Source of the DNA: Bacteroidota bacterium
GTDB lineage: Bacteria; Bacteroidota; Ignavibacteria; Ignavibacteriales; Melioribacteraceae
Direction of reading: 5' to 3'
DNA: 64,000 nt
NCBI GenBank assembly: GCA_018818065.1
Contig: JAHISV010000005.1
Coordinates: forward strand, 850,527 to 914,526
Shown piece after piece: positions 1-64,000 of the stretch. Both the position numbers and the translations under genes were made by a program. A model generated the notes under the pieces. The model was not told where the DNA came from, ran no database searches, and worked only from the letters and a program-made list of their open reading frames with translations. Within the stretch, counting starts at the first letter, position 1; each line of letters opens with the position of its first letter.

Positions 1-1
1 G

Positions 2-541
2 TGGGGAAGGGGAGATGGCAGCACCCTCGATGTATTGGAAACAACATACGGCAATGTGGGTGGTATGATTTGCTGGGAGCACTGGATGCCTCTGCTAAGG
101 GCGGCGATGCACGCAAAAAAAGAAATTGTTCATGTTGCCCAGTGGCCATTTGTAAAAGATCTGCACCAAATAGCAAGCAGGCAATACGCGTTCGAAGGGC
201 AATGTTTTGTTTTAGCCGCAGGGTCAATAATTACCAAGCGAGATTGTCTGGAAGGAGTAAAATCTGTTGATCCTCAAAATGAAGGAATTCAGCTGCTTGA
301 GGACATTCCGGGCGATGAAAAAGATTTGTTATTGAGAGGTGGAAGTGCTATAATTGGTCCCGATTCCTGCTATCTTGTGGATCCAATTTATGATAAATCG
401 GATATAATTTTTGCTGATTTGGATAAAATAAAGATTATTGAAGGAAGAATGGCACTTGATAGTGATGGTCATTATTCGAGACCGGATATTTTCCAACTTA
501 ATGTTAATACAAAACGACAGGAAAATGTAACGTATGAATAA
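2..541 (+). CDS. Carbon-nitrogen hydrolase (nitrilase family), 5'-truncated by the window edge
   Basis: The reading frame is open from base 2, so the N-terminal half lies outside the window. The visible part starts [20 protein letters not shown] and runs into [14 protein letters not shown]. This matches the nitrilase active-site block, where the Cys of CWEHWMP is the nucleophile. The Glu and Lys of the triad would lie upstream. Enzymes of this family hydrolyse nitriles or amides to acids and ammonia in the cytoplasm; the CWE-W/Y-MPL form is typical of true nitrilases rather than amidases. The tail ([10 protein letters not shown]) is the usual nitrilase end. The stop overlaps the next gene by 8 bases, suggesting translational coupling. 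Substrate cannot be inferred. Confidence 0.85.
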
Positions 542-1565
542 TATGTTTTATCTCAGTTGTGTTTTCTTAATATTTCAAGTGACTGGCTGCAAGAATTATG
601 AGACATTGAGCAGAGAGAGTTACAAGGTAGTCGAAGAATCAGAAGTTATTCAGGTTTTTTTGGATGGGGAGGTTAGCTCCAGAAACTCCGAAATTTCAGG
701 ACTAAGCTGGTATAATGATTATTTAGTACTTCTTCCACAATATCCTGATAATTACGGCTCAAAATTCGAAGGTGCGTTTTTTAAAATTTCAAAATCCAAA
801 ATTGATACATTTTTACAATCACAAAATAAAGCGCCCTTAAAACCAGTTAAGGTTGATGTTAATTTCAACGGATTGGATCCCGACCTGCTATCAATAGGCT
901 CTGGGTTTGAAGCAATAACCTTTTTAGGTGATGATGTTTACTTAACTATTGAATGTGGAGAGTTTTTTGACACATATGCATATATTTTGAAAGGCAAAGT
1001 AGTAGGTGATCTTGAGAGTATCGAACTCTATCCGGATAAGATGAAGAAAATTGAAAGTCAAACCGATATTAGTAATCTCTCAGACGAGGCAATTTTGAGG
1101 AATGGTAAGGAAATAATTACCATATATGAGGCGAATGGAGCAAATGTTAATTCCGAACCATATATCCATACTTTTAATACAGAACTTAATGAAATTTCCC
1201 GGGGCAGACTTGCAAATATAGAATACAGAATAACTGATGCCACAGATCCGGACAGCCTCGGCAGATTTTGGATAATAAATTATATGTGGGAAGAAGATGG
1301 CAATGATCTTTTACCGGACGAAGATGCTGAATTTATAAAATACGGAGTTGGGAAAACACATAAAAATTCGAAATCTATTGAGAGATTATTAGAATTTGAA
1401 TTTTTAGGTAATGATTTAAAGAGGACAAAAACTCCTCCCATTTATCTGGAACTGGATAAAAATAACAAAAGTAGAAACTGGGAAGGTCTCGTCAGGTACG
1501 AAAATGGGTTTTTAATAATAACGGATAAACACCCTGAAACGATTCTTGCATATATAAAAAAGTAG
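534..1565 (+). CDS. Predicted lipoprotein of unknown function
   Basis: The 343-residue product begins with a short hydrophobic segment ending in VTGC, a lipobox, so Cys19 is probably lipidated and the protein membrane-anchored. The mature part is rich in short beta-type segments such as [16 protein letters not shown] and [20 protein letters not shown]. These resemble blades of a beta-propeller or phytase/esterase-like fold, but I cannot assign a family. It overlaps the nitrilase gene by 8 bases, so the two are probably cotranscribed. There is no obvious terminator in the 166-base gap that follows. Confidence 0.6.
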
Positions 1566-1658
1566 ATTTTTGAGTTTTTTATGAAGAAAATCAGTATCGG
1601 TTGAACTTAAATGACTTATAATGCAAACAAGTGACTTAAAAATTAGTTTCGCTATTCC

Positions 1659-1698
1659 TTGACATTTAGTCTATTGAGAAATATATTTGTTATCTTTG
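1659..1698 (+). promoter_or_regulatory. Promoter of the rplM-rpsI operon
   Basis: TTGACA at 1659-1664 is followed after 17 bases by TATATT at 1682-1687, a near-consensus housekeeping sigma promoter. A TATCTTTG at 1691-1698 also fits the Bacteroidota -7 form TAnnTTTG, so the true -10 could be either. It sits 34-73 bases before the rplM start codon. Confidence 0.6.
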
Positions 1699-1731
1699 TT
1701 AAAATAATATTTGTTTTTGGAGGATTGCGCT

Positions 1732-2172
1732 GTGAAGCAGGAAAAAATTACAAGGTTTATTAAGACTGAAGATGCCGACGTTAAGTGGTTTGTTGTTGAC
1801 GCCCAAGATAAAGTTCTTGGTAGATTAGCATCAGAGATCGCCAGAGTAATCAGGGGAAAGCATAAAGCGGTATTTACTCCTAATATGGATACAGGTGATT
1901 TTGTTGTTGTTGTTAACGCCGACAAAATTAAATTGACTGGTAAAAGGGATATGCAAAAAGAATATTTCTCTCATTCAGGTTATCCTGGTGGTGTTAGAAT
2001 TAGATCTTATGCCGAAATGATGGAAAAAAAACCTGAGGCAATTATACATAGAGCTGTTAAAGGTATGTTACCAAAAAACAGACTTGGCAGACAATTAATT
2101 AAAAAATTAAAAGTATATGCGGGTGTTGATCATCCTCATAGCGCACAAAAACCTGAACCTTTAAGTTTTTAA
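1732..2172 (+). CDS. rplM: 50S ribosomal protein L13
   Basis: Structural protein of the large ribosomal subunit that binds 23S rRNA early in assembly. Family signatures are visible: [16 protein letters not shown] near the N-terminus, the [11 protein letters not shown] block, and [14 protein letters not shown] toward the C-terminus. The GTG at 1732 is chosen because GGAGG at 1719-1723 is correctly spaced (8 bases) and it gives 146 residues, close to the family length. An in-frame upstream TTG at 1711 would bury the ribosome binding site. The rpsI gene follows after 11 bases, the standard L13-S9 operon. Confidence 0.97.
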
Positions 2173-2183
2173 GAGGAATTTGA

Positions 2184-2570
2184 ATGACTGACAAAATATT
2201 TGTTGGAAGAAGAAAAAATGCTACGGCCAGAGTATATTTGAGAGCCGGATCAGGTAAAGTTACAGTCAACAAAAGAGAGTTCGAAAACTATTTCCCTCTC
2301 AAAGACCATAGAGAAGATGTACTTCTTCCTTTTAAGATGACTGAAACACTTGGTAAATATGACATTTATGCAAATTGTAATGGTGGTGGTGTATCTGGAC
2401 AAGCTGAAGCCGTAAGACTAGGTATTGCAAGAGCATTAGTTGATATAAACCCAGAGTTTAGAGCAATTTTTAAACCGGAACACTTGCTTCGTAGAGATCC
2501 AAGAATGGTTGAGCGTAAGAAATACGGACAGCCAAAAGCTAGAAAAAGATTCCAGTTCTCTAAAAGATAG
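2184..2570 (+). CDS. rpsI: 30S ribosomal protein S9
   Basis: The 128-residue protein carries the S9 hallmarks: [22 protein letters not shown] at the start, the [19 protein letters not shown] core, and the basic tail [11 protein letters not shown]. The terminal KR residues reach the ribosomal P site and contact the tRNA anticodon stem. It is preceded by AGAGGAATTTG with good spacing and ends 46 bases before a terminator hairpin. Confidence 0.97.
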
Positions 2571-2616
2571 TATTTTATATTTACTTAGATTTGAATTTGT
2601 TTTTAGTTTAATAAAT

Positions 2617-2646
2617 GGGTGCCATTTTGGCGCCCTTGTTTTAATT
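2617..2646 (+). terminator. Rho-independent terminator after rpsI
   Basis: GGGTGCC at 2617-2623 pairs with GGCGCCC at 2629-2635 (one G-U pair) around an ATTTT loop and is followed by TTGTTTTAATT. It closes the L13-S9 operon. Since rpsB follows within 100 bases, it could also act as an attenuator for read-through. Confidence 0.75.
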
Positions 2647-2740
2647 ACATCATTCATACTTTCGGATTTGCCCCCTGTGTCCTGTCAAAAAATGGATCAA
2701 AGGCAAAGTTGATGAAAGTAGAAGATAAACAGGAGAAAAA

Positions 2741-3655
2741 ATGGCTAGAGTTGAAATAACCAAGCTTATTGAAGCTGGTGCGCACTTCGGACACCTTACC
2801 CGTCGTTGGAACCCAAAAATGAAACCATACATCTTCATGGAGAAGAATGGTATTCATATTATCGATTTAAAGAAAACCCAAAAATCAATTGATGTTGCTA
2901 CGCAGGCTCTTTATAATATTGTGTCTCAAGGTAAGAGACCTATGTTTGTTGGTACGAAGAAGCAGGCAAAAAGTGTAATTGCTTCTGAAGCTAAAAGATG
3001 CGATGCTAACTGGGTAAGTGAACGTTGGTTGGGTGGAATGCTTACAAACTTCCAGACAATTCGTAAAAGTGTAAAAAGACTTCAAAATATTGATAAAATG
3101 GAAAGTGATGGCACTTTCGAAAAAATAACAAAGAAAGAGATTCTTTTTCTTTCAAGAGAAAGAGATAAATTAAGAAAAGTTCTTGATGGTGTCGAAAACA
3201 TGAACAGACTACCTGGTGCGCTTTTTATTGTTGATATTAGAAAAGAATTTATTGCTGTTCGCGAGGCAATGAGATTAAATATTCCTGTTTTTGCAATTGT
3301 GGACACTAACTGCGATCCAGATGATATTGATTATCTAATTCCGGCAAACGACGATGCTTCAAGAACTATTGAAGTTATTATGAAAGCGGTTGCTGATGTA
3401 GTTATTGAAGGCAATGAAAAAGCTAAGGAAGTAAAAGCTCACGAAGTTGCTGAAAAAGAGCGCGAAAGAAAAGAAAAAGCTGATAAAGGTGAAGAGAAAA
3501 AAGGCAGAGTTAGAAAAGTTAAATTTGATAACAAAGGTAAAAAAGCTGAGAATGATGAAGTTGTTGCTGCTCCAGTAGTTGATGCCAAGCCTGAAGAAAC
3601 AAAAGAAGCTGAGCCTAAAACTGAAGTGAAGAAAGAAGAAAAATCAGCTGAATAA
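2741..3655 (+). CDS. rpsB: 30S ribosomal protein S2 with charged C-terminal extension
   Basis: S2 of the small ribosomal subunit, the late-assembling protein near S1. The family start [19 protein letters not shown], the [10 protein letters not shown] block and the [23 protein letters not shown] motif are all present. At 304 residues it is longer than the typical 230-260. The excess is a Lys/Glu/Ala-rich, low-complexity tail from about residue 228, probably disordered. It is followed by tsf after 40 bases, the usual S2-EF-Ts pair. AGGAGAAAAA lies just upstream of the ATG. Confidence 0.97.
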
Positions 3656-3695
3656 TTATTAGAGAAGAATAGAAAAAAATATAAGGATTTAAAAA

Positions 3696-4565
3696 ATGGC
3701 AATTACAGCACAACAGGTTAAGGAGTTAAGAGACAAAACTGGTGCCGGAATGATGGACTGTAAAAAAGCCTTGGGCGAAGCTGAAGGTAATTTTGAAAAA
3801 GCAGTTGAAGTGTTAAGAAAAAAAGGTGCTTCCGTTGCTGCAAAAAGAGCTGAAAGAACAGCAAGTGAAGGCATTGTTCTTACAAAATTATTTAATGATG
3901 ACAAAAACGCAGCTATTGTTGAAGTTAATTGTGAAACTGATTTTGTTGCCAAGAGCAAAGATTTTATTGAATTTGCTAATTTTATACTAGATACGATTGT
4001 TGATGTTAAACCTGCAGATATTGAGGGTTTATTAGCAGCCGAAAGTAATGGTAAAAAAGTTGCTGATGAACTAACATCAGCTGTTGGCAAAGTTGGGGAA
4101 AAAATTGAAATATCACGTTTTGCACTTGAAAGTACTGAAAACGGTATTTTAGTTGATTATATTCATCATGGTTCAAAATTAGGTGTTCTTCTTAAAATAG
4201 ATAATGTACCTGCCGATAAAGCAGCAGAATTTACTACGTCTATGAAAGATGTTGCAATGCAAATTGCTGCAATGAAACCTTTAACTGTATACAGAGATGA
4301 TGTTCCAAGCGAAGTTATTGTTAAAGAAATTGACATTTATAAAGAAGTTGCCCGCAAAGAAGGTAAGCCGGAGCAGATTCTTGAAAAGATTGCTGATGGA
4401 AAAATGAATAAATTTTACCAGGAGAATTGTTTATCTGAGCAAGTATTTGTTAAAGATAATTCAAAGAAAATTGGTGATATTGTCAGCGAATTTAATGCGG
4501 CGAACGAGGCGGAAGCAAAAATCGTTCTGTTCCACCGATTCCATCTAAGTGATGAGAATAAATAA
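3696..4565 (+). CDS. tsf: Translation elongation factor Ts
   Basis: Guanine nucleotide exchange factor for EF-Tu. The N-terminal UBA-like domain MAITAQQVKELRDKTGAGMM is followed by the signature CETDFVAKSKDF, whose TDF residues insert into EF-Tu and displace the bound Mg2+. Two core subdomains follow. Length (289 residues) is normal. It sits directly after rpsB and ends just before a strong terminator. Confidence 0.97.
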   Translation: MAITAQQVKELRDKTGAGMMDCKKALGEAEGNFEKAVEVLRKKGASVAAKRAERTASEGIVLTKLFNDDKNAAIVEVNCETDFVAKSKDFIEFANFILDTIVDVKPADIEGLLAAESNGKKVADELTSAVGKVGEKIEISRFALESTENGILVDYIHHGSKLGVLLKIDNVPADKAAEFTTSMKDVAMQIAAMKPLTVYRDDVPSEVIVKEIDIYKEVARKEGKPEQILEKIADGKMNKFYQENCLSEQVFVKDNSKKIGDIVSEFNAANEAEAKIVLFHRFHLSDENK

Positions 4566-4572
4566 TTAAATT

Positions 4573-4607
4573 AAAAAGGTCTTATTTCTAATAAGACCTT
4601 TTTTTTA
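4573..4607 (+). terminator. Rho-independent terminator after tsf
   Basis: A 13-base arm at 4573-4585 containing AAGGTCTTAT pairs perfectly with 4591-4603 around a TTCTA loop and runs into a tract of T. It separates rpsB-tsf from pyrH-frr. Confidence 0.9.
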
Positions 4608-4632
4608 TTATTTTCTTATATTGGGGAAAGTT

Positions 4633-5370
4633 ATGTCCAATGAATTGAAATATAAAAGAATAGTGCTAAAACTCAGCGGCGAATCGTTGATGGGCAATTT
4701 GAATGGTGGCATTGATCCGGAAATGCTTTCTTTTTTTGCCAGTGAGATTAAAAAAATACACGATCTTGGTGTTGAGGTTGGCTTAGTAATCGGTGGAGGA
4801 AATATCTATCGCGGCTTAAATGCCGAAGAACAGGGTTTGGATAGGGTTACCGGTGATCAGATGGGTATGCTTGCAACAATGATCAATTCTCTTGCGCTTC
4901 AAAATGCCTGTGAAAATGCAGGTTTATATACAAGATTAATGTCTGCCATTAAAATGGAAGCAATTGCCGAGTCATATATCCGCAGACGAGCAATAAGGCA
5001 TTTGGAAAAAGGTAGAGTTGTAATTTTCGGTGCCGGTACGGGGCATCCGTATTTTAGTACTGATACTGCTGCATCTTTAAGAGCTGTTGAAATTGAAGCC
5101 GATGCAATAATTAAAGGTACCAGAGTTGACGGAGTTTTTGACTCTGATCCTGAAAAAAATCCAAATGCTTCATTTTTTACCGAAATATCTTATATTGATG
5201 TTCTAAAGAATAACTTACGTGTTATGGATTTAACGGCAATAAGTCTCTGTAAAGAGAATAATTTGCCCATTATTGTTTTTAATATGGGTAAGAAAAATAA
5301 CCTGTTAAAGTTAGTTACCGAGGGAAACATAGGTACTTCTGTAGGTGATTTTGAAGAAGATAAAGGTTAA
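4633..5370 (+). CDS. pyrH: Uridylate kinase
   Basis: Bacterial UMP kinase of the amino acid kinase fold; it phosphorylates UMP to UDP with ATP in pyrimidine nucleotide synthesis. The KLSGESLMG phosphate-binding start, the GGGNIYRG loop, DQMGMLAT and [17 protein letters not shown] are all visible. ATG 4633 is preferred over the in-frame TTG 4621 because GGGGAAAG at 4623-4630 acts as its ribosome binding site. It gives 245 residues, the usual length. The frr gene follows after 20 bases, a common bacterial arrangement. Confidence 0.96.
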
Positions 5371-5390
5371 TAATAAATTCTGAGGTGTTT

Positions 5391-5945
5391 ATGAATCCAG
5401 TTATTAGTGATACCATTGAGCGCATGGACAAATCTATTGAAGCGTTCAGACATGAAATTTCTAAAATCAGAACAGGAAAAGCCACCACAGCTCTTTTGGA
5501 TGGAATTAAAGTCGATTATTATGGCACGCTCACTCCGCTTAGCCAGGTCGGTAACGTCTCGGTTTTAGATGTTCATACTCTTAGCATTACTCCCTGGGAT
5601 AGGAGTCAGGTAAGTAATATAGAAAAAGCCATTCTTGCCTCAAATCTTGGCTTTAATCCGGGTAACGACGGAACAAATATTCGTGTTCCAATTCCTCCGT
5701 TAAATGAAGAAAGACGCAGAGAATATGTTAAGCTTGTTAAAAAGTTTGGTGAAGATGCCAAGATTGCTATCCGTAACATTCGTCGCGATGCAAATGATCA
5801 TTTAAAAAAATTGGAAAAAGACAAAGAGCTTTCCGAAGACTTAAGGCATGATGCAGAAGATGAAGTGCAGGAACTTACCAATGAGCATACAAAAAAAATT
5901 GATGAACTGATTAAGCATAAAGAAGATGAAATAATGGAAGTATAG
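5391..5945 (+). CDS. frr: Ribosome recycling factor
   Basis: Releases post-termination ribosomes together with EF-G. The 184-residue length matches the family exactly, and the long-helix sequences are present: MDKSIEAFRHEISKIRTGKA near the start, then the PWDRSQVSNIEKAILASNLG and NEERRREYVKLVKK blocks. ATG 5391 is chosen because GAGG at 5382-5385 lies five bases upstream. It is followed within 30 bases by a terminator. Confidence 0.97.
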   Translation: MNPVISDTIERMDKSIEAFRHEISKIRTGKATTALLDGIKVDYYGTLTPLSQVGNVSVLDVHTLSITPWDRSQVSNIEKAILASNLGFNPGNDGTNIRVPIPPLNEERRREYVKLVKKFGEDAKIAIRNIRRDANDHLKKLEKDKELSEDLRHDAEDEVQELTNEHTKKIDELIKHKEDEIMEV

Positions 5946-5970
5946 TTTTTAGAATTTATTTTGCAATTTA

Positions 5971-6000
5971 AAGCCGTTCCTTAAGGAACGGCTTTTTTGT
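5971..6000 (+). terminator. Rho-independent terminator after frr
   Basis: A perfect palindromic stem: AAGCCGTTCC at 5971-5980, a TTAA turn, then GGAACGGCTT, followed by T6. Closes pyrH-frr. Confidence 0.9.
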
Positions 6001-6096
6001 TTTAAAAAAAGTTTGTAATTTGATTTTCATACAAAAGCCGTTTTTTCAAATAACTCTACTAACTAATGTTATCCTTTAAAATTAAGGAAAAAATGT

Positions 6097-8346
6097 ATGA
6101 GCGTTACAAAGGAAGAAGCACTAAAATATCATAGTGAAGGAAGACCTGGCAAGATTGAAGTCGTTGCCACAAAACCTTGTTTTACTTCAAGAGATTTATC
6201 TCTTGCATACACGCCTGGTGTTGCAGAGCCTTGTCTTGAAATCGAAAAAAATCCAGACGATATTTTTAAGTATACAGCAAAAGGCAACCTGGTCGCGGTT
6301 GTATCAAATGGAACAGCTGTTTTAGGGCTGGGCGCAATCGGCGCCGGTGCCGGCAAACCTGTTATGGAAGGTAAAGGTGTATTATTCAAGAGATTTGCCG
6401 ACATAGATGTCTTTGACATTGAGCTGGATTCATTAGATTCCAAAGAAATCATCAGAGCTGTTAAGATGATGGAACCAACATTTGGCGGTATTAACCTTGA
6501 AGATATAAAGGCGCCGGAATGTTTTGAAATTGAAGAAGAATTAAAAAAGATTTCTAATATTCCTATTTTCCATGACGATCAACATGGAACGGCTATTATA
6601 TCATGTGCCGCACTTATTAACGCAGCTGAAGTTGCCAAAAAGAATCTTGCTGAAATCCGTTTGGTTGTTTCCGGTGCTGGTGCATCCGCTATTGCCTGCT
6701 GCAATATGTATTTATTAGCGGGCGTTAAACGGGAAAATATCTTCATGTTTGACTCAACAGGATTGATTCACAAAGACAGAACTGATCTTAACAAATATAA
6801 GATGATGTATGCCAACGAGAATAAGTACGATTCCCTCGTATCGGCAATGGTTGGTGCTGATGTATTTGTTGGTCTCTCAAAAGGAAATGTTGTTTCTAAA
6901 GACATGGTTAAGTCAATGGGGGATAGCCCAATAATCTTTGCAATGGCTAACCCTGATCCTGAAATACTTTACTGGGATGCGAAAGAGGCTCGTGAAGATC
7001 TTATTATGGCAACAGGGCGTAGCGATTTCCCTAACCAGGTTAATAATGTTCTTGGCTTCCCGTTCATTTTCCGTGGTGCGCTTGATGTTAGAGCAACCTG
7101 TATTAATGAAGAAATGAAAATGGCAGCAACTAAAGCCCTCTCAGAACTGGCAAAAGAAAAAGTACCTGATGTAGTAATAGGCGCTTATGGTGGATCTGAT
7201 TTTTCATTTGGGGCTGATTATATTATTCCTAAACCATTTGATCCTCGTGTATTATGGAAAGTTGCACCTGCTGTTGCACGCGCTGCCATGGAAACAGGTG
7301 TTGCACAAAAACCAATTGAAGACTGGCACGCTTATGAAGAAGAACTTCAGGAAAGATTAGGATTCTCTAATAGGATTGTTCAGTTGATGTCTCATAAAGC
7401 CCGTAAGTCTCCTAAAAAAATTGTTTATCCTGAAGGCAATGAAGAAAAAATAATTCGTGCTGCCAACGCAGTTGCCAGTGATGGACTTGGCTCGCCGATA
7501 CTCATTGGTAACAAAGAAAAAATTGAAGCACGGATTAATGAGCTCAATTTTGACCTTGCCAAATTTGAAATTAAGGATCCTGAAACATGTGAAAGATGTG
7601 AAGCCTACGCTCAAGCATTTTATGCAAAAAGACAGCGGAAGGGAGTAACAATGGACGAGGCTGTAAAAATAATGAAAGAGCCAAATTACTATGCCTCGAT
7701 GATGTTGTGTGAAGGTGATGCCGATGCTGTGATTGGCGGATTAACACAACATTATCCTGCCATGATTCGACCTGCTTTACAAGCAGTTGGAAAGAAAAAA
7801 GGGGGCAAAGTTGTAGCCGGTGTTTATATAGTAATGATTAAAAATAAAGTATACTTCTTTGCAGATACAACTGTTAATTTTGACCCTGATGCTGAAACTC
7901 TTTCTGAGATAGCTATTGTGGTTGCAGATGCTGTTAAGAAATTCGAAATCGATCCAAAGGTAGCTATGTTGTCATTCTCCAACTTTGGAAGTGCTCAAAA
8001 TGAGTATTCACAAAAGGTTCAGGAAGCTGTTAGATGGGTTAGAGCAAAACGCCCGGACATAGTTATTGATGGCGAAATGCAGGCTGATACAGCAGTTGTG
8101 CCCGAAATTGTAGAAAAGGAATTTCCGTTCTGTGCAATTAAAGGTGGTGCAAACGTCCTCATATTCCCAAATCTTTCTGCAGGCAATATTGCTTATAAAT
8201 TGTTCGAACGCTTGACTGACGCTACGGTTATAGGTCCAATATTAGTTGGTATGAACAAACCAGTTCATGTTCTGCAACGTGGTGCATCAGTTGAAGATAT
8301 AATTAATATGACAGCAATTGCTGTTGTAGAAGCTGAAGAGAAATAA
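6097..8346 (+). CDS. maeB: NADP-dependent malic enzyme fused to a phosphotransacetylase-like domain
   Basis: The 749-residue product converts malate to pyruvate and CO2 with reduction of NADP+. Malic enzyme domain, roughly residues 1-430: LSLAYTPGVAEPC, FHDDQHGTAI and the Rossmann loop VVSGAGASAIACC. Phosphotransacetylase-like domain, roughly 435-749: KIVYPEGNEEKIIRAA then the NVLIFPNLSAGNIAYKL block. In MaeB proteins this C-terminal domain serves in acetyl-CoA sensing and oligomerisation rather than catalysis. AAGGA lies about eight bases before the ATG. It is a single-gene unit bounded by terminators. Confidence 0.95.
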   Translation: MSVTKEEALKYHSEGRPGKIEVVATKPCFTSRDLSLAYTPGVAEPCLEIEKNPDDIFKYTAKGNLVAVVSNGTAVLGLGAIGAGAGKPVMEGKGVLFKRFADIDVFDIELDSLDSKEIIRAVKMMEPTFGGINLEDIKAPECFEIEEELKKISNIPIFHDDQHGTAIISCAALINAAEVAKKNLAEIRLVVSGAGASAIACCNMYLLAGVKRENIFMFDSTGLIHKDRTDLNKYKMMYANENKYDSLVSAMVGADVFVGLSKGNVVSKDMVKSMGDSPIIFAMANPDPEILYWDAKEAREDLIMATGRSDFPNQVNNVLGFPFIFRGALDVRATCINEEMKMAATKALSELAKEKVPDVVIGAYGGSDFSFGADYIIPKPFDPRVLWKVAPAVARAAMETGVAQKPIEDWHAYEEELQERLGFSNRIVQLMSHKARKSPKKIVYPEGNEEKIIRAANAVASDGLGSPILIGNKEKIEARINELNFDLAKFEIKDPETCERCEAYAQAFYAKRQRKGVTMDEAVKIMKEPNYYASMMLCEGDADAVIGGLTQHYPAMIRPALQAVGKKKGGKVVAGVYIVMIKNKVYFFADTTVNFDPDAETLSEIAIVVADAVKKFEIDPKVAMLSFSNFGSAQNEYSQKVQEAVRWVRAKRPDIVIDGEMQADTAVVPEIVEKEFPFCAIKGGANVLIFPNLSAGNIAYKLFERLTDATVIGPILVGMNKPVHVLQRGASVEDIINMTAIAVVEAEEK

Positions 8347-8350
8347 ATTA

Positions 8351-8375
8351 AAAGGCGGGGAAACCCGCCTTTTGT
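8351..8375 (+). terminator. Rho-independent terminator after maeB
   Basis: AAAGGCGGG pairs with CCCGCCTTT around a GAAA tetraloop (8351-8373). The T tract after it is short. Confidence 0.85.
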
Positions 8376-8463
8376 AACATAAACTTGCTCATCCCTGTCT
8401 AATGACTAAAGTGTTTTAAGAAGGAGACTTCTTTATTATATTACTAGCAACAAAATCCCCCAT

Positions 8464-9138
8464 ATGGTTAATGGTCAAGAAATGTCGGAAAAGCTGCCAA
8501 ATAGTTTACAGATTCTCCGAAATAGTGTATATACCTTTGCAAGTATGTTGCTTTTTTTCGCTGGTGTAATTTCTTATGGTACAATCCTTAATTTAAGGGA
8601 AGTATCTCTGCAGGAAGCAATGCAGATGAAGGGGATTAGTAAACTTGAAAACATTTCCATTATTGTTGATAGAAAAAACCATGCTCTTGAGCTATATTCT
8701 GATGAAATTCTTGTAAAGACTTATCGTGCTGTTTTCGGAAAAAGCAGGGCACCATTAAAAACATCCATCGATGATCACGTAACTCCTACTGGTAAGTATC
8801 AGGTGTGTTCTAAAGATGATAATTCTGTTTATCATAAATACCTGCAATTAAATTATCCAAATGAAAGAGATGCGGCAGAAGCTTTAAAAAACGGCTATAT
8901 TAATAGGTCTGATTTCAATAAAATAATGAAATCAATTGTAACTGATGGGAAACCCTGTGCTGATTCAAAACTTGGTTCCGGGATTGGGATTCATGGAATT
9001 GGCGAATACGATATAATTTTTAAAAACCTTCCCTTCAATTTCAATTGGACCAATGGTTCTATTGCCGTTAGTAATTCCAGTATTGATGAATTACACACAG
9101 TAGTCCAAATTGGGACGAATGTAGAAATAAAAAATTAA
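8464..9138 (+). CDS. L,D-transpeptidase (YkuD)-fold protein lacking the catalytic cysteine
   Basis: A 224-residue protein with one membrane segment at about residues 22-43 and a periplasmic YkuD-type domain. The fold marks are VTPTGKYQV, the GIGIHG strand with its His at 177, and NWTNGSIAVSN near the end. In the family the last block is normally NGCI/L-A-x-N/S, with Cys as the acyl-enzyme nucleophile for peptidoglycan 3-3 cross-linking or lipoprotein attachment. Here the codon at 9058-9060 is TCT, Ser199. The rest of the motif is intact, so this may be an inactive homologue, a serine-using variant, or a sequencing error. The start is uncertain: AAGGAG at 8421-8426 is too far from ATG 8464, and ATG 8482 is an alternative. 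The next gene starts five bases after the stop. Confidence 0.8.
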   Translation: MVNGQEMSEKLPNSLQILRNSVYTFASMLLFFAGVISYGTILNLREVSLQEAMQMKGISKLENISIIVDRKNHALELYSDEILVKTYRAVFGKSRAPLKTSIDDHVTPTGKYQVCSKDDNSVYHKYLQLNYPNERDAAEALKNGYINRSDFNKIMKSIVTDGKPCADSKLGSGIGIHGIGEYDIIFKNLPFNFNWTNGSIAVSNSSIDELHTVVQIGTNVEIKN

Positions 9139-9143
9139 TCCGG

Positions 9144-11255
9144 GTGGATCTTCTGATAATAAGAGTACTAATATTTTCCCTTTTTATGCAGCTTCTCACA
9201 ATAGGTATCAAGGCGCAGAATGAGAATCAATATGAATTGATTTCGGTTGAATTTATCGGAAATGATGCAATTCCATCTGAAGAACTTAAGATTGTTATTT
9301 CCTCTCAGGAGTCACCGGGCTGGATATCACAATTTTTTAACAGCTTTACTGGCTTTGGTGAGGGAGCTATTTACTTTGATTCACTATTAATATCCAACGA
9401 TATTGCTGCTCTTAAATCTTATTACGAATCCCGCGGTTATTTCGAGCATGAAATTGATGCAAAATATTTTCTGGATGCCCCTGAATCTGAGGCAAAGTTG
9501 GAATTTCATATTAAAGAGGGAGACCCGGTTGTTTTCAGAAACTTTTGGATGTATGGACTCGATCAACTTGATTCCGGATACCGGCTTGAAATTAATAAAA
9601 TAACCGAGTTGGATACATCGGAAGTTTATTCAAATGCTGAAGTTGAGCGGAATTTACAAAATGTAACACTTTATCTTCGTAATAATGGATTTGCATTTTC
9701 AAATAACGAAAGCCCAATTGTTTACATTGACACTCTTAAGAATCGAGCAGATGTTGAAGTAACATTTTCGCCAGGTGAAAAATTTACGGTTAGTGATATT
9801 AGAGTGCAAAAAACCGGGGTTGGAAGCGATAATGTTGATAGTGAACTAATAAAAGATATTGTAGGCATTAGTCCTGGAAAACCGTATAGTTATGCTAATA
9901 TGAGAAGAGGTCAAATCCGTCTTTATCGCACTAATTTATTTACTTCAGCTTTGGTTACAGCGTTAATAGCTGACACAATAAATAACACTATACCAATTGG
10001 AATTAGTACAGAGGTTGGAAGAATTCATGAATTTTCACCTGAAATTTATGTGAATGATGAAGAAAACGAATTCAACCTTGGGTTCAGACTTGGTTTTACC
10101 AAAAAGAATTTTTTTGGCAGCGCACGCAAAGCCACCATCAATTTGTCAATTGCCTCTCAGCAAATTTGGGAATTTTTGACAAAACCATCATTAAGCGACA
10201 CCAATATCATTGGTAGTGCTGATGCCCGTCTTATTATGGAGCAGCCCTTCTTATTTGGATTACCGGTCGACACCAAACTAGAAACTTATTACACTCTTCA
10301 AAAACGAAGAGATGAGTGGAATGCAATTTTGTATGGTTTTAAGTTTGGAGTTAATTTTGAGCTTCCCTCCTATGTTTATTTCAATTCATTCTCCGGTTAT
10401 TTTAATCTGGAAAACTCGAAATATATTTTTCGAGAATCTTATCTGGAGGATAATAGGAAAAAATTTATAGATGCCTTTTTGGCAGCAGGGCGCGATACGA
10501 GCCAAATAAGACCAATTTCGAACACTAGTGAAAATATTAATGCTATCCTTGGTGTTGGTCTTACTACAAATAAAACTGATGATTTTTTATTCCCAACCAG
10601 TGGTTATAATTTCTCGTTATCACTTGAGGATGGCAATTTTTTGGGATATGTTTTTAGCAAATTGACAAAATTTAATTTTAATGACCCGCTTTATTATCGT
10701 ATTATCGCTTCTTCAGCGTACTATATTCCTGTTTCCATAAGTGACAAAATAGTTTTGGCCGCAAAAATACGAACTGGTCTTATACGAGCTTATCGTGGAT
10801 CAAAGTATGAAATTCCCTTAAACCAAAAGTTTTATGCCGGTGGTAGCAATTCGATTAGAGGCTGGAATACAAGAGAACTTGTTCCACCACTGGATATATC
10901 ATCTTTACCAGAAAATCCTACCAGCGACGAAATTGAAGCGATTTTTGCCAGGGGCGTTATACCAGGTGGATTTTTTATGATCGAGGGAACGATTGAAGCC
11001 AGAATCAGGCTTCTTGGTGCTCTTGGCTCAGCTTTTTTTATTGATTATGGTAATGTTTGGGATTCCCCAAAAGATTTTGCCTATAAAAATACTGCCGTTG
11101 CCATAGGATTTGGATTACGATATTATTCTGAAATTGTACCTGTGAGGTTGGACTTTGGATTTAAGTTATATGATCCACTGGATAGAAGAGCGATGTTCCA
11201 AAAGTCCTTTAGCGAAGTATTCCAATTCCACCTTGGAATTGGAGAGGCCTTCTAA
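9144..11255 (+). CDS. BamA/TamA-family outer membrane protein
   Basis: A 703-residue Omp85-type protein. A signal peptide at about residues 1-25 ends in GIKAQ. It is followed by about three POTRA repeats up to residue ~285 (for example ISVEFIGNDAIPSEELKIVI and FTVSDIRVQKTG) and a 16-strand-type beta-barrel. The conserved loop motif GGSNSIRGWNTREL, near residues 565-578, is the (V/I)RG motif that packs inside the barrel, and the chain ends in Phe as outer membrane barrels do. Three POTRAs and modest length fit a TamA-like or accessory assembly factor better than the main five-POTRA BamA. GTG start, no strong ribosome binding site, probably coupled to the upstream gene. Confidence 0.85.
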   Translation: MDLLIIRVLIFSLFMQLLTIGIKAQNENQYELISVEFIGNDAIPSEELKIVISSQESPGWISQFFNSFTGFGEGAIYFDSLLISNDIAALKSYYESRGYFEHEIDAKYFLDAPESEAKLEFHIKEGDPVVFRNFWMYGLDQLDSGYRLEINKITELDTSEVYSNAEVERNLQNVTLYLRNNGFAFSNNESPIVYIDTLKNRADVEVTFSPGEKFTVSDIRVQKTGVGSDNVDSELIKDIVGISPGKPYSYANMRRGQIRLYRTNLFTSALVTALIADTINNTIPIGISTEVGRIHEFSPEIYVNDEENEFNLGFRLGFTKKNFFGSARKATINLSIASQQIWEFLTKPSLSDTNIIGSADARLIMEQPFLFGLPVDTKLETYYTLQKRRDEWNAILYGFKFGVNFELPSYVYFNSFSGYFNLENSKYIFRESYLEDNRKKFIDAFLAAGRDTSQIRPISNTSENINAILGVGLTTNKTDDFLFPTSGYNFSLSLEDGNFLGYVFSKLTKFNFNDPLYYRIIASSAYYIPVSISDKIVLAAKIRTGLIRAYRGSKYEIPLNQKFYAGGSNSIRGWNTRELVPPLDISSLPENPTSDEIEAIFARGVIPGGFFMIEGTIEARIRLLGALGSAFFIDYGNVWDSPKDFAYKNTAVAIGFGLRYYSEIVPVRLDFGFKLYDPLDRRAMFQKSFSEVFQFHLGIGEAF

Positions 11256-11335
11256 CTTATTCTCTTATAAGAAGATAACTTTTGATTGCCACGAAAAAAT
11301 TGAGTACTTTTAAGGTCTCATTTTAAGGGAATTAT

Positions 11336-12211
11336 ATGATTTCTAGCATGACCGGTTTTGGTAAGGGCAGTGTTCAAGTCGGTGAATTCACGATCGAAGC
11401 GGAAGTAAAGAGCTTTAACAACAGATTTTTGGATTTGTCCATTAAACTCCCGAAAAATTTTTCCTCCAAAGAGTTCGACATCAGAGAAAAAGTTAAAAAA
11501 AGAATTAAAAGAGGAAAAGTTTACCTTTCTGTTTTTATCATAAGAGATGGAGGAGTTAGTAAAACTCCGCCTTTAGATAAAGAAGGTCTTGCTGAGGTTG
11601 TGAAGCTTGTTGAGGAAATTAAGAAATCGGCGAATATTAGTGAAGAATTGAAGCTAAGTGAAATTCTTAATTTTCAGCAGACTATTTTTGCGGATACTCT
11701 GCTCGATGAGGAAGATGACTATATTCACCTTGAAAAAGCTGTGCTTGATGCTGTTGATGATCTGGAAAATATGAGAAACCAGGAAGGAACAGAACTGGCA
11801 ATTGATCTAAAAACCCGTACCCTTAATATTGAAGAAACTGTTAAAAAAATTGAAGCCGTTGCTCCTGAAAGTATTGTAGAGTACTTTGAGAAGCTTAAAG
11901 AAAGAGCTAAAAAACTTGTTAACGATATTATTGATAATCCGGATAGATTGAACGCAGAATTGGCGCTCTTATCAGAACGTTATGATGTTACTGAAGAATG
12001 TGTAAGACTTAAGAGTCACATTAAAATGTTTTTGGATACTCTGGAAAACTCTGATGAAGTTGGACGTAAGTTGAATTTTATTTCGCAGGAAATGAATAGA
12101 GAAGCAAATACCATTAATAGCAAAAGTGTATCAACGGAAGTTTCTCAGCATGGTATTTTTATAAAAGAAGAACTTGAAAAAATGAGAGAGCAGATACAGA
12201 ATATTGAATAG
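11336..12211 (+). CDS. yicC: YicC-family endoribonuclease
   Basis: The 291-residue product has the YicC start MISSMTGFGKGSV and the C-terminal DUF1732 block ending SQEMNREANTINSKS. Family members are Mg2+/Mn2+-dependent endoribonucleases implicated in small RNA turnover and stress survival. AAGGGAATT lies before the ATG. The stop overlaps the start of gmk by eight bases; yicC-gmk-rpoZ is a widespread neighbourhood. Confidence 0.92.
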   Translation: MISSMTGFGKGSVQVGEFTIEAEVKSFNNRFLDLSIKLPKNFSSKEFDIREKVKKRIKRGKVYLSVFIIRDGGVSKTPPLDKEGLAEVVKLVEEIKKSANISEELKLSEILNFQQTIFADTLLDEEDDYIHLEKAVLDAVDDLENMRNQEGTELAIDLKTRTLNIEETVKKIEAVAPESIVEYFEKLKERAKKLVNDIIDNPDRLNAELALLSERYDVTEECVRLKSHIKMFLDTLENSDEVGRKLNFISQEMNREANTINSKSVSTEVSQHGIFIKEELEKMREQIQNIE

Positions 12212-12767
12212 AAAAGGCAAATTATTCGTTGTTGCTGCTCCTAGTGGTGCAGGAAAAACCACTATAGTCAAGCATATCAGAAAAACATTTCCTGAGTTGG
12301 TATTCTCCGTTTCCGCCACTACACGGAAAAAAAGAGATATAGAAACTCACGGAGTTGATTATTTTTTTCTTACTGAAGATGAATTCAAGAAGAAAAGAGA
12401 TGATAATGAGTTTGTTGAGTGGGAGAAATTTTATGGATATTATTACGGTACTCTAAAATCATTCATAGATGATAATCTTACAAACGGAAAATCAGTTATT
12501 TTTGATATTGATGTTAAAGGAGCTGTTAGCATTAAAAAAGTCTACCCGGAGGCTATACTCGTTTTTATTGCTCCGCCAAGTAAAGAAGACTTAAAACAAA
12601 GATTAATAAGCCGAAATACGGAAACTGATGAAGATTTGCAGAAACGTATTGAAAGATCTGAGATGGAATTAGAATATAAAGATAAATTTGATGTTGTTGT
12701 TATAAATGATGTTCTTGAAAAAGCTAAAAAAGAAGTAGAAGAATTAATCGAAAAAGAATATAAATAA
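12204..12767 (+). CDS. gmk: Guanylate kinase
   Basis: Phosphorylates GMP to GDP using ATP. The P-loop APSGAGKTTI sits at about residues 11-20, followed by the GMP-binding SATTRKKRDIETHGVDYFF and the EFVEWEKFYGYYYGT block. The 187-residue length is normal. The TTG start at 12204 overlaps the yicC stop, so translation is likely coupled. Confidence 0.95.
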   Translation: MNRKGKLFVVAAPSGAGKTTIVKHIRKTFPELVFSVSATTRKKRDIETHGVDYFFLTEDEFKKKRDDNEFVEWEKFYGYYYGTLKSFIDDNLTNGKSVIFDIDVKGAVSIKKVYPEAILVFIAPPSKEDLKQRLISRNTETDEDLQKRIERSEMELEYKDKFDVVVINDVLEKAKKEVEELIEKEYK

Positions 12768-12777
12768 GGAGTAACTT

Positions 12778-13068
12778 ATGCGACTCACACCTGTTGATAT
12801 TAAAGTTGTTGAACAAAACACTGCAAATATTTACGAAGCGGTTATTGTTGCCTCAAAACGCGCCAGAATTATTAATGACGATAATAAACTGGAGTTCAAC
12901 ACATTATTAAATACAATTCTTGCCGGCAGAGAAGATGAATTTGAAGAGAAAGAGAATCCTGATCAGTTGAGGATATCGGTTGAGTTTGAAAAAAAACCCA
13001 AACCACATCTAATGGCTTTGCAAGAGTTGATGAACAATGAGATCAGCTACAGATACAAAGAAGATTAG
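12778..13068 (+). CDS. rpoZ: RNA polymerase omega-like subunit
   Basis: A 96-residue protein with the omega core NIYEAVIVASKRARIIN (compare Y-AV-AAKRAR in classical omega). The sequence around it is divergent, as in Bacteroidota-type omega proteins. Omega helps fold and recruit beta-prime. AAGGAGTAACTT precedes the ATG, and the position directly after gmk supports the call. Confidence 0.85.
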   Translation: MRLTPVDIKVVEQNTANIYEAVIVASKRARIINDDNKLEFNTLLNTILAGREDEFEEKENPDQLRISVEFEKKPKPHLMALQELMNNEISYRYKED

Positions 13069-13072
13069 TCTT

Positions 13073-14290
13073 ATGATTCCCGACGTTCTTAAAGGGAAAA
13101 GAATTATAGTTGGAGTTACAGGCGGCATTGCCGCCTATAAGTCCTGCCTTATTATAAGAAGCCTGGTTAGCAGGGGCGCTGAAGTAAGGGTTATTATGAC
13201 CCCAGCCGCCAAAGAATTTATTACTCCCCTTACACTATCTACTCTTTCCGGAAATGAAGTAATTCTTAATATGTTTCCTAAATCTCAGGATGAAAACCTA
13301 AAAGTTAACCCTTGGCATATCGAATACGGAATTTGGGCAGATCTAATGATAATTGCACCTGCCACTATAAACACGGTGGCAAAAATATCAAATGGATTTG
13401 CAGATAACGCCCTTACAGCGGTTGTGCATGCGCTTCGGTGTCCTCTGCTGGTTGCCCCGGCTGCTGACATGGATATGTATAAACACAGAACCCATTTGCA
13501 GAATTTAGGGAAGCTGATTGAACTGGGTTATCATATTTGCGAAGCTGAAGAAGGATTTTTGGCAAGTGGGTTATCAGGTCCTGGCAGAATGGCTGAAGTG
13601 GATAAAATTATAGATTTTGCCGAATCGATTATTTCCGGTTTTACACCTGATTTGTCCGGTAAAAAAATACTTATCAGTGCAGGTCCAACATTTGAAGATA
13701 TTGACCCCGTGCGTTATATTGGAAACAGATCATCTGGTAAGATGGGTTACGAATTGGCAAAAGCTGCTTATATCAGAGGAGCAGAAGTTACTCTTATTTC
13801 CGGACCTTCACACGAAAAGTGTTACCCGGAGATCAGTAAAATTAATATTCGTTCTGCAGCTGAAATGAAACTTGCAATTGAAAGCAAAATATCTGAGAAT
13901 CAAATTTTGATTATGTCAGCCGCTGTTGCTGATTACAAACCCCTAACGGTTGCAGATAAAAAAATTAAAAAAGAATCTGATTTTCAGAATATACCGCTCA
14001 CTGAGACTGAGGATATACTTGCTTCGATAAAAAAAGAAGGGAAGATTGTTATTGGATTTGCACTTGAAACCAATAATGAAATTGAGAATGCAAGCAGTAA
14101 ACTGAAGAAGAAGAATTTGGATTTAATAGTTCTAAATTCCCTTAAGGATGAAGGCGCCGCATTTGAACATCCGACAAATAAAGTGAGCATAATTAGCAGG
14201 ACTGGGAATATAAAAGAGTACCCCATCCTCAGCAAATTTCAAACGGCAAATAATATACTTTCGGAAATAGTTAGTTCAGGTCTGGTGTGA
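13073..14290 (+). CDS. coaBC: Bifunctional phosphopantothenoylcysteine decarboxylase / phosphopantothenate-cysteine ligase
   Basis: Catalyses two steps of coenzyme A synthesis. The N-terminal CoaC flavoprotein half shows GVTGGIAAYKSC. The segment APAADMDMYKH stands where PAMN-x2-M is usual: Asn is Asp and Met is Ala, and the Asp form is also known in Bacteroidota-type enzymes. The CoaB half begins around residue 190, with ISAGPTFEDIDPVRYIGNRS, SSGKMGYELA and MSAAVADYKP. ATG 13073 is chosen because it gives the normal N-terminus; an in-frame ATG at 13037 would overlap rpoZ by 32 bases. Confidence 0.93.
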   Translation: MIPDVLKGKRIIVGVTGGIAAYKSCLIIRSLVSRGAEVRVIMTPAAKEFITPLTLSTLSGNEVILNMFPKSQDENLKVNPWHIEYGIWADLMIIAPATINTVAKISNGFADNALTAVVHALRCPLLVAPAADMDMYKHRTHLQNLGKLIELGYHICEAEEGFLASGLSGPGRMAEVDKIIDFAESIISGFTPDLSGKKILISAGPTFEDIDPVRYIGNRSSGKMGYELAKAAYIRGAEVTLISGPSHEKCYPEISKINIRSAAEMKLAIESKISENQILIMSAAVADYKPLTVADKKIKKESDFQNIPLTETEDILASIKKEGKIVIGFALETNNEIENASSKLKKKNLDLIVLNSLKDEGAAFEHPTNKVSIISRTGNIKEYPILSKFQTANNILSEIVSSGLV

Positions 14291-14301
14291 AGGAAGAAAT
14301 A

Positions 14302-15039
14302 ATGCGAAAAATTGCGGAAGCATTAAAAGATCAGCAGGATGTATTTGGAGATGATCTTCTTGGACACATAAAACCCGTTCCTAAGATCATTCATGAGCCG
14401 GTTCTCCAATATAAACCATCAGAAGAAAATATCGTTGTAAAGGAGAGTACTGGAACTATTAGTGAAGACTTTGAATGTTCTACAGACCTGGAAGATTTAT
14501 ATAGTAAAATTCATAATTGTAAAAAATGTTCTTTAGGGAATACCAGAAACAAATTTGTTTTTGGAGTTGGAAACCCCAACGCCGATGCGATGTTAATTGG
14601 CGAAGCCCCGGGTGCTGATGAGGATAAACTAGGTGAGCCTTTTGTTGGTAAAGCCGGTAAACTTCTAAATGATATTCTCAAAGCCATTAACTTTGAAAGA
14701 GAAGATGTTTATATTGCCAATATTCTAAAATGCCGTCCTCCAAATAATCGGGATCCTTTACCTGAGGAGATGGTAATTTGTCAGAAATATTTAGAAAAGC
14801 AAATAGAAATTATTAAGCCCAAAGCTATATTATGCTTAGGAAGAATAGCTGCTACTACATTATTAAATAAAAATGTAGCACTCGGTAAAATTCGCGAAGA
14901 AGTTCATGAATTTAAAGGAATTAAAGTGATGGCAACTTATCATCCAGCAGCACTCTTGCGAAATCCAAGCTGGAAACGCGGTTGTTGGGAGGATGTTCAA
15001 AAATTCAAAAAATTAGTAGATGAGCTAAACGGAAAATAA
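14302..15039 (+). CDS. Type 4/5-like uracil-DNA glycosylase
   Basis: Removes uracil from DNA for base excision repair. The Fe-S type UDG signatures are present: two N-terminal cysteines in [28 protein letters not shown] as the active-site loop, two further cysteines in [10 protein letters not shown] and VICQKYL, and TYHPAALLR near the end. About 60 residues precede the domain. ATG 14302 has AAGGAAG five bases upstream. The alternative GTG 14287 overlaps the coaBC stop (GTGA) and would add five residues. Confidence 0.92.
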
Positions 15040-15040
15040 T

Positions 15041-16492
15041 ATGCCTAGACAACAGCCTGAATATAAAGTTGACATTGAAAAATTAAGGCAAGCTACAAAG
15101 CAGCCGCCTTCTGCAGTTGAAGTAGAAAGGGAAGTTCTTGGTGCTATGCTTTTGGAAAATGAGGCTGTACCTAAAGCTCTTGAAATCTTAAAGCCTGAAT
15201 GTTTTTTTGATAAGAAAAATCAGGTTATTTATGAAACTATGTGTTCTCTTTTTGATTCGAATGAACCGATAGATACAATTTCAGTATACGAAGAATTGAG
15301 TAAACAGGGTAAGGCAGAAGCTTCGGGTGGAGCGGCGTATCTTAGTAAATTAACTCAGGATATTAGTTCTGCCGCAAACATTGAATATCATGCAAGAGTT
15401 GTTCTTGAAAAATGGATCCTCCGTTCAATAATAACCACCTCGCTTCAAATGGCTCATAAGGCATATGATGCTAAAGAGGATGTTTTTGAAATACTTGATG
15501 CTGCTGAAGCTGAAATATTTAAAATTGCTGAGGAAGGTTTAAAAGAATCATACGTCTCTTTGGATAAAGCTGTTAAAGACGCTATGGAGTATATTGAGGC
15601 TATACATTCCAAAAAAATCTCAACCTTTGCTGTTCAGACAGATTATTATCAACTGGACGAAATGCTCGGTGGTTTACAAAAATCTGATTTGCTTATAATA
15701 GCAGCTCGTCCTTCGATGGGTAAAACAGCCTTTGCATTATCATTAGCGCGGAATACGGCTGTTGCACATAATACTGCTATTGCATTTTTCAGTCTTGAAA
15801 TGTCAACAATTCAGTTGGCAACACGTTTGATTTCTGCTGAATCTAAAATAAATGCTCACAGTATACGTACCGGTAAATTTAGGCCGGAAGAAGGGGCAAA
15901 GATTAGCAAGACTATTCATAATCTGAGTAAAGCGCCCATCTATATTGATGATACTCCCGCGCAAAATGTTCTTCAAATAAGAGCCAAATGTAGAAGACTT
16001 AAGGCAGAAAAAAATATTGGTCTTATTATTATAGATTATTTGCAGCTTATGACCTCCAGTTCCAGGATGGAAAGTAGAGAACGTGAAATATCTTCCATCT
16101 CCAGTTCACTGAAAGCTCTTGCAAAAGAATTGAACATTCCTGTAATTGCTCTGGCTCAGTTAAACCGTGCTGTTGAAGCAAGGCACGATAAAAAACCTAT
16201 GCTATCAGATCTTAGAGAGTCCGGTTCAATTGAGCAGGATGCCGATGTTGTGTTGTTTCTAACCAGACCTGAGGTTTATGGTATTACTCAATTACCCGAT
16301 GGTGAATCGACAGAGGGATATGCCGAACTAATTATTGCCAAACAACGTAATGGTCCTACCGGTGATATACCCTTAAGATTTATTAAGGAATATGCAAGAT
16401 TTGAAAACCCGGCTTTGCCATATCAGGATGATCAAAAACAAATTAGCTCAGCTCCAACAGAAGCCGTTTCTGAAAGGGATCTTCCATTCTAA
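15041..16492 (+). CDS. dnaB: Replicative DNA helicase
   Basis: Hexameric helicase that unwinds DNA at the replication fork. The N-terminal primase-binding domain starts PPSAVEVEREVLGAMLLENEA. The RecA-like motor carries Walker A ARPSMGKTAF at about residues 221-231, FFSLEMS, the Walker B-type LIIIDYLQLM, and LAQLNRAVEAR...LSDLRESGSIEQDADVV. At 483 residues it shows no sign of an intein. Starts two bases after the glycosylase stop. Confidence 0.97.
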   Translation: MPRQQPEYKVDIEKLRQATKQPPSAVEVEREVLGAMLLENEAVPKALEILKPECFFDKKNQVIYETMCSLFDSNEPIDTISVYEELSKQGKAEASGGAAYLSKLTQDISSAANIEYHARVVLEKWILRSIITTSLQMAHKAYDAKEDVFEILDAAEAEIFKIAEEGLKESYVSLDKAVKDAMEYIEAIHSKKISTFAVQTDYYQLDEMLGGLQKSDLLIIAARPSMGKTAFALSLARNTAVAHNTAIAFFSLEMSTIQLATRLISAESKINAHSIRTGKFRPEEGAKISKTIHNLSKAPIYIDDTPAQNVLQIRAKCRRLKAEKNIGLIIIDYLQLMTSSSRMESREREISSISSSLKALAKELNIPVIALAQLNRAVEARHDKKPMLSDLRESGSIEQDADVVLFLTRPEVYGITQLPDGESTEGYAELIIAKQRNGPTGDIPLRFIKEYARFENPALPYQDDQKQISSAPTEAVSERDLPF

Positions 16493-17334
16493 TGAAAAGT
16501 ATACTTGCTATATTGTTTTTGTTTTCATCGATGGTTGCCCAGGTATACACCCAGGCTGATGTTGATGTTTGTGAATCGAAGTTTCAGCTGGGCATTTCAC
16601 AAAACCTGACAGAAGAGGATATACATACCATAATAGTAGAAATTGCAAAGTCGTTTTTAGGAGTTGACTACGAAGCTCACAGCCTTGAAAGTGAAGGCGA
16701 TGAAAAATTATCAATACATCTAACGGGATTGGATTGTTATACTTTTCTTGAATCAAGTCTGGTCATATCCAGATTGATAAAATCCGAGAGGATGACATTT
16801 GATGATTACCAGAGTGAGTTGCAGAATGTTAGATACAGGAATGGGAAAATAGCTGGGTATCCATCCAGACTGCATTATTTCTCTGATTGGATTTTTGAGA
16901 TGGATTCGCGTGGAATTGCAAAGGACGTTACTGAAGACCTGGGTGGCGAATGCTATTCCAATAAGGTTGATTTTATGAGTACTCATCCAGATTCGTACAA
17001 GCAGCTTAAAAACAATAGTGAAATTGTTTACTTCATAGCAGCAATTGAAAAAGACATTTCAGCCCGTGATTATTTCTTTATACCACAGGAAAAAATTGAG
17101 AAATACGAAAAAGGCATAATGAGTGGGGATATAATAGGAATTACCACAAATATTAACGGACTTGATATAGCTCATACAGGAATTGCGATTCGGATGAATG
17201 ATGGAAGAATTCATTTGCTACATGCCCCGAATGTTGGTAAAAAGGTTCAAATTACCGAAGCAAGTCTTGCCGAATATGTTAAACGAAATAAAATTCAGAC
17301 CGGTATCATGGTCTCTCGTCCTTTGGAACCATAA
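16492..17334 (+). CDS. DUF1460 (NlpC/P60-like amidase) secreted protein
   Basis: A 280-residue protein with a signal peptide at about 1-20, then a papain-like fold. The likely nucleophile is Cys in GLDCYTFLES, with the catalytic His in DIAHTGIAI. DUF1460 proteins are N-acetylmuramoyl-L-alanine amidase-like peptidoglycan enzymes acting in the periplasm. The ATG overlaps the dnaB stop (TAATG), so it is cotranscribed with a cytoplasmic replication gene without obvious functional reason. Confidence 0.85.
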   Translation: MKSILAILFLFSSMVAQVYTQADVDVCESKFQLGISQNLTEEDIHTIIVEIAKSFLGVDYEAHSLESEGDEKLSIHLTGLDCYTFLESSLVISRLIKSERMTFDDYQSELQNVRYRNGKIAGYPSRLHYFSDWIFEMDSRGIAKDVTEDLGGECYSNKVDFMSTHPDSYKQLKNNSEIVYFIAAIEKDISARDYFFIPQEKIEKYEKGIMSGDIIGITTNINGLDIAHTGIAIRMNDGRIHLLHAPNVGKKVQITEASLAEYVKRNKIQTGIMVSRPLEP

Positions 17335-17499
17335 TCGATATTCACTACTCTTATTCTACAAAGTTAGCCAGACTTATTAAAAAAGAATATTTTTTTCCGA
17401 TTTTTGAAGAAGTATTCTATATGACCTTGCTTTAGTCGTTTAGAATCTTTTTCTTTACATAGCAATTGAGTACTCATTCAAACCAAAGAGAATCAGTTA

Positions 17500-18489
17500 A
17501 TGATAAATAAAATTACTTTCGTACTAACCGTTGTAATATCTATTGCAGGTCTTATTTTTCCACAAAACAAAGTGCTAAATCCTGACATAGAATCGTGGAA
17601 AGTGAATTATTCCACTGTATTTACGGATGAGGGACAACCGGCTAATGAATCAATTAAGAAATTAATTGAAAAACTTTCCAGTGATAGTGGGGATGGTCTT
17701 CCCGTTTCAAAAGAAGAATTTATTAATTATTTAAAAAGACCATCTGCTCAGGAAATATATTCGAAAGAACTTATTAGATATGCTACGCCTAAAAGCAGAT
17801 ATAACCAAAAACAAGAACATAAGAGCTATAAGGATGTTTTTCTCAAAGAGAAGCGAATTATTGCTGGTGTTGAATTCCTTAAGGAATATAAGACTATTCT
17901 TGCTGCTGTTGAAAGGGAATATGGCGTTTCCAGAAAAGATATAGTTTCAATTTTAATGTGGGAATCCGGACTAGGTGAGTTTACTGGCAAAAATTACGTT
18001 TTCAATATTTTTATGGGACAGTTGCTTTACCTTGAAGATGCTCAGGAATATGCGATTCAACAGATGATAGCTAAAGGAGAAGAGTATCCAAATGAGTATA
18101 CCGACACACCCCAGAAACAAAAGGAAAGATTCGCCGCCTTACGCAACAGCGCGGTGAGAGCCCTGACAGCACTGTTAAGGTACGCGAAGCTATACAACTA
18201 TGATCCACTTGAGCAGAAGGGGTCCTGGGGCGGCGCAATCGGGTATACACAATTTATGCCTTATAGGCTAGACCTTGCAATAGATGGCGATAAAGATGGT
18301 GACGTGGATCTGTTTTCATGGCCGGACGCTATATATAGCGTGGCGAACTATTTACGTGAATATGGAAAATACGGCTGGCCTTATAAACAGCGAAAAAAAG
18401 CTATCTATAGTTACAATCATAGCGATGACTATGTTCATGGAGTGATTGCATACGCTGATGCTATTTGGAAAATGTACACTGGAAAATAA
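17500..18489 (+). CDS. Lytic murein transglycosylase (MltB/SLT_2 family)
   Basis: Cleaves the MurNAc-GlcNAc bond of peptidoglycan, forming a 1,6-anhydro end. A signal peptide covers residues 1-21. The catalytic Glu is in WESGLGEFTGKNYVFNIF, and the family blocks GSWGGAIGYTQFMP, AIDGDKDGDVDLFSW and SVANYLREYGKYGW follow. 329 residues. The 165-base upstream gap holds no gene I can support. Confidence 0.9.
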   Translation: MINKITFVLTVVISIAGLIFPQNKVLNPDIESWKVNYSTVFTDEGQPANESIKKLIEKLSSDSGDGLPVSKEEFINYLKRPSAQEIYSKELIRYATPKSRYNQKQEHKSYKDVFLKEKRIIAGVEFLKEYKTILAAVEREYGVSRKDIVSILMWESGLGEFTGKNYVFNIFMGQLLYLEDAQEYAIQQMIAKGEEYPNEYTDTPQKQKERFAALRNSAVRALTALLRYAKLYNYDPLEQKGSWGGAIGYTQFMPYRLDLAIDGDKDGDVDLFSWPDAIYSVANYLREYGKYGWPYKQRKKAIYSYNHSDDYVHGVIAYADAIWKMYTGK

Positions 18490-18493
18490 TATT

Positions 18494-18522
18494 TTGAAGG
18501 AATGAAAAGATCATTCCTTCAA
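18494..18522. other. Inverted repeat between convergent genes
   Basis: TTGAAGGAATGA at 18494-18505 pairs perfectly with TCATTCCTTCAA at 18511-18522. It lies between the transglycosylase stop and the end of the opposite-strand hydrolase, and includes the hydrolase stop codon. It has no T tract on either side, so terminator function is uncertain. Confidence 0.45.
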
Positions 18523-19566
18523 AGCTGTTAACCAATCTTTAAGTGTGGAAACGAATCCATCAACAAATTTCATCTCAGTACTATAATCATAAGTCATATA
18601 ATGATTGGCTTCGGGTATTGTCACGATAGTTGCATATGGCATACCTGATATTGCTTCTTCAATTAATGGTTTATGATAGTCGATTGGAACTGAATCATCT
18701 TTTTCGGCCAGAACGAAGAGAATTGGACAATCCAGCGAGGAGTAATAGTCAACCGGGTAATAGTCCAATAGTGATTGAGCAAAGTCCGTATTTATCATTT
18801 CGCTGAAGGCCCCGTAATAACTATTGAATTTATAAGAATCGTAGGTGGGAAATATTAGCTTGTCTTCAGGAGAAAGATTATTGTATTCACTTAGTGCAAG
18901 TTTTTTAAGGTTACTACTGACCCTTCCTCTCTCGTTTTTATCACGCGAGATGGCCATCATCAATTGGTCATGATTAACTATTCCCTGAATTTCACTTTCA
19001 GGAATTGCTGACAATTCAAGTGTATGCCTTCTATACTCTAACCATTGGGTCTCAAATGTGGTGGCATAGCCTGCTATTGAGATTATAAAATTAATTTCGG
19101 GCGCTTTACTTTTTAGGTAAGGGGAAATGATAGCTCCAAAGCTGTGTCCGCATAATCCAATTTTGGACGAGTCAATATTGGGATGTTTTTTCAATTCATC
19201 TATTGCTCCTAATATATCGTCCGCAAGTTCATAAACTGTATACTGCCAAGGGTGTTCACCAGTAGATTTCCCTATACTTCGGTCATCAAATCGAAAAACA
19301 GCGTAGCCAGCCGAGGCAAACTCCTCTGCTAATATTCTAAAAGGTTTGAACCCCATAATTTCAGCGTCACGATTATCCGGATATCCGCCTGAGATTAATA
19401 TAATTGCAGGATGATGAGTTTTACGATTTGGAAGTGTAAGTGTTCCGGAAATACTTATGTCACCAATACTGTAAGAAAGTTCTTCTTCAAGCAAAGAACT
19501 GGAAGATGTTTGTGCTATAGTTGAGATTGCAAAGATGATAAGCAGAAAATATATAGGATAGTACAT
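18511..19566 (-). CDS. Secreted alpha/beta hydrolase (dienelactone hydrolase/acyl-peptidase-like)
   Basis: Signal peptide MYYPIYFLLIIFAISTIAQ, then an alpha/beta hydrolase domain. The oxyanion region is ISGGYPDNRD, the nucleophile Ser is in LCGHSFGAIIS, the Asp in LAEKDDSVPID and the His in PEANHYMTYD. Related proteins are broad esterases or peptidase S9-like hydrolases; the substrate is unknown. ATG 19566 is chosen because GGAGG lies correctly upstream; an in-frame TTG at 19578 would overlap that site. Monocistronic. Confidence 0.85.
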   Translation of the reverse strand: MYYPIYFLLIIFAISTIAQTSSSSLLEEELSYSIGDISISGTLTLPNRKTHHPAIILISGGYPDNRDAEIMGFKPFRILAEEFASAGYAVFRFDDRSIGKSTGEHPWQYTVYELADDILGAIDELKKHPNIDSSKIGLCGHSFGAIISPYLKSKAPEINFIISIAGYATTFETQWLEYRRHTLELSAIPESEIQGIVNHDQLMMAISRDKNERGRVSSNLKKLALSEYNNLSPEDKLIFPTYDSYKFNSYYGAFSEMINTDFAQSLLDYYPVDYYSSLDCPILFVLAEKDDSVPIDYHKPLIEEAISGMPYATIVTIPEANHYMTYDYSTEMKFVDGFVSTLKDWLTALKE

Positions 19567-19709
19567 TCTGTCCTCCAAGTTAAATATCTGACTAAGATAA
19601 TGGCATATAAAGTATTAAAACCTACGAGCGTTATTTGGCTTGCTTAATTGTCGATGATCATTGGAGGTCTTTTCAGTTGTTTCACATAAAATAGCGAAAA
19701 ATGCTAAAA

Positions 19710-20078
19710 TCACAAAACGAATATTATTGTTGCAATAATAAGTGCCGCAAATAGCTTTATGTAATTTATGATAACAAGTGGTTTATTAAAGCAGAACTTC
19801 ACTTCTCTTGGCAGGAAATCTTCAGCAAGTCTATATATGTGTGATGCAATAATAGCAATATATATTTCTGTTAGCACTGAAGAATAATTTGAAAGGGAGT
19901 TAATCGAAATCCATAATAAAATCCCACCCGTGATTAAATCCACAATTAAAATTATTATGTTTCTTACCGTAAGCCACTTTTTATTCTTTTTTATAATTGC
20001 CATACCAATGGTGAGAGCCGTTGCTTCAACAATAATGACAATGGCTAAAAGTAGTTGGAAAATTTCAATAGTCTTCAA
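19710..20078 (-). CDS. Small integral membrane protein, unknown
   Basis: About 122 residues with four predicted membrane helices separated by short basic loops (KKNKKWLTVRN). No family recognised. The TTG at 20078 follows AGGTGAG and gives the N-terminus MKTIEIFQ, resembling the neighbouring small membrane protein (MRTVEILQ) at 20578-20907. An upstream in-frame TTG at 20096 is the alternative. Confidence 0.5.
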   Translation of the reverse strand: MKTIEIFQLLLAIVIIVEATALTIGMAIIKKNKKWLTVRNIIILIVDLITGGILLWISINSLSNYSSVLTEIYIAIIASHIYRLAEDFLPREVKFCFNKPLVIINYIKLFAALIIATIIFVL

Positions 20079-20279
20079 TTTACTCACCTGATTCAATTTT
20101 TTTTTGTTAAATCCAACAATAGATTATTCTCACTCCATTTAAATCTAATCATTGGCAGGGAAAATTGCTCTGAATATTAGAACCAATTTGGGATTGAGAT
20201 TTGTTATTAAAATACTCCCTGTTGATTTTTTCCCTTTTGAGGATTGATTTTAAACGATAATAATTAAATAGGAGAATTT

Positions 20280-20522
20280 ATGAGTGCCACAGCCTATGTA
20301 TTAATAAACGTTAAGATGGGGAAAGCTAAATCAGTTTTTAGAGCACTTCAAAATTTGGATAATGTTTATCAAGTGGATGCACTTATGGGCCCTTATGATA
20401 TGATAGTCATTCTTCAGGACTCTGATTTCGCTTCAATTGGGGCGACAATAATGGACATAATTCAGATGATAGATGGGGTAACGAAAACTGTGACCTGTAA
20501 TGTAGTATCAATGGGAAATTAA
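20280..20522 (+). CDS. Stand-alone Lrp/AsnC ligand-binding (RAM) domain protein
   Basis: An 80-residue protein that is entirely an AsnC C-terminal domain: AYVLINVKMGKAKSVFRAL, then VYQVDALMGPYDMIVILQ, and the closing IDGVTKTVTCNVV. It lacks the helix-turn-helix, so it cannot bind DNA alone. Such stand-alone proteins form amino-acid-binding oligomers and may modulate partners. TAGGAGAA precedes the ATG with good spacing. Both neighbours are on the opposite strand. Confidence 0.88.
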   Translation: MSATAYVLINVKMGKAKSVFRALQNLDNVYQVDALMGPYDMIVILQDSDFASIGATIMDIIQMIDGVTKTVTCNVVSMGN

Positions 20523-20577
20523 CATTTCATCAAGAGAAACTGTTTCTATACTCTTATTCATTAATAGGTGTTATTGG

Positions 20578-20907
20578 TTAAATAAGGTGTAACAGCAAGA
20601 CAATTCCAATAAATATTAATACTGACGGAATAACAATCATTAATCTTTTTTTTCTCAGAGTGGTTCTTGCGGTATTATCATAAAAATATTTATTAGATTT
20701 TGTACACTTTAGAACCCCATGAATTATAAGTCGATCAGTTCGCCACTTTTTTATTTTAGTATAATCTGGCATTTTGGTGGCAGTCTCAGAACTAATGGCA
20801 TTTTCTTTTTGAAAGTATTTAATAACAAAGTTTTCCATGGAAATAGCAATTGAAGCGAAAGAACCAACTAACGCCCCAATAACTTGAAGAATTTCAACTG
20901 TGCGCAT
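20578..20907 (-). CDS. Small membrane protein, unknown
   Basis: 109 residues with one hydrophobic helix near each end (about 8-27 and 88-108) and a basic middle region (KIKKWRTDRLIIHG). No family recognised. N-terminus resembles that of the protein at 19710-20078, a weak hint of common origin. Confidence 0.45.
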   Translation of the reverse strand: MRTVEILQVIGALVGSFASIAISMENFVIKYFQKENAISSETATKMPDYTKIKKWRTDRLIIHGVLKCTKSNKYFYDNTARTTLRKKRLMIVIPSVLIFIGIVLLLHLI

Positions 20908-21011
20908 AGTTTCTCAGATTTTTGATAAATTACGAAAGAGTTGTTGAGCTTATTCTAAGTAAATAATTACTAAATGAAAAGTTATTTAATTCATAATTTT
21001 AATCTGTTTCT

Positions 21012-21545
21012 CTAAAAATTTTTAAACATCATTGATTCAACGGGGTATATAGTTCTTTCATTATACTTAGCGTTCTTTTTCTTATTATAAGGGTTAATAG
21101 CTTCACCATCCATTTTGAAGTAGATTAATTGCCCAATCGGCATTCTCGCATAAATTCTTACTGGCTGTTTAACAGATATTTCAAGAGTCCAAGTGTTACA
21201 AAAGCCGGCGTCACCCTTGCCAGCGGTGGCATGTATATCGATGCCTAATCTCCCCACGCTCGATTTTCCCTCCAGGAAAGGGACATAGTCAAATGTTTCT
21301 GTATATTCTTCAGTTACTCCAAGATAAAGCTTAGATGGAAGAAGTATATATCCATCTTTAGGAATTTCAAATCTCTCAATTTTATTGTGGACTCTTGCAT
21401 CCAGTATTTCGGAAGTATAAACAGCAAGCCATTTCCCGAGTTTAACATCGTAACTATTTGTACCGAGTGCTTCTCTGTCGAATGGTTCGATTTTAATTTT
21501 TCCTGATTCTATTTCTTCAAGTATTTTTTTGTCGGATAAAATCAC
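21012..21545 (-). CDS. dcd: dCTP deaminase
   Basis: Deaminates dCTP to dUTP, the precursor for dTMP. The trimeric dUTPase-like fold is recognisable from MILSDKKILEEIESGKIKIEPFD, LGTNSYDVKLG, the active-site EGKSSVGRLGIDIHATAGKGDAGF and TLEISVKQPVRIYARMPIGQLIY. 177 residues, within the family range. No dut-type gene is adjacent, so whether it is mono- or bifunctional cannot be told. Confidence 0.93.
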   Translation of the reverse strand: MILSDKKILEEIESGKIKIEPFDREALGTNSYDVKLGKWLAVYTSEILDARVHNKIERFEIPKDGYILLPSKLYLGVTEEYTETFDYVPFLEGKSSVGRLGIDIHATAGKGDAGFCNTWTLEISVKQPVRIYARMPIGQLIYFKMDGEAINPYNKKKNAKYNERTIYPVESMMFKNF

Positions 21546-21805
21546 ATTTGCCTCAGAATTATTCTAGAATGTAAACAATATTCAGAAATAAAAGTTCTTT
21601 CCAGATATTACAATAGTGTAATTTTGGGCAGCTAACGTTAGAAAGAAAACATGTAAGTAGATTTATTTATGATTGGAGTTGACAATTAAGCGCAAGTAGA
21701 ATGACTTCTTTGATTTTACATGGTTATGGGGAACCTGCTTCTTTATATTAATTTAACGTTGAAATTAGTCAACAATAAAGAAGTGCGGAATGAATAACAA
21801 CAATA
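21546..21805. other. Intergenic stretch with no gene
   Basis: 260 bases between dcd and the MscS gene. The only structure seen is the palindrome CTAACGTTAG at 21632-21641 and a lone TTGACA at 21679-21684 with no matching -10. No supported ORF or terminator. Confidence 0.4.
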
Positions 21806-22822
21806 TCATGGCTGTCTGAAATTACCAGCTAACTCTTCCTTAGTTACAAGCTCGTGCTTCATCAACTCTCTCATGGTTATTTCTGTCATATCACTCATAA
21901 AAGCGAATTCATATCGGATATCAAGTACATAGGCTTTTAATCTCATTTTTAAGTAGGGCTTGCCATAATTTACTTCGTTTTTGAATATAACCGCGATTGG
22001 CTTATTTAAATAAACATATCTGGAGACTTGCGCAGATTGGATTGCAATATCCCTGACTTTTGCTGTATCAATATATGGTGGCAAATAAATTTCTGCAACT
22101 ACCTGGCAATTGGCTTCCCCTGAATTTGAGTTGGATAAGGCTTTCGAAATTAAATCTCCATTCGGAACACTGACAACAGAATCATCAGCAGTAACTATTC
22201 TTGTGGAACGCAGTCCAATATTTAACACTTCACCGTAATACTCCCCAATTTCAATCTTATCCCCGACCTGAAAACTACGATCGAAAATTATCATAATACC
22301 GCCGAAAATATTCTTTAATATATCTTGTGAGGCGAAACCAACGGCTAAACCCAGGGAGCCAGTAACAACAACCAGAGACTCAATAGGCGGGGCGAATATT
22401 ACTATTATCACAATGGATAAAGCAGCTGTCCAGGCAACAATTCTTACAATAGGTATGAATCCTTTTAGTGTTATTCTATATCTGGCACTCTTCTCTGAAA
22501 TTAGGGATAAAATCTTATTAATAAATTTGATGACAAAAAAACTTATAAGAAGAAAAATTATAGCCCAAATAATTTTAGCGGGAGAAAAGACATCAGACAG
22601 CTTATTTGTGATGGCTTCGTCAGGAACTATGCTCTCGATTAACTTCATACTTTCCGAAGGGGTGTCTTCGGTTTTTAGACTATCGGTTACTGTTGTTGCG
22701 GTTTTCATGGAGTCTACAACAACATTCGTACTATCAATGGTCTGGGCAACATGAATGTTTGACGAGATAATAAATGCACTTATAAACAATAAGTAATATC
22801 TATATTTTTTTAAGCTCTTCAC
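21806..22822 (-). CDS. MscS-family mechanosensitive ion channel
   Basis: 338 residues: a signal peptide, a Ser/Thr-rich periplasmic linker to about residue 78, and three membrane helices at about 84-104, 122-144 and 149-175. The pore helix SLGLAVGFASQDILKNIFGG and the MscS beta domain (FQVGDKIEIGEYYGEVLNIGLRST, VSVPNGDLIS) follow. MscS channels gate under membrane tension to release solutes on hypo-osmotic shock. It begins 10 bases after the stop of the large AAA-like gene, so the two form an operon, a pairing I do not recognise as established. Confidence 0.9.
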   Translation of the reverse strand: MKSLKKYRYYLLFISAFIISSNIHVAQTIDSTNVVVDSMKTATTVTDSLKTEDTPSESMKLIESIVPDEAITNKLSDVFSPAKIIWAIIFLLISFFVIKFINKILSLISEKSARYRITLKGFIPIVRIVAWTAALSIVIIVIFAPPIESLVVVTGSLGLAVGFASQDILKNIFGGIMIIFDRSFQVGDKIEIGEYYGEVLNIGLRSTRIVTADDSVVSVPNGDLISKALSNSNSGEANCQVVAEIYLPPYIDTAKVRDIAIQSAQVSRYVYLNKPIAVIFKNEVNYGKPYLKMRLKAYVLDIRYEFAFMSDMTEITMRELMKHELVTKEELAGNFRQP

Positions 22823-22832
22823 GTTATATATC

Positions 22833-25709
22833 CTAATGTAAAATGTTTTTGTTTTTTAGAAGATTAATAATTGGCTGATACAACTGGAAGTTTATTTTGT
22901 ACTTAGTTTTAGTCTGAAATATAATACCACTATCTTCTAAGGACATCAATAGTGATTTGCTGGCATTATGCGTGACATTAAAAATAAGAGAGTGCTCTTC
23001 TACCGTGAGTCCATCGTTAATAATCATCCCGGCTAATGAATGCAGTTTTTGTGGACGTAATAATTGCAAAAAAGAAAAATCTCTGTGCATATTTGTATTT
23101 ATCAAAATCTCATTATCTTTGAAATCACTTATTGATCTCAACCATAAAAATAGTGAGATAGCAATGTTATTAGGAGAAAGCTCTCTTATTTTTTCAAAGA
23201 ATTCATCCCCTAATATCTTTTGTTTTTCCTCTTCGTTTTTTTTGTTGAAGGATGAGTTACGAGCCAGTTCGTCCGAAAGTGAAAATTTTAACTTGTATCC
23301 ACTAATCTTATGTCTCTTCATTATAATATCCCGGATATCATCCCGAGATAGTTCAGCTAACTTTATAACAGAAGTAAAACTATCATTTATATTCAGAGTA
23401 GCATTTAAATATTTCCAGGTATAGATGTTGCAGGTTGCGATCCAGAAAATCTTTTCATTTGTCTCAGAGATTATCCTCAGAAGATTTTTGATCCCATCAA
23501 ATCCATTAACAATTTTTAAAAAGTAATCCTCAATGTTCTCAATGACAACAATTTTTCCCAATTTATATGAATTAATGCTTTCAATTAATTCATCAATACT
23601 ATTTACATCGGGCAGTTCGAAAAGACTTTTTAGCTCAGTCAGTAAGTCATCACTTTTATATACAGTTGACTCTAATTTTTTTCTTAAAACAACAAAATCT
23701 GAAAAAATTCTTCTTAGGGCTATATTTATCATAGAGGAAGTACCACTTCCTTTTTCACCCACAATTAGTATGGAAGTGGGTATGCTACTATTCCATCTTC
23801 TGAATGCCCAAGTGAATTTGGCAATTTCATCTCTGCGTCCTAAGAATAAATCTTCCTTTAAAACCGGTTCATTCTCGAATATTTTTCTATAAATATATGG
23901 TAGTTTACTTAGAGTTGATGAAACCTGTAAAAGATACTTTGATAATTCTTCGGATAACCCCAACCCTTCAGATGTAAGTCCTACCCTGCTTGAGAGTGCT
24001 ATTATTTTTTTTCTAAAACTCCCGTACTTCTTCAAAAATATCTTAACGTCTTTCACAACAAATACTTTTATTAAACTAAAGATCTCCCAGAACTTATCTT
24101 TAAGATTCTGAATCACTTTATCTTTTGAAGCCTGAATTCGAATTGAAAGAAGCTTATCAATATCTATGAAATCGGTAAGATTTCCGAGAGCTTTTTCACT
24201 TGCATTGATAAAGAGTTTTTCAAATTGATCGCCAACCTTTCTGAATCTTTTAGTAAAATCCTCGTTGCTTAGTTTAGCCCTTACCAAGCCCTCAACTGCT
24301 AATTGTCGGGATTCATCGGCTAATTCAATGTTCTCATTATAAAGTGATTCGGCAGTTTCCAGATTGAACTCAACCATGTCAGAATATGCGATTATGTCAG
24401 TGTTCAATTTAATGAGGTCATTATTGATGTTACTGGTGATTGATTCAAGTTCTTGTTTAAGCCTGTTAATCACAATAGGCGTTATTAATTCTTTTGGGGA
24501 AAACTTTGTAACATCCTTAGTCTTTAACCTGAAAACAATATCTTCCTCTTTTATGAAGGAATAATCTTTACAAAATTCCGAAAGATTGTTCTCTACAACT
24601 TCAATAAAGCTTTTTATTTTTAATGAAAAGTCATCAATAGAAAAATGGTCAACAAAATCAACAATTAACTCTGTTGTTATTTTAGACAAAAGAAAAGATT
24701 TATTTTCACCAATAGTCAACGACAAGTTTTCATTAGTACTGTTTTCTATTTTCACTCTGGAATTACTTATTAGATTATCAAGTTGACTGAAAACATTTTC
24801 CTCAAGATACTTTTCTGTTTCGAAAAATTTCTTTAACACTAAAAAATATTCATTTCTTAATCTGGCGTTGAACCAAAGTATGTCCTCCAGAAATTCAGTA
24901 GTATCAAATAATGCCAAAAAATAATTGTCAAAGTTCTGTTTAAATTCTCTCCAATTATCATCAAATTCTATATCACTTTTTTTAACTTCCTTAAAGGATA
25001 GTTTCTCAAGTAGGATCTCAGTTTTAAATTTTTCATCTGGTTTATTGGTGAGGTATTTCTCAAGATCCTCGAATATATTGCTAATAGTAGTTGGGAAATT
25101 GGACTTTAAAAGTTTTGTCGATTCCTCTAATTCAAGTAGTTTTTCGTTAATGAATGTAATTGCTTTAACGGATCTTTGGGAGAGGGCTAGTTCAGGATTT
25201 AAAGTAGTATTATTGAATTCAAGTACCAGGTCATAACATTCCAAATATTGCTTGCCTATTTTAGAGAGAAGATCTTCAAAATCGGTTAAGAGGGATTCTA
25301 GAAACCTATTATTAATATGGTAGTAGAGCAGGTTATCCCTGAATGTTTTATTTACTTCTTTATCTTTTTTTAACTCTGCTTTGGAGGGAACATCGCTTTC
25401 CTGTACCTTGAAAAGATTATTTGTTGCTAAAACAAACTGATCGAGATTAGCAATAAAACCAGAATTTGCCATCAGGTATCTTTCTTTCTGTAAAAGATTT
25501 TCAATGTTGTCATAAAATTCCGAGGTTGCTGCCCACCAATCATCATTCTCAAGAATTCCATCAACGGATTTACTCCAGGAATGAGATAGATTCTTAAGAG
25601 AAACAAAATAATTAATTCGTTCATCAAGGAATTTATTTACATGCGAATAGAATTTGTCGTCCAACAGTCCATCCACTTTCTCCTTGTACCTAACAATATT
25701 TTCTTGCAT
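22833..25709 (-). CDS. Large helical protein with a degenerate AAA-like NTPase domain
   Basis: 958 residues, no signal peptide or clear membrane helix. Residues 1 to ~600 are alpha-helical, charged and coiled-coil-like. An NTPase-like domain runs from about 620 to 860: GRRDEIAKFTWAFRRW, then SILIVGEKGSGTSSM at the P-loop, where Thr657 replaces the Walker A Lys. VVIENIEDYF lies at the Walker B place with Glu-Asn instead of Asp-Glu, and FWIATCN looks like sensor 1. The C-terminal ~80 residues (LAGMIINDGLTVEEHSLIF, LLMSLEDSGIIF) look like a winged helix. The layout recalls AAA/STAND-type regulators, but catalysis may be lost. Downstream partner is the MscS channel. Confidence 0.7.
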   Translation of the reverse strand: MQENIVRYKEKVDGLLDDKFYSHVNKFLDERINYFVSLKNLSHSWSKSVDGILENDDWWAATSEFYDNIENLLQKERYLMANSGFIANLDQFVLATNNLFKVQESDVPSKAELKKDKEVNKTFRDNLLYYHINNRFLESLLTDFEDLLSKIGKQYLECYDLVLEFNNTTLNPELALSQRSVKAITFINEKLLELEESTKLLKSNFPTTISNIFEDLEKYLTNKPDEKFKTEILLEKLSFKEVKKSDIEFDDNWREFKQNFDNYFLALFDTTEFLEDILWFNARLRNEYFLVLKKFFETEKYLEENVFSQLDNLISNSRVKIENSTNENLSLTIGENKSFLLSKITTELIVDFVDHFSIDDFSLKIKSFIEVVENNLSEFCKDYSFIKEEDIVFRLKTKDVTKFSPKELITPIVINRLKQELESITSNINNDLIKLNTDIIAYSDMVEFNLETAESLYNENIELADESRQLAVEGLVRAKLSNEDFTKRFRKVGDQFEKLFINASEKALGNLTDFIDIDKLLSIRIQASKDKVIQNLKDKFWEIFSLIKVFVVKDVKIFLKKYGSFRKKIIALSSRVGLTSEGLGLSEELSKYLLQVSSTLSKLPYIYRKIFENEPVLKEDLFLGRRDEIAKFTWAFRRWNSSIPTSILIVGEKGSGTSSMINIALRRIFSDFVVLRKKLESTVYKSDDLLTELKSLFELPDVNSIDELIESINSYKLGKIVVIENIEDYFLKIVNGFDGIKNLLRIISETNEKIFWIATCNIYTWKYLNATLNINDSFTSVIKLAELSRDDIRDIIMKRHKISGYKLKFSLSDELARNSSFNKKNEEEKQKILGDEFFEKIRELSPNNIAISLFLWLRSISDFKDNEILINTNMHRDFSFLQLLRPQKLHSLAGMIINDGLTVEEHSLIFNVTHNASKSLLMSLEDSGIIFQTKTKYKINFQLYQPIINLLKNKNILH

Positions 25710-25823
25710 ATGAATTCTTATTAATTATAAAAGTGTAACAATATACATTCTTTTCGAATCGTTTGAAATAGTATATTCCCTGTTAGTCGTGGACTGGGTT
25801 GTCTGAAATTTGAAATGGCAGTC

Positions 25824-26741
25824 TTAAACATTCTCCCGATGAAATTGCCACAAGTCGAACCAGTATGCTAGAAATTTCCATTTCTTCCACTCATCGTAAA
25901 TTTTCATTGACTCTTTGTCGGAAGGGTACAACTCGGGGTAATATTTTTGTTTCATAAACTCTCTGAAAACAGTATCCACAGCTATTTCATCATAACGCTC
26001 CAGCATCATCAAAAGTAATGCCGAGGCATAAGAGCCAATACCTTTAATTTTCAAGAGATCCTTCTTAAGGTCAGGTGTTGGAGTAGACTTGTCAAAAAAT
26101 TTGTTGAGATCGAGGTCACCCTTGATGATTTGTCTTGCAAGTAAATGAACATATTCGCTGCGGTAGCCCATCCGGACTTTTTTATCAAACATCTTTAAAT
26201 TGGATCTGGCGATCTTTTCCGGCGTCGGGAATGCCCGCAAACTCTTGTCGCTTGGCAATGGCTCCCCATAAAATTCGCAAAGGCGATCAGCCATTCCCTT
26301 TGTGCCGCTCCATTGAACATTTGTTGTACAAATAATTTTTACAATATCTTCAAAAAGAGAAGTGCCGCGTAGTAATCTGCCAAGACCCTTTGTCAGTTCT
26401 TTCCACTCCCCACCTTTTTTATTGCACAATTTATAAAAAGGGGTCAGGTCTTCATCAATTCTTAACATATACCTTACTTTGTCTTTTATCTCTTTCTTTT
26501 CTGAAGCAAGTAGCTCAGTTTCACTTTCTATATAAATATTTACAATAGGCTTCTGATAATCATCTGTTCCTGTCAAAGTAAGTTTTACAACCTTCCTTGA
26601 GTCGAGTAATTCGATTCGTGTGAATTTATTTGATTCTTTATCATAAACATTAGGTCTGAGAGCTGCCCATCCATGAGAATAAATTGTATTCTTAAAGCTG
26701 AAAGGTGGAGTTGGGTTAATTGAAATTCTGGATTTAATCAT
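25824..26741 (-). CDS. HhH-GPD superfamily DNA glycosylase
   Basis: About 305 residues. The helix-hairpin-helix is DLLKIKGIGSYASALLLMML, followed by the catalytic Asp in IAVDTVFREFM. The N-terminal part (NVQWSGTKGMADRLCEFYG) fits the AlkA/OGG1-like branch of base excision repair glycosylases. The lesion specificity (alkylated base or oxidised guanine) is undetermined. ATG 26741 is chosen because it overlaps the upstream HAD gene by eight bases and gives a normal start; the frame remains open further upstream but inside the HAD gene. Confidence 0.8.
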   Translation of the reverse strand: MIKSRISINPTPPFSFKNTIYSHGWAALRPNVYDKESNKFTRIELLDSRKVVKLTLTGTDDYQKPIVNIYIESETELLASEKKEIKDKVRYMLRIDEDLTPFYKLCNKKGGEWKELTKGLGRLLRGTSLFEDIVKIICTTNVQWSGTKGMADRLCEFYGEPLPSDKSLRAFPTPEKIARSNLKMFDKKVRMGYRSEYVHLLARQIIKGDLDLNKFFDKSTPTPDLKKDLLKIKGIGSYASALLLMMLERYDEIAVDTVFREFMKQKYYPELYPSDKESMKIYDEWKKWKFLAYWFDLWQFHRENV

Positions 26742-27465
26742 TAGACTCTCTTTCAAGATTACCCGCGATTTCAAGAATGTCCAATGGTCTATCTGCAATA
26801 AAATCGGGACGAACTTCCCAGGAAGAAGGATCAGCATCAGGTGTATAATTAACACCAATTGTTTTTACGGTTATTCGTATATGATTTTTGAAATAATAAC
26901 TATTTGCATTAATTGCACACTTGAAATCTGTAACATGATCACCAATGAACAATACTATGCCACATTCATTAGAGGTGAGGTTTTTAACGGATTCCAGTAA
27001 TCCATGGGGTTCCGGTTTCTGATGACCATGCTCAAGTTCCTGATATCCAATAATTGAATTGAAAGAATTTGACAATTTATTCTTGTTAAGAACATTTTCA
27101 ATCTGAGATTTAGAATTTTGAGAAAAGATGCCTTGCGGAAGATGCCTAAGCGATTCTACAACTTCTTTTATACCAAAATAAATTGGAGTATCAGTGTCAT
27201 CTTCTTTTTGATACTCGCTCCAAAGTTGTCCTGCTCTAACCGTTTGGTCGTGGTTCATACCGTAATTTTTTTGATAGAGATCCTGCCAGTTGGTCATTTC
27301 TTTCTGAACAACATCGTAATTTGCCAGGGATCGGAGCGATGAAAAAACATCAGCAGGAATTCCAGTTATCTGTGAAATAATTCTTCGGTTTACACTAAGG
27401 TTTTTTTGACGTGTATCGACAAGAGTTCCATCGTAATCCCACACAATTGCAATAATATTTGCCAT
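26734..27465 (-). CDS. HAD-superfamily hydrolase (phosphoglycolate phosphatase-like)
   Basis: About 243 residues. Motif I is VWDYDGTLVDT, with Asp nucleophile and acid/base Asp. A helical cap follows, then motif II in GIFSQNSKSQI, a Lys in the HQKPEPHGL segment, and motif IV GDHVTDFKCA. Dephosphorylates a small phosphorylated metabolite in the cytoplasm; the substrate is unknown. ATG 27465 has GGAAAG nine bases upstream. Translationally coupled to the DNA glycosylase gene, suggesting a repair or damaged-nucleotide role, which is inference. Confidence 0.82.
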   Translation of the reverse strand: MANIIAIVWDYDGTLVDTRQKNLSVNRRIISQITGIPADVFSSLRSLANYDVVQKEMTNWQDLYQKNYGMNHDQTVRAGQLWSEYQKEDDTDTPIYFGIKEVVESLRHLPQGIFSQNSKSQIENVLNKNKLSNSFNSIIGYQELEHGHQKPEPHGLLESVKNLTSNECGIVLFIGDHVTDFKCAINANSYYFKNHIRITVKTIGVNYTPDADPSSWEVRPDFIADRPLDILEIAGNLERESND

Positions 27466-27716
27466 AAGAATAGTCTTTCCGGTAAGTTCAATAATGTATG
27501 CAAAATACAACGGCACTAAGTGATTATCAACGATAGGAGTGAGATATTTATTAAATATTTTAGTTTTGATCTTGCCACTACTCAATTTTTGTTAAAAAAT
27601 GTTAACGAAGGGATATTTATGGGTTTTGAATAGTCTAATGGAGAAAATATTTCTATTTTATACAATAATTCTTATCTGGGAACGTTTACTAGTTCTAATA
27701 AACAAAGGGGGTATTC

Positions 27717-30104
27717 ATGTTAAACAATTACCTTAAAATAGCTTTTAGAAATCTTTGGAAGAATAAAAGCACATCCATTATTAATATACTCGGATTAGGA
27801 ATAGCTATCTTTTCAAGTATCTTAATCTTCCTCTATGTCAGTTTCGAATTCTCATTTGATAAATTCCACTCAAAGGCTGACCGTATTTACAGGGTTTTGC
27901 TGGAAGATAATAATCTTGGTGTCAGTGAAAACCTTGCCGGAATAAATTTCATGGCCATGGGGCCAGCCTTAAAGGAGGAGTTACCTGAAGTTGTTGAGCA
28001 GGTAAGATACAGAGATTCCGGAAGAGAGCTTATTACTATAGGGGATCAGTCATTTTATACAAAGGATTTAGTCTACACGACTTCGTCCTTGTTTTCCGTA
28101 TTCGATTTTGAACTTATTCAAGGAGACCCCGAAAGAGTACTGAGTGAACCTCGTAAAGCAGTGCTGACAGAATCATGGAAAGAAAAACTTTTTGGAAGTG
28201 AGAACCCCATTGGAAAAACTATTGAATTAAACAATGAAGATGTCTATGAAGTAACAGGCATTATGAAGGATGTTCCTGCAAATTCTCATCTTCAAATGGA
28301 TGTGCTTCTCTCCTTGGTGCCAACTGAAGCAGATTCTAACCTTGCGCGTCAACTGGAATCCTGGGGGCGTATTGGAATGCCGACCTATGTTTTACTTGAT
28401 AGCCCCGCCTCTGCGGAAAAGGTGCAGAATGCCTTAATGCCGCTTTTGCGTGAACATGTTGAATGGGGTACTTTTGGTCAGCAGCTACAACCATTTCTTG
28501 ATGCACACCTTCATTCATCAGGGATTCTCTATGATGGTCACAATCAATTTAAAACTGATATAGACTACGTATACACTCTTATCATTGTAGCTTTCTTTAT
28601 TATTATAATAGCCGCATTCAATTTTATGAACCTGGCTACAGCCAGATCAACTAACCGAGCTAAGGAAGTTGGCTTGCGAAAGGTTGTTGGCGCAGCAAGA
28701 GGTCAGATGATTTTACAGTTCCTTCTCGAATCGGTGATACTCTGTTTTGCTTCTTTGATAATAGGATTGTTACTCGTAGAAGCATTCGCACCGATGCTAG
28801 GACTGCCAATTAAAGGCAGCTTCATTCTTTATTTTTTTACAAATACGAATTTACTGCTTGGCTTGGTCGGATCAATTACTCTTTTGGGATTATTGTCCGG
28901 CATTTACCCGGCGTTCGTTCTTTCAGGATTCAAGCCCATTACAATATTGCGGGGAAGTTTTGGAACGAGCAAAAGCGGAATATGGCTTCGCAGAGTATTG
29001 GTTGTGACCCAATTTACGGCTTCAATTGCAATGATTATTGGTACTTCAATTGCGTACAACCAGCTTGAGTATATCCAAAATAAAAACCTTGGGTTTCAAC
29101 CAGAACAGGTTATTAATATAGCTTTGGATAATCAGGTTCTGCAAAATCAGGCGGAAACTTTTAAGAATGAATTAAGAAATATTAGCAGTGTTAAAAGTGT
29201 GGGAGCGTCCTCAACTATGCCTGGTAACGGAATGGCAAGATGGGGGGGTATTAGACCAGACGGCTACAATGCGGACGAAACATGGGTATGCAGCGTAATG
29301 TGGGTTGATGATAACTTCTTTAATACTGTAGGAATGGAATTGGCAAAAGGCAGAGCGTTCTCCAAAGAATTTCCGGCTGATGAACAGGAATCGGTTATGA
29401 TTAACGAATCCGCTGCCCGAGAACTAGGTTGGGATGACCCTATAGGTAAGAAATTTAATTTTGAAAGGCGTCCATCTTTAACCATTGTTGGCGTTATCAA
29501 AGACTTTCACTTTGAAAACATGCAACACAAGATTGAACCCCTCATCATCAATTATGTGCCGAATGCTTCCAGAATGCTTTCTATTAAAACCAGCGCTGCG
29601 GATGTTTCATCCTCTTTAGGTCAGATAGAAAAATTATGGAAGGAGGTTTATCCATCCTATCCCTTTGAATATACCTTCTTTGATGAATCATTCGCGCAGC
29701 TTTTTGAAAATGATAGAAAGTTTGCTGCTCTCGTAGCTAACTTCACCTGGCTTGCAATTTTGATCGCGTGTCTGGGCTTGTTTGGATTAGCTGCTTATAC
29801 AGGCGAACAAAAAACAAAAGAAATAGGAATGAGGAAAGTACTTGGAGCTACTGTCTCCGGTATTATGTATATGCTTTCCAAAGACTTTGCCCTACTGGTA
29901 ATAATATCAAGTGTACTGGCTGCCCCCATAGCTTATTTAGCAATGAACAGTTGGCTGGATTCCTTTGTCTACAGAACCGACATGGATCCTCTCTTATTTA
30001 TTGGGTCTGCTATTGTGGCACTAGTGGTAGCTATACTTACAATCAGCTATCACACATTTAAGGCGGCTAACTTAAATCCGGTTGAATCGCTTCGCAATGA
30101 ATAG
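27717..30104 (+). CDS. FtsX/MacB-type ABC transporter permease
   Basis: 795 residues. Start LNNYLKIAFRNLWKNKSTSI, a first membrane helix, then a large periplasmic MacB core domain to about residue 280. An FtsX domain with the AFNFMNLATARSTNRAKEVG cytoplasmic coupling motif follows, then a second periplasmic domain and a second FtsX domain (AAYTGEQKTKEIGMRKVLGA). This duplicated architecture is typical of Bacteroidota permeases that work with a separate ATPase in efflux or envelope stress. No ATPase gene is adjacent. AAAGGGGG precedes the ATG. Confidence 0.9.
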   Translation: MLNNYLKIAFRNLWKNKSTSIINILGLGIAIFSSILIFLYVSFEFSFDKFHSKADRIYRVLLEDNNLGVSENLAGINFMAMGPALKEELPEVVEQVRYRDSGRELITIGDQSFYTKDLVYTTSSLFSVFDFELIQGDPERVLSEPRKAVLTESWKEKLFGSENPIGKTIELNNEDVYEVTGIMKDVPANSHLQMDVLLSLVPTEADSNLARQLESWGRIGMPTYVLLDSPASAEKVQNALMPLLREHVEWGTFGQQLQPFLDAHLHSSGILYDGHNQFKTDIDYVYTLIIVAFFIIIIAAFNFMNLATARSTNRAKEVGLRKVVGAARGQMILQFLLESVILCFASLIIGLLLVEAFAPMLGLPIKGSFILYFFTNTNLLLGLVGSITLLGLLSGIYPAFVLSGFKPITILRGSFGTSKSGIWLRRVLVVTQFTASIAMIIGTSIAYNQLEYIQNKNLGFQPEQVINIALDNQVLQNQAETFKNELRNISSVKSVGASSTMPGNGMARWGGIRPDGYNADETWVCSVMWVDDNFFNTVGMELAKGRAFSKEFPADEQESVMINESAARELGWDDPIGKKFNFERRPSLTIVGVIKDFHFENMQHKIEPLIINYVPNASRMLSIKTSAADVSSSLGQIEKLWKEVYPSYPFEYTFFDESFAQLFENDRKFAALVANFTWLAILIACLGLFGLAAYTGEQKTKEIGMRKVLGATVSGIMYMLSKDFALLVIISSVLAAPIAYLAMNSWLDSFVYRTDMDPLLFIGSAIVALVVAILTISYHTFKAANLNPVESLRNE

Positions 30105-30133
30105 AATTGCGAAAGCTTTTAATTATGAACCCG

Positions 30134-30146
30134 CCTGTCGGACAGG
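30134..30146. repeat. Short palindrome in convergent intergenic region
   Basis: CCTGTCGGACAGG is a perfect 6-1-6 palindrome. It sits in the 230-base gap between two convergent permease genes, with a further GC-richer stretch downstream near 30190-30225. It resembles fragments of dispersed intergenic palindromes, but no second full copy is in this window. Confidence 0.4.
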
Positions 30147-30263
30147 TTCTAAATCTTGAATTTGATTTTGTGAGGGATCGGCATGTTCTCCTGCCCTTGG
30201 CACAGTCGAGCCTTTTGAACAGAAACATTTGATTTAGTATTTGCCTTTAAATTATTTCTATGT

Positions 30264-30304
30264 AAAAAAAGACCAGCTTACTAAGATTTAAGCTGGTCTT
30301 TTTT
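30264..30304. terminator. Bidirectional terminator between convergent permease genes
   Basis: A 16-base arm with GACCAGCTTA, flanked by A7, pairs with TAAGCTGGTC followed by T6. It can terminate transcription from both sides. Confidence 0.9.
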
Positions 30305-30335
30305 GTGGCTTCAGGGGAAGCACTTTTGGAGAAAG

Positions 30336-32765
30336 TTATTCAAATTTTAATGAATCAACAGGATTGGAACTGGCCGCCTTGATTGCATGAAAACTAACAG
30401 TAACAATCGCAACAATGAAAGCGAAAAGCCCTGCTAACACAAATGGTAAAATTCCTAAATCAATTCTATAGACAAAATCTTCCAGCCATGAATTCATAGT
30501 GAAATATGCTATTGGAGCTGCAACAACGAATGAAACCACCAGCAGGATTCCAAACTCTCTTAACAGCAATAATACAATTCCGGAAATGGTTGCACCCAAA
30601 GTTTTACGTATTCCAATTTCCTTTGTGCGCTGCTCAGCAGTGAAAGCTGCTAAACCTAACAGACCCAGGCAGCCAATGAATATCGCTAACCCCGAAAACA
30701 CTGTAAAGATATTGCCAATTCGTTGTTCGGCTTTATAAGTGTTATTGAAATCCTCATTCATAAATGAGTATTCAAAAGGTTGTCCGGGGGCAAATTCATT
30801 CCATTTGGCTTCAATAAATTCTAATGTAGAAGGAACATTCTCAGCCATAATTTTAGCGCTCACCATAGAAGTACTTTTTTCTAAACGAAAAAGTACAGGC
30901 GTAATTTCATGGTGGAGGGATTCAAAATTGAAATCTTTTACAACTCCAACAATATTAAAATAGATATACTTTTGGTTGCCATCATCATCAATATCAATGG
31001 TTCCAAGTCTTTTTCCAATAGGATTTTCGCCAAGTCCATATTGTTTAACACATGATTCTGTAATCATTATGGCGTTTGAATCGGAGGCAAATTCTTCCGA
31101 AAAATTTCTTCCTTTTACTATTTCCATCCCAAGTGTAGAAACATAATCAACGTCTATTCTCCATATCTGAATAGAAGTAGTTTCACTTGTAAGTACCTCA
31201 CCTTCCTTAAAAAACACCGTTGAGCTTCTGTTTGATTCAATGGGCAAAAAACTGCTGGCTGTGGTATTAATAATATTTGGGTGTTGCTTTAACTCTTCCT
31301 TAAAACCGTTAACGTTATCCATGAGCCATGTGTCTTTAATTAATACTACCTGATCTTTATCATACCCAACTTTTTTATTCTGGATATATTGTAGTTGAGT
31401 ATAGACAACAATAGTGCCTACAATAAGTATTATTGATGTAGCGAACTGGAATACAACCAGAGTGCTTCTTAACCATCCACTTTTCGCTCCCTTACGAATC
31501 TCTCCTTTAAGAACAGCTACCGGTTGAAATGCTGAAATGAAAAACGCCGGATAGCTGCCAGCTAAAAAACCGACTAAAAGTGAAATGGCAAACATGGAAA
31601 ATATCATGACAGGATTAAGCAATTCCACTCCGCTAAATGATTTCAGTGTAAGTTGGTTAAAGTAGGGGAGAGCAAGAAATACAATTCCTACGGACATCAG
31701 AAAAGCAGCAATACTTATAACCATGGATTCGGTTAGAAACTGAGCAATTAATTGCTTCTTAAAGGAACCCAGCACTTTCCTTATGCCCACTTCTTTTGCT
31801 CTGTTAGAGGACCTGGCTGTTGAAAGATTCATGAAGTTTATACAGGCTATGAGTAGAATGAAGAGAGCCACCGCACCAAAAATATATACATACTTAATGT
31901 CCCCGTTAACCCCCATTTCGCCAGACATATGTGAATAGAGGTGAATATCCTTAAGTGGTTGCATCAGCATATTGTAACGCCCCCCTTTTGACTGAAGGTC
32001 TTTGAGTGTAGCACCCATTGCCCGCTGTAATTGAGGATCAAAATATTTTTCGAGCAAAGCTGGGAATTTCTCTTCAAGATGTTTTGGGTTGGCGCCATCT
32101 GCCAGAAGAAGGTAGGTCTGATAATTCTGACTAAGCCACATATCGCTTTTTGAATCTTCATAGCTTTCCAGCGTTATATAGATATCAAAGTTAAAATGAG
32201 AGTTTTTGGGGAGATCTTTTATCACACCAGTAATTTCGTAACCATCCTTATTATCAAGAATAACAGTTTTTCCCAATGGGTCTTCGTTTCCAAAATATTT
32301 TTTTGCTATAGTTTCCGTAATAACTATAGTATTTGGATCATCAAGAGCAGTAGATGGATCACCGCTTATAAATGGAAATGAAAATATCTCGAAAGTTTCA
32401 GTATCAGTATAGACAAGATTTGTTTCCTTTAGATTTTTATCCCCGTACCGAACCATAAAATTTCCCTGCATTCTGAATCGGGTGGCTGATAATACCTCAG
32501 GGTAATCTGCTACTAATGTTTTGGCTAGTGGAGCGGGATTATATGTTCCTGTAAACTCTTTGCCGCCAAATGATCCGTCAACATATACGCGATGTATGTT
32601 TTCCGCATTCGCATTGTAAGTGTCGTAGTTCAACTCATCGAAAATGAATAAGAGTATTAGAATAGTACATGCCATACCAATAGCGAGACCCGCAACATTT
32701 AAGAAAGTGTAGAATTTTTGCCTGATTAAGCTTCTAAAGGCGATTCTGATGTAGTTTTTTAGCAT
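30336..32765 (-). CDS. FtsX/MacB-type ABC transporter permease
   Basis: 809 residues with the same plan as the permease at 27717-30104: MLKNYIRIAFRSLIRQKFYTFLNVAG, a periplasmic MacB domain, FtsX block 1 (CINFMNLSTARSSNRAKEVGIRKVLG), a second periplasmic domain, and FtsX block 2 (FTAEQRTKEIGIRKTLGATISG). The two are paralogues facing each other, so not a simple recent tandem copy. No ATPase is nearby. Their partner may be encoded elsewhere and shared. Confidence 0.9.
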   Translation of the reverse strand: MLKNYIRIAFRSLIRQKFYTFLNVAGLAIGMACTILILLFIFDELNYDTYNANAENIHRVYVDGSFGGKEFTGTYNPAPLAKTLVADYPEVLSATRFRMQGNFMVRYGDKNLKETNLVYTDTETFEIFSFPFISGDPSTALDDPNTIVITETIAKKYFGNEDPLGKTVILDNKDGYEITGVIKDLPKNSHFNFDIYITLESYEDSKSDMWLSQNYQTYLLLADGANPKHLEEKFPALLEKYFDPQLQRAMGATLKDLQSKGGRYNMLMQPLKDIHLYSHMSGEMGVNGDIKYVYIFGAVALFILLIACINFMNLSTARSSNRAKEVGIRKVLGSFKKQLIAQFLTESMVISIAAFLMSVGIVFLALPYFNQLTLKSFSGVELLNPVMIFSMFAISLLVGFLAGSYPAFFISAFQPVAVLKGEIRKGAKSGWLRSTLVVFQFATSIILIVGTIVVYTQLQYIQNKKVGYDKDQVVLIKDTWLMDNVNGFKEELKQHPNIINTTASSFLPIESNRSSTVFFKEGEVLTSETTSIQIWRIDVDYVSTLGMEIVKGRNFSEEFASDSNAIMITESCVKQYGLGENPIGKRLGTIDIDDDGNQKYIYFNIVGVVKDFNFESLHHEITPVLFRLEKSTSMVSAKIMAENVPSTLEFIEAKWNEFAPGQPFEYSFMNEDFNNTYKAEQRIGNIFTVFSGLAIFIGCLGLLGLAAFTAEQRTKEIGIRKTLGATISGIVLLLLREFGILLVVSFVVAAPIAYFTMNSWLEDFVYRIDLGILPFVLAGLFAFIVAIVTVSFHAIKAASSNPVDSLKFE

Positions 32766-33057
32766 TCTTCCCCTGGTTTTGATTTCCTATTATCTTTAAA
32801 GACTAGGAGGCAGTTCAAAATGTTACAATGAAAATCGGAATAAATGTCTTTCGTTGTGTGCGACATTATGGCTTGATATCTGTCAGATAAAAACTACGTA
32901 TATGACACATGTTAAGCCAAAGTGACTGGCTCAATGTTTGGCAATTTTAAAAAGTGGCGAAAATTAACCAAAATCAATTTGGCACGTAGTTTGGATTAAT
33001 ATAAGCAAACATAATCAACCTTAACAAACAGGTTTAACAAAATAAAGGAGAATTAAA
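32766..33057. other. Divergent promoter region (permease / hsp20)
   Basis: 292 bases without a gene. It contains AATGTC at 32843-32848 inverted against GACATT at 32862-32867, and TGTCA at 32881-32885 inverted against TGACA at 32903-32907, both possible operator half-sites. Near hsp20, TTGGCA at 32979 and TATAAG at 33000 form a weak promoter candidate with a 15-base spacer. Confidence 0.35.
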
Positions 33058-33513
33058 ATGACACTAGTAAGATTTAACCCCGCAAAAGAAGTTCGCAACA
33101 TTGAAAGAGAACTTAACCGTGTATGGAATGGTGTATTCAACAGATTTGGCAATGAAGAATCAAATGATGAATACGAAAATGCTGTATGGTCACCATTAAC
33201 TGATATAGCTGAAGATGACAACAATTACTTTGTACATGCTGATTTACCAGGCGTTGAAAAGAAAGATCTTAAACTGGAATATATTGACGGTCAACTAACA
33301 ATCAGTGGTGAAAGAAAGAATGAAAGTGAAGAAAAAGGCAAAACATTCCACAGAGTTGAAAGAAGTTTTGGTAGATACTTCAGATCTTTCAGAGTTCCGG
33401 AAAAAGTTGTTGTTGAAAAAATTGAAGCGAATTTTAAGGATGGTCAGTTAACGATTACCATTCCAAAAGCAGAAGACGCAAAACCAAAAAAATTAGACAT
33501 TCATGTAAACTAA
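33058..33513 (+). CDS. Hsp20 small heat shock protein
   Basis: ATP-independent holdase chaperone that binds unfolding proteins and forms large oligomers. 151 residues. The alpha-crystallin domain runs from about residue 45: YFVHADLPGVEKKDLKLEY, LTISGERK, and the closing FKDGQLTITIPK. The N-terminal arm is short and charged. AAGGAGA lies seven bases before the ATG. Single gene with its own terminator; heat or stress control is likely but no CIRCE element is seen. Confidence 0.95.
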   Translation: MTLVRFNPAKEVRNIERELNRVWNGVFNRFGNEESNDEYENAVWSPLTDIAEDDNNYFVHADLPGVEKKDLKLEYIDGQLTISGERKNESEEKGKTFHRVERSFGRYFRSFRVPEKVVVEKIEANFKDGQLTITIPKAEDAKPKKLDIHVN

Positions 33514-33551
33514 TTAGTAAAACTCCCCCAAATCCCCTATAATCGTTGATG

Positions 33552-33587
33552 AACCCCAGTTGGCAAAGTGCTGGCTGGGGTTTTTAT
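33552..33587 (+). terminator. Rho-independent terminator after hsp20
   Basis: AACCCCAG at 33552-33559 pairs with CTGGGGTT and is followed by a T-rich tract. Confidence 0.85.
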
Positions 33588-33636
33588 TTAGACTCAAAGA
33601 CGGTTAGAATTTAGATGTTAGAGAAAGATAACAAAT

Positions 33637-33664
33637 CAAAAAAAAGGGCGAATTCAATTCGCCC
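33637..33664 (-). terminator. Rho-independent terminator for the gene at 33718-34155
   Basis: GGGCGAATT pairs with AATTCGCCC around a single base (33646-33664). On the minus strand it runs into eight T. Confidence 0.85.
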
Positions 33665-33717
33665 AGTATAAAAACCTAATGTTTTTGTCTAATATCTAAT
33701 ATCTGGGTTCTAATAAT

Positions 33718-34155
33718 CTATTCTACCTCTTCCCAATCAGTCATTTTTCCATTCTTAAAAAAGTAGGTGATTTTACCATAATATAATTGCGTGAAAACAC
33801 CATAACTGAATCGGTCTGTATGTTGCTTGTCTGGTTGCCCCCAAATATCCATCATCATTTCTTTCGTCATTCCTTTCCAGATTCTTCCCATAGCAAGATT
33901 ACCACCATCTATTTTTCCATATTTCTTGTTAAGGTACGCTGGCCAGGCAACATTAATGGAAGCTTCCAGCTCTTCAATTTTACGGCGCATTGAAATGAAT
34001 TCCTGTTCAAGGGATTCCTTTTCACTCAATAATTCAGCTTTTTTTTCTTCTAGTTGACTTTTTTCAATTTTATACTCGCCCGGATCAATTTCCTGAGCGA
34101 AAAGGTTTATTGAAAAAAAGAGAACAATGGTCAATGTTGTTAAAGTAGATTTCAT
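33718..34155 (-). CDS. Secreted coiled-coil protein with SmpA/BamE-like tail
   Basis: 145 residues: signal peptide at 1-20, a coiled coil at about 28-68 (KSQLEEKKAELLSEKESLEQ), and a small C-terminal domain. That domain has the form MTKEMMMDIWGQPDKQHTDRFSYG...YYGKITYFFKNGKMTDW, the pattern of SmpA/OmlA-like domains where a GxP turn follows a helix. Such domains occur in outer membrane assembly lipoproteins, but there is no lipobox here, so function is open. Confidence 0.65.
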   Translation of the reverse strand: MKSTLTTLTIVLFFSINLFAQEIDPGEYKIEKSQLEEKKAELLSEKESLEQEFISMRRKIEELEASINVAWPAYLNKKYGKIDGGNLAMGRIWKGMTKEMMMDIWGQPDKQHTDRFSYGVFTQLYYGKITYFFKNGKMTDWEEVE

Positions 34156-34180
34156 CTTATTCCTAAACTGTTTATCATAA

Positions 34181-34213
34181 ATGTAGGGGACGATCCCAGA
34201 CCGTCCCCTACAT
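34181..34213. repeat. Perfect 12-bp inverted repeat in an intergenic gap
   Basis: ATGTAGGGGACG at 34181-34192 pairs with CGTCCCCTACAT at 34202-34213 around a nine-base loop. It has no T tract, so a REP-like or processing element is as likely as a terminator. It lies between two minus-strand genes. Confidence 0.6.
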
Positions 34214-34251
34214 CAAATTTTTCACCTGTAATAATATCCATATTAGGCTTA

Positions 34252-35214
34252 TTATGCCAATATTTTTAAGGGCATGTTGATTTCATATTTTTTAAGAATT
34301 CTGAGCGCTCGTAGTGTATTTATTCTACTTGGCTTACCTGTTTGTTCAAGATCGAAAAAAACTGTGCCGGAATGCTTTTGCTGAAGGGGCCACTTACCAT
34401 CTTTCATCTTATTTGTCACAATTGTTAACGCATCATTCATTCTTTCGTCGTATGGCACATTTGCCATTTGGAAATAATCCAAAACTCTCATTATGTCATA
34501 CTTCCATCTGGGTGGGAAGGAGAAACGTGTCATTGTATTATGGACTATCTCCCCGGTTCTATGGGATTTATAAAGTCTATGTTGAAGCAGGAACTCATGT
34601 GCTTTTTCCTGGGCAGCCTGAATATCATTATCATCTTTTATACTGGTTCGGTATTGAAGCAATCCCTCCAGGACATTTATGGTTGTGTGAAACGAGCTAT
34701 GAGAAGTGTTATCACGATGTCTTCGACAGTTCCAACCGCCGTCCGGCATTTGTTCTTTAAGGAGATATTTCACTATTTCAGCCAATCGTTTTTCTTTAAG
34801 TTGAAAATAGGCAAAAAATGCCAGTGTCATTCCCGTAACGCAGGTTTCGCCTCGTGGGTACGTGGGCCAACCATAACCGATTCCACCCCCTTCGTTGATT
34901 CCATTCTCCGCTAATAATTTGCAGGCCTTTATTGCCTTAGGGTGTTTTGGTTCAAGTCCCAGCCGACGGAGTAGACAAAGTGTGTATGTTGTTGAGGTCC
35001 ATTTTGGTGTGTAGAATCCTCCTGACCATTTCCCATCATCATCCTGAAAATCCAATAATTTCTTGCCCCATCCGCTTCCTGCAATTTTCTTTCGATCTGC
35101 CGCTAATGATTTTTCGGATTTCCCGAGAAGATCGCGGTTTGTTTGATAGACTACGGAAGGGTCACCATCTAAAAGCCAGTCAATGATTTCTGCATGTTCG
35201 TTTTTGAAACTCAT
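34252..35214 (-). CDS. Prenyltransferase/squalene-cyclase-like alpha-toroid protein
   Basis: 320 residues, cytoplasmic. Repeats of the Q-x-x-DGxW type occur (FQDDDGKWSGGFY, KEQMPDGGWNCRRHRD, with a third degenerate KDGKWPLQQ), as in terpene cyclases and prenyltransferase beta subunits with an alpha/alpha toroid. It lacks the DxDD catalytic motif of squalene-hopene cyclases. Bacterial relatives are uncharacterised, so the enzymatic role is unknown. Confidence 0.6.
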   Translation of the reverse strand: MSFKNEHAEIIDWLLDGDPSVVYQTNRDLLGKSEKSLAADRKKIAGSGWGKKLLDFQDDDGKWSGGFYTPKWTSTTYTLCLLRRLGLEPKHPKAIKACKLLAENGINEGGGIGYGWPTYPRGETCVTGMTLAFFAYFQLKEKRLAEIVKYLLKEQMPDGGWNCRRHRDNTSHSSFHTTINVLEGLLQYRTSIKDDNDIQAAQEKAHEFLLQHRLYKSHRTGEIVHNTMTRFSFPPRWKYDIMRVLDYFQMANVPYDERMNDALTIVTNKMKDGKWPLQQKHSGTVFFDLEQTGKPSRINTLRALRILKKYEINMPLKILA

Positions 35215-35296
35215 AAAAAAACCCCAATGAAATAATCACCGGTGATATTATAATGAATTTGTAAGAAGACATCTTCACAAATCTTGCTCAGATTTA

Positions 35297-36454
35297 TTAA
35301 TGCTTTAATGCATAAGCGAAAACCTCTTTTAACTTTTCACTCGTCATATTATTAAGCGAGGGATTAATAGCGAGCAGGGTCTCGTTGCTTCCGGCTCGTG
35401 GAGATCGCATTAATACATTCTGCTTACTTAATTTTATTGCGATTTCAGTAAGGTCTCCCTCGTTGGCTCTCACTTGATAGAGGTTTGTTCCATTAGGAAT
35501 ATGTGTGATTGTTAAATCTGTGTTCTTGTTCAAATACTCAAATAATACTTCTGCCTTAATTCTGGCGGCTTTGTATTCTTCAATATAGTTATCAACGTAA
35601 TTGATTGCTATTGCGGCAAAGGGCCATACATTTGGAAGCCCGCCACCGAACATGCGGCGTGTATGATACAGGTCCTCACAAAATTCCTTTGTGCCGGCAA
35701 GCATTGCGCCTGACCCGGAACTAAAACATTTATAAAGGGAAGTATATATTGTATCGAAGTAAGGTGAATAGTCTGATGGTTTCCTACCGGTATGTCCTGC
35801 TTCAGCGAACAATCGGGCGCCATCCATGTGCATCTTTATATCATTTGCTCTGGCGTAATCCGAAATTCTTTTAATCTCTTCAAAGCCAAAAACTTCTCCT
35901 GTTTTTCTGCGCACCGGAGACTCGATGGAAATGACACCAATGGGTGCTTTCACTCTACCACTTGCAGTTTTCTTTATAACTGCTTCAACTTCAGCAAGAG
36001 TAAATGAAGCTTGTTCTGCACCAAGCGGAACAAGATTAATATTACTAAGCGTTTGAACGCAATCACCACAGTCGTTATAAATATGACTCTCAGCTTGTAC
36101 TATGGCTCTTTTCTTTCCGAGCGCTAATTTTCTTATAGCAATTTGATTTGCCAGAGTACCTGTTGGGAAGAAGACAGCACACTCTTTGCCAAGATGCTTT
36201 GCAAATTTCTCTTCCAATTCTTCAACAATTCCACCATTTGAATAGTAGTCAGGTTTTATTTTCCCCTCCTCGACCATTCTCATAAGTATTTCTACGAAAT
36301 CTGCAGGAGTGAGATCCAATCCTTCACCAAGAAAGTTTACTCCACTATTTGGTTTTTGAACAGGGGAGGATTTTAATAGAGAAATCGGATTTGCATGCAA
36401 AGTTGATGCGGCAGCAAGCATTCCGCCTAACTTAAAAAAATCTCTTCTTTTCAT
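35297..36454 (-). CDS. Threonine-aldolase-like PLP enzyme with a Tat-type leader
   Basis: 385 residues. The first 22 are MKRRDFFKLGG then an Ala-rich stretch, which fits a twin-arginine signal (RRxFFK). A beta-eliminating lyase domain of the L-threonine aldolase group follows: FFPTGTLANQIA, AESHIYNDCGDC with the ring-stacking His124, IKMHMDGARLF with Asp211, and SLYKCFSSG with the PLP Lys242. Threonine aldolases cleave threonine to glycine and acetaldehyde and are normally cytoplasmic, so a periplasmic form is unusual. The GNAT gene ends 15 bases upstream in the same orientation. Confidence 0.82.
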   Translation of the reverse strand: MKRRDFFKLGGMLAAASTLHANPISLLKSSPVQKPNSGVNFLGEGLDLTPADFVEILMRMVEEGKIKPDYYSNGGIVEELEEKFAKHLGKECAVFFPTGTLANQIAIRKLALGKKRAIVQAESHIYNDCGDCVQTLSNINLVPLGAEQASFTLAEVEAVIKKTASGRVKAPIGVISIESPVRRKTGEVFGFEEIKRISDYARANDIKMHMDGARLFAEAGHTGRKPSDYSPYFDTIYTSLYKCFSSGSGAMLAGTKEFCEDLYHTRRMFGGGLPNVWPFAAIAINYVDNYIEEYKAARIKAEVLFEYLNKNTDLTITHIPNGTNLYQVRANEGDLTEIAIKLSKQNVLMRSPRAGSNETLLAINPSLNNMTSEKLKEVFAYALKH

Positions 36455-36469
36455 GGCATCTCCGGAATC

Positions 36470-36931
36470 TTATTTTCTTGTAATTTCTTCATACAGCAGG
36501 TAATTGGTTTTCTCCATTCCGCACTTTTCATATGTGCTTTGAGCCGGAGCGTTTTCTTTATCAACATATAACCGGAAACCGCAAACATCCGGGTTAGCGT
36601 TGGCCAATTCTTTAACATGATTATACATCATTGAATAGAGTCCCTTTCTTCTCTGAGCAGGCACAACAAAAACACTTTGAACCCACCAGAATATTCCATC
36701 ACGCCAGTCACTCCATTCTGTAGTAATCATAAGTGAGGCACAAACCTCACCATCTACCTCAGCCAGTAAGTAAAATCCATTTTCAGGATTCTGTAATAAT
36801 CGAGTAACGCCGTTGGTAAGCGTTGGTATATCCAGTATTTTATTCTCAGTCTCAATGGCCATTGCTTCATTAAAGTTGACAAGGGTTTCAATGTCTTTTT
36901 TATCCGCGCGTCTAATTAGAAAGTTATTCAT
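36470..36931 (-). CDS. GNAT-family N-acetyltransferase
   Basis: 153 residues with the acetyl-CoA-binding motif A VFVVPAQRRKGLYSMMYNHV and motif B GFRLYVDKENAPAQSTYEKCGM. Transfers an acetyl group to an amine of unknown identity. Just upstream of the threonine-aldolase-like gene and likely cotranscribed with it. Confidence 0.88.
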   Translation of the reverse strand: MNNFLIRRADKKDIETLVNFNEAMAIETENKILDIPTLTNGVTRLLQNPENGFYLLAEVDGEVCASLMITTEWSDWRDGIFWWVQSVFVVPAQRRKGLYSMMYNHVKELANANPDVCGFRLYVDKENAPAQSTYEKCGMEKTNYLLYEEITRK

Positions 36932-37306
36932 AAAACACCCGTATTATTGTTGATAGGTTTACATACCAATATAAATTATAATGGGCAAAGAGGAAATAAG
37001 AAAGCCGTCCAAATAGACGGCTGCAATGAATAGCAGATAACAGATTTCAAAAACATAAATATTTGAATTTTCAAACAACATGACAGCCTTTTTTTTATAA
37101 AAAAATATTATCTTACCAACAAGGACTTACACCAAAATGAAAATATTTCCTGTTATTAATACTCCAGGGTCTCAATAAATTTTCGAACACCAATTGTATT
37201 GCATAAAATATATCTGGTTAACAATCTGCGAGAATAAGGTTACGTACAAAACTTGCCTTATTCAGAAGTTAAGGGGATTAACATAACATCAAACGGAGTA
37301 TATAAG
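36932..37306. other. 375-base gene-free region with an orphan hairpin
   Basis: Between divergent genes. AGCCGTC at 37003-37009 pairs with GACGGCT at 37016-37022, like the terminators at 39211-39232 and 41722-41744. On the minus strand it runs into TTTCTTATTT, yet no gene is visible upstream of it on that strand. The rest is AT-rich with no supported ORF. Confidence 0.4.
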
Positions 37307-37912
37307 ATGAAAAACTTAAGATTACTTTTTATTTTTTCACTTGTGATTACACTACTTGTCGTTTCATGCACACTCGATCGTGATACGGAAGGACCAGCGA
37401 ATGTTAGTGAACCCATTATTGAACAATCAGATAACGGACCGCTTCAAAAAATAACCATAAATCCGAACCGCGCGGCTTACGATGTCGTTGTTTTGGATAT
37501 TGATCGCTGGGAAATTTGTCTGAATGTAAACAGAGTAAGAAACAATATTACCTCGTATACTGGGCACCTGTGGTATCAATCAGGTTCATTTGTATTTGAG
37601 GGATCATGCACCGCGATGTATGATCCGATATACGAAGAACTAACTGTTATGGCTCTCGATTCAGGCTGGAGCAGAGGACACATTGTTTATAATTTGAAAT
37701 TCAATGATGAGTCCAGTCTTAATATGGAGGGAGGTTTCGTTTACTATGAATACCCGCGGCGTGTCAGCAGGATTACTGCATGGCTGGAACAGGGAGTACT
37801 CGGAGAACACGATGCGGGACCATGGACCGGGAAAGCACTTGCTAAAAAAGGTGATATTGAGTATGCGCCTCGTGTGCATCCCAAAAAGGCCCGTTTGGAA
37901 CTTGAAAACTGA
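37307..37912 (+). CDS. Predicted lipoprotein, unknown
   Basis: 201 residues. Signal segment MKNLRLLFIFSLVITLLVV then SC, a lipobox, and a Thr/Pro-rich linker, followed by a beta-rich domain (SYTGHLWYQSGSFVFEGSC, GSCTAMYDPIYEELTVMAL, NMEGGFVYYEYPRRVSRITAW). No family recognised. ATG 37307 has ACGGAG nine bases before it. The substrate-binding protein gene follows after 23 bases. Confidence 0.6.
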   Translation: MKNLRLLFIFSLVITLLVVSCTLDRDTEGPANVSEPIIEQSDNGPLQKITINPNRAAYDVVVLDIDRWEICLNVNRVRNNITSYTGHLWYQSGSFVFEGSCTAMYDPIYEELTVMALDSGWSRGHIVYNLKFNDESSLNMEGGFVYYEYPRRVSRITAWLEQGVLGEHDAGPWTGKALAKKGDIEYAPRVHPKKARLELEN

Positions 37913-37935
37913 TAAACAGAAGCGGAGAAAGAATA

Positions 37936-39159
37936 ATGTTCAGGAATATTGCAGTTTTGTGTTTGTTGATTACATTTTTATTATCCTACGGATGTTCTGA
38001 TTCCGGGAATGAAACAATAGAGTTGAATGAAATATCTATCGGCGCTTTAATTCCTCAGTCGGGCGACTTTGCTTCAGGAGGCGTAGAAATTCTTGCCGCC
38101 CTTAACTTCGCTGTAACGGATATTAATAGTGTATTTGAAAGTGAAAATAAAGCCACAAGAATAAATCTAGTCTATGCTGATACCAAAACTGATTCCACCA
38201 CGGCTAAATTACACATGGAATCATTTATTTCACAAGATATTCGAATTACAATAGGACCTTCAACAAGTATGGAAGTGGTTGGAATAAAAGACCAGATAAA
38301 TTCTTCGAACAATATTGTGATAAGCCCCAGCAGCACCATGCCGGAACTGGCAGTCGCCGGGGACAACATCTATAGAGCTGTACCGGATGACTCCCAAATG
38401 GCCGAGGCAACTGTTGAGGTTATGTGGCAGCAAGGTATAAGAAATTTAGCCTTGTTTTATCTTGATAATAGATGGAGTCACTCCTTAACCTCACTTATGA
38501 AAGAAAAGTTTGAAGCCAAAGGTGGAACATTTATCGGGCAAGTGTCATATATAGGCGCACGCGAATCGGAATTAAGAGAATATCTCGCGGGACTGAGTGA
38601 AATGGTTAGTGATTTTCTTTCCGGCGCCAACACTTCAACCACAGCTATTCAGATGATAAGTCTCGATGTCGGTTCGTTGCTTCTTGAACTAGCTTACGAA
38701 GATAGTACACTTGGTTTAGTAAAATGGTACGGATGTGACGGATATGTAAATTCAAATGAACTTTTTACTTACTATCCGAACGGAACTGCTTTTGCGAAAA
38801 CTGTTGAATTCACCTCTCCTATTTTCGGATCAACCTCTACAGCAGAATCAATTGTTTTGACGGAACGCCTCACATCAATGATAGATCGTACTCCGAGTCA
38901 ATTTGCACTGGTTGCTTACGACGCATTAATTGCCGCGGCGAAAGTGATGGATGCAGTTGGTGAAGATGCGTCACTATCTGAAATTAAAGAAAACCTTATT
39001 TCGACATGTGCAAGTCTTAACGGTGTTACAGGCAATATAATCTTTAACGCTGCAGGCGACAGAGACAACGGGAAATACTTCTTCTGGAAAGTTGTTCCTG
39101 AGGCAGACTCAGCAAAATGGGAACATGTACTTACATATAACAACGGAGTGATTGAGTAA
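37936..39159 (+). CDS. Type 1 periplasmic binding protein (LivJ-like), lipoprotein
   Basis: 407 residues. Lipobox at LLSYGC, then a periplasmic-binding-protein fold: IGALIPQSGDFASGGVEILAALNFAV, ITIGPSTSMEVVGIKD, VISPSSTMPELA, NLALFYLDNRWSHSLTSLMKEKF, and ALVAYDALIAAAKVMD. Relatives bind branched-chain amino acids, amides or other small ligands for ABC uptake, or act as sensors. No permease or ATPase genes lie nearby, so it may be an orphan receptor. GGAGAAAG precedes the ATG. Confidence 0.82.
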   Translation: MFRNIAVLCLLITFLLSYGCSDSGNETIELNEISIGALIPQSGDFASGGVEILAALNFAVTDINSVFESENKATRINLVYADTKTDSTTAKLHMESFISQDIRITIGPSTSMEVVGIKDQINSSNNIVISPSSTMPELAVAGDNIYRAVPDDSQMAEATVEVMWQQGIRNLALFYLDNRWSHSLTSLMKEKFEAKGGTFIGQVSYIGARESELREYLAGLSEMVSDFLSGANTSTTAIQMISLDVGSLLLELAYEDSTLGLVKWYGCDGYVNSNELFTYYPNGTAFAKTVEFTSPIFGSTSTAESIVLTERLTSMIDRTPSQFALVAYDALIAAAKVMDAVGEDASLSEIKENLISTCASLNGVTGNIIFNAAGDRDNGKYFFWKVVPEADSAKWEHVLTYNNGVIE

Positions 39160-39204
39160 ATATTAGTTTATACTCCACTATAGTTGATATTTGAGAAGGA
39201 GCAA

Positions 39205-39232
39205 TAATAAAGCCGCCCCCAAAAAGACGGCT
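39205..39232 (-). terminator. Terminator for the TPR gene at 39264
   Basis: AGCCGCC at 39211-39217 pairs with GACGGCT at 39226-39232, with one mismatch. On the minus strand it is followed by TTATTATTG. Confidence 0.55.
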
Positions 39233-39263
39233 GTGATAACAAACAAATAATTAACGATTTTGA

Positions 39264-40370
39264 TTATAGAGATTCAATTTTTTCTATGACTTCATCTCGT
39301 AACCTTTCTTGATAGGATCCTGATTCGATTTCATTTTCAGGTAGTTTTTCCAGGGCCAGCTCAAAATACTTTTTGGCATCTTGTGCCTTGTTTAGAGTTA
39401 CATAGGCATCACCTAAACTGGAATAACTATAGGCATCGTCAGGAAATAGCTCAATATTCAGAAGTAATGTTTTAATAGCTTCATCTTCCATTTCTTTTTT
39501 CAATAAACTTCGTGCTGTTCCGGCAAGAACATAGGCATTGGTGACTCTATATTGATTAGCCAGAGAATCTTTTGTTGCTGTTATTCTATTCAGATTGCCG
39601 GCCAATATTTCTTCATAAATTTGAAGCCGTATTCTCATACTTTTCATCATTCTGTTTTCGGGGTGCTGAGATAAAAACTGGTCGTACATTGGTATTGAGC
39701 GATCAGTATCTTGCTCTAAATAGGCGGTTAGAATTGGCAATGCAAACCGGGCTTCAGTTTTAAGAAGTGTTCCTTTTTCATAAACATTTTGAAAATATTT
39801 TAATCCAAGGTCAGCATCACCCGCCATACCAACAAGCCAGGCAATTGCACCCAGGAATCCATCTATGTTTTTGCCGGCATAATATTCAATTACACCAAGA
39901 CCCATATATGCATCATAAAATTCCGGATCATCATCTAATACGGATTCCAGATAATTACGGCAGTCCTTGGCTGCCCAAAAGGCGTTCCAATAGTCCTGAC
40001 GCATACCATTAACACGACTAAGAAACCCATAAGATGAACCCATATAAAATCTATTTTCTAAAGTTGGTTTTAACCTCAACCCCGCGTCAATAGCTTTTTG
40101 AGAATATGTTTCAATTAAAGTTAGCACAGAATCTCGGGAATAATTAATCTCACTAAAGTATCTTGCGTAAAACCAATAGTGAGCTTTGAGGAATAAATAC
40201 TTTGGATTATTTGGATCATTATTCAGATTAATTTCCAATAAGGAATCAGCAATTTCACATTCACCGTTAAAGAGATGAGAAATTATTTTCTGATCCAATT
40301 CGCTTGATTTTAATCCGCCACCATTAATTGTGTACGATAATACTAGCACTAGAAATAGAAGTTTTTTCAT
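39264..40370 (-). CDS. Secreted tetratricopeptide-repeat protein
   Basis: 368 residues with a signal peptide at about 1-18 and TPR helices. Conserved blocks are FYMGSSYGFLSRVNGMRQDY, WNAFWAAKDCRNYLESVLDD, FYDAYMGLGVIEYYAG and the C-terminal DAYSYSSLGDAYVTLNKAQD. It is clearly homologous along its length to the product of 41773-42897. Probably a periplasmic scaffold or interaction protein; no catalytic motif is seen. Confidence 0.75.
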   Translation of the reverse strand: MKKLLFLVLVLSYTINGGGLKSSELDQKIISHLFNGECEIADSLLEINLNNDPNNPKYLFLKAHYWFYARYFSEINYSRDSVLTLIETYSQKAIDAGLRLKPTLENRFYMGSSYGFLSRVNGMRQDYWNAFWAAKDCRNYLESVLDDDPEFYDAYMGLGVIEYYAGKNIDGFLGAIAWLVGMAGDADLGLKYFQNVYEKGTLLKTEARFALPILTAYLEQDTDRSIPMYDQFLSQHPENRMMKSMRIRLQIYEEILAGNLNRITATKDSLANQYRVTNAYVLAGTARSLLKKEMEDEAIKTLLLNIELFPDDAYSYSSLGDAYVTLNKAQDAKKYFELALEKLPENEIESGSYQERLRDEVIEKIESL

Positions 40371-40397
40371 GAAGCCCCCACTTATAAGAATTTGAAA

Positions 40398-41576
40398 TTA
40401 TATGTTTTCATTTTTTTTCTGTTCCTCTTTTGCCTTTTCAAGACCACTTTTGTAAATATTAAGATTCAGGTCATTGATGGCCGATCCATATTCTATGGCT
40501 TGTTTGTAATGATTGATCGATTGTTCAACTAAGCCAGCTTCTAAATATGTTTCTGCCAAACTGTCATGTGCATTCGGTGATCGAGGATTGTTTTCAGCAT
40601 TCATCTTAAAGATTTCTATCGCCTCGTCAAGCTTTCCTGTACGTTTCAGAGCATATCCAAAATTATTCATTTGCTCTTCAGATGGCTTAATTTCATAGCC
40701 GTATTTAGCTGACTTGCTTTCATAAAAGCTGGTTATGTATGGTAGACCTTCTTCACCTACTTTTTGATAATCATATTTCCAATCTTCATAAATAAACCGT
40801 AGCCCGTTGTACAAAGCAATCGTTTTTTGACTTCCATGATCTTCACCTTTAATAGTGTCAAATTTCCATTGTAATTGCTTTGGATTTTTTCTTAGCATCG
40901 TCTGATAAAATTCCAGAGCACCATCCAAATTATGATTAGTCTCTTTCGAGCCGATGCTGAAATAAAAATGCCGGTGTTTTGAATCTACTTTCAGAATATT
41001 CTCATCCAATACTTTACTGAATAGATTGGAATCCCACCATAAACTTGGACTGACTCCTATGTAGCTATTAAATAGCTTAGTATGTGAGAGAAAAGCATGT
41101 GTAACCAAAATACCTGATGCCGAATGACCGGAAATCAGCCTGTAGGGGAGAGTCCGATAATTATTTTCAATAAATGAAATTATTTCGGTTTCAATACATT
41201 TTAAAAATTTGTCAGCTCCACCAGATGGTATGTTTGGATTACGATCATATACTGTTGGTGTCATATCCCTAAATCGGTCAGTATTGGCAATGGCAACTAT
41301 GATCATTTCAGGACAAAGGGCACGAGTAGCTAAATCTGCTACCAATCCTGATGTATAATGAATTGAACCTTCATCACCATCCAGTACATAGAATACCGGA
41401 TATGACACATTTGTGGATTCATAATTTGATGGCGTAGAAACGAATATTGTTCTTTCTTCATCCATTACGGTTGAATGGAGGACTATTTTTTTTGCAATAA
41501 TAACGTCTTCATTATTTTGTGAAAGTGCGGAACTCCATAAGCACAGAATTATTATAATTAGTTGAATTGCTTTCAT
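40398..41576 (-). CDS. Secreted esterase (esterase D-like) with C-terminal TPR
   Basis: 392 residues with a signal peptide at about 1-19. A putative-esterase domain follows: FYVLDGDEGSIHYT, ISGHSASGILVTHAF with the nucleophile Ser, and GEDHGSQ with the probable catalytic His. The last ~90 residues hold TPR helices (NNFGYALKRTGKLDEAIEIF, PNAHDSLAETYLEAGLVEQS). Similar proteins hydrolyse siderophore esters or acyl thioesters; the substrate is unknown. It lies between two paralogous TPR genes, all in the same orientation. Confidence 0.82.
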   Translation of the reverse strand: MKAIQLIIIILCLWSSALSQNNEDVIIAKKIVLHSTVMDEERTIFVSTPSNYESTNVSYPVFYVLDGDEGSIHYTSGLVADLATRALCPEMIIVAIANTDRFRDMTPTVYDRNPNIPSGGADKFLKCIETEIISFIENNYRTLPYRLISGHSASGILVTHAFLSHTKLFNSYIGVSPSLWWDSNLFSKVLDENILKVDSKHRHFYFSIGSKETNHNLDGALEFYQTMLRKNPKQLQWKFDTIKGEDHGSQKTIALYNGLRFIYEDWKYDYQKVGEEGLPYITSFYESKSAKYGYEIKPSEEQMNNFGYALKRTGKLDEAIEIFKMNAENNPRSPNAHDSLAETYLEAGLVEQSINHYKQAIEYGSAINDLNLNIYKSGLEKAKEEQKKNENI

Positions 41577-41711
41577 ATTCTTTCCTTGTTGTTATAATAC
41601 ATGCAGAGGAAATTCTCTATGTCTCTTATTTATTTTTTCTCAGAGTTTATTGGATTCAATACTTCATTTTTAAACTTATTAATTACTTCCCCACTTAGAA
41701 GAATTATAATT

Positions 41712-41744
41712 TTTTAAATAAAAGCCGTCCCCTAAAGACGGCTT
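41712..41744 (-). terminator. Terminator for the TPR gene at 41773
   Basis: AAGCCGTC at 41722-41729 pairs with GACGGCTT at 41737-41744. On the minus strand TTTTATTT follows. Confidence 0.7.
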
Positions 41745-41772
41745 CAAGAACTGGTATTTATTTGGGAGTTGC

Positions 41773-42897
41773 TTAGGAGTTCACTAAGGATTCAAGTTCT
41801 TTCAGTTGTTCTTTTATTCGTTCTCTAAATGTATTTCGCCCATCTTCGTTTAAGGTTTCATCTTTGGCTAATTTATCAATCGCAATTTTGTAGTATTTAA
41901 TCGATTCAACATAATTGCCTGTAGTCATAAAACATTCAGCAAGGCTATCGTAACAGTTAGCAATAGAGGGGAAGAGCTCGATATTTAATTTGAATAGTGA
42001 AAGAGCATCATCGTACTTTTCTTCTCCAACCAGTTGATACCCAATTGTATTCAACACGGAAGCATCAGCAAGATTGTACTTTGCTTTTAGGCTGTCTTTC
42101 TCGGCAATAAGTTCTTGAATTCCTTTTTGCTCGATTACTAATTGAACTTCCATTCTCTGTCGGTTATTTGAAATGAAAATATTTTTGGGGTATTTAAGAA
42201 GGAATGAATCCATCAATTCCATGGCTTTTGCCGGATCTGGTTCCATGAATCTGTAGAGGGTTGCTAAGGCAAAATGCGCTTCTGTATTAAAGAGAGATCC
42301 TTTCTCATAGACGTTGTGAAAATATTGCATGCCGAGGATTCGGTCACCCGACATCCCGGTGAGCCAAGCAACAGTACCCATGAAGCCTGTCAACCTTGTT
42401 CCCGTGTAATATTCTATCACTGCTAATCCCATGTAGGCATCGTAGTAATCAGGATCATCCTCAAGTACACCTTCAAGGTAATTTATACAATCTTTAGCTG
42501 CCCAGAATGCGTTCCAGTATTCCTGCCTCATACCATAAACTCTGCTTAGGTATCCGTAACAGGTTCCCAGGTAAAAATTCTTTTCTACGGATTCTCCCAT
42601 ACTTTCACTTGCTGCAATTGCCAGCTGACCATACTTTTCAATCTGCTCTAATGTTGATTCTCGAGTCTGAGGTGTATTTGAAAGATAGCGGGAGTAGAAA
42701 AGCACGGGCAGTTTTATTGAATAATATTTTAATTTATTATTAGTGATCTTGATTTGTGATTCTATAAGTGAGTCGGCAAGTTCAGTCTCCCCATTAAAGA
42801 GATGATCCATTATTCTTTTATCGATCTCTTTTACCTTTAGCCCACCTGCGGTTAGGTTAATTGTTATGGTTAGAATTGCCACAAAAAATATTTTCAT
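41773..42897 (-). CDS. Secreted tetratricopeptide-repeat protein (paralogue of 39264)
   Basis: 374 residues with a short signal peptide. The blocks FYLGTCYGYLSRVYGMRQEY, WNAFWAAKDCINYLEGVLED and YYDAYMGLAVIEYYTG match the neighbour's almost residue for residue, and the C-terminal TPR (NCYDSLAECFMTTGNYVESI) is also shared. Local gene duplication is the simplest explanation. Function unknown. Confidence 0.75.
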   Translation of the reverse strand: MKIFFVAILTITINLTAGGLKVKEIDKRIMDHLFNGETELADSLIESQIKITNNKLKYYSIKLPVLFYSRYLSNTPQTRESTLEQIEKYGQLAIAASESMGESVEKNFYLGTCYGYLSRVYGMRQEYWNAFWAAKDCINYLEGVLEDDPDYYDAYMGLAVIEYYTGTRLTGFMGTVAWLTGMSGDRILGMQYFHNVYEKGSLFNTEAHFALATLYRFMEPDPAKAMELMDSFLLKYPKNIFISNNRQRMEVQLVIEQKGIQELIAEKDSLKAKYNLADASVLNTIGYQLVGEEKYDDALSLFKLNIELFPSIANCYDSLAECFMTTGNYVESIKYYKIAIDKLAKDETLNEDGRNTFRERIKEQLKELESLVNS

Positions 42898-43026
42898 TGT
42901 TTCCCCCCGATCACGTTTATTGATTTTTTACAAGTGCAAAATAATACCTTGGGGTGGGTGATGGAAACATTTATGTCGTGAAATTACCTAATTATGGTAT
43001 GGATGTGCTTGAAACGGGAATGACTT

Positions 43027-43815
43027 TTACGCGAGTATAGAAATTAGTTCTTCGATGTTTTTCCTGTAGGAGGAACTGGTAGTAAATTTTTCATTATTTG
43101 TAAGAAGAATAACGTATTCGCCCCTGTACCAGTTTTGCATTTCTTTAATGAAATCAAAATTTATAATGGCAGTTCTGTGAATTCTAATAAATTTCTTCGG
43201 ATCCAATTTAGCTTCGATTTCATTCATGGTCTGGCGAATAAGGTTTTCACCCTCTTGGGTTAATATACTAACATACTTACCTGCGGATTTAATTCTGATA
43301 ATGTGGTCAGTTTTTACAAAGCTAATTTTCCCGGCTGATTTTATCATTATTCTATCAAGGTACTCTTTTTCATCACTTCCCGGTAGACTTTCGCCCAACT
43401 CATTCATAAGGAGATTGATTTTATTTTGTAAGTCTATTCTGGAGTTTTTTGCAAGATGCTCTTTAGCGTGTTCAAGCGCAGTAAGAAATCTGCTGTCATC
43501 GAATGGTTTCAGCAGGTAATCGACAGCATGTACATCAAATGCTTTTAGTGCATACTTATCATAGGCAGTTACAAAAATAATAATCGGGCAAATATTCGCC
43601 TTTAGCTTTCTTAATACGCTAAAACCATCCAACTCCGGCATCTGGACATCAAGAAAAATAAGATCAGGATTTAAGCCGTTAATACACTCAACAGCTTCTA
43701 TTCCATTTTTACATTCGCCGATGATCTCGAATTCAGGGATGCTGGCTAACAAATGTAAAATTCTGTTCCGTGCTAATTTTTCGTCATCAATAATTAATGT
43801 CTTTATCGTTTTCAT
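43027..43815 (-). CDS. LytTR-family response regulator
   Basis: 262 residues. Receiver domain with acidic pocket DDEK at 10-13, phosphoacceptor Asp56 in LIFLDVQMPELDG and Lys in YLLKPF. From about residue 150 a LytTR DNA-binding domain follows (RIMIKSAGKISFVKTDHI, FIRIHRTAIINFDFIKEMQ, YRGEYVILLTNNEKFTTS). Such regulators bind paired repeats and often control envelope or transporter genes. It overlaps its kinase by one base (TAATG) and lies upstream of the TPR/esterase genes in the same orientation. Confidence 0.93.
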   Translation of the reverse strand: MKTIKTLIIDDEKLARNRILHLLASIPEFEIIGECKNGIEAVECINGLNPDLIFLDVQMPELDGFSVLRKLKANICPIIIFVTAYDKYALKAFDVHAVDYLLKPFDDSRFLTALEHAKEHLAKNSRIDLQNKINLLMNELGESLPGSDEKEYLDRIMIKSAGKISFVKTDHIIRIKSAGKYVSILTQEGENLIRQTMNEIEAKLDPKKFIRIHRTAIINFDFIKEMQNWYRGEYVILLTNNEKFTTSSSYRKNIEELISILA

Positions 43816-44903
43816 TAAGAGATATCCATCGACTCAATAGAAATGGAAATCGTCACTTCAAAACCCTCACCATTTTTCATCTCGAATGAAGATTTTTCGC
43901 CATACAATTTTTGCAACCTATCCTCAACATTGGCGAGTCCTATTCCCTTGTTCTTAATTTCTTTACAACCGTTTCCATCATCTTTTACTGCGAGAAATAA
44001 CCGATCATCTGCCGTCCAACTTTTTATCAGAATTGAGCCTCCTTCAGCTTTAGGAGCAACACCATGTTTTACAGCATTTTCTACAATCGGTTGTAACAAC
44101 AGGTTGGGAATCTTCAAGTCAAGTGTATCATCCTCAATTTCGAAACTAACTGTCAGTCTCTCCTGAAAACGCGTCTGTTCTATTTCCAGGTAGTTTTTTA
44201 AGAATTCCAATTCTTCGCGAAGAGTAATGAATTGCTTCCCAATATTATCCAGTGACTGCCTAAGCAGTTGACTAAGCAAGGTAAGTGTATGCCTTGCTTT
44301 TTGAACGTTTTCATCCATGAGTGATGAAATTGCATGAAGTGTGTTAAACAGAAAATGTGGCTGCAGCTGCATACGTAACGCCTGTAACTGAGCATTGGCA
44401 AGTTGAGTCTCTAACTGGCTGGAATGCAGTTTTTGTTCTCTGAATTTTTTGTAGTATGAAACCCCGTAATAAACCCCAATTATTACAAAGTAGTTAATAA
44501 AACTATTGAACGAACCACCAACAATTTTTGGATTGAACCATATTGGCATTCCTTCTACTAATTTCCCAGGCTTAACAAGGGATAAGTAGGTAATAAAGGA
44601 AATACCCCTGTGAAGAATGGCAAAAACAATACCGGAAATAATATGAATCGGTAAATTTCTATAGATGTTCTTAAACTCAAGGAGGTAGTTATTGGCAATG
44701 GGAATTATTCCAAATAAAAGGAGTGCCCAGGTGTAATAGTATCCTAACTCCCAAATAAGGCTATCTAATATTTCGATTTCTTTTCCTACGGTTAGAACGT
44801 AAAAATAAGATTGACCGACAAAAAATAATGCGATAAATGTGGCGAGAGCCCAGATGAGTAAAATTTTGTTTGCTGATATTTTCAAGTTCTTCCCCCGATA
44901 CAT
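43815..44903 (-). CDS. LytS/YehU-type membrane sensor histidine kinase
   Basis: 362 residues. Four membrane helices up to about residue 150, a linker helix, then the His_kinase domain with phosphorylatable His183 in QLQPHFLFNTLHAI and an ATPase domain (LLLQPIVENAVKHGV, DDGNGCKEIKNKGIGLANVEDR). There is no obvious extracellular sensor domain, so the signal may be membrane-borne. The ATG at 44903 has weak spacing; an in-frame TTG at 44885 follows GGGGGAAG and is an alternative start. Confidence 0.92.
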   Translation of the reverse strand: MYRGKNLKISANKILLIWALATFIALFFVGQSYFYVLTVGKEIEILDSLIWELGYYYTWALLLFGIIPIANNYLLEFKNIYRNLPIHIISGIVFAILHRGISFITYLSLVKPGKLVEGMPIWFNPKIVGGSFNSFINYFVIIGVYYGVSYYKKFREQKLHSSQLETQLANAQLQALRMQLQPHFLFNTLHAISSLMDENVQKARHTLTLLSQLLRQSLDNIGKQFITLREELEFLKNYLEIEQTRFQERLTVSFEIEDDTLDLKIPNLLLQPIVENAVKHGVAPKAEGGSILIKSWTADDRLFLAVKDDGNGCKEIKNKGIGLANVEDRLQKLYGEKSSFEMKNGEGFEVTISISIESMDIS

Positions 44904-44927
44904 AATGTCGCAAAAATGCTAAATCAT

Positions 44928-44991
44928 ATTAATGAAAACAAGTGTGAAATAATTATGCCCTCGAAAATGTAAAATTTTATGTTTCATTAAT
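44928..44991. repeat. Long-armed inverted repeat in a divergent promoter
   Basis: ATTAATGAAAACA at 44928-44940 is the reverse complement, apart from one extra A, of TGTTTCATTAAT at 44980-44991, with 39 bases between. It sits between the histidine kinase and ecfT and may be an operator. Confidence 0.4.
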
Positions 44992-45055
44992 TATCTATAT
45001 TTTCGCTTACAAATTAACTGCAATTCTTTCAGAGAAGTCTGGATTAAAGAACAAG

Positions 45056-45796
45056 ATGAGCAATAAAAGCAGAAATGAAAATTATGGAATTGTCGATGGT
45101 GTGCATCCCCTGGCAAAACTTATCATTTTGTTCATGCTGATAGGTACGGTTTTGTTTATCCCTCTGAATGATTGTATGAAGAATATTTTTGTATTAATGG
45201 GACTATTTCTATTTATAAGTTTATCAAAATTCAGAAAGAAAATAATTAAAAAGGCTCTGCTTTTTTCTCCAATGATATTTGTGATTACGTTTTTGGTGCC
45301 CTTCAAAGGGACTGGCGATTCACTGGTGACGATTCTGGGATTTTCCGTTTTTAAGACAGGGCTCTTTAACTTTGCCTCGTTGATCGCCAAAATGTTTTCT
45401 CTGTTATTGTTTGCCAATTTTTTTGCAGCAACTACTTCCATATTGGATTTAGTAAGTTCTTTGCAATCTATCAAGGTACCTGATAAACTATTGTCCATTT
45501 TGTTTTTGGTTAATAGGTTTATTGCTATGTTTCAAAAAGATGTGCTTGAGAGAGGAAGGGCTTTTAGATCCCGGCAGATCAAAATGCCAAAACTTATGTT
45601 CCTGAAATATATTATAAGTTTTTTGGCAACAATCTTTATGGATTTATTTGAAAAAAATGAGCGAATATTTAATTCTCTCTACTCAAGAGGTTTTGCAGGG
45701 AAGATAACTTCAAAAAATCAATTGATGTGGGCGAGAAGAGATTCAATCAACCTGATGATTTTTTTATTATTCATTTGTCTTTTATTGGCGGTGTAA
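45056..45796 (+). CDS. ecfT: ECF transporter transmembrane protein EcfT
   Basis: 246 residues with about five membrane helices. The CbiQ/EcfT start GVHPLAKLIILFM and the two cytoplasmic coupling motifs, LERGRAFRSRQIKM and NSLYSRGFAGK (the Ala-Arg-Gly-type motifs that dock onto the ATPases), are present. EcfT links the ATPases to a substrate-specific S component for uptake of vitamins or metals. The ATPase gene starts three bases later. Confidence 0.9.
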   Translation: MSNKSRNENYGIVDGVHPLAKLIILFMLIGTVLFIPLNDCMKNIFVLMGLFLFISLSKFRKKIIKKALLFSPMIFVITFLVPFKGTGDSLVTILGFSVFKTGLFNFASLIAKMFSLLLFANFFAATTSILDLVSSLQSIKVPDKLLSILFLVNRFIAMFQKDVLERGRAFRSRQIKMPKLMFLKYIISFLATIFMDLFEKNERIFNSLYSRGFAGKITSKNQLMWARRDSINLMIFLLFICLLLAV

Positions 45797-45799
45797 TAT

Positions 45800-46531
45800 A
45801 TGGATCCAATAATAAAATTTGAGAACGTCTCGTATAGTTATTCTGATAACAAGAAGGTGCTTGATGAGATTTCATTCACAATCCATTCGAAAGAAAAAAT
45901 TGCGATCATTGGTCCCAACGCGGCAGGTAAATCAACACTCGTAAGTCTTTTTAATGGAATTCGGAAAGCTGAAGGTAAAATTTCTATTAACGGGCAGATT
46001 ATTTCGCAGAAAAATAGCGCTGCCATACGAGCAATGGTTGGAGTTGTTTTCCAAAATCCTGAAGAGCAATTATTTTGTCCGACTGTTTATGATGATGTTG
46101 CGTTCGGACCATTAAACATGGGACTTACAGATAATGAGGTAAGTGAGCAGGTAAGGGGTGCTTTAACGATGGTTGGCCTCACCGGTTCTGAAGAAAAATA
46201 TATCAACGAGCTCAGTTATGGTGAAAAGAAATTAGTATCGCTTGCAACGGTACTTTCGATGAGTCCGGAAATACTGGTATTTGATGAACCGAGTGCTAAT
46301 CTGGATCCATACCACAGACGACTGATAATTAATTGGATGAAAGAGAATGATGAAAAAACTATAGTAGTGACCACACATGACCTGGATTTAGCACTTGAAA
46401 CATGCCAACGTGTGATTCTTCTGGCTAAGGGAAGAATAGTTGATATTGATTTGAGCGAAAAGATATTAAAAAATAAGGACTTTTTGGAAGCCCACAATCT
46501 TGAACTCCCTCTATCACTGCAAACCAAATAG
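45800..46531 (+). CDS. ecfA: ECF transporter ATPase
   Basis: 243 residues. Walker A GPNAAGKST at 38-46, the ECF-type Q-loop segment FQNPEEQLFCPTVYDDVAFG, signature LSYGEKKLVSLA, Walker B ILVFDEPSANLDP and the switch His in VVTTHDLDLA. Only one ATPase gene is present, so it probably acts as a homodimer, as in CbiO or BioM systems. AATAT precedes the ATG and no strong ribosome binding site is seen; translation is probably coupled to ecfT. Confidence 0.93.
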   Translation: MDPIIKFENVSYSYSDNKKVLDEISFTIHSKEKIAIIGPNAAGKSTLVSLFNGIRKAEGKISINGQIISQKNSAAIRAMVGVVFQNPEEQLFCPTVYDDVAFGPLNMGLTDNEVSEQVRGALTMVGLTGSEEKYINELSYGEKKLVSLATVLSMSPEILVFDEPSANLDPYHRRLIINWMKENDEKTIVVTTHDLDLALETCQRVILLAKGRIVDIDLSEKILKNKDFLEAHNLELPLSLQTK

Positions 46532-46626
46532 TTGTCCCAAAAATCCATTATATTTGCCTCAATTATTTTCACTGTCCGAAGTCAGCAATAAACTGGGATT
46601 TGGACTTTTCCAGGAATCGGGGGAAC

Positions 46627-48444
46627 ATGAAATATATTTATACTGTGCTTACATATATTATTATATCTGTTTTCAGCACACTGATCGCGCAAACTTACAA
46701 CTCAAATTATTACGAACTATCGGATACAGTGGTAGTTGTAGCAGATCGTTATCAGATACCTCTGAAACATGAAACCAATACAAGGGTTTTCTTTAACGAA
46801 CAAACCATACAAAAATTTACCAGCCATTCTGCCTTACAAGTTCTTGACCTTTTTTTACCTTCCGCATTCATTCTTGAAAAGAAAATTATGGGATATGGTG
46901 TTGGAACTGATGGCGGCGGCGGAATACAATTGAGAGGACTAGGCGGCAAACCAAACACGGGTGTGCTCGTTCTCATTAATGGTCACCCTGACTTCATGGG
47001 TGTATTTGGGCATCCACTGCCGGACGTTTACGGAATGGATGACATTGAAAGTGTTGAGGTTTTATCAGGTCCATCATCAACTGTCTTCGGAAGTAATGCC
47101 ATGGGCGGTGTTGTGAATCTGAAATTGAAGAATGATTATTCCCATCCCCTGAATATTAAATTAGAAGGCGGCAGTCATGGTACTTATGGATGGGGAATAA
47201 AGTATGCTCAGAAATTTAATGACACCGGTATATCGATTTCATTAAATAAGAAGAGTTCTCAGGGACATATAGCCCAGACTTCATTCCAGTCAACACAGAT
47301 TAACGGGAGTGTGGAACAGAAGATAAATGATGTTTTCGCTTTGTCGGCTAATGTCAGGTATGTCCCTTACAGGTTCGATGACCCTGCAAGAATTAATGAC
47401 GCCGCGAATTTGGGCACTTACGGTATAATAAATCGTGGAATGGGCGATTTGATTCTAAGGAACCATAGTGAAAAAATAACCGGCTCAACTCAGTTGTACG
47501 TCAACATGGGGAGTCATAAATTTTACGATAACTTCAAATCAGAAGATTTCACTTATGGCGCTTCCATCTATCAGCAATACGCCCTTAACGAAAAAGTCAA
47601 TATTGCGGCTGGTGGAGAATACATTAAGTACGGCGGAAAAAATGTCACTTCAAATTCAGAATATGGTTTAACTACTTATGGGGCTTACGGACTGGCGGTC
47701 TATACTCCCGTGCCTGAACTTAGTTTAAAGTCGGGTCTTAGAGTGCAGCATCATTCCCTTGGAATAACAAAATTAAGTCCTATGGCTGGCATTGCATTTT
47801 CTCCTCACTACTCAATAAGATTATTTGCAAATTATCAGACAGGATATAGAATTCCCACTATTCGGGATTTGTATTTATTCCCGACATCAAATGAAAATCT
47901 GGACGAGGAAAGTGTGGAAAGCCTGGAGTTCGGGTTTGAGTATTTTGTTTTGAACAGAGGCTCCATCAGATTTAGTTACTACAGGAATAATGTTGAGAAT
48001 ATTATTCTTCCTGTTTTCAATCCTGATGGACCTCCTCCAATTAAATTTCAGAATAGCGGCAATGCAATTCAAAATGGGATTGAAGCAACAACAACTTATC
48101 AATTCAATGAAAAATTATCTGCTCAGTTTTCCTACAGTTATCTCGATTCCGGTGAACTCTCAGCCTTCAATCCAAAACATCAATTAAAATACATGATAGA
48201 ATTTAATTTTGACGGACTTCAATTTTCACTATTTGGCAAATATGTTCAGGATTTGTTTACCGGGAATAATTCTCAGGGAAGATTGCCGGATTATCATTTG
48301 CTAAATACATCGGTTGGATATTCAATTTTTGGTTACGATCTTTCTTTAAGAGTTTTTAATATTTTGGACAGGGAATACCTGACTTTAACTGACTATCCTG
48401 CTCCGGGCAGATATTTTGTGCTTGGACTAAATTTTTCCATATAA
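46627..48444 (+). CDS. TonB-dependent outer membrane receptor
   Basis: 605 residues. Signal peptide, then the TonB-box-like DTVVVVA at about 33-39. The plug domain shows GGGGIQLRGLGG, VLVLINGHPDFMGVFG and VEVLSGPSSTVFGSNAMGGVVN, and a 22-strand barrel ends FVLGLNFSI. Size is close to BtuB. It stands inside the ECF operon, so it probably brings the same substrate across the outer membrane. ATG 46627 has GGGGG upstream; an in-frame ATG at 46600 is less likely. Confidence 0.93.
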   Translation: MKYIYTVLTYIIISVFSTLIAQTYNSNYYELSDTVVVVADRYQIPLKHETNTRVFFNEQTIQKFTSHSALQVLDLFLPSAFILEKKIMGYGVGTDGGGGIQLRGLGGKPNTGVLVLINGHPDFMGVFGHPLPDVYGMDDIESVEVLSGPSSTVFGSNAMGGVVNLKLKNDYSHPLNIKLEGGSHGTYGWGIKYAQKFNDTGISISLNKKSSQGHIAQTSFQSTQINGSVEQKINDVFALSANVRYVPYRFDDPARINDAANLGTYGIINRGMGDLILRNHSEKITGSTQLYVNMGSHKFYDNFKSEDFTYGASIYQQYALNEKVNIAAGGEYIKYGGKNVTSNSEYGLTTYGAYGLAVYTPVPELSLKSGLRVQHHSLGITKLSPMAGIAFSPHYSIRLFANYQTGYRIPTIRDLYLFPTSNENLDEESVESLEFGFEYFVLNRGSIRFSYYRNNVENIILPVFNPDGPPPIKFQNSGNAIQNGIEATTTYQFNEKLSAQFSYSYLDSGELSAFNPKHQLKYMIEFNFDGLQFSLFGKYVQDLFTGNNSQGRLPDYHLLNTSVGYSIFGYDLSLRVFNILDREYLTLTDYPAPGRYFVLGLNFSI

Positions 48445-48453
48445 AAGGTTAAA

Positions 48454-48984
48454 ATGAGTGAAAAAGAATTAAGACAACTTCCTTTAACAGCATTATTCAT
48501 AGCCATTGGCATTGTATTGCCACAATTGTTTCATTTGCTTGGGCTGGGGTCTATATTTTTACCAATGTTTTTACCTGTCTATTTGGCAGCTCTGTTTCTA
48601 TCCTTAAAGTATTCTATATTAGTCGCTCTGTTAACTCCTACAATATCATTTCTAATAACAGGAATGCCGCCAATCGTTCCCCCGATTTTGCTTTTAATGC
48701 TGCTTGAGTTAAGTGTTGGTGTACTGATCATCTGGGGTTTATACATCTGGAAGAAAGCAGATATTTTTTTAACTCTGGCTATAGCTATTTTTGGTGGCAG
48801 AATTATATACTTTTTCTTTGTAAGTATTGGACTCGATTGGCTTGGCTATGAAAGTTATGCTTTCCCATTGGCAATGACTTTTAAGGGATTTCCAGGAATT
48901 ATTTTACAACTGACTCTTATACCTCTGGCTAATCGTTTGATCACCAATAAGTATCCGAGGTTAAGTCCAAGAAACCATGAATAA
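48454..48984 (+). CDS. ECF transporter substrate-binding (S) component-like protein
   Basis: 176 residues with about six membrane helices. LTALFIAIGIVLPQLFHLLG, IFLPMFLPVYLAALFL and the PTISFLITGMPPIVPPILLL stretch resemble PF12822-type S components, one of which (CbrT) carries cobalamin. The substrate here is not shown by sequence; cobalamin or another vitamin is a guess supported only by the BtuB-sized receptor next door. Starts nine bases after the receptor stop. Confidence 0.75.
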   Translation: MSEKELRQLPLTALFIAIGIVLPQLFHLLGLGSIFLPMFLPVYLAALFLSLKYSILVALLTPTISFLITGMPPIVPPILLLMLLELSVGVLIIWGLYIWKKADIFLTLAIAIFGGRIIYFFFVSIGLDWLGYESYAFPLAMTFKGFPGIILQLTLIPLANRLITNKYPRLSPRNHE

Positions 48985-49019
48985 AAGCGATGTCTGAAAT
49001 CTGGTTGTGGTTTTTAGGA

Positions 49020-50075
49020 TCAGAGAGATTTAACTGCCAACTGCCCGCATGCGGCGGCGATATCGTCGCCTTGAGTTTCACGAACCATTACAGTTATCCC
49101 ATTATTTCTTAGTTTATCTGCGAATAGCATCAGTTTATTTCGTGATGTTGGTTCAAGTTCGGCTGATAATCCGCCGGGGCTCATATGTTTAATACTATTA
49201 AAGGGAATGATGTTTATCTTGGATGGCATTCTTTTACATAGCTTTGTTAATGATTTTATATCTTCATCCCTGTCGTTAAGGTCTTTCAACATTGTATATT
49301 CATAAGTGATTTTAGTATCGGTCATCTTCAAATAGTATTCCACCGCAATAAGTACACTTTTCAAATCATACTTCACATTAATTGGCATTATCTTGCTTCG
49401 AATATCTTCAAACGTGGAGTGAAGTGATAGAGCTAACTGGACACGCAATCCACTATCAGCAAGTTCAATTATTTTTGGCGTAATTCCTGAAGTTGAGACT
49501 GTTATCCTGTTTCTGCTAAGTGTCTCTAGTCTGGTATCAGTAAAGATTCTTAAGGATTCAAGAGTGTTCTTGAAATTGAGCAGAGGTTCGCCCATTCCCA
49601 TGTAAACGATGTTTGTAATCTTACTGCCAATACTTTTGGAATGAATGTACTGATCGACAATTTCACCCGGAGTTAAATTTCTTTTGTAACCCATTAATCC
49701 CGTAGCACAAAATTTGCAATCCAGAGGGCAGCCAACCTGAGTTGATAAACAAAGAGTTACTCTTTCGCCGTCAGGGATAATTACTGATTCAATAAACTTG
49801 TTGTCATAAGTTTCCAGAAGAAGTTTTTTGGTTCCGCTGGAAGAATGTTGAACTTCCTTCTGTTTGACAGTTGTAATCTCAAAATTATCTTTCAGATGCT
49901 CGCGCAGTGATTTTGAAAAATTTAGCATTTCATCAAAGTCGAGACTTTCCTTAACATAAAGCCAATCATACAATTGTTTTGCACGGTAGGGTTTTTCATT
50001 TATTGAACTGAAATATTCAATCAGTTCCTCTTCAGAAAAATTTTTAACGAATTTAAGATTATCGGTTTTATTCAT
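49020..50075 (-). CDS. rlmN: Dual-specificity rRNA/tRNA adenine C2-methyltransferase RlmN
   Basis: Radical SAM enzyme that methylates C2 of A2503 in 23S rRNA and A37 of some tRNAs. The cluster motif is CPLDCKFCATG, preceded by LCLSTQVG, and GGEP-like GMGEPLLN follows. The catalytic Cys pair is completed by AACGQLA near the end. About 351 residues. ATG 50075 is taken; an in-frame GTG at 50081 adds two residues. Confidence 0.95.
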   Translation of the reverse strand: MNKTDNLKFVKNFSEEELIEYFSSINEKPYRAKQLYDWLYVKESLDFDEMLNFSKSLREHLKDNFEITTVKQKEVQHSSSGTKKLLLETYDNKFIESVIIPDGERVTLCLSTQVGCPLDCKFCATGLMGYKRNLTPGEIVDQYIHSKSIGSKITNIVYMGMGEPLLNFKNTLESLRIFTDTRLETLSRNRITVSTSGITPKIIELADSGLRVQLALSLHSTFEDIRSKIMPINVKYDLKSVLIAVEYYLKMTDTKITYEYTMLKDLNDRDEDIKSLTKLCKRMPSKINIIPFNSIKHMSPGGLSAELEPTSRNKLMLFADKLRNNGITVMVRETQGDDIAAACGQLAVKSL

Positions 50076-50220
50076 AGACACTAATATAAGAAATATGGTA
50101 TATTCTAATCATTGGATTAAACAATTATATGGAATAATCAATTCCACTTGTGTAGACAATATCATTCTAAAAAAGATTGATTATTTCCGTTTTACTCACT
50201 TAACTAATTTGGAGTAAGTA

Positions 50221-51363
50221 ATGAATTTTGATTTTACAGAAGAACAACTAATGATTCAGCAGACCGCAAAAGACTTTGCACTGGCTGAAATAGCACCAAC
50301 TGCTGTTGAAAGAGACAAAAACGCCGAGTTTCCTACCGAGATTGTAAAAAAACTTGGTGAACTTGGTTTTATGGGTATGATGGTCTCGCCCGAATATGAT
50401 GGGGCGGGGATGGACACTGTCAGTTATGTCTTAGCTATGATTGAACTTAGCAAAGTTGATGCAAGTGTCGGAGTAATCATGTCAGTTAATAACTCTCTGG
50501 TTTGTTATGGATTACAAAAATATGGATCTGACTATTTGAAGGAGAAATACCTGAAACCATTGGCAAGGGGAGAGAAGCTAGGAGCTTTTGCTTTGTCTGA
50601 GCCTGAAGCCGGAAGCGATGCAACCCATCAGATGACCTCAGCTGTTAAAGAGGGGGATCATTGGGTTATCAACGGTATAAAAAACTGGATCTCAAATGGC
50701 CAATCTGCTGACTATTTTCTTGTTACAACTCAGACAGATAGTGAGAAAAGACATAAGGGGGTTACAGCGTTTCTTATTGAAAAGGGTACTCCCGGTTTTG
50801 ATCATGGTGTAAAAGAAGATAAGCTTGGTATAAAGAGCTCTGATACTTGTTCGTTAACTTTTACTAATTGTAAGGTGCCTGAAGAAAATATTATCTGGGA
50901 AGTTGGTAAGGGCTTTAACTTCGCCATGGAAACTCTTAATGGAGGACGCATTGGTATAGCCGCGCAAGCAGTTGGTATTGCTGAAGGTGCTTTGGATGCA
51001 GCTTTGAAATATGCAAAAGAAAGAAAGGCTTTTGGCACAGAGATCATTAATCACCAGGCAATTCAGATTAAATTGGCGGATATGGCCATTAACACCCAGG
51101 CGGCAAAGTTGATTACATTGCAAGCTGCCGCGGCGAAAGATACTGGCAAAAAGCACGTTAAGGAATCTGCAATGGCTAAATCTCTTGCATCCAAAGTGGC
51201 TGTCGAAAATGCTTTGGAAGCTATTCAAATACACGGTGGTTATGGTTATGTTAGGGAATATATTGTTGAAAGATTTCTTAGAGATGCAAAAGTTACTGAA
51301 ATTTATGAGGGTACCACAGAAATACAAAAAATGGTAATTGCACGAGAATTAGCAAAGGAGTAA
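50221..51363 (+). CDS. Acyl-CoA dehydrogenase (short/branched-chain type)
   Basis: 380 residues. FAD enzyme that introduces a trans-2 double bond into acyl-CoA. Marks are FALSEPEAGSDATHQMTSA, WISNGQSADYFLV, the ALEAIQIHGGYGYVREY block and the active-site Glu in EIYEGTTEIQKMVIAREL. Electrons go to ETF; no etf genes are adjacent. GGAGTAAGT precedes the ATG. First gene of a likely operon with three downstream genes. Confidence 0.95.
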   Translation: MNFDFTEEQLMIQQTAKDFALAEIAPTAVERDKNAEFPTEIVKKLGELGFMGMMVSPEYDGAGMDTVSYVLAMIELSKVDASVGVIMSVNNSLVCYGLQKYGSDYLKEKYLKPLARGEKLGAFALSEPEAGSDATHQMTSAVKEGDHWVINGIKNWISNGQSADYFLVTTQTDSEKRHKGVTAFLIEKGTPGFDHGVKEDKLGIKSSDTCSLTFTNCKVPEENIIWEVGKGFNFAMETLNGGRIGIAAQAVGIAEGALDAALKYAKERKAFGTEIINHQAIQIKLADMAINTQAAKLITLQAAAAKDTGKKHVKESAMAKSLASKVAVENALEAIQIHGGYGYVREYIVERFLRDAKVTEIYEGTTEIQKMVIARELAKE

Positions 51364-51375
51364 TTTTATAATACT

Positions 51376-51654
51376 ATGATAAATCCCGTTGAAGTTAAAA
51401 TAGCAGGGGAATATAAATTATTTGTTCGTTATTCTGACGGTGTTGAAGGGGATATTTCCCTTCAACACTTACGGAATGATTTCGTTTATGATTTTATCAA
51501 AGACCCTGATGAATTCGCAAAAGTCTATATTAATGAAAAGTCAGGTGATTTATATTGGCCTAACGGCGCAAATTTATGCAAGAATGCTATTTACAGACAG
51601 CTTGAGTTAAAATGTATGATGAAGCGGCTTAAGATTGATTTGGATAAATTATGA
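51376..51654 (+). CDS. DUF2442 protein
   Basis: 92 residues with the DUF2442 pattern KLFVRYSDGVEGDISLQHL and VYINEKSGDLYWPNGANLC. The family is often paired with DUF4160 genes as a possible toxin-antitoxin pair, but no such partner is present. It starts 12 bases after the dehydrogenase and overlaps the YidD-like gene by four bases (ATGA). Confidence 0.85.
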   Translation: MINPVEVKIAGEYKLFVRYSDGVEGDISLQHLRNDFVYDFIKDPDEFAKVYINEKSGDLYWPNGANLCKNAIYRQLELKCMMKRLKIDLDKL

Positions 51655-52100
51655 AAATTATGTGTCTCCTCATTCTAATGTCTATTAGCGTTTCCGGACA
51701 GGTAGATTGGGAACGGTGGGATGCAAAAGAGATTAGTTACGAGATTCCACAGATTTCAGGTAAAAGCTACGAATTTGACAAATCGGACTTTTCAATGTTT
51801 TTAATATCCGGATTAAAAAACACATATTATTTTTTATTCTCGGATTTGGATGGAGATAACTGCCCCTTTACACCTTCCTGTTCCACTTTTCTTGTACAAT
51901 CAGTAAAAGAAACTAATCTGTTGCAAGGGGCTTTAATGTTCGCGGATAGGTTTACCCGGGATCTGAACATGTTTAAAAGTATAGAGCATTATCATATTCA
52001 TTCCTCGGGAAGATTTTATGACCCGGTAACGAACTATACCTTAAAACCAGGGGAAAAACTGCTGGAACCAAAGACCAATATATCCCGGGAAGTAAATTGA
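51651..52100 (+). CDS. yidD: YidD-like protein with signal peptide
   Basis: 149 residues. The core CPFTPSCSTFLVQSVKE, LLQGALMFADRFTRDLN and FYDPVTN matches YidD, the membrane-protein-insertion efficiency factor (normally ~70-90 residues; C-x3-P-x-CS pattern). Here a hydrophobic N-terminal segment resembling a signal peptide (MKIMCLLILMSISVSGQ) precedes the domain. The protein may therefore be exported, whereas classical YidD acts at the cytoplasmic face of the inner membrane. Coupled to DUF2442 upstream and the next gene downstream. Confidence 0.75.
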   Translation: MKIMCLLILMSISVSGQVDWERWDAKEISYEIPQISGKSYEFDKSDFSMFLISGLKNTYYFLFSDLDGDNCPFTPSCSTFLVQSVKETNLLQGALMFADRFTRDLNMFKSIEHYHIHSSGRFYDPVTNYTLKPGEKLLEPKTNISREVN

Positions 52101-52966
52101 ATTTCAGAAAATTAATTTTAGTGCTCCCGCTTAGCCTTATTCTTAACGGTTTATTAATTAACGCACAGACTGAAAACGGATTATTCTCACCTCAGAATAG
52201 ACTGCTGTTCGGGAATCATCTTTTTGAGCAGAAGGATTATATCAGAGCCATTGATGAATTTCTTGTTGTGATGCAACATGAAAGGAATGATACTCTTCAA
52301 TTCAAGATAGCCTTTGCTTATCAGACTATTGGTGAGTATGATGTCTCAAATGACTATTTCAGAGGACTCTTTTTCTCTGATAGTTTTGGTGAACAATCAA
52401 TCCTGGAATACTGTAAAAATAATTTTTTTCTCCTTTCCAGGGAAGAATACAGCGCTTTTGTTGATGAAAGCAAAATACTTTCGGAATCTTCAATTTCTAA
52501 TGTGGAATCCTTAAGAAACCTTTCAAATTTATCGGGTGGTTTTCTACCATCTGATTCCCTACAGTTTATTAAACCCTTTGATTTGCGTTACAAGGAAGAT
52601 GCGGCTAAATTCTATCACGAAAAATTAAATCCCGGTTACAAAAGCCTTACAACTGCTGCATTGTTATCTGCTGTTATTCCAGGTTTGGGGAAGGTCTACA
52701 CTGACAATATTACTGACGGGCTAACAGGTTTTTTAGTGACAGGTGTCTTATCGTTCCTAGCTTATGACAATTTCAGAGCAGAGCATGATTTTAGAGCCTG
52801 GCTTTTTACAGGACTTGCTGCATATTTTTATGCCGGCAACATTTATGGGTCAATTGCAGCTGCTGACATATTTAACGCGGGAATTAAAATTGATTTTGAT
52901 AATAAAATAGACGCATACCTGAAACAGGTAAATTACTTTATTCCAAAGCATGGCTTATTTAAATGA
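52097..52966 (+). CDS. TPR-containing membrane protein of unknown function
   Basis: 289 residues. Signal peptide at about 1-23, TPR-like helices (NRLLFGNHLFEQKDYIRAID, FAYQTIGEYDVSNDYF), then a hydrophobic hairpin block (LLSAVIPGLGKVYTDNITDG, FLVTGVLSFLAY). The PGLGxxY/PGSGQFY-type turn also occurs in the protein at 55659-56477. TTG start overlaps the YidD stop (TTGA). Role unknown; the fused TPR and membrane block suggests an envelope scaffold. Confidence 0.6.
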   Translation: MNFRKLILVLPLSLILNGLLINAQTENGLFSPQNRLLFGNHLFEQKDYIRAIDEFLVVMQHERNDTLQFKIAFAYQTIGEYDVSNDYFRGLFFSDSFGEQSILEYCKNNFFLLSREEYSAFVDESKILSESSISNVESLRNLSNLSGGFLPSDSLQFIKPFDLRYKEDAAKFYHEKLNPGYKSLTTAALLSAVIPGLGKVYTDNITDGLTGFLVTGVLSFLAYDNFRAEHDFRAWLFTGLAAYFYAGNIYGSIAAADIFNAGIKIDFDNKIDAYLKQVNYFIPKHGLFK

Positions 52967-53022
52967 TTATGAAATCTGACTAAATGGATTGAGGGAATGA
53001 ATTCCTTTTGGGATGCGAGTAA

Positions 53023-53094
53023 CTAGAAAAATAAAATCCCATAGGTAATTGCCATCGCTATCAACCAGGCCAAATTCAAAAGTTTTGTAGACAT
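53023..53094 (-). CDS. Possible 23-residue membrane peptide
   Basis: ATG at 53094 with GGAG seven bases upstream. It encodes a 23-residue peptide: MSTK, then an almost continuous hydrophobic helix (LLNLAWLIAMAITYGILFF) and TAG. This is the form of small single-pass accessory proteins of membrane complexes. It lies in a 338-base gap with no other gene. Too short for proof from sequence alone. Confidence 0.4.
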   Translation of the reverse strand: MSTKLLNLAWLIAMAITYGILFF

Positions 53095-53259
53095 TTTATG
53101 CTCCATTTTTAAGCAATAATCACAATTATTGTACCAATATATAATCGTTCATTTTTAGGGGAATTTTAGCCGTTTTATTAAAAATTGTTGCGAAATTTTT
53201 TCGCTCGTACTGAAAAGAATGCGTCATACCGGTTATTATTACACAATTGTTTGAAAATG

Positions 53260-53286
53260 AAAAGCTCCGCATGGGGTAGCGGAGCC
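53260..53286 (-). terminator. Terminator for the VIT-domain gene
   Basis: GCTCCGC at 53264-53270 pairs with GCGGAGC at 53279-53285. On the minus strand it is followed by TTTTCATTTT. Confidence 0.75.
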
Positions 53287-53304
53287 TTTCGGAGATCATG
53301 GGTA

Positions 53305-55443
53305 TTACTTAAGCATAATCAGTTTTAAAGATTTTGTGGATTTAGGAGTGCTCATACTAAAGAAATAAATACCACTTGATACTGACTGCCCTGACATATT
53401 TTTTCCATTCCATCTCAAATTCAATACGCTCTTATTATTGTATTCTTCAGGATCAAATTTGAAAACTTCCTGTCCAAGCATATTGTAGATAATCAGGGAA
53501 ACGTTGTCATTTGTAAATGACTGGGGAAGAGTGATTTTGATGTTTACCTCTCCATTAAATGGATTTGGATATGCCTGTACAAGAGTATCCGCCACGACTT
53601 CTTCAATTTCATCTTCTATGTCAACCATGTTTGTTTCATCAAAACAATCCCAGCAGGGTTTTGTTGTGTCGCTTGGTTCCAGTGCCAGGAAGGCAGAATA
53701 AAGAGATAGAATATTATTAGCAAGACTAATCTCTACTATCTCTGAAGTGACGCTGTTTGTGGGTTGTGCCTTCTCCAAATATTTCAGGTAATTGCCTGCC
53801 CATATCTGCTTGTATTTTTCGCTTCCGACTATACTTGCTGATTCATCAACAGAGCGGGCAACATTGAAAATAGAATTTTTGAACTGCCCTGAAAGGTTAA
53901 GTTCAAATGGGAATGTTCCAATATATTTCCCTACCTGGATAACCGGTTTGTTAAGGTAAATCAAACTGTTGTCAGTAATATCAAATCTGTTGTAACAAAA
54001 TCCTAGCTCAAGTGAGGTAAACATATCAAATGCTGTTATAAAGCCTTGCAGACTGCTGAAAGCATCTGAAATGTTATCCGAGAAAGAATTCCCCTCCCAC
54101 ATACTAAAATAATTGCCTGAGGTTTGCCTGCTTAGGTTAATGTACAAATACTCGTTCCCTCTGTAATTGTTATTCCCGATATAGTGGTATGAATAGTTTC
54201 TATTAGTTATGTCAACAATCTGGAAGGGAACGTCCGTTAGCATTGTTTCAAGAATATCATCTATAAGACCATTGGCAACACTATAATCTGCTATTTGTTC
54301 AGAACTTGAAATTAATACAATGCTGCCTGACTCACCATTTTCATTAATAAATTCTAGCGCTGTACCGATTGTGCTGGCTATATTACTATAGGTATTTATT
54401 CCCTGGTCATTATAATATTCGGCAAGTAAATCAATACTTTCTGCAGAAGCATTTAGCCAGCGGTCGGATAGTTTTTTCCCGGTCAACCCGGAAAAGAAAA
54501 CATTGAATGAGTCTGAATCCGAGAGATAATTCTGAAGCATTATTTCAAGGTTACTGATTATCGAAGAAGGAGTTACAGTTGTTTTTGAAGCATCATAATC
54601 AATAAGAACAGCAACTTTTTTACGTGCTTGAACATCAACAAACTGCGAAGGCAATAATGCGATCTGGTAAATACCTTCTCCCATATCGTCATAGTTGGAT
54701 ATAAATACTCCATCGTCGAGTGGTGAGTTTACGGATAAAGTGAGATTTCTATTTTTATCATAATCCAGGTCATTAATTTCATAGTATTTTCCCAAATCAG
54801 ATTCTTGCTCGGTTCCAAAATCAGCCTCAGGATACTCGATAATGGTTGGATTATTAAAAGAACCATCAGACCAAAAAACGAGGTCAATTTTTTCCAGTGG
54901 ATAGCGGGAAGTATTTAAGATATTTGTCGGTAACGAATATGTAACCGACTTTGAATGCCACTCAGCCGGCACCAGATAAGTAAGTTTAATTTTTCTGGAT
55001 TCGGTTTTTAAGAGTGGATAAACGCGCAGTTTGTAGTGCGTTTCACTTTCCTTAAACAATATAGCCGGATCCTGGCGACGGTTTACAATTCCCTCGTAGA
55101 TAGTTGAAGCTGTCCACTTGTCATAGAGCTCAGCTTTCATAATATCTTCGCCTACCCACAACCAGAGATCGTTAACGATTGCCTCCTTTGGTAGTTCAAA
55201 ATCGAAAATAATTTCCAGTTGATCAGTGTCACTAAAACCGGAGTTTTGGGCAGAGATTGTTAAATAAACACCGTATTCAACATAAACGCCACTTGGCTTA
55301 ATTGAAACAACAGCTTTTTCGATGGTGCCCTGTTCCCCCCACCACCAGCCTTGTGGATTAGATATACGTAAATCATCATAACTAAACACTTTTGTTGATA
55401 TCAAAAGTATCGTAATTGCCGTAAATAATGTTTTCATGTTCAT
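53305..55443 (-). CDS. VIT/vWA-like secreted protein with a T9SS sorting domain
   Basis: 712 residues. Signal peptide at 1-21, then a VIT domain at about 35-160 (IFDFELPKEAIVNDLWLWVG, YEGIVNRRQDPAIL, RVYPLLKTESRKIKLTYLVP). A vWA-like region follows from about 270 (KKVAVLIDYDASKTTVTPSS), in which DYDAS replaces the usual DxSxS MIDAS motif. The last 85 residues are a type A sorting domain (AYPNPFNGEVNIKI, IYNMLGQEVF, GIYFFSM) that directs export by T9SS. It is probably a cell-surface protein; metal binding is doubtful. GAGGAGC precedes the ATG. Confidence 0.85.
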   Translation of the reverse strand: MNMKTLFTAITILLISTKVFSYDDLRISNPQGWWWGEQGTIEKAVVSIKPSGVYVEYGVYLTISAQNSGFSDTDQLEIIFDFELPKEAIVNDLWLWVGEDIMKAELYDKWTASTIYEGIVNRRQDPAILFKESETHYKLRVYPLLKTESRKIKLTYLVPAEWHSKSVTYSLPTNILNTSRYPLEKIDLVFWSDGSFNNPTIIEYPEADFGTEQESDLGKYYEINDLDYDKNRNLTLSVNSPLDDGVFISNYDDMGEGIYQIALLPSQFVDVQARKKVAVLIDYDASKTTVTPSSIISNLEIMLQNYLSDSDSFNVFFSGLTGKKLSDRWLNASAESIDLLAEYYNDQGINTYSNIASTIGTALEFINENGESGSIVLISSSEQIADYSVANGLIDDILETMLTDVPFQIVDITNRNYSYHYIGNNNYRGNEYLYINLSRQTSGNYFSMWEGNSFSDNISDAFSSLQGFITAFDMFTSLELGFCYNRFDITDNSLIYLNKPVIQVGKYIGTFPFELNLSGQFKNSIFNVARSVDESASIVGSEKYKQIWAGNYLKYLEKAQPTNSVTSEIVEISLANNILSLYSAFLALEPSDTTKPCWDCFDETNMVDIEDEIEEVVADTLVQAYPNPFNGEVNIKITLPQSFTNDNVSLIIYNMLGQEVFKFDPEEYNNKSVLNLRWNGKNMSGQSVSSGIYFFSMSTPKSTKSLKLIMLK

Positions 55444-55491
55444 TATTGCTCCTCAAACTTGTTGGTCAGTTTTGTTGATGTCCGTGGAATG

Positions 55492-55505
55492 TGAACATTT
55501 GTTCA
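55492..55505. promoter_or_regulatory. Palindrome upstream of the VIT gene
   Basis: TGAACATTTGTTCA is a perfect 6-2-6 inverted repeat about 50 bases before the VIT gene start, a plausible repressor or activator site. Confidence 0.4.
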
Positions 55506-55607
55506 GATTTAAATAATTAATGCAATATTTATGCCAAGTATTTATATTAGTTTAAAGCATCTAATTGAAACATTTACCATTTGGATGTGAAAATGTTTCG
55601 CTTAATA

Positions 55608-55620
55608 CGAAAAAATTTCG
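55608..55620. repeat. 13-bp element also present inverted at 53191-53203
   Basis: CGAAAAAATTTCG here is the exact reverse complement of CGAAATTTTTTCG at 53191-53203, beyond the other end of the VIT gene. Both are themselves near-palindromic and AT-rich, so chance is not excluded. Confidence 0.4.
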
Positions 55621-55658
55621 TTTAAATTTATTCGCCGAATGCCTAGTTTTTAATCTAA

Positions 55659-56477
55659 ATGAAAAAAAGTATTTTTATATCGATTCTTTTATGTTCCACA
55701 CTCTATGCTGGAATGCTGGAAAGACAAAAACATTTGGCAGATAGTTTATTTGCAGCCGGAGATTATTTTAACGCTGTTACTGAATATAGCAGACTGGAAT
55801 ATTTTGACAATAGGAATGACTACACATTTATTGCTAATTTCAAAATAGGTTTAGCCTATAAATATGGCTCTTTATTGGATAACGCCCTAAAAGCTTTCGC
55901 TAAGTCTCTTCTTAAGGCTGGTACCGACAAAGAGAAAATAACAGCGAAAGAAGAAATAGTTAAAATTAATATTCTTCGAAGAGATACCGATAAGGCTCAC
56001 CAATATCTAAACGAGTTAGCCAAAGATATTAACTACAGTGAAAATGACCTTTCCTACTGGCGGGGCTGGACGTTTATGTTCCAAGATAAGTGGGATTTAG
56101 CGGCTCTTGAATTTGGGAAAATCAAGATTGATCATGAGCTTAAAATATTTTGCGAAAGTGTCAATAATGATAAATATTCAGTAACTTTGGCACAAATATT
56201 ATCATATATTCTTCCCGGATCAGGGCAGTTTTATACAGGTAATTATCTTTCAGGATTAATGTCACTTGGTTGGAATGTTCTTTGTGGATATACTACTGTA
56301 AATGCATTTGTGGAAGAGAGAGTATTTGACGGGTTGATGGTAGGTAACTTATTGTGGTTACGTTTTTACAGAGGCAATAATCAAAATGCCGAAAAATTTG
56401 CAGTACAAAAAAACACTGAAATAGTAAACCAGGCATACAGATATTTAAAAAATAGTTATAAGGGACTAAAACCGTGA
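55659..56477 (+). CDS. Secreted TPR-like protein with C-terminal hydrophobic block
   Basis: 272 residues with a signal peptide at about 1-17. TPR-like helices follow (LADSLFAAGDYFNAVTEYSRL, FKIGLAYKYGSLLDNALKAF) and then ILSYILPGSGQFYTGNYLSG, a hydrophobic hairpin region. The layout and the PGSGQFY turn parallel the protein at 52097-52966. Function unknown. The ACT-domain gene overlaps its stop (GTGA). Confidence 0.6.
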   Translation: MKKSIFISILLCSTLYAGMLERQKHLADSLFAAGDYFNAVTEYSRLEYFDNRNDYTFIANFKIGLAYKYGSLLDNALKAFAKSLLKAGTDKEKITAKEEIVKINILRRDTDKAHQYLNELAKDINYSENDLSYWRGWTFMFQDKWDLAALEFGKIKIDHELKIFCESVNNDKYSVTLAQILSYILPGSGQFYTGNYLSGLMSLGWNVLCGYTTVNAFVEERVFDGLMVGNLLWLRFYRGNNQNAEKFAVQKNTEIVNQAYRYLKNSYKGLKP

Positions 56478-56902
56478 AATTATCAGAAGACGAAATCAGG
56501 CGTATTACACTTACGGCAATTAACGAAATGGGAGACGACGCCACACCTGAACTGGTTAAAAAAGCTGTTAGCAGAGCAGTTAGTAAATTGGATACACAAC
56601 CAGATTTTTCTAAATCAACTTCATCAAATCAAGGCAGGCTAATTTTAACATCTTTTGGCTTGAATCAAACGGGTGTCGTTGCAAAAATTACAACAGAATT
56701 AAGCGAATGTGGATGTGACTTGCAGGATATATCGCAAAAATTGATGGATGACTTTTACACATTAATTGTTATCGTTGATATTTCAGGTTCGAGCAAAAAC
56801 ATGAGTGAGATTCAGGAAAAGATGAACAAGATTGCCGAGGCTCTTAAAATCAAGATTTATCTTCAACATGAAGAGATTTTCAGACAGATGCATAGGATCT
56901 AG
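56474..56902 (+). CDS. ACT-domain protein (UPF0237-like)
   Basis: 142 residues. The first ~50 form a helical extension (LSEDEIRRITLTAINEMGDD), the rest an ACT domain (RLILTSFGLNQTGVVAKITTEL, SECGCDLQDISQKLMDDFYTL). ACT domains bind amino acids or other small ligands. In many bacteria this type of gene is directly upstream of a DUF711 gene, as here but for one intervening gene. GTG start. Confidence 0.85.
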   Translation: MKLSEDEIRRITLTAINEMGDDATPELVKKAVSRAVSKLDTQPDFSKSTSSNQGRLILTSFGLNQTGVVAKITTELSECGCDLQDISQKLMDDFYTLIVIVDISGSSKNMSEIQEKMNKIAEALKIKIYLQHEEIFRQMHRI

Positions 56903-56906
56903 TGAA

Positions 56907-57367
56907 TAGTAGGTAGTAAATTAGTAGGTAGAAAAGAAAGAGTAGTTTATTAAAAATGAAAAGGCGAATGGATGGATAAAATTAAAAATTTTACGGAGTC
57001 AATTGCCTGGCAAAAAGCACACAAATTTGTTCTTCTTATTTACGAATTAACATCTACCTTCCCTAAATCGGAAGTATACGGATTATCTTCACAAATGAGA
57101 CGTGCTGCTGTATCAATACCTGCTAATATTGCCGAGGGGTTTAAAAAAAGAAGCAATAAAGATAAAATTAAATTTCTGAATATTGCTCAAGGATCATTGG
57201 AGGAAAGCAGATACTATCTGATCCTTTCTAGAGATCTAAATTATTGTGTTGTAAATGATTTGTCAGATTTACTTGTAGAAATTGGAAAACTATTAACGGT
57301 CTATATAAAAAAACTAGATGTAGTATAAATCAGATTATTTTGTCTAAATACTGAATACTACATACTA
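56907..57367. repeat. Inverted repeat flanking the four-helix-bundle gene
   Basis: TAGTAGGTAGTA at 56907-56918 matches the reverse complement of TACTACATACTA at 57356-57367 at 11 of 12 positions. The arms bracket the gene at 56972-57328 almost exactly and could mark the ends of a transferred cassette. Confidence 0.5.
56972..57328 (+). CDS. Four-helix bundle protein (23S rRNA intervening-sequence type)
   Basis: 118 residues with the S23/four-helix-bundle signature: ESIAWQKAHKFVLLIYELT, PKSEVYGLSSQMRRAAVSIP, ANIAEGFKKRSNKDKIKFLN and GSLEESRYYLILSRDL. The family was first seen encoded within 23S rRNA intervening sequences and is widely scattered in Bacteroidota genomes. It stands between the ACT and DUF711 genes and is bracketed by the inverted repeat at 56907-57367. 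Confidence 0.9.
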   Translation: MDKIKNFTESIAWQKAHKFVLLIYELTSTFPKSEVYGLSSQMRRAAVSIPANIAEGFKKRSNKDKIKFLNIAQGSLEESRYYLILSRDLNYCVVNDLSDLLVEIGKLLTVYIKKLDVV

Positions 57368-57382
57368 TATACGGGAGTAAAT

Positions 57383-58744
57383 ATGCCTTTCGAATTTGAA
57401 GAAATTCTTGAAACAATAAAAATGACGGAAATTGAGCACTTTGATATCCGTACAGTCACAATGGGCATCAGCTTGCGAGACTGTGTTGACAGAAATATAG
57501 AAGTTACCAAACAAAAGATGTATGATAAGATTCTTAAGTACGGTAGTAATCATGTAAAATATGCTCAGGAAGTTGAAAAGCGATATGGAATTTCCATAGC
57601 CAACAAAAGAATCTCAATAACCCCTCTGTCAATTCCACTGGATGCCTTTAAATGGGAAGATTTTGTTGAAGTAGCTAAAACTCTTGATAAAGCCGCCGCA
57701 GAAATTGGAATTGATTATCTGGCTGGTTACTCGGCTCTTGTTCAAAAGGGCTTTACTAATGGGGAGCTTGAGCTATTAAAATCTATTCCATACACTCTTT
57801 CCGAGACAAAAAGAATTTGTTCCAGTGTGAATGTTGCTTCTACAAAAGCTGGTATTAACATTGACGCCATTAATCTTGTTGCTGAGGCAATTAAAAAGAC
57901 GGCCGAAATGACTAAAGATCAGGATTCAATTGGCTGTGCTAAATTTGTTTGTTTTGCTAACGCTGTTGAAGATAACCCTTTTGTTGCGGGAGCTTTTCAT
58001 GGAATTAGTGAGCCTGAAGTAGTTCTTAACGTGGGTATAAGTGGACCCGGCGTTGTACTGGATGCCATTAAAGCGGCCGGCAGTTGCGATATGAATCATT
58101 TAGCAGATGTTATTAAAAGAACAGTTTTCAAGATTACACGAGCCGGTGAATTACTTGGTCGTAAAGTTGCCGAGCAGCACGGAATACCTTTTGGTATTGT
58201 GGATGTATCTTTAGCACCTACACCTGCTGAAGGTGATAGTATTGGTGACATTTTAATGGCTATGGGACTTGCAGACATAGGCGGACCTGGCACAACAGCA
58301 GCGCTTGCTCTGCTAAATGATTCTGTAAAAAAAGCCGGGCTGATGGCATCTACTAATGTGGGTGGTATGAGTGGTGCTTTTATTCCGGTCTCTGAAGATC
58401 AGGGTATGATTCGTGCGGTTGAAAATGGCAGCCTTTGTATTGAAAAGCTTGAAGCCATGACCTGTGTATGCTCCGTTGGGCTTGACATGATCGCTGTTCC
58501 GGGTGATACCACTGCCGCGACTATTGCCGGTGTTATTGCCGATGAAGCTGCCATTGGTATTATAAACGATAAAACAACAGCGGTTAGAATTATTCCTGCT
58601 TACGGGAAAAAAGTCGGCGATTCTGTTGATTATGGTGGTTTACTTGGTAAAGCTCCGATAATGAGTGTCCGCAATATAAATTGTTCAACATTTATGGGAC
58701 GTGGCGGAAGATTCCCTGCACCAACACGAAGTCTTACCAATTAA
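57383..58744 (+). CDS. PFL/DUF711-family protein (UPF0210)
   Basis: 453 residues. DUF711 signatures are [10 protein letters not shown] near the start, the mid-chain [20 protein letters not shown], then [20 protein letters not shown] and [17 protein letters not shown] at the end. Structurally related to glycyl-radical and ribonucleotide-reductase folds but with no known activity. GGGAG lies five bases before the ATG. The ACT-DUF711 pairing suggests that the ACT protein controls this enzyme-like protein. Confidence 0.92.
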
Positions 58745-58762
58745 ATTGGAACCTGCTAATAG

Positions 58763-59554
58763 ATGAAATTAATTTTATCTATCATTTTTTTTATTTCAGT
58801 AACTGCGGTTTATCCACAGCCGCAGTTTCCTGTTTTAACCAGTTATGCCACTGATTTAACAAATACACTTGACTATGAGCAACTAGCTGATCTTGGAAAC
58901 TTATTAAAAGAATTTGAAGATAACTCAGGTACACAAGTTGCTTTTCTGATGGTTGATTCAATTGGAAATATCCCTATTTATCGTTATACCTGGGAGGTGG
59001 CAAACCAAAGCGGACTTGGCGGGAAAGAGTACAACGACGGAATTCTTTTATTCATTGCTAAATCTGATAATGTTTTTCGAATTGAAGTAGCTATTAGATT
59101 TGAAGATACTTTTAACGCGGCCGTTCAGTCATCTATTATCAGAAACAAGATTGTTCCTTACTTTCAGGACAAAAAATATTACGATGGAATTCGTCTTGGG
59201 TTGATTGCGATAACCCAAATTCTTGATAATAGTTATAGACCCGTTCTGAAAGACAAAACTATTATTGGTTCGCAATCTGGCGACTATGAGGCGCTTATAA
59301 ATATCCTTCTTTGGATATTTCTTTTCATGATGTTTTTTATGAAAAGAGGCAGAGGTTTAGGAACTCTTTTTTTAATTCGTGCATTAATTGGTAGAAAGCG
59401 ATATAATTATGTCTTTTACAGGGCGACAGGATTTCTTGGTGAAAAAGACGATCAATACGGTGTTTACGAAGGACTAAGAGAGGATGGCGGACCTGTAAGA
59501 GGAAGGGGCGCGGAAAAATATTTTGATGGAGATATGGTTCAAAAAAAATGGTAG
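58763..59554 (+). CDS. TPM-domain membrane protein
   Basis: 263 residues: signal peptide, TPM (TLP18.3/Psb32/MOLO-1) domain at about 25-160 (VLTSYATDLTNTLDYEQ, GLGGKEYNDGILLFIAKSDN, RIEVAIRFEDTFNAA), then one membrane helix near 180-195 and a charged tail. TPM domains are found in photosystem repair and phosphatase-like proteins; the role here is unknown. Starts 18 bases after the DUF711 stop. Confidence 0.85.
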   Translation: MKLILSIIFFISVTAVYPQPQFPVLTSYATDLTNTLDYEQLADLGNLLKEFEDNSGTQVAFLMVDSIGNIPIYRYTWEVANQSGLGGKEYNDGILLFIAKSDNVFRIEVAIRFEDTFNAAVQSSIIRNKIVPYFQDKKYYDGIRLGLIAITQILDNSYRPVLKDKTIIGSQSGDYEALINILLWIFLFMMFFMKRGRGLGTLFLIRALIGRKRYNYVFYRATGFLGEKDDQYGVYEGLREDGGPVRGRGAEKYFDGDMVQKKW

Positions 59555-59583
59555 TGTTTTGATATTTGATTTTATGGTTCTAC

Positions 59584-59970
59584 ATGAATAATGCATCCCC
59601 GGATATTACTGAAGGTGTAAATCTTTTTAATAATTCTTTCTATTTTGAAGCCCATGACTACTTTGAAGAAATTTGGATGGAAACAAATGGAACTGATAAG
59701 TTGTTTTTTCAAGGGATGATTCAGGTTGCAGTTGGAGCTTATCATTTTTCACACTGTAACTATACGGCTGCCCATAGTCAATTTATGAAGGCAAAAAGAA
59801 AACTAAAAAAATATTTACCAAGTCATTATTCGGTTGATGTAAGGAAGATTGTTGATGAAGTTGCTAAAATAATTTTGCAAATTGAAGAGGCTCAATTTAG
59901 AAGTAGTGTGAAATTGACTGAAGAATTACTGTTCAAAATAGATTTTTTTCAAACTAACCTTAAGAAATGA
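59584..59970 (+). CDS. DUF309 protein
   Basis: About 128 residues. The DUF309 pattern [38 protein letters not shown] and [14 protein letters not shown] is clear. Small all-helical family of unknown function. The ATG at 59584 is chosen from family length; an in-frame TTG at 59566 is possible. The ferredoxin gene starts 10 bases after its stop. Confidence 0.8.
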
Positions 59971-59980
59971 GGAGTTTATC

Positions 59981-60313
59981 ATGGCTATAATGATAACAGA
60001 CGAATGCATTAACTGTGGTGCTTGTGAACCTGAGTGCCCCAATACCGCTATCTACGAAGGTGGAGTAGATTGGAATATGGCTGACAAGACATATGGCGAA
60101 AACGACCCTGCTCCATCTGGCGCAACTGGTTTCTTTGCCGAAGATCTTTTCTATATTGTTCCTGATAAGTGCACCGAATGTGTTGGTTTTCACGATGAAC
60201 CTCAATGTGCCGCTGTTTGCCCGGTTGATTGCTGCGTGCCTGATCCGAAACATGTTGAAGATAACGACGCACTATTAGCCAAAAAGGATCACCTAGATAG
60301 TCTTGGCAGATAG
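59981..60313 (+). CDS. Ferredoxin with two 4Fe-4S clusters
   Basis: 110 residues. The first cluster set is [20 protein letters not shown]. The second is [22 protein letters not shown], with an eight-residue loop after the second Cys as in the YfhL/Alvin-type ferredoxins. Such proteins carry low-potential electrons; partner unknown. A terminator follows. Confidence 0.93.
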
Positions 60314-60335
60314 TCAATTATTTTGGATATTTTGG

Positions 60336-60370
60336 CATAAACCCATCCCTTGAGATGGGTTTATGTTTTT
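60336..60370 (+). terminator. Rho-independent terminator after the ferredoxin gene
   Basis: CATAAACCCATC pairs perfectly with GATGGGTTTATG around CCTTGA and is followed by T5. Confidence 0.9.
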
Positions 60371-60402
60371 AGAGAATAGTTACTACTGTTTTGGAGTGAG
60401 AT

Positions 60403-61251
60403 TTGAAAATTGGCAAATATGAAGTATCGATTATAAGAGAAGGTTCTATTGGACTGGATGGCGGGGCTATGTTTGGAGTTGTTCCCAAAGCGCTTTGGAG
60501 CAAAACAAATCCTGCAGATGAAAGAAACCGGGTTGAACTGGCTACTCAGCTTTTACTCTTAAAATCTGACTCAAAAATTATTCTTATTGATACGGGAGTC
60601 GGCCAGTCATGGGATGAAAAGTTCGAAGATATTTACAGAGTTGATCACTCTGTTTTTAGTCTTGAGGATTCATTGACCAAAGCAGGTGTCAGCCGAAATG
60701 AGATTACAGATGTTATTCTTACTCACCTTCATTTTGATCATGTTGGTGGATCTCTGATGATGGAAAATGGTAAGTTTGTCCCCACATTCCCCAACGCCAC
60801 TTATCATGTGCAGGTTAAACATCTGGAATGGGCGTTAAGTCCTGCCGATAAAGATAAGGCAAGTTTTATCCGTGACCGGTTTTTACCACTCGCCGAGCAT
60901 GGTGTTCTTCATGGAGTTGATGGGGCAACACAATTTGATGATGAGATTGAACTTATTCTTGATCACGGACATACATTTTATCAACAGATTGTAAAAATTT
61001 CGGATGGTAATCAAACGCTATTTCACACTGGTGATATGATGCCATTCTCATCACATATTCCAATTCCGTATGTTATGGCTTACGATATTATGCCTATGGA
61101 AACCATTAAGGCAAAAAAAATCACTTTGAAGAAAGCTTTTGAAGAAGAATGGAGGCTGTTTTTCCAGCATGATCCATTTACGCCGGTTGCAACAATTACA
61201 GAAACAGAAAAAGGTTTCAGAGCAAAAGATAAATTTACAGAGATCATTTAA
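60403..61251 (+). CDS. MBL-fold metallohydrolase
   Basis: 282 residues. Metal-binding motif HLHFDHVGG (HxHxDH), a further His in DHGHTFYQQ and the Asp/His of LFHTGDMMP. Relatives include lactonases and thioesterase-like enzymes (AHL lactonase type); the substrate is unknown. A TTG start with GGAGTGAG four bases upstream. The Rieske gene overlaps its stop by one base (TAATG). Confidence 0.9.
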   Translation: MKIGKYEVSIIREGSIGLDGGAMFGVVPKALWSKTNPADERNRVELATQLLLLKSDSKIILIDTGVGQSWDEKFEDIYRVDHSVFSLEDSLTKAGVSRNEITDVILTHLHFDHVGGSLMMENGKFVPTFPNATYHVQVKHLEWALSPADKDKASFIRDRFLPLAEHGVLHGVDGATQFDDEIELILDHGHTFYQQIVKISDGNQTLFHTGDMMPFSSHIPIPYVMAYDIMPMETIKAKKITLKKAFEEEWRLFFQHDPFTPVATITETEKGFRAKDKFTEII

Positions 61252-61580
61252 TGGAATACGATTTTCAGAAAGTCTGCAAATTATCCGGGTTAAAAGAAAA
61301 GGAAGGCAGACGATTTATTGTTAATGAAGTTGATGTGGCTGTATTTCTAGTAGAGGGAAAGGTTTATGCCCTCAGCAATATTTGTCCTCATCAGCATGCG
61401 GCATTAATGTACGATGGATTTATTGAAGATGGTTGTGTTGTATGTCCGGCTCACGGATGGGAATTTAATCTTGAGACGGGAATTATTCCCGGAGGTCAGC
61501 GTGGTATTAACTCGTACGAAGTGAAGATTATAGACGACGATATATACGTAAAAGTATTTACGAAAGAACTAAACTGGTAA
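61251..61580 (+). CDS. Rieske 2Fe-2S protein
   Basis: 109 residues. Cluster ligands are CPHQHAAL (C-x-H) and CPAHGWEFN (C-x2-H), and the fold is that of small nitrite reductase NirD or ring-dioxygenase ferredoxins. Coupled to the MBL hydrolase gene upstream and followed after nine bases by queG, so the three probably form one transcript. Confidence 0.92.
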   Translation: MEYDFQKVCKLSGLKEKEGRRFIVNEVDVAVFLVEGKVYALSNICPHQHAALMYDGFIEDGCVVCPAHGWEFNLETGIIPGGQRGINSYEVKIIDDDIYVKVFTKELNW

Positions 61581-61589
61581 TTCATTCCC

Positions 61590-62522
61590 ATGTTAATTTC
61601 GAACGAAGATGTAATTAAAATAGCCAAATCACTCGAATTCGATCTGATCGGTTTTGCAGTTGCGGAACCATTAGACGAAGAGGTGAGAAGATTGAAAACC
61701 TGGCTCTCAAAGGGCTACAATCATGCTATGGATTACATGGAACGTAATATCGAAAAACGCGAGGATGTGACGAAAATATTGGACGGCGCAAAAAGCGTAA
61801 TTTCCCTTGGATTGAACTATTACAAGAATGGCGAGTATTCAGGGGATCCGGCTTTTGGCAAAGTCTCACGTTACGCCTGGGGAACCGATTATCATTTTGT
61901 TATTTGGAAGAAATTAGAAGAATTTTCTGAGGAATTGAAAAAACTGAATCCAGAAGTTCAGATTGCATCCTATGTTGATACAGGTCCTGTTATGGATAAG
62001 GTATGGGCGGTTCGCGCCGGTAATGGCTGGCTAGGTAAACATACAAATGTAATCTCACGGGAAATTGGCAGTTGGTTCTTTATCGCTACAATAATTACTG
62101 ATATGGAGTTTGAACCGGCAATACCACAAACTGATTTATGCGGGTCTTGCACGGCTTGTCTTGATGCTTGTCCAACGGGTGCGCTAGTCGAAGAATATGT
62201 TCTAGATGCCTCAAAATGTATATCAAACCTTACTATAGAAAACCGTGGAGAAATACCGGCAGAGTTCAAGGGGAAGTTTGATGGCTGGATTTTTGGATGT
62301 GATATTTGTCAGGATGTTTGCCCATGGAACAATAAATTCGGACGAGAAACAGCATCGGCGGAGTTTCAGGATTCCACAAATATTGAATTAAACCTTGAAG
62401 ACGTCACTCAGATGACAAATAGTGAATTCCGAAAAGAGTATATTTCCAGTCCGATTAACAGAGCCAGATTGAAAGGTATGAAACGGAATGCGGAGTTTTT
62501 GAGAAATAGTAATAAAGTATAA
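61590..62522 (+). CDS. queG: Epoxyqueuosine reductase
   Basis: 310 residues. Cobalamin- and Fe-S-dependent enzyme that reduces epoxyqueuosine to queuosine in tRNA wobble position 34. MDYMERNIEKREDVTKIL, the GNGWLGKHTNVISREIGSWFF core and two 4Fe-4S motifs (CGSCTACLDACPTGAL and CDICQDVCPWNNKF) are all visible. Its need for cobalamin is consistent with a vitamin uptake operon elsewhere in the window, but this is only suggestive. Confidence 0.95.
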   Translation: MLISNEDVIKIAKSLEFDLIGFAVAEPLDEEVRRLKTWLSKGYNHAMDYMERNIEKREDVTKILDGAKSVISLGLNYYKNGEYSGDPAFGKVSRYAWGTDYHFVIWKKLEEFSEELKKLNPEVQIASYVDTGPVMDKVWAVRAGNGWLGKHTNVISREIGSWFFIATIITDMEFEPAIPQTDLCGSCTACLDACPTGALVEEYVLDASKCISNLTIENRGEIPAEFKGKFDGWIFGCDICQDVCPWNNKFGRETASAEFQDSTNIELNLEDVTQMTNSEFRKEYISSPINRARLKGMKRNAEFLRNSNKV

Positions 62523-62614
62523 GAATTCATTTGAATCTTTACTATTTTTTGTGAATCATACCTGCATAGAATAAATGATTTATTGTTACGGAATTATAAA
62601 ATTTGGAGAAAATT

Positions 62615-63565
62615 ATGTCAGAAAATCATCACAAAGTAATTATTGTCGGATCGGGTCCGGCCGGTTTAACAGCAGCTTTATATACGGCCAGAGCAAATCT
62701 GAGCCCAGTCGTGTTTGAAGGAATGCAGCCTGGCGGTCAGTTAACAATCACAACTGAAGTCGAGAATTATCCGGGATTTGAAGAAGGAATTCAGGGTCCT
62801 GAATTGATGGACGTTATGAGAAAGCAGGCAACAAGATTTGGTGCAAAATGTGAGTACAAAGTTGTTGAGGAAGTAGACTTTTCGGCAAAGCCATTTAAGG
62901 TGAAAGCTAATGGTCAGGATTACACAGCAGATACTGTTATTATTTCAACTGGCGCTTCAGCAAAATTATTAGGAATTGAAAGTGAATCGAAGTTTATGGG
63001 TTTTGGTGTTTCTGCCTGCGCTACATGCGATGCATTCTTTTACAGAGGTTTAAAAGTTCTTGTAGTTGGCGGCGGTGATACAGCCATGGAAGAAGCTACT
63101 TACCTGACCAAATTTGCCAGTGAAGTAGTACTTGTTCATAGAAGAGAAGGTTTCAGATCTTCTAAAATTATGCAGGATAGAGCTGAAAAGAATCCGAAAA
63201 TAACTTTCATGACAAATCACACCATTAAAGAAATATTGGGCACGGATGAAAATGGAAAGAAATTGGTTACCGGTGCGCTTTTAGAAAATACTGTTGATGG
63301 TACTGTTACAGAAGTAAAAGCTGATGGAATCTTTATGGCTATTGGACATAAACCAAATACAGATGTTTTTGGTGATCAGTTGGATAAGGATGAAACCGGC
63401 TATTTGTTGGTTCAACCGGGTACTACTAAAACTAATATTGAAGGCGTATTTGCTGCAGGTGATGTTACTGATAAACATTATCGTCAGGCGATTACTGCCG
63501 CCGGCAGCGGTTGTATGGCGGCTTTAGATGCACAAAGATACCTCGAAGACAACGAACTTGATTAA
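62615..63565 (+). CDS. trxB: Thioredoxin reductase
   Basis: 316 residues. FAD/NADPH enzyme that reduces thioredoxin. FAD-binding [16 protein letters not shown], the redox centre CATC in [19 protein letters not shown]-binding [12 protein letters not shown] and the closing [16 protein letters not shown] are all present. ATG 62615 follows GGAGAAAATT; an in-frame TTG at 62603 overlaps that site. Own terminator, 80-base upstream gap. Confidence 0.96.
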
Positions 63566-63570
63566 ACAAT

Positions 63571-63604
63571 AAAAGCCCCCCGCATTTTGCGGGGGGCTTT
63601 TTTA
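63571..63604 (+). terminator. Rho-independent terminator after trxB
   Basis: A 14-base stem with AAAAGCCCCCCGCA pairs with TGCGGGGGGCTTTT around three T and runs into T. Likely also serves the opposite gene. Confidence 0.9.
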
Positions 63605-63621
63605 AATCGAGTTAAATGATT

Positions 63622-63972
63622 CTATTTGATTTTGTCGTCTTCCATTTCATACTTTTTAGTAACAACAAAGGCAACAACCATACCCAGCCCTACACTAACG
63701 AATAGTAATAAGGGAATCCAACCTTCAGAATAATGAGCGTCTTCAAGGAATAATCCAATTCCTAAACCCAATCCGAAAAAGATTGATATTATACCAAGTT
63801 TCAGTAAAGTATAGGGATTTTTACGCTGCTTGATAAATTCTACCATTTGCTCGTATGACATTCCTTTTTCTATCATCATTTGTTTTTCTTTGGAACGGAA
63901 GAATATATATGAAACCCATACTAACCCAGTTACCAAGAAAAATGTTATCGGGACTAATATTCCAACTAACAT
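63622..63972 (-). CDS. DUF6249-like small membrane protein
   Basis: 116 residues with three membrane helices and a basic cytosolic loop (RSKEKQMMIEKGMSYEQMVE) of the DUF6249 type. Relatives often sit beside sigma factor genes, but the upstream side lies outside this window. AGGAGT lies six bases before the ATG. Confidence 0.75.
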   Translation of the reverse strand: MLVGILVPITFFLVTGLVWVSYIFFRSKEKQMMIEKGMSYEQMVEFIKQRKNPYTLLKLGIISIFFGLGLGIGLFLEDAHYSEGWIPLLLFVSVGLGMVVAFVVTKKYEMEDDKIK

Positions 63973-64000
63973 GACTGACTCCTATAATTGATTTATAAAT

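What the first reader, a model, noticed from the sequence alone, without database searches (positions are those of the whole stretch)
21806..25709. Operon of a giant degenerate AAA-like protein and an MscS channel
A 958-residue helical protein with a P-loop-like domain is followed 10 bases later by an MscS channel gene with a periplasmic Ser/Thr-rich extension. The P-loop reads GEKGSGTSS, so Thr657 stands where the Walker A Lys should be, and Walker B is VVIEN. A winged-helix-like end follows. The build (long helical sensor-like arm, degenerate switch domain, effector-like tail) with a channel as the next gene could be a membrane-tension or stress-coupled response system, or a defence/abortive system with the channel as effector. 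This is inference.
Basis: partly seen in the sequence, partly recalled or inferred. Interest (0 to 1): 0.62.

Follow-up and report, generated by a model that had tools for sequence, protein, structure and literature searches.

The report
AAA+ protein wedded to MscS channel
The 958-residue protein belongs to a large, unnamed family of ATPase-like proteins that, across three bacterial phyla, almost always sits next to one special kind of pressure-relief (MscS) channel gene and is sometimes fused to salt transporters, so it probably controls or couples that channel in cell salt and turgor balance.

Summary
The 958-aa protein (22833-25709, -) has an all-helical arm plus an ORC/Cdc6-like AAA+ core and winged helix (AlphaFold pLDDT 80; domain alone 87). 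An MscS gene follows after 10 bp. I collected 135 distinct homologues from three phyla. 128 have an MscS gene within 800 bp on the same strand; 4 of the 7 exceptions run off a contig. In 395 genomes of the window's phylum, 64 carry the special MscS and all 64 carry the ATPase. The partner MscS has its own C-terminal motif (K-x-Y-x-x-D-x-x-x-E). In paralogues the same arm and AAA+ domain are fused to Na+/H+ antiporters or SLC12-type permeases, often beside TrkH/TrkA; some stand-alone copies sit beside CorA. The Walker A Lys is missing in all 8 copies of the window's Ignavibacteria clade, yet present in most others; it changed at least 12 times on the tree, while the MscS partner stayed. Best reading: an MscS-partner AAA+ protein (a pseudo-ATPase in this clade) controlling or coupling an osmotic channel in ion/turgor homeostasis. 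Defence is not supported. Partnership is near certain; direct gating is inferred. I found no description in the open-access papers searched.

The parts
22833..25709 (-). 958-aa MscS-partner AAA+ protein (whole gene)
   Evidence: homologues
23985..25709 (-). all-helical arm, residues 1-575, shared with the linker between antiporter and AAA+ domain in fused paralogues
   Evidence: model; arm HMM hits 14 of 20 antiporter fusions below 1e-5, best 3.8e-17
23175..23897 (-). ORC/Cdc6-like AAA+ core with lid, about residues 605-845
   Evidence: Foldseek PDB best hits Cdc6/ORC1 1.3e-9
23733..23759 (-). Walker A position, GEKGSGTSS (651-659), Thr657 in place of Lys
23535..23549 (-). Walker B VVIEN (721-725), no second catalytic acid
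22836..23078 (-). C-terminal winged helix, about residues 878-958, ending in LLKNKNILH
   Evidence: near-neutral charge in the family
21806..22822 (-). partner MscS channel gene, 338 aa
   Evidence: profile A5 matches solved MscS/MscK/MscM at 3e-23 to 1e-19
22322..22360 (-). MscS pore helix TM3 small-residue stretch GSLGLAVGFASQD (155-167), canonical
21908..21937 (-). MscS C-terminal motif KAYVLDIRYE (296-305), mark of the partner subfamily and candidate docking site

Best explanation
The two genes form an obligate two-protein module. The AAA+ protein is a dedicated cytoplasmic partner of this MscS subfamily. Its AAA+/winged-helix end most likely binds the channel's cytoplasmic vestibule, whose C-terminal part is special to partnered MscS, and sets when or how long the channel opens. 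The helical arm reaches to, or in paralogues is fused to, membrane ion transporters (Na+/H+ antiporter, SLC12-type permease), so that channel state and cation transport are tuned together in osmotic and ion homeostasis. In the window's clade the Walker A Lys is gone, so this copy probably works as a nucleotide-independent scaffold (pseudo-ATPase). Shown here: the partnership, the shared arm, the fold prediction, the clade-wide Lys loss. Inferred: physical binding, gating control, direction of the signal.
For: Adjacency: 128 of 135 copies in three phyla have MscS within 800 bp on the same strand, with MscS moved between downstream and upstream once on the tree yet kept. Co-occurrence: 64 partner-MscS genomes of 395, all with the AAA+ gene; MscS scores are bimodal, at least 272 bits against at most 130. 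PGAP independently annotates ATP-binding/AAA next to mechanosensitive channel in Caulobacter and Novosphingobium. Partner-specific C-terminal motif: 97 of 106 partners in unfused types; apart from one loose match, absent from unpartnered MscS. Transporter fusions: PF00999, AA_permease/SLC12; TrkH, TrkA, CorA neighbours. Arm homology between stand-alone and fused types. Fold: ORC/Cdc6-like AAA+ with WH. Lys loss clade-wide and repeated.
Against: No complex model or binding data; adjacency and co-occurrence do not prove contact. In antiporter and SLC12 fusions the partner MscS lacks the motif and has lost pore small residues, so one common gating mechanism may not hold. One antiporter fusion has no MscS nearby (L228), and a weak homologue (L120) has none detected. 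Copies are phylogenetically related, so the counts are not independent events.
Confidence: 0.6

Rival explanations
1. The AAA+ protein is an assembly, insertion or quality-control factor for its own MscS channel and does not gate it.
For: Obligate one-to-one pairing with a specific channel subfamily; AAA+ fold.
Against: Fusion to antiporters and SLC12 permeases and loss of the Walker A Lys in many lineages fit poorly with an ATP-driven chaperone.
Confidence: 0.15
2. The channel is the sensor and the AAA+/winged-helix protein is the output, for example a membrane-tethered transcription regulator reporting tension.
For: C-terminal winged helix after an ORC/Cdc6-like AAA+.
Against: The WH is close to neutral (mean net charge -1.2 to +1.5 by type); many copies are tied to the membrane by transporter or TM domains.
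Confidence: 0.12
3. Defence or abortive-infection system with the MscS channel as killing effector.
For: Switch-like ATPase domain next to a pore; nSTAND1 below cut-off; marginal PADLOC mads_8 match 6e-4 in one Balneolaceae copy.
Against: No PADLOC match for the window pair, no phage copy, conserved syntenic context in Balneolaceae, ion-transporter fusions and TrkH/TrkA/CorA neighbours.
Confidence: 0.05
4. The Thr in Walker A is a local mutation of an otherwise ordinary ATPase, and the MscS neighbour is chance.
For: Lys is present in many family members.
Against: All 8 Ignavibacteria stand-alone copies and two Flavobacteriales/Bacteroidia MAG copies lack Lys; MscS adjacency is about 95-98% against well under 1% expected from 5 MscS genes in 3.95 Mb.
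Confidence: 0.01

Closest known systems
MscS-family mechanosensitive channels (MscS, YnaI, MscK, MscM; e.g. PDB 7dlu, 7uw5)
   Same: Partner channel matches solved MscS, MscK and MscM from TM1 to the vestibule, with the canonical TM3 small-residue packing.
   Different: Has a subfamily-specific C-terminal motif KAYVLDxRYE and comes with an obligate AAA+ partner; such a partner is not known to me for MscS.
ORC1/Cdc6-type AAA+ ATPases with winged helix (e.g. PDB 7tji, 2qby, 2v1u)
   Same: AAA+ core plus C-terminal winged helix; best Foldseek and profile hits.
   Different: About 12% identity; Walker A Lys absent in this clade; second Walker B acid almost always missing; near-neutral WH; genetically tied to a channel, not to replication.
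STAND / nSTAND NTPases and archaeal Walker-type ATPases (PF20703, PDB 2fna, 2qen, Apaf-1 3shf)
   Same: Similar fold hits; subthreshold nSTAND1; Walker B without DE.
   Different: No C-terminal repeat superstructure; helical arm N-terminal; no curated cut-off reached.
Regulated ion systems with separate cytoplasmic partners (Kef-KefF/G, TrkH-TrkA, KtrB-KtrA)
   Same: Idea of a cytosolic subunit controlling a membrane ion path; TrkH/TrkA genes lie in the same cluster in fused paralogues.
   Different: The partner here is AAA+/WH, not a KTN/RCK or flavodoxin-like protein; comparison from general knowledge.

Membership tests
MscS channel family (gene 21806-22822) | MS_channel_2nd beta domain | tested here: met
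   PF00924 5.5e-20, above cut-off
MscS channel family (gene 21806-22822) | TM3 pore helix with Gly/Ala packing | tested here: met
   GSLGLAVGFASQD; type mean 6.7 small residues of 12
MscS channel family (gene 21806-22822) | standard C-terminal vestibule domain (MS_channel_3rd) | tested here: inconclusive
   no PF21082 hit; the alignment to solved MscS ends before the last 40 residues
MscS channel family (gene 21806-22822) | heptameric tension-gated channel activity | not testable with these tools
   needs patch clamp
AAA+ ATPase, ORC/Cdc6 type (gene 22833-25709) | AAA+ fold followed by winged helix | tested here: met
AAA+ ATPase, ORC/Cdc6 type (gene 22833-25709) | Walker A Lys | tested here: not met
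   Thr657 in the window; absent in all 8 clade members
AAA+ ATPase, ORC/Cdc6 type (gene 22833-25709) | Walker B with catalytic Glu (hhhhDE) | tested here: not met
   VVIEN; DE or EE in 5 of 115 family members
AAA+ ATPase, ORC/Cdc6 type (gene 22833-25709) | DNA binding by winged helix | not testable with these tools
   WH near neutral, which does not decide it
STAND NTPase | curated STAND/NACHT profile match | tested here: not met
   nSTAND1 0.003, 17.7 bits against 27.1 cut-off
STAND NTPase | C-terminal superstructure-forming repeats | tested here: not met
   the protein ends with the WH
Anti-phage defence system | match to known defence proteins | tested here: not met
   PADLOC none for the window pair
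Anti-phage defence system | phage protection | not testable with these tools
   needs plaque assay

The most novel reading that the evidence does not exclude
A previously unrecognised, modular class of osmoregulatory machine: an ORC/Cdc6-like AAA+/winged-helix switch, often turned pseudo-ATPase, that is the obligate gate-keeper of a dedicated MscS subfamily and physically couples the channel to exchangeable cation transporters (Na+/H+ antiporter, SLC12-type permease) across at least three phyla.
Probability: 0.4. Interest if true: 0.88.

Novelty: new variant of a known kind. Interest (0 to 1): 0.74.

Why it matters
MscS-family channels are treated as self-contained tension-gated valves. An obligate AAA+ partner kept beside a specific MscS subfamily over three phyla, and fused to antiporters and SLC12-type permeases, would mean that a large class of bacterial mechanosensitive channels is run by a dedicated cytoplasmic switch that ties turgor release to cation transport. 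The repeated loss of the ATP-binding Lys while the partnership persists offers a natural experiment on what an AAA+ fold does without ATP. The family is unnamed in Pfam and NCBIfam, is annotated only as 'ATP-binding protein' or 'AAA family ATPase', and is easy to test.

Tried and rejected
Pfam, NCBIfam and PADLOC gave no name for the 958-aa protein. phmmer against PDB chains gave nothing. Foldseek on viral models gave only generic AAA+ proteins. The phage collection gave no homologue. Greedy ORF calling hid some MscS genes in high-GC loci, so adjacency was recounted with six-frame searches. Promoter and terminator scans were at background or weak. Nine literature searches found no description; only open-access text was searched. 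A DNA-binding role was considered and lowered because the WH is near neutral. Chance adjacency and local mutation were rejected.

Full report
WHAT IS THERE. On the minus strand, 22833-25709 encodes a 958-aa protein, and after a 10-bp gap 21806-22822 encodes a 338-aa MscS channel. The MscS protein has a signal-peptide-like start, an S/T/D-rich stretch, TM helices, and a significant PF00924 domain. The 958-aa protein has no TM segment and no Pfam match above cut-off.

STRUCTURE. AlphaFold2 on a 23-row alignment gave mean pLDDT 80.4 and pTM 0.61: a long all-helical arm to about residue 575, a P-loop alpha/beta core, a helical lid and a C-terminal winged helix. The AAA+/WH part alone gave pLDDT 87.2 and pTM 0.85. 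Foldseek against the PDB puts Cdc6/ORC1 first (1.3e-9), then RuvB, the archaeal Walker ATPase 2qen and Apaf-1; the full-length search agrees. TM-scores are 0.4-0.5, so this is fold-class similarity, not close homology. A profile search of PDB sequences also puts Cdc6 first, but only at 2e-4. Homologues in Alcanivorax, Gallionella and Splendidivirga reach the Pfam AAA_22 cut-off.

THE MSCS PARTNERSHIP IS NEAR-UNIVERSAL. Homologues were sought with the AAA+ protein only, never with MscS. Of 58 relatives, 15 have it; of 395 genomes across the phylum, about 72 have strong matches. Further copies came from named genomes (Ignavibacteria, Balneolaceae, a Flavobacteriales MAG, a Bacteroidales MAG, Splendidivirga, Alcanivorax, Gallionella, a deltaproteobacterial MAG), from the phylum of Gallionella (14 of 299 genomes) and from the phylum of the deltaproteobacterial MAG (37 of 113). 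In a six-frame test of 135 distinct copies, 128 have an MscS-profile match within 800 bp on the same strand. Of the seven others, L113, L114, L117 and L154 run off a contig; L218 has it 3.6 kb downstream; L228 has none; L120 is a weak homologue with none detected. With 5 MscS genes in the 3.95-Mb genome, chance would give well under 1%. In one clade (the f40/f42 families and relatives) the MscS gene is upstream instead of downstream, a single change on the tree: the order changed but the pair stayed. Independent PGAP annotation in Caulobacter and Novosphingobium plasmids shows the same pair as 'ATP-binding protein' or 'AAA family ATPase' plus 'mechanosensitive ion channel'.

THE REVERSE ALSO HOLDS. 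A profile of the partner MscS (A5) run over the same 395 genomes is bimodal: 64 genomes at 272 bits or more, then nothing until 130 bits. All 64 genomes hold the AAA+ gene. The only AAA+ genomes without it are 8 with a transporter- or TM-fused AAA+, whose MscS neighbour is divergent. The partner MscS resembles solved MscS, MscK and MscM from TM1 into the vestibule, but the match ends before the last about 40 residues. There the partners carry K-x-Y-x-x-D-x-x-x-E: 97 of 106 partners in unfused types and the displaced L218 partner, one loose match among about a dozen unpartnered MscS, none in the window genome's own paralogues, and 0 of 22 in antiporter/SLC12-fused types (some copies listed there as non-partners are duplicates of partners from a second collection).

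ARCHITECTURES. (A) Soluble arm + AAA+/WH (window; Balneolaceae; others). (S) AAA+/WH nearly alone (Balneola). (B) Na+/H+ exchanger PF00999 + arm + AAA+/WH, about 1500 aa, with MscS, then TrkH and TrkA in Ignavibacteria, and an unnamed 414-aa protein upstream. (C) AA_permease/SLC12 + AAA+/WH, about 1700 aa, with a short MscS-like gene. (D) In proteobacterial phyla, signal peptide, periplasmic coiled coil and several TM helices + AAA+/WH. CorA follows MscS in four Ignavibacteria loci (L020, L021, L022, L024) and, after a second MscS, in two Flavobacteriales/Bacteroidia MAG loci. An HMM of the stand-alone arm hits the linker of 14 of 20 antiporter fusions below 1e-5 (best 3.8e-17) and one SLC12 fusion (8e-15): the window protein is the fusion protein without its transporter. 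In types B and C the MscS pore helix has lost its small residues (about 3.6 of 12, against 6.7 in type A), so there MscS may be a non-conducting subunit.

WALKER A. Lys is missing in all 8 Ignavibacteria stand-alone copies (T, T, T, I, A, A, N, A), in two MAG copies (L129, L157; GEKGSGTSS again), in the clade with MscS upstream (R, M, A, V) and in a gammaproteobacterial-type clade (T, A, S); it is kept in nearly all Balneolaceae, all but one antiporter fusion and all three SLC12 fusions. With the Walker A columns removed, the tree needs at least 12 changes of Lys status. The second Walker B acid is Glu in only 5 of 115, so even Lys-bearing copies look like binders or switches rather than fast ATPases (inference). 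Nucleotide binding is dispensable; the MscS partner is not.

MECHANISM (inferred). The most economical reading is a cytoplasmic partner that docks on the special vestibule of its MscS and sets its gating or adaptation, with the arm linking it to the membrane or to cation transporters. Fused transporters and TrkH/TrkA/CorA neighbours point to ion and turgor homeostasis. The window copy should be a pseudo-ATPase scaffold. Chaperone and transcription-output rivals remain; defence is disfavoured.

CAVEATS. Copies are related and not independent. The tree is a quick ML tree with some long branches. No complex was modelled. Only open-access literature was searched, so 'undescribed' is provisional. 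The S class includes a few contig-truncated genes. Transmembrane counts come from a simple hydropathy window.

Noticed in passing
L025:12688-13956, L026:12380-13624, L030:5727-6971: Unnamed ~414-aa protein directly upstream of the antiporter-AAA+ fusion wherever the DNA reaches; no Pfam match but weak similarity to the antiporter profile in many copies; possibly a split antiporter-like subunit.
   Followed up: partly
L032:8533-13644, L033:7983-13070, L108: Bacterial SLC12/amino-acid-permease-like transporter fused to the arm and AAA+/WH, followed by a short MscS-like gene with a degraded pore helix.
   Followed up: partly
L080-L082, L084, L097, L134-L137: Balneola-type copies have lost the helical arm and keep only about 430 aa of AAA+/WH next to MscS, which may be the minimal working pair.
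   Followed up: partly
L156:7117-9936, L158:6964-10068, L159:1870-5493: Proteobacterial-type copies have a signal peptide, periplasmic coiled coil and several TM helices before the AAA+ domain, a build reminiscent of MscK/MscM but with the MscS channel as a separate gene.
   Followed up: partly
L100:7062-11459: 1465-aa homologue with an N-terminal multi-TM region that Pfam does not name, beside TrkA-like and 414-aa-family genes: perhaps a further transporter fusion.
   Followed up: no
L238 (Caulobacter sp. NIBR2454 plasmid, 5212-9634): The AAA+/MscS pair with a second MscS gene lies on a 104-kb plasmid close to conjugation genes, so the module can be carried on plasmids.
   Followed up: no
L129, L157, L021, L024: A second, ordinary MscS gene and CorA follow the partner MscS in several loci: recurring MscS-MscS-CorA clusters.
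   Followed up: no
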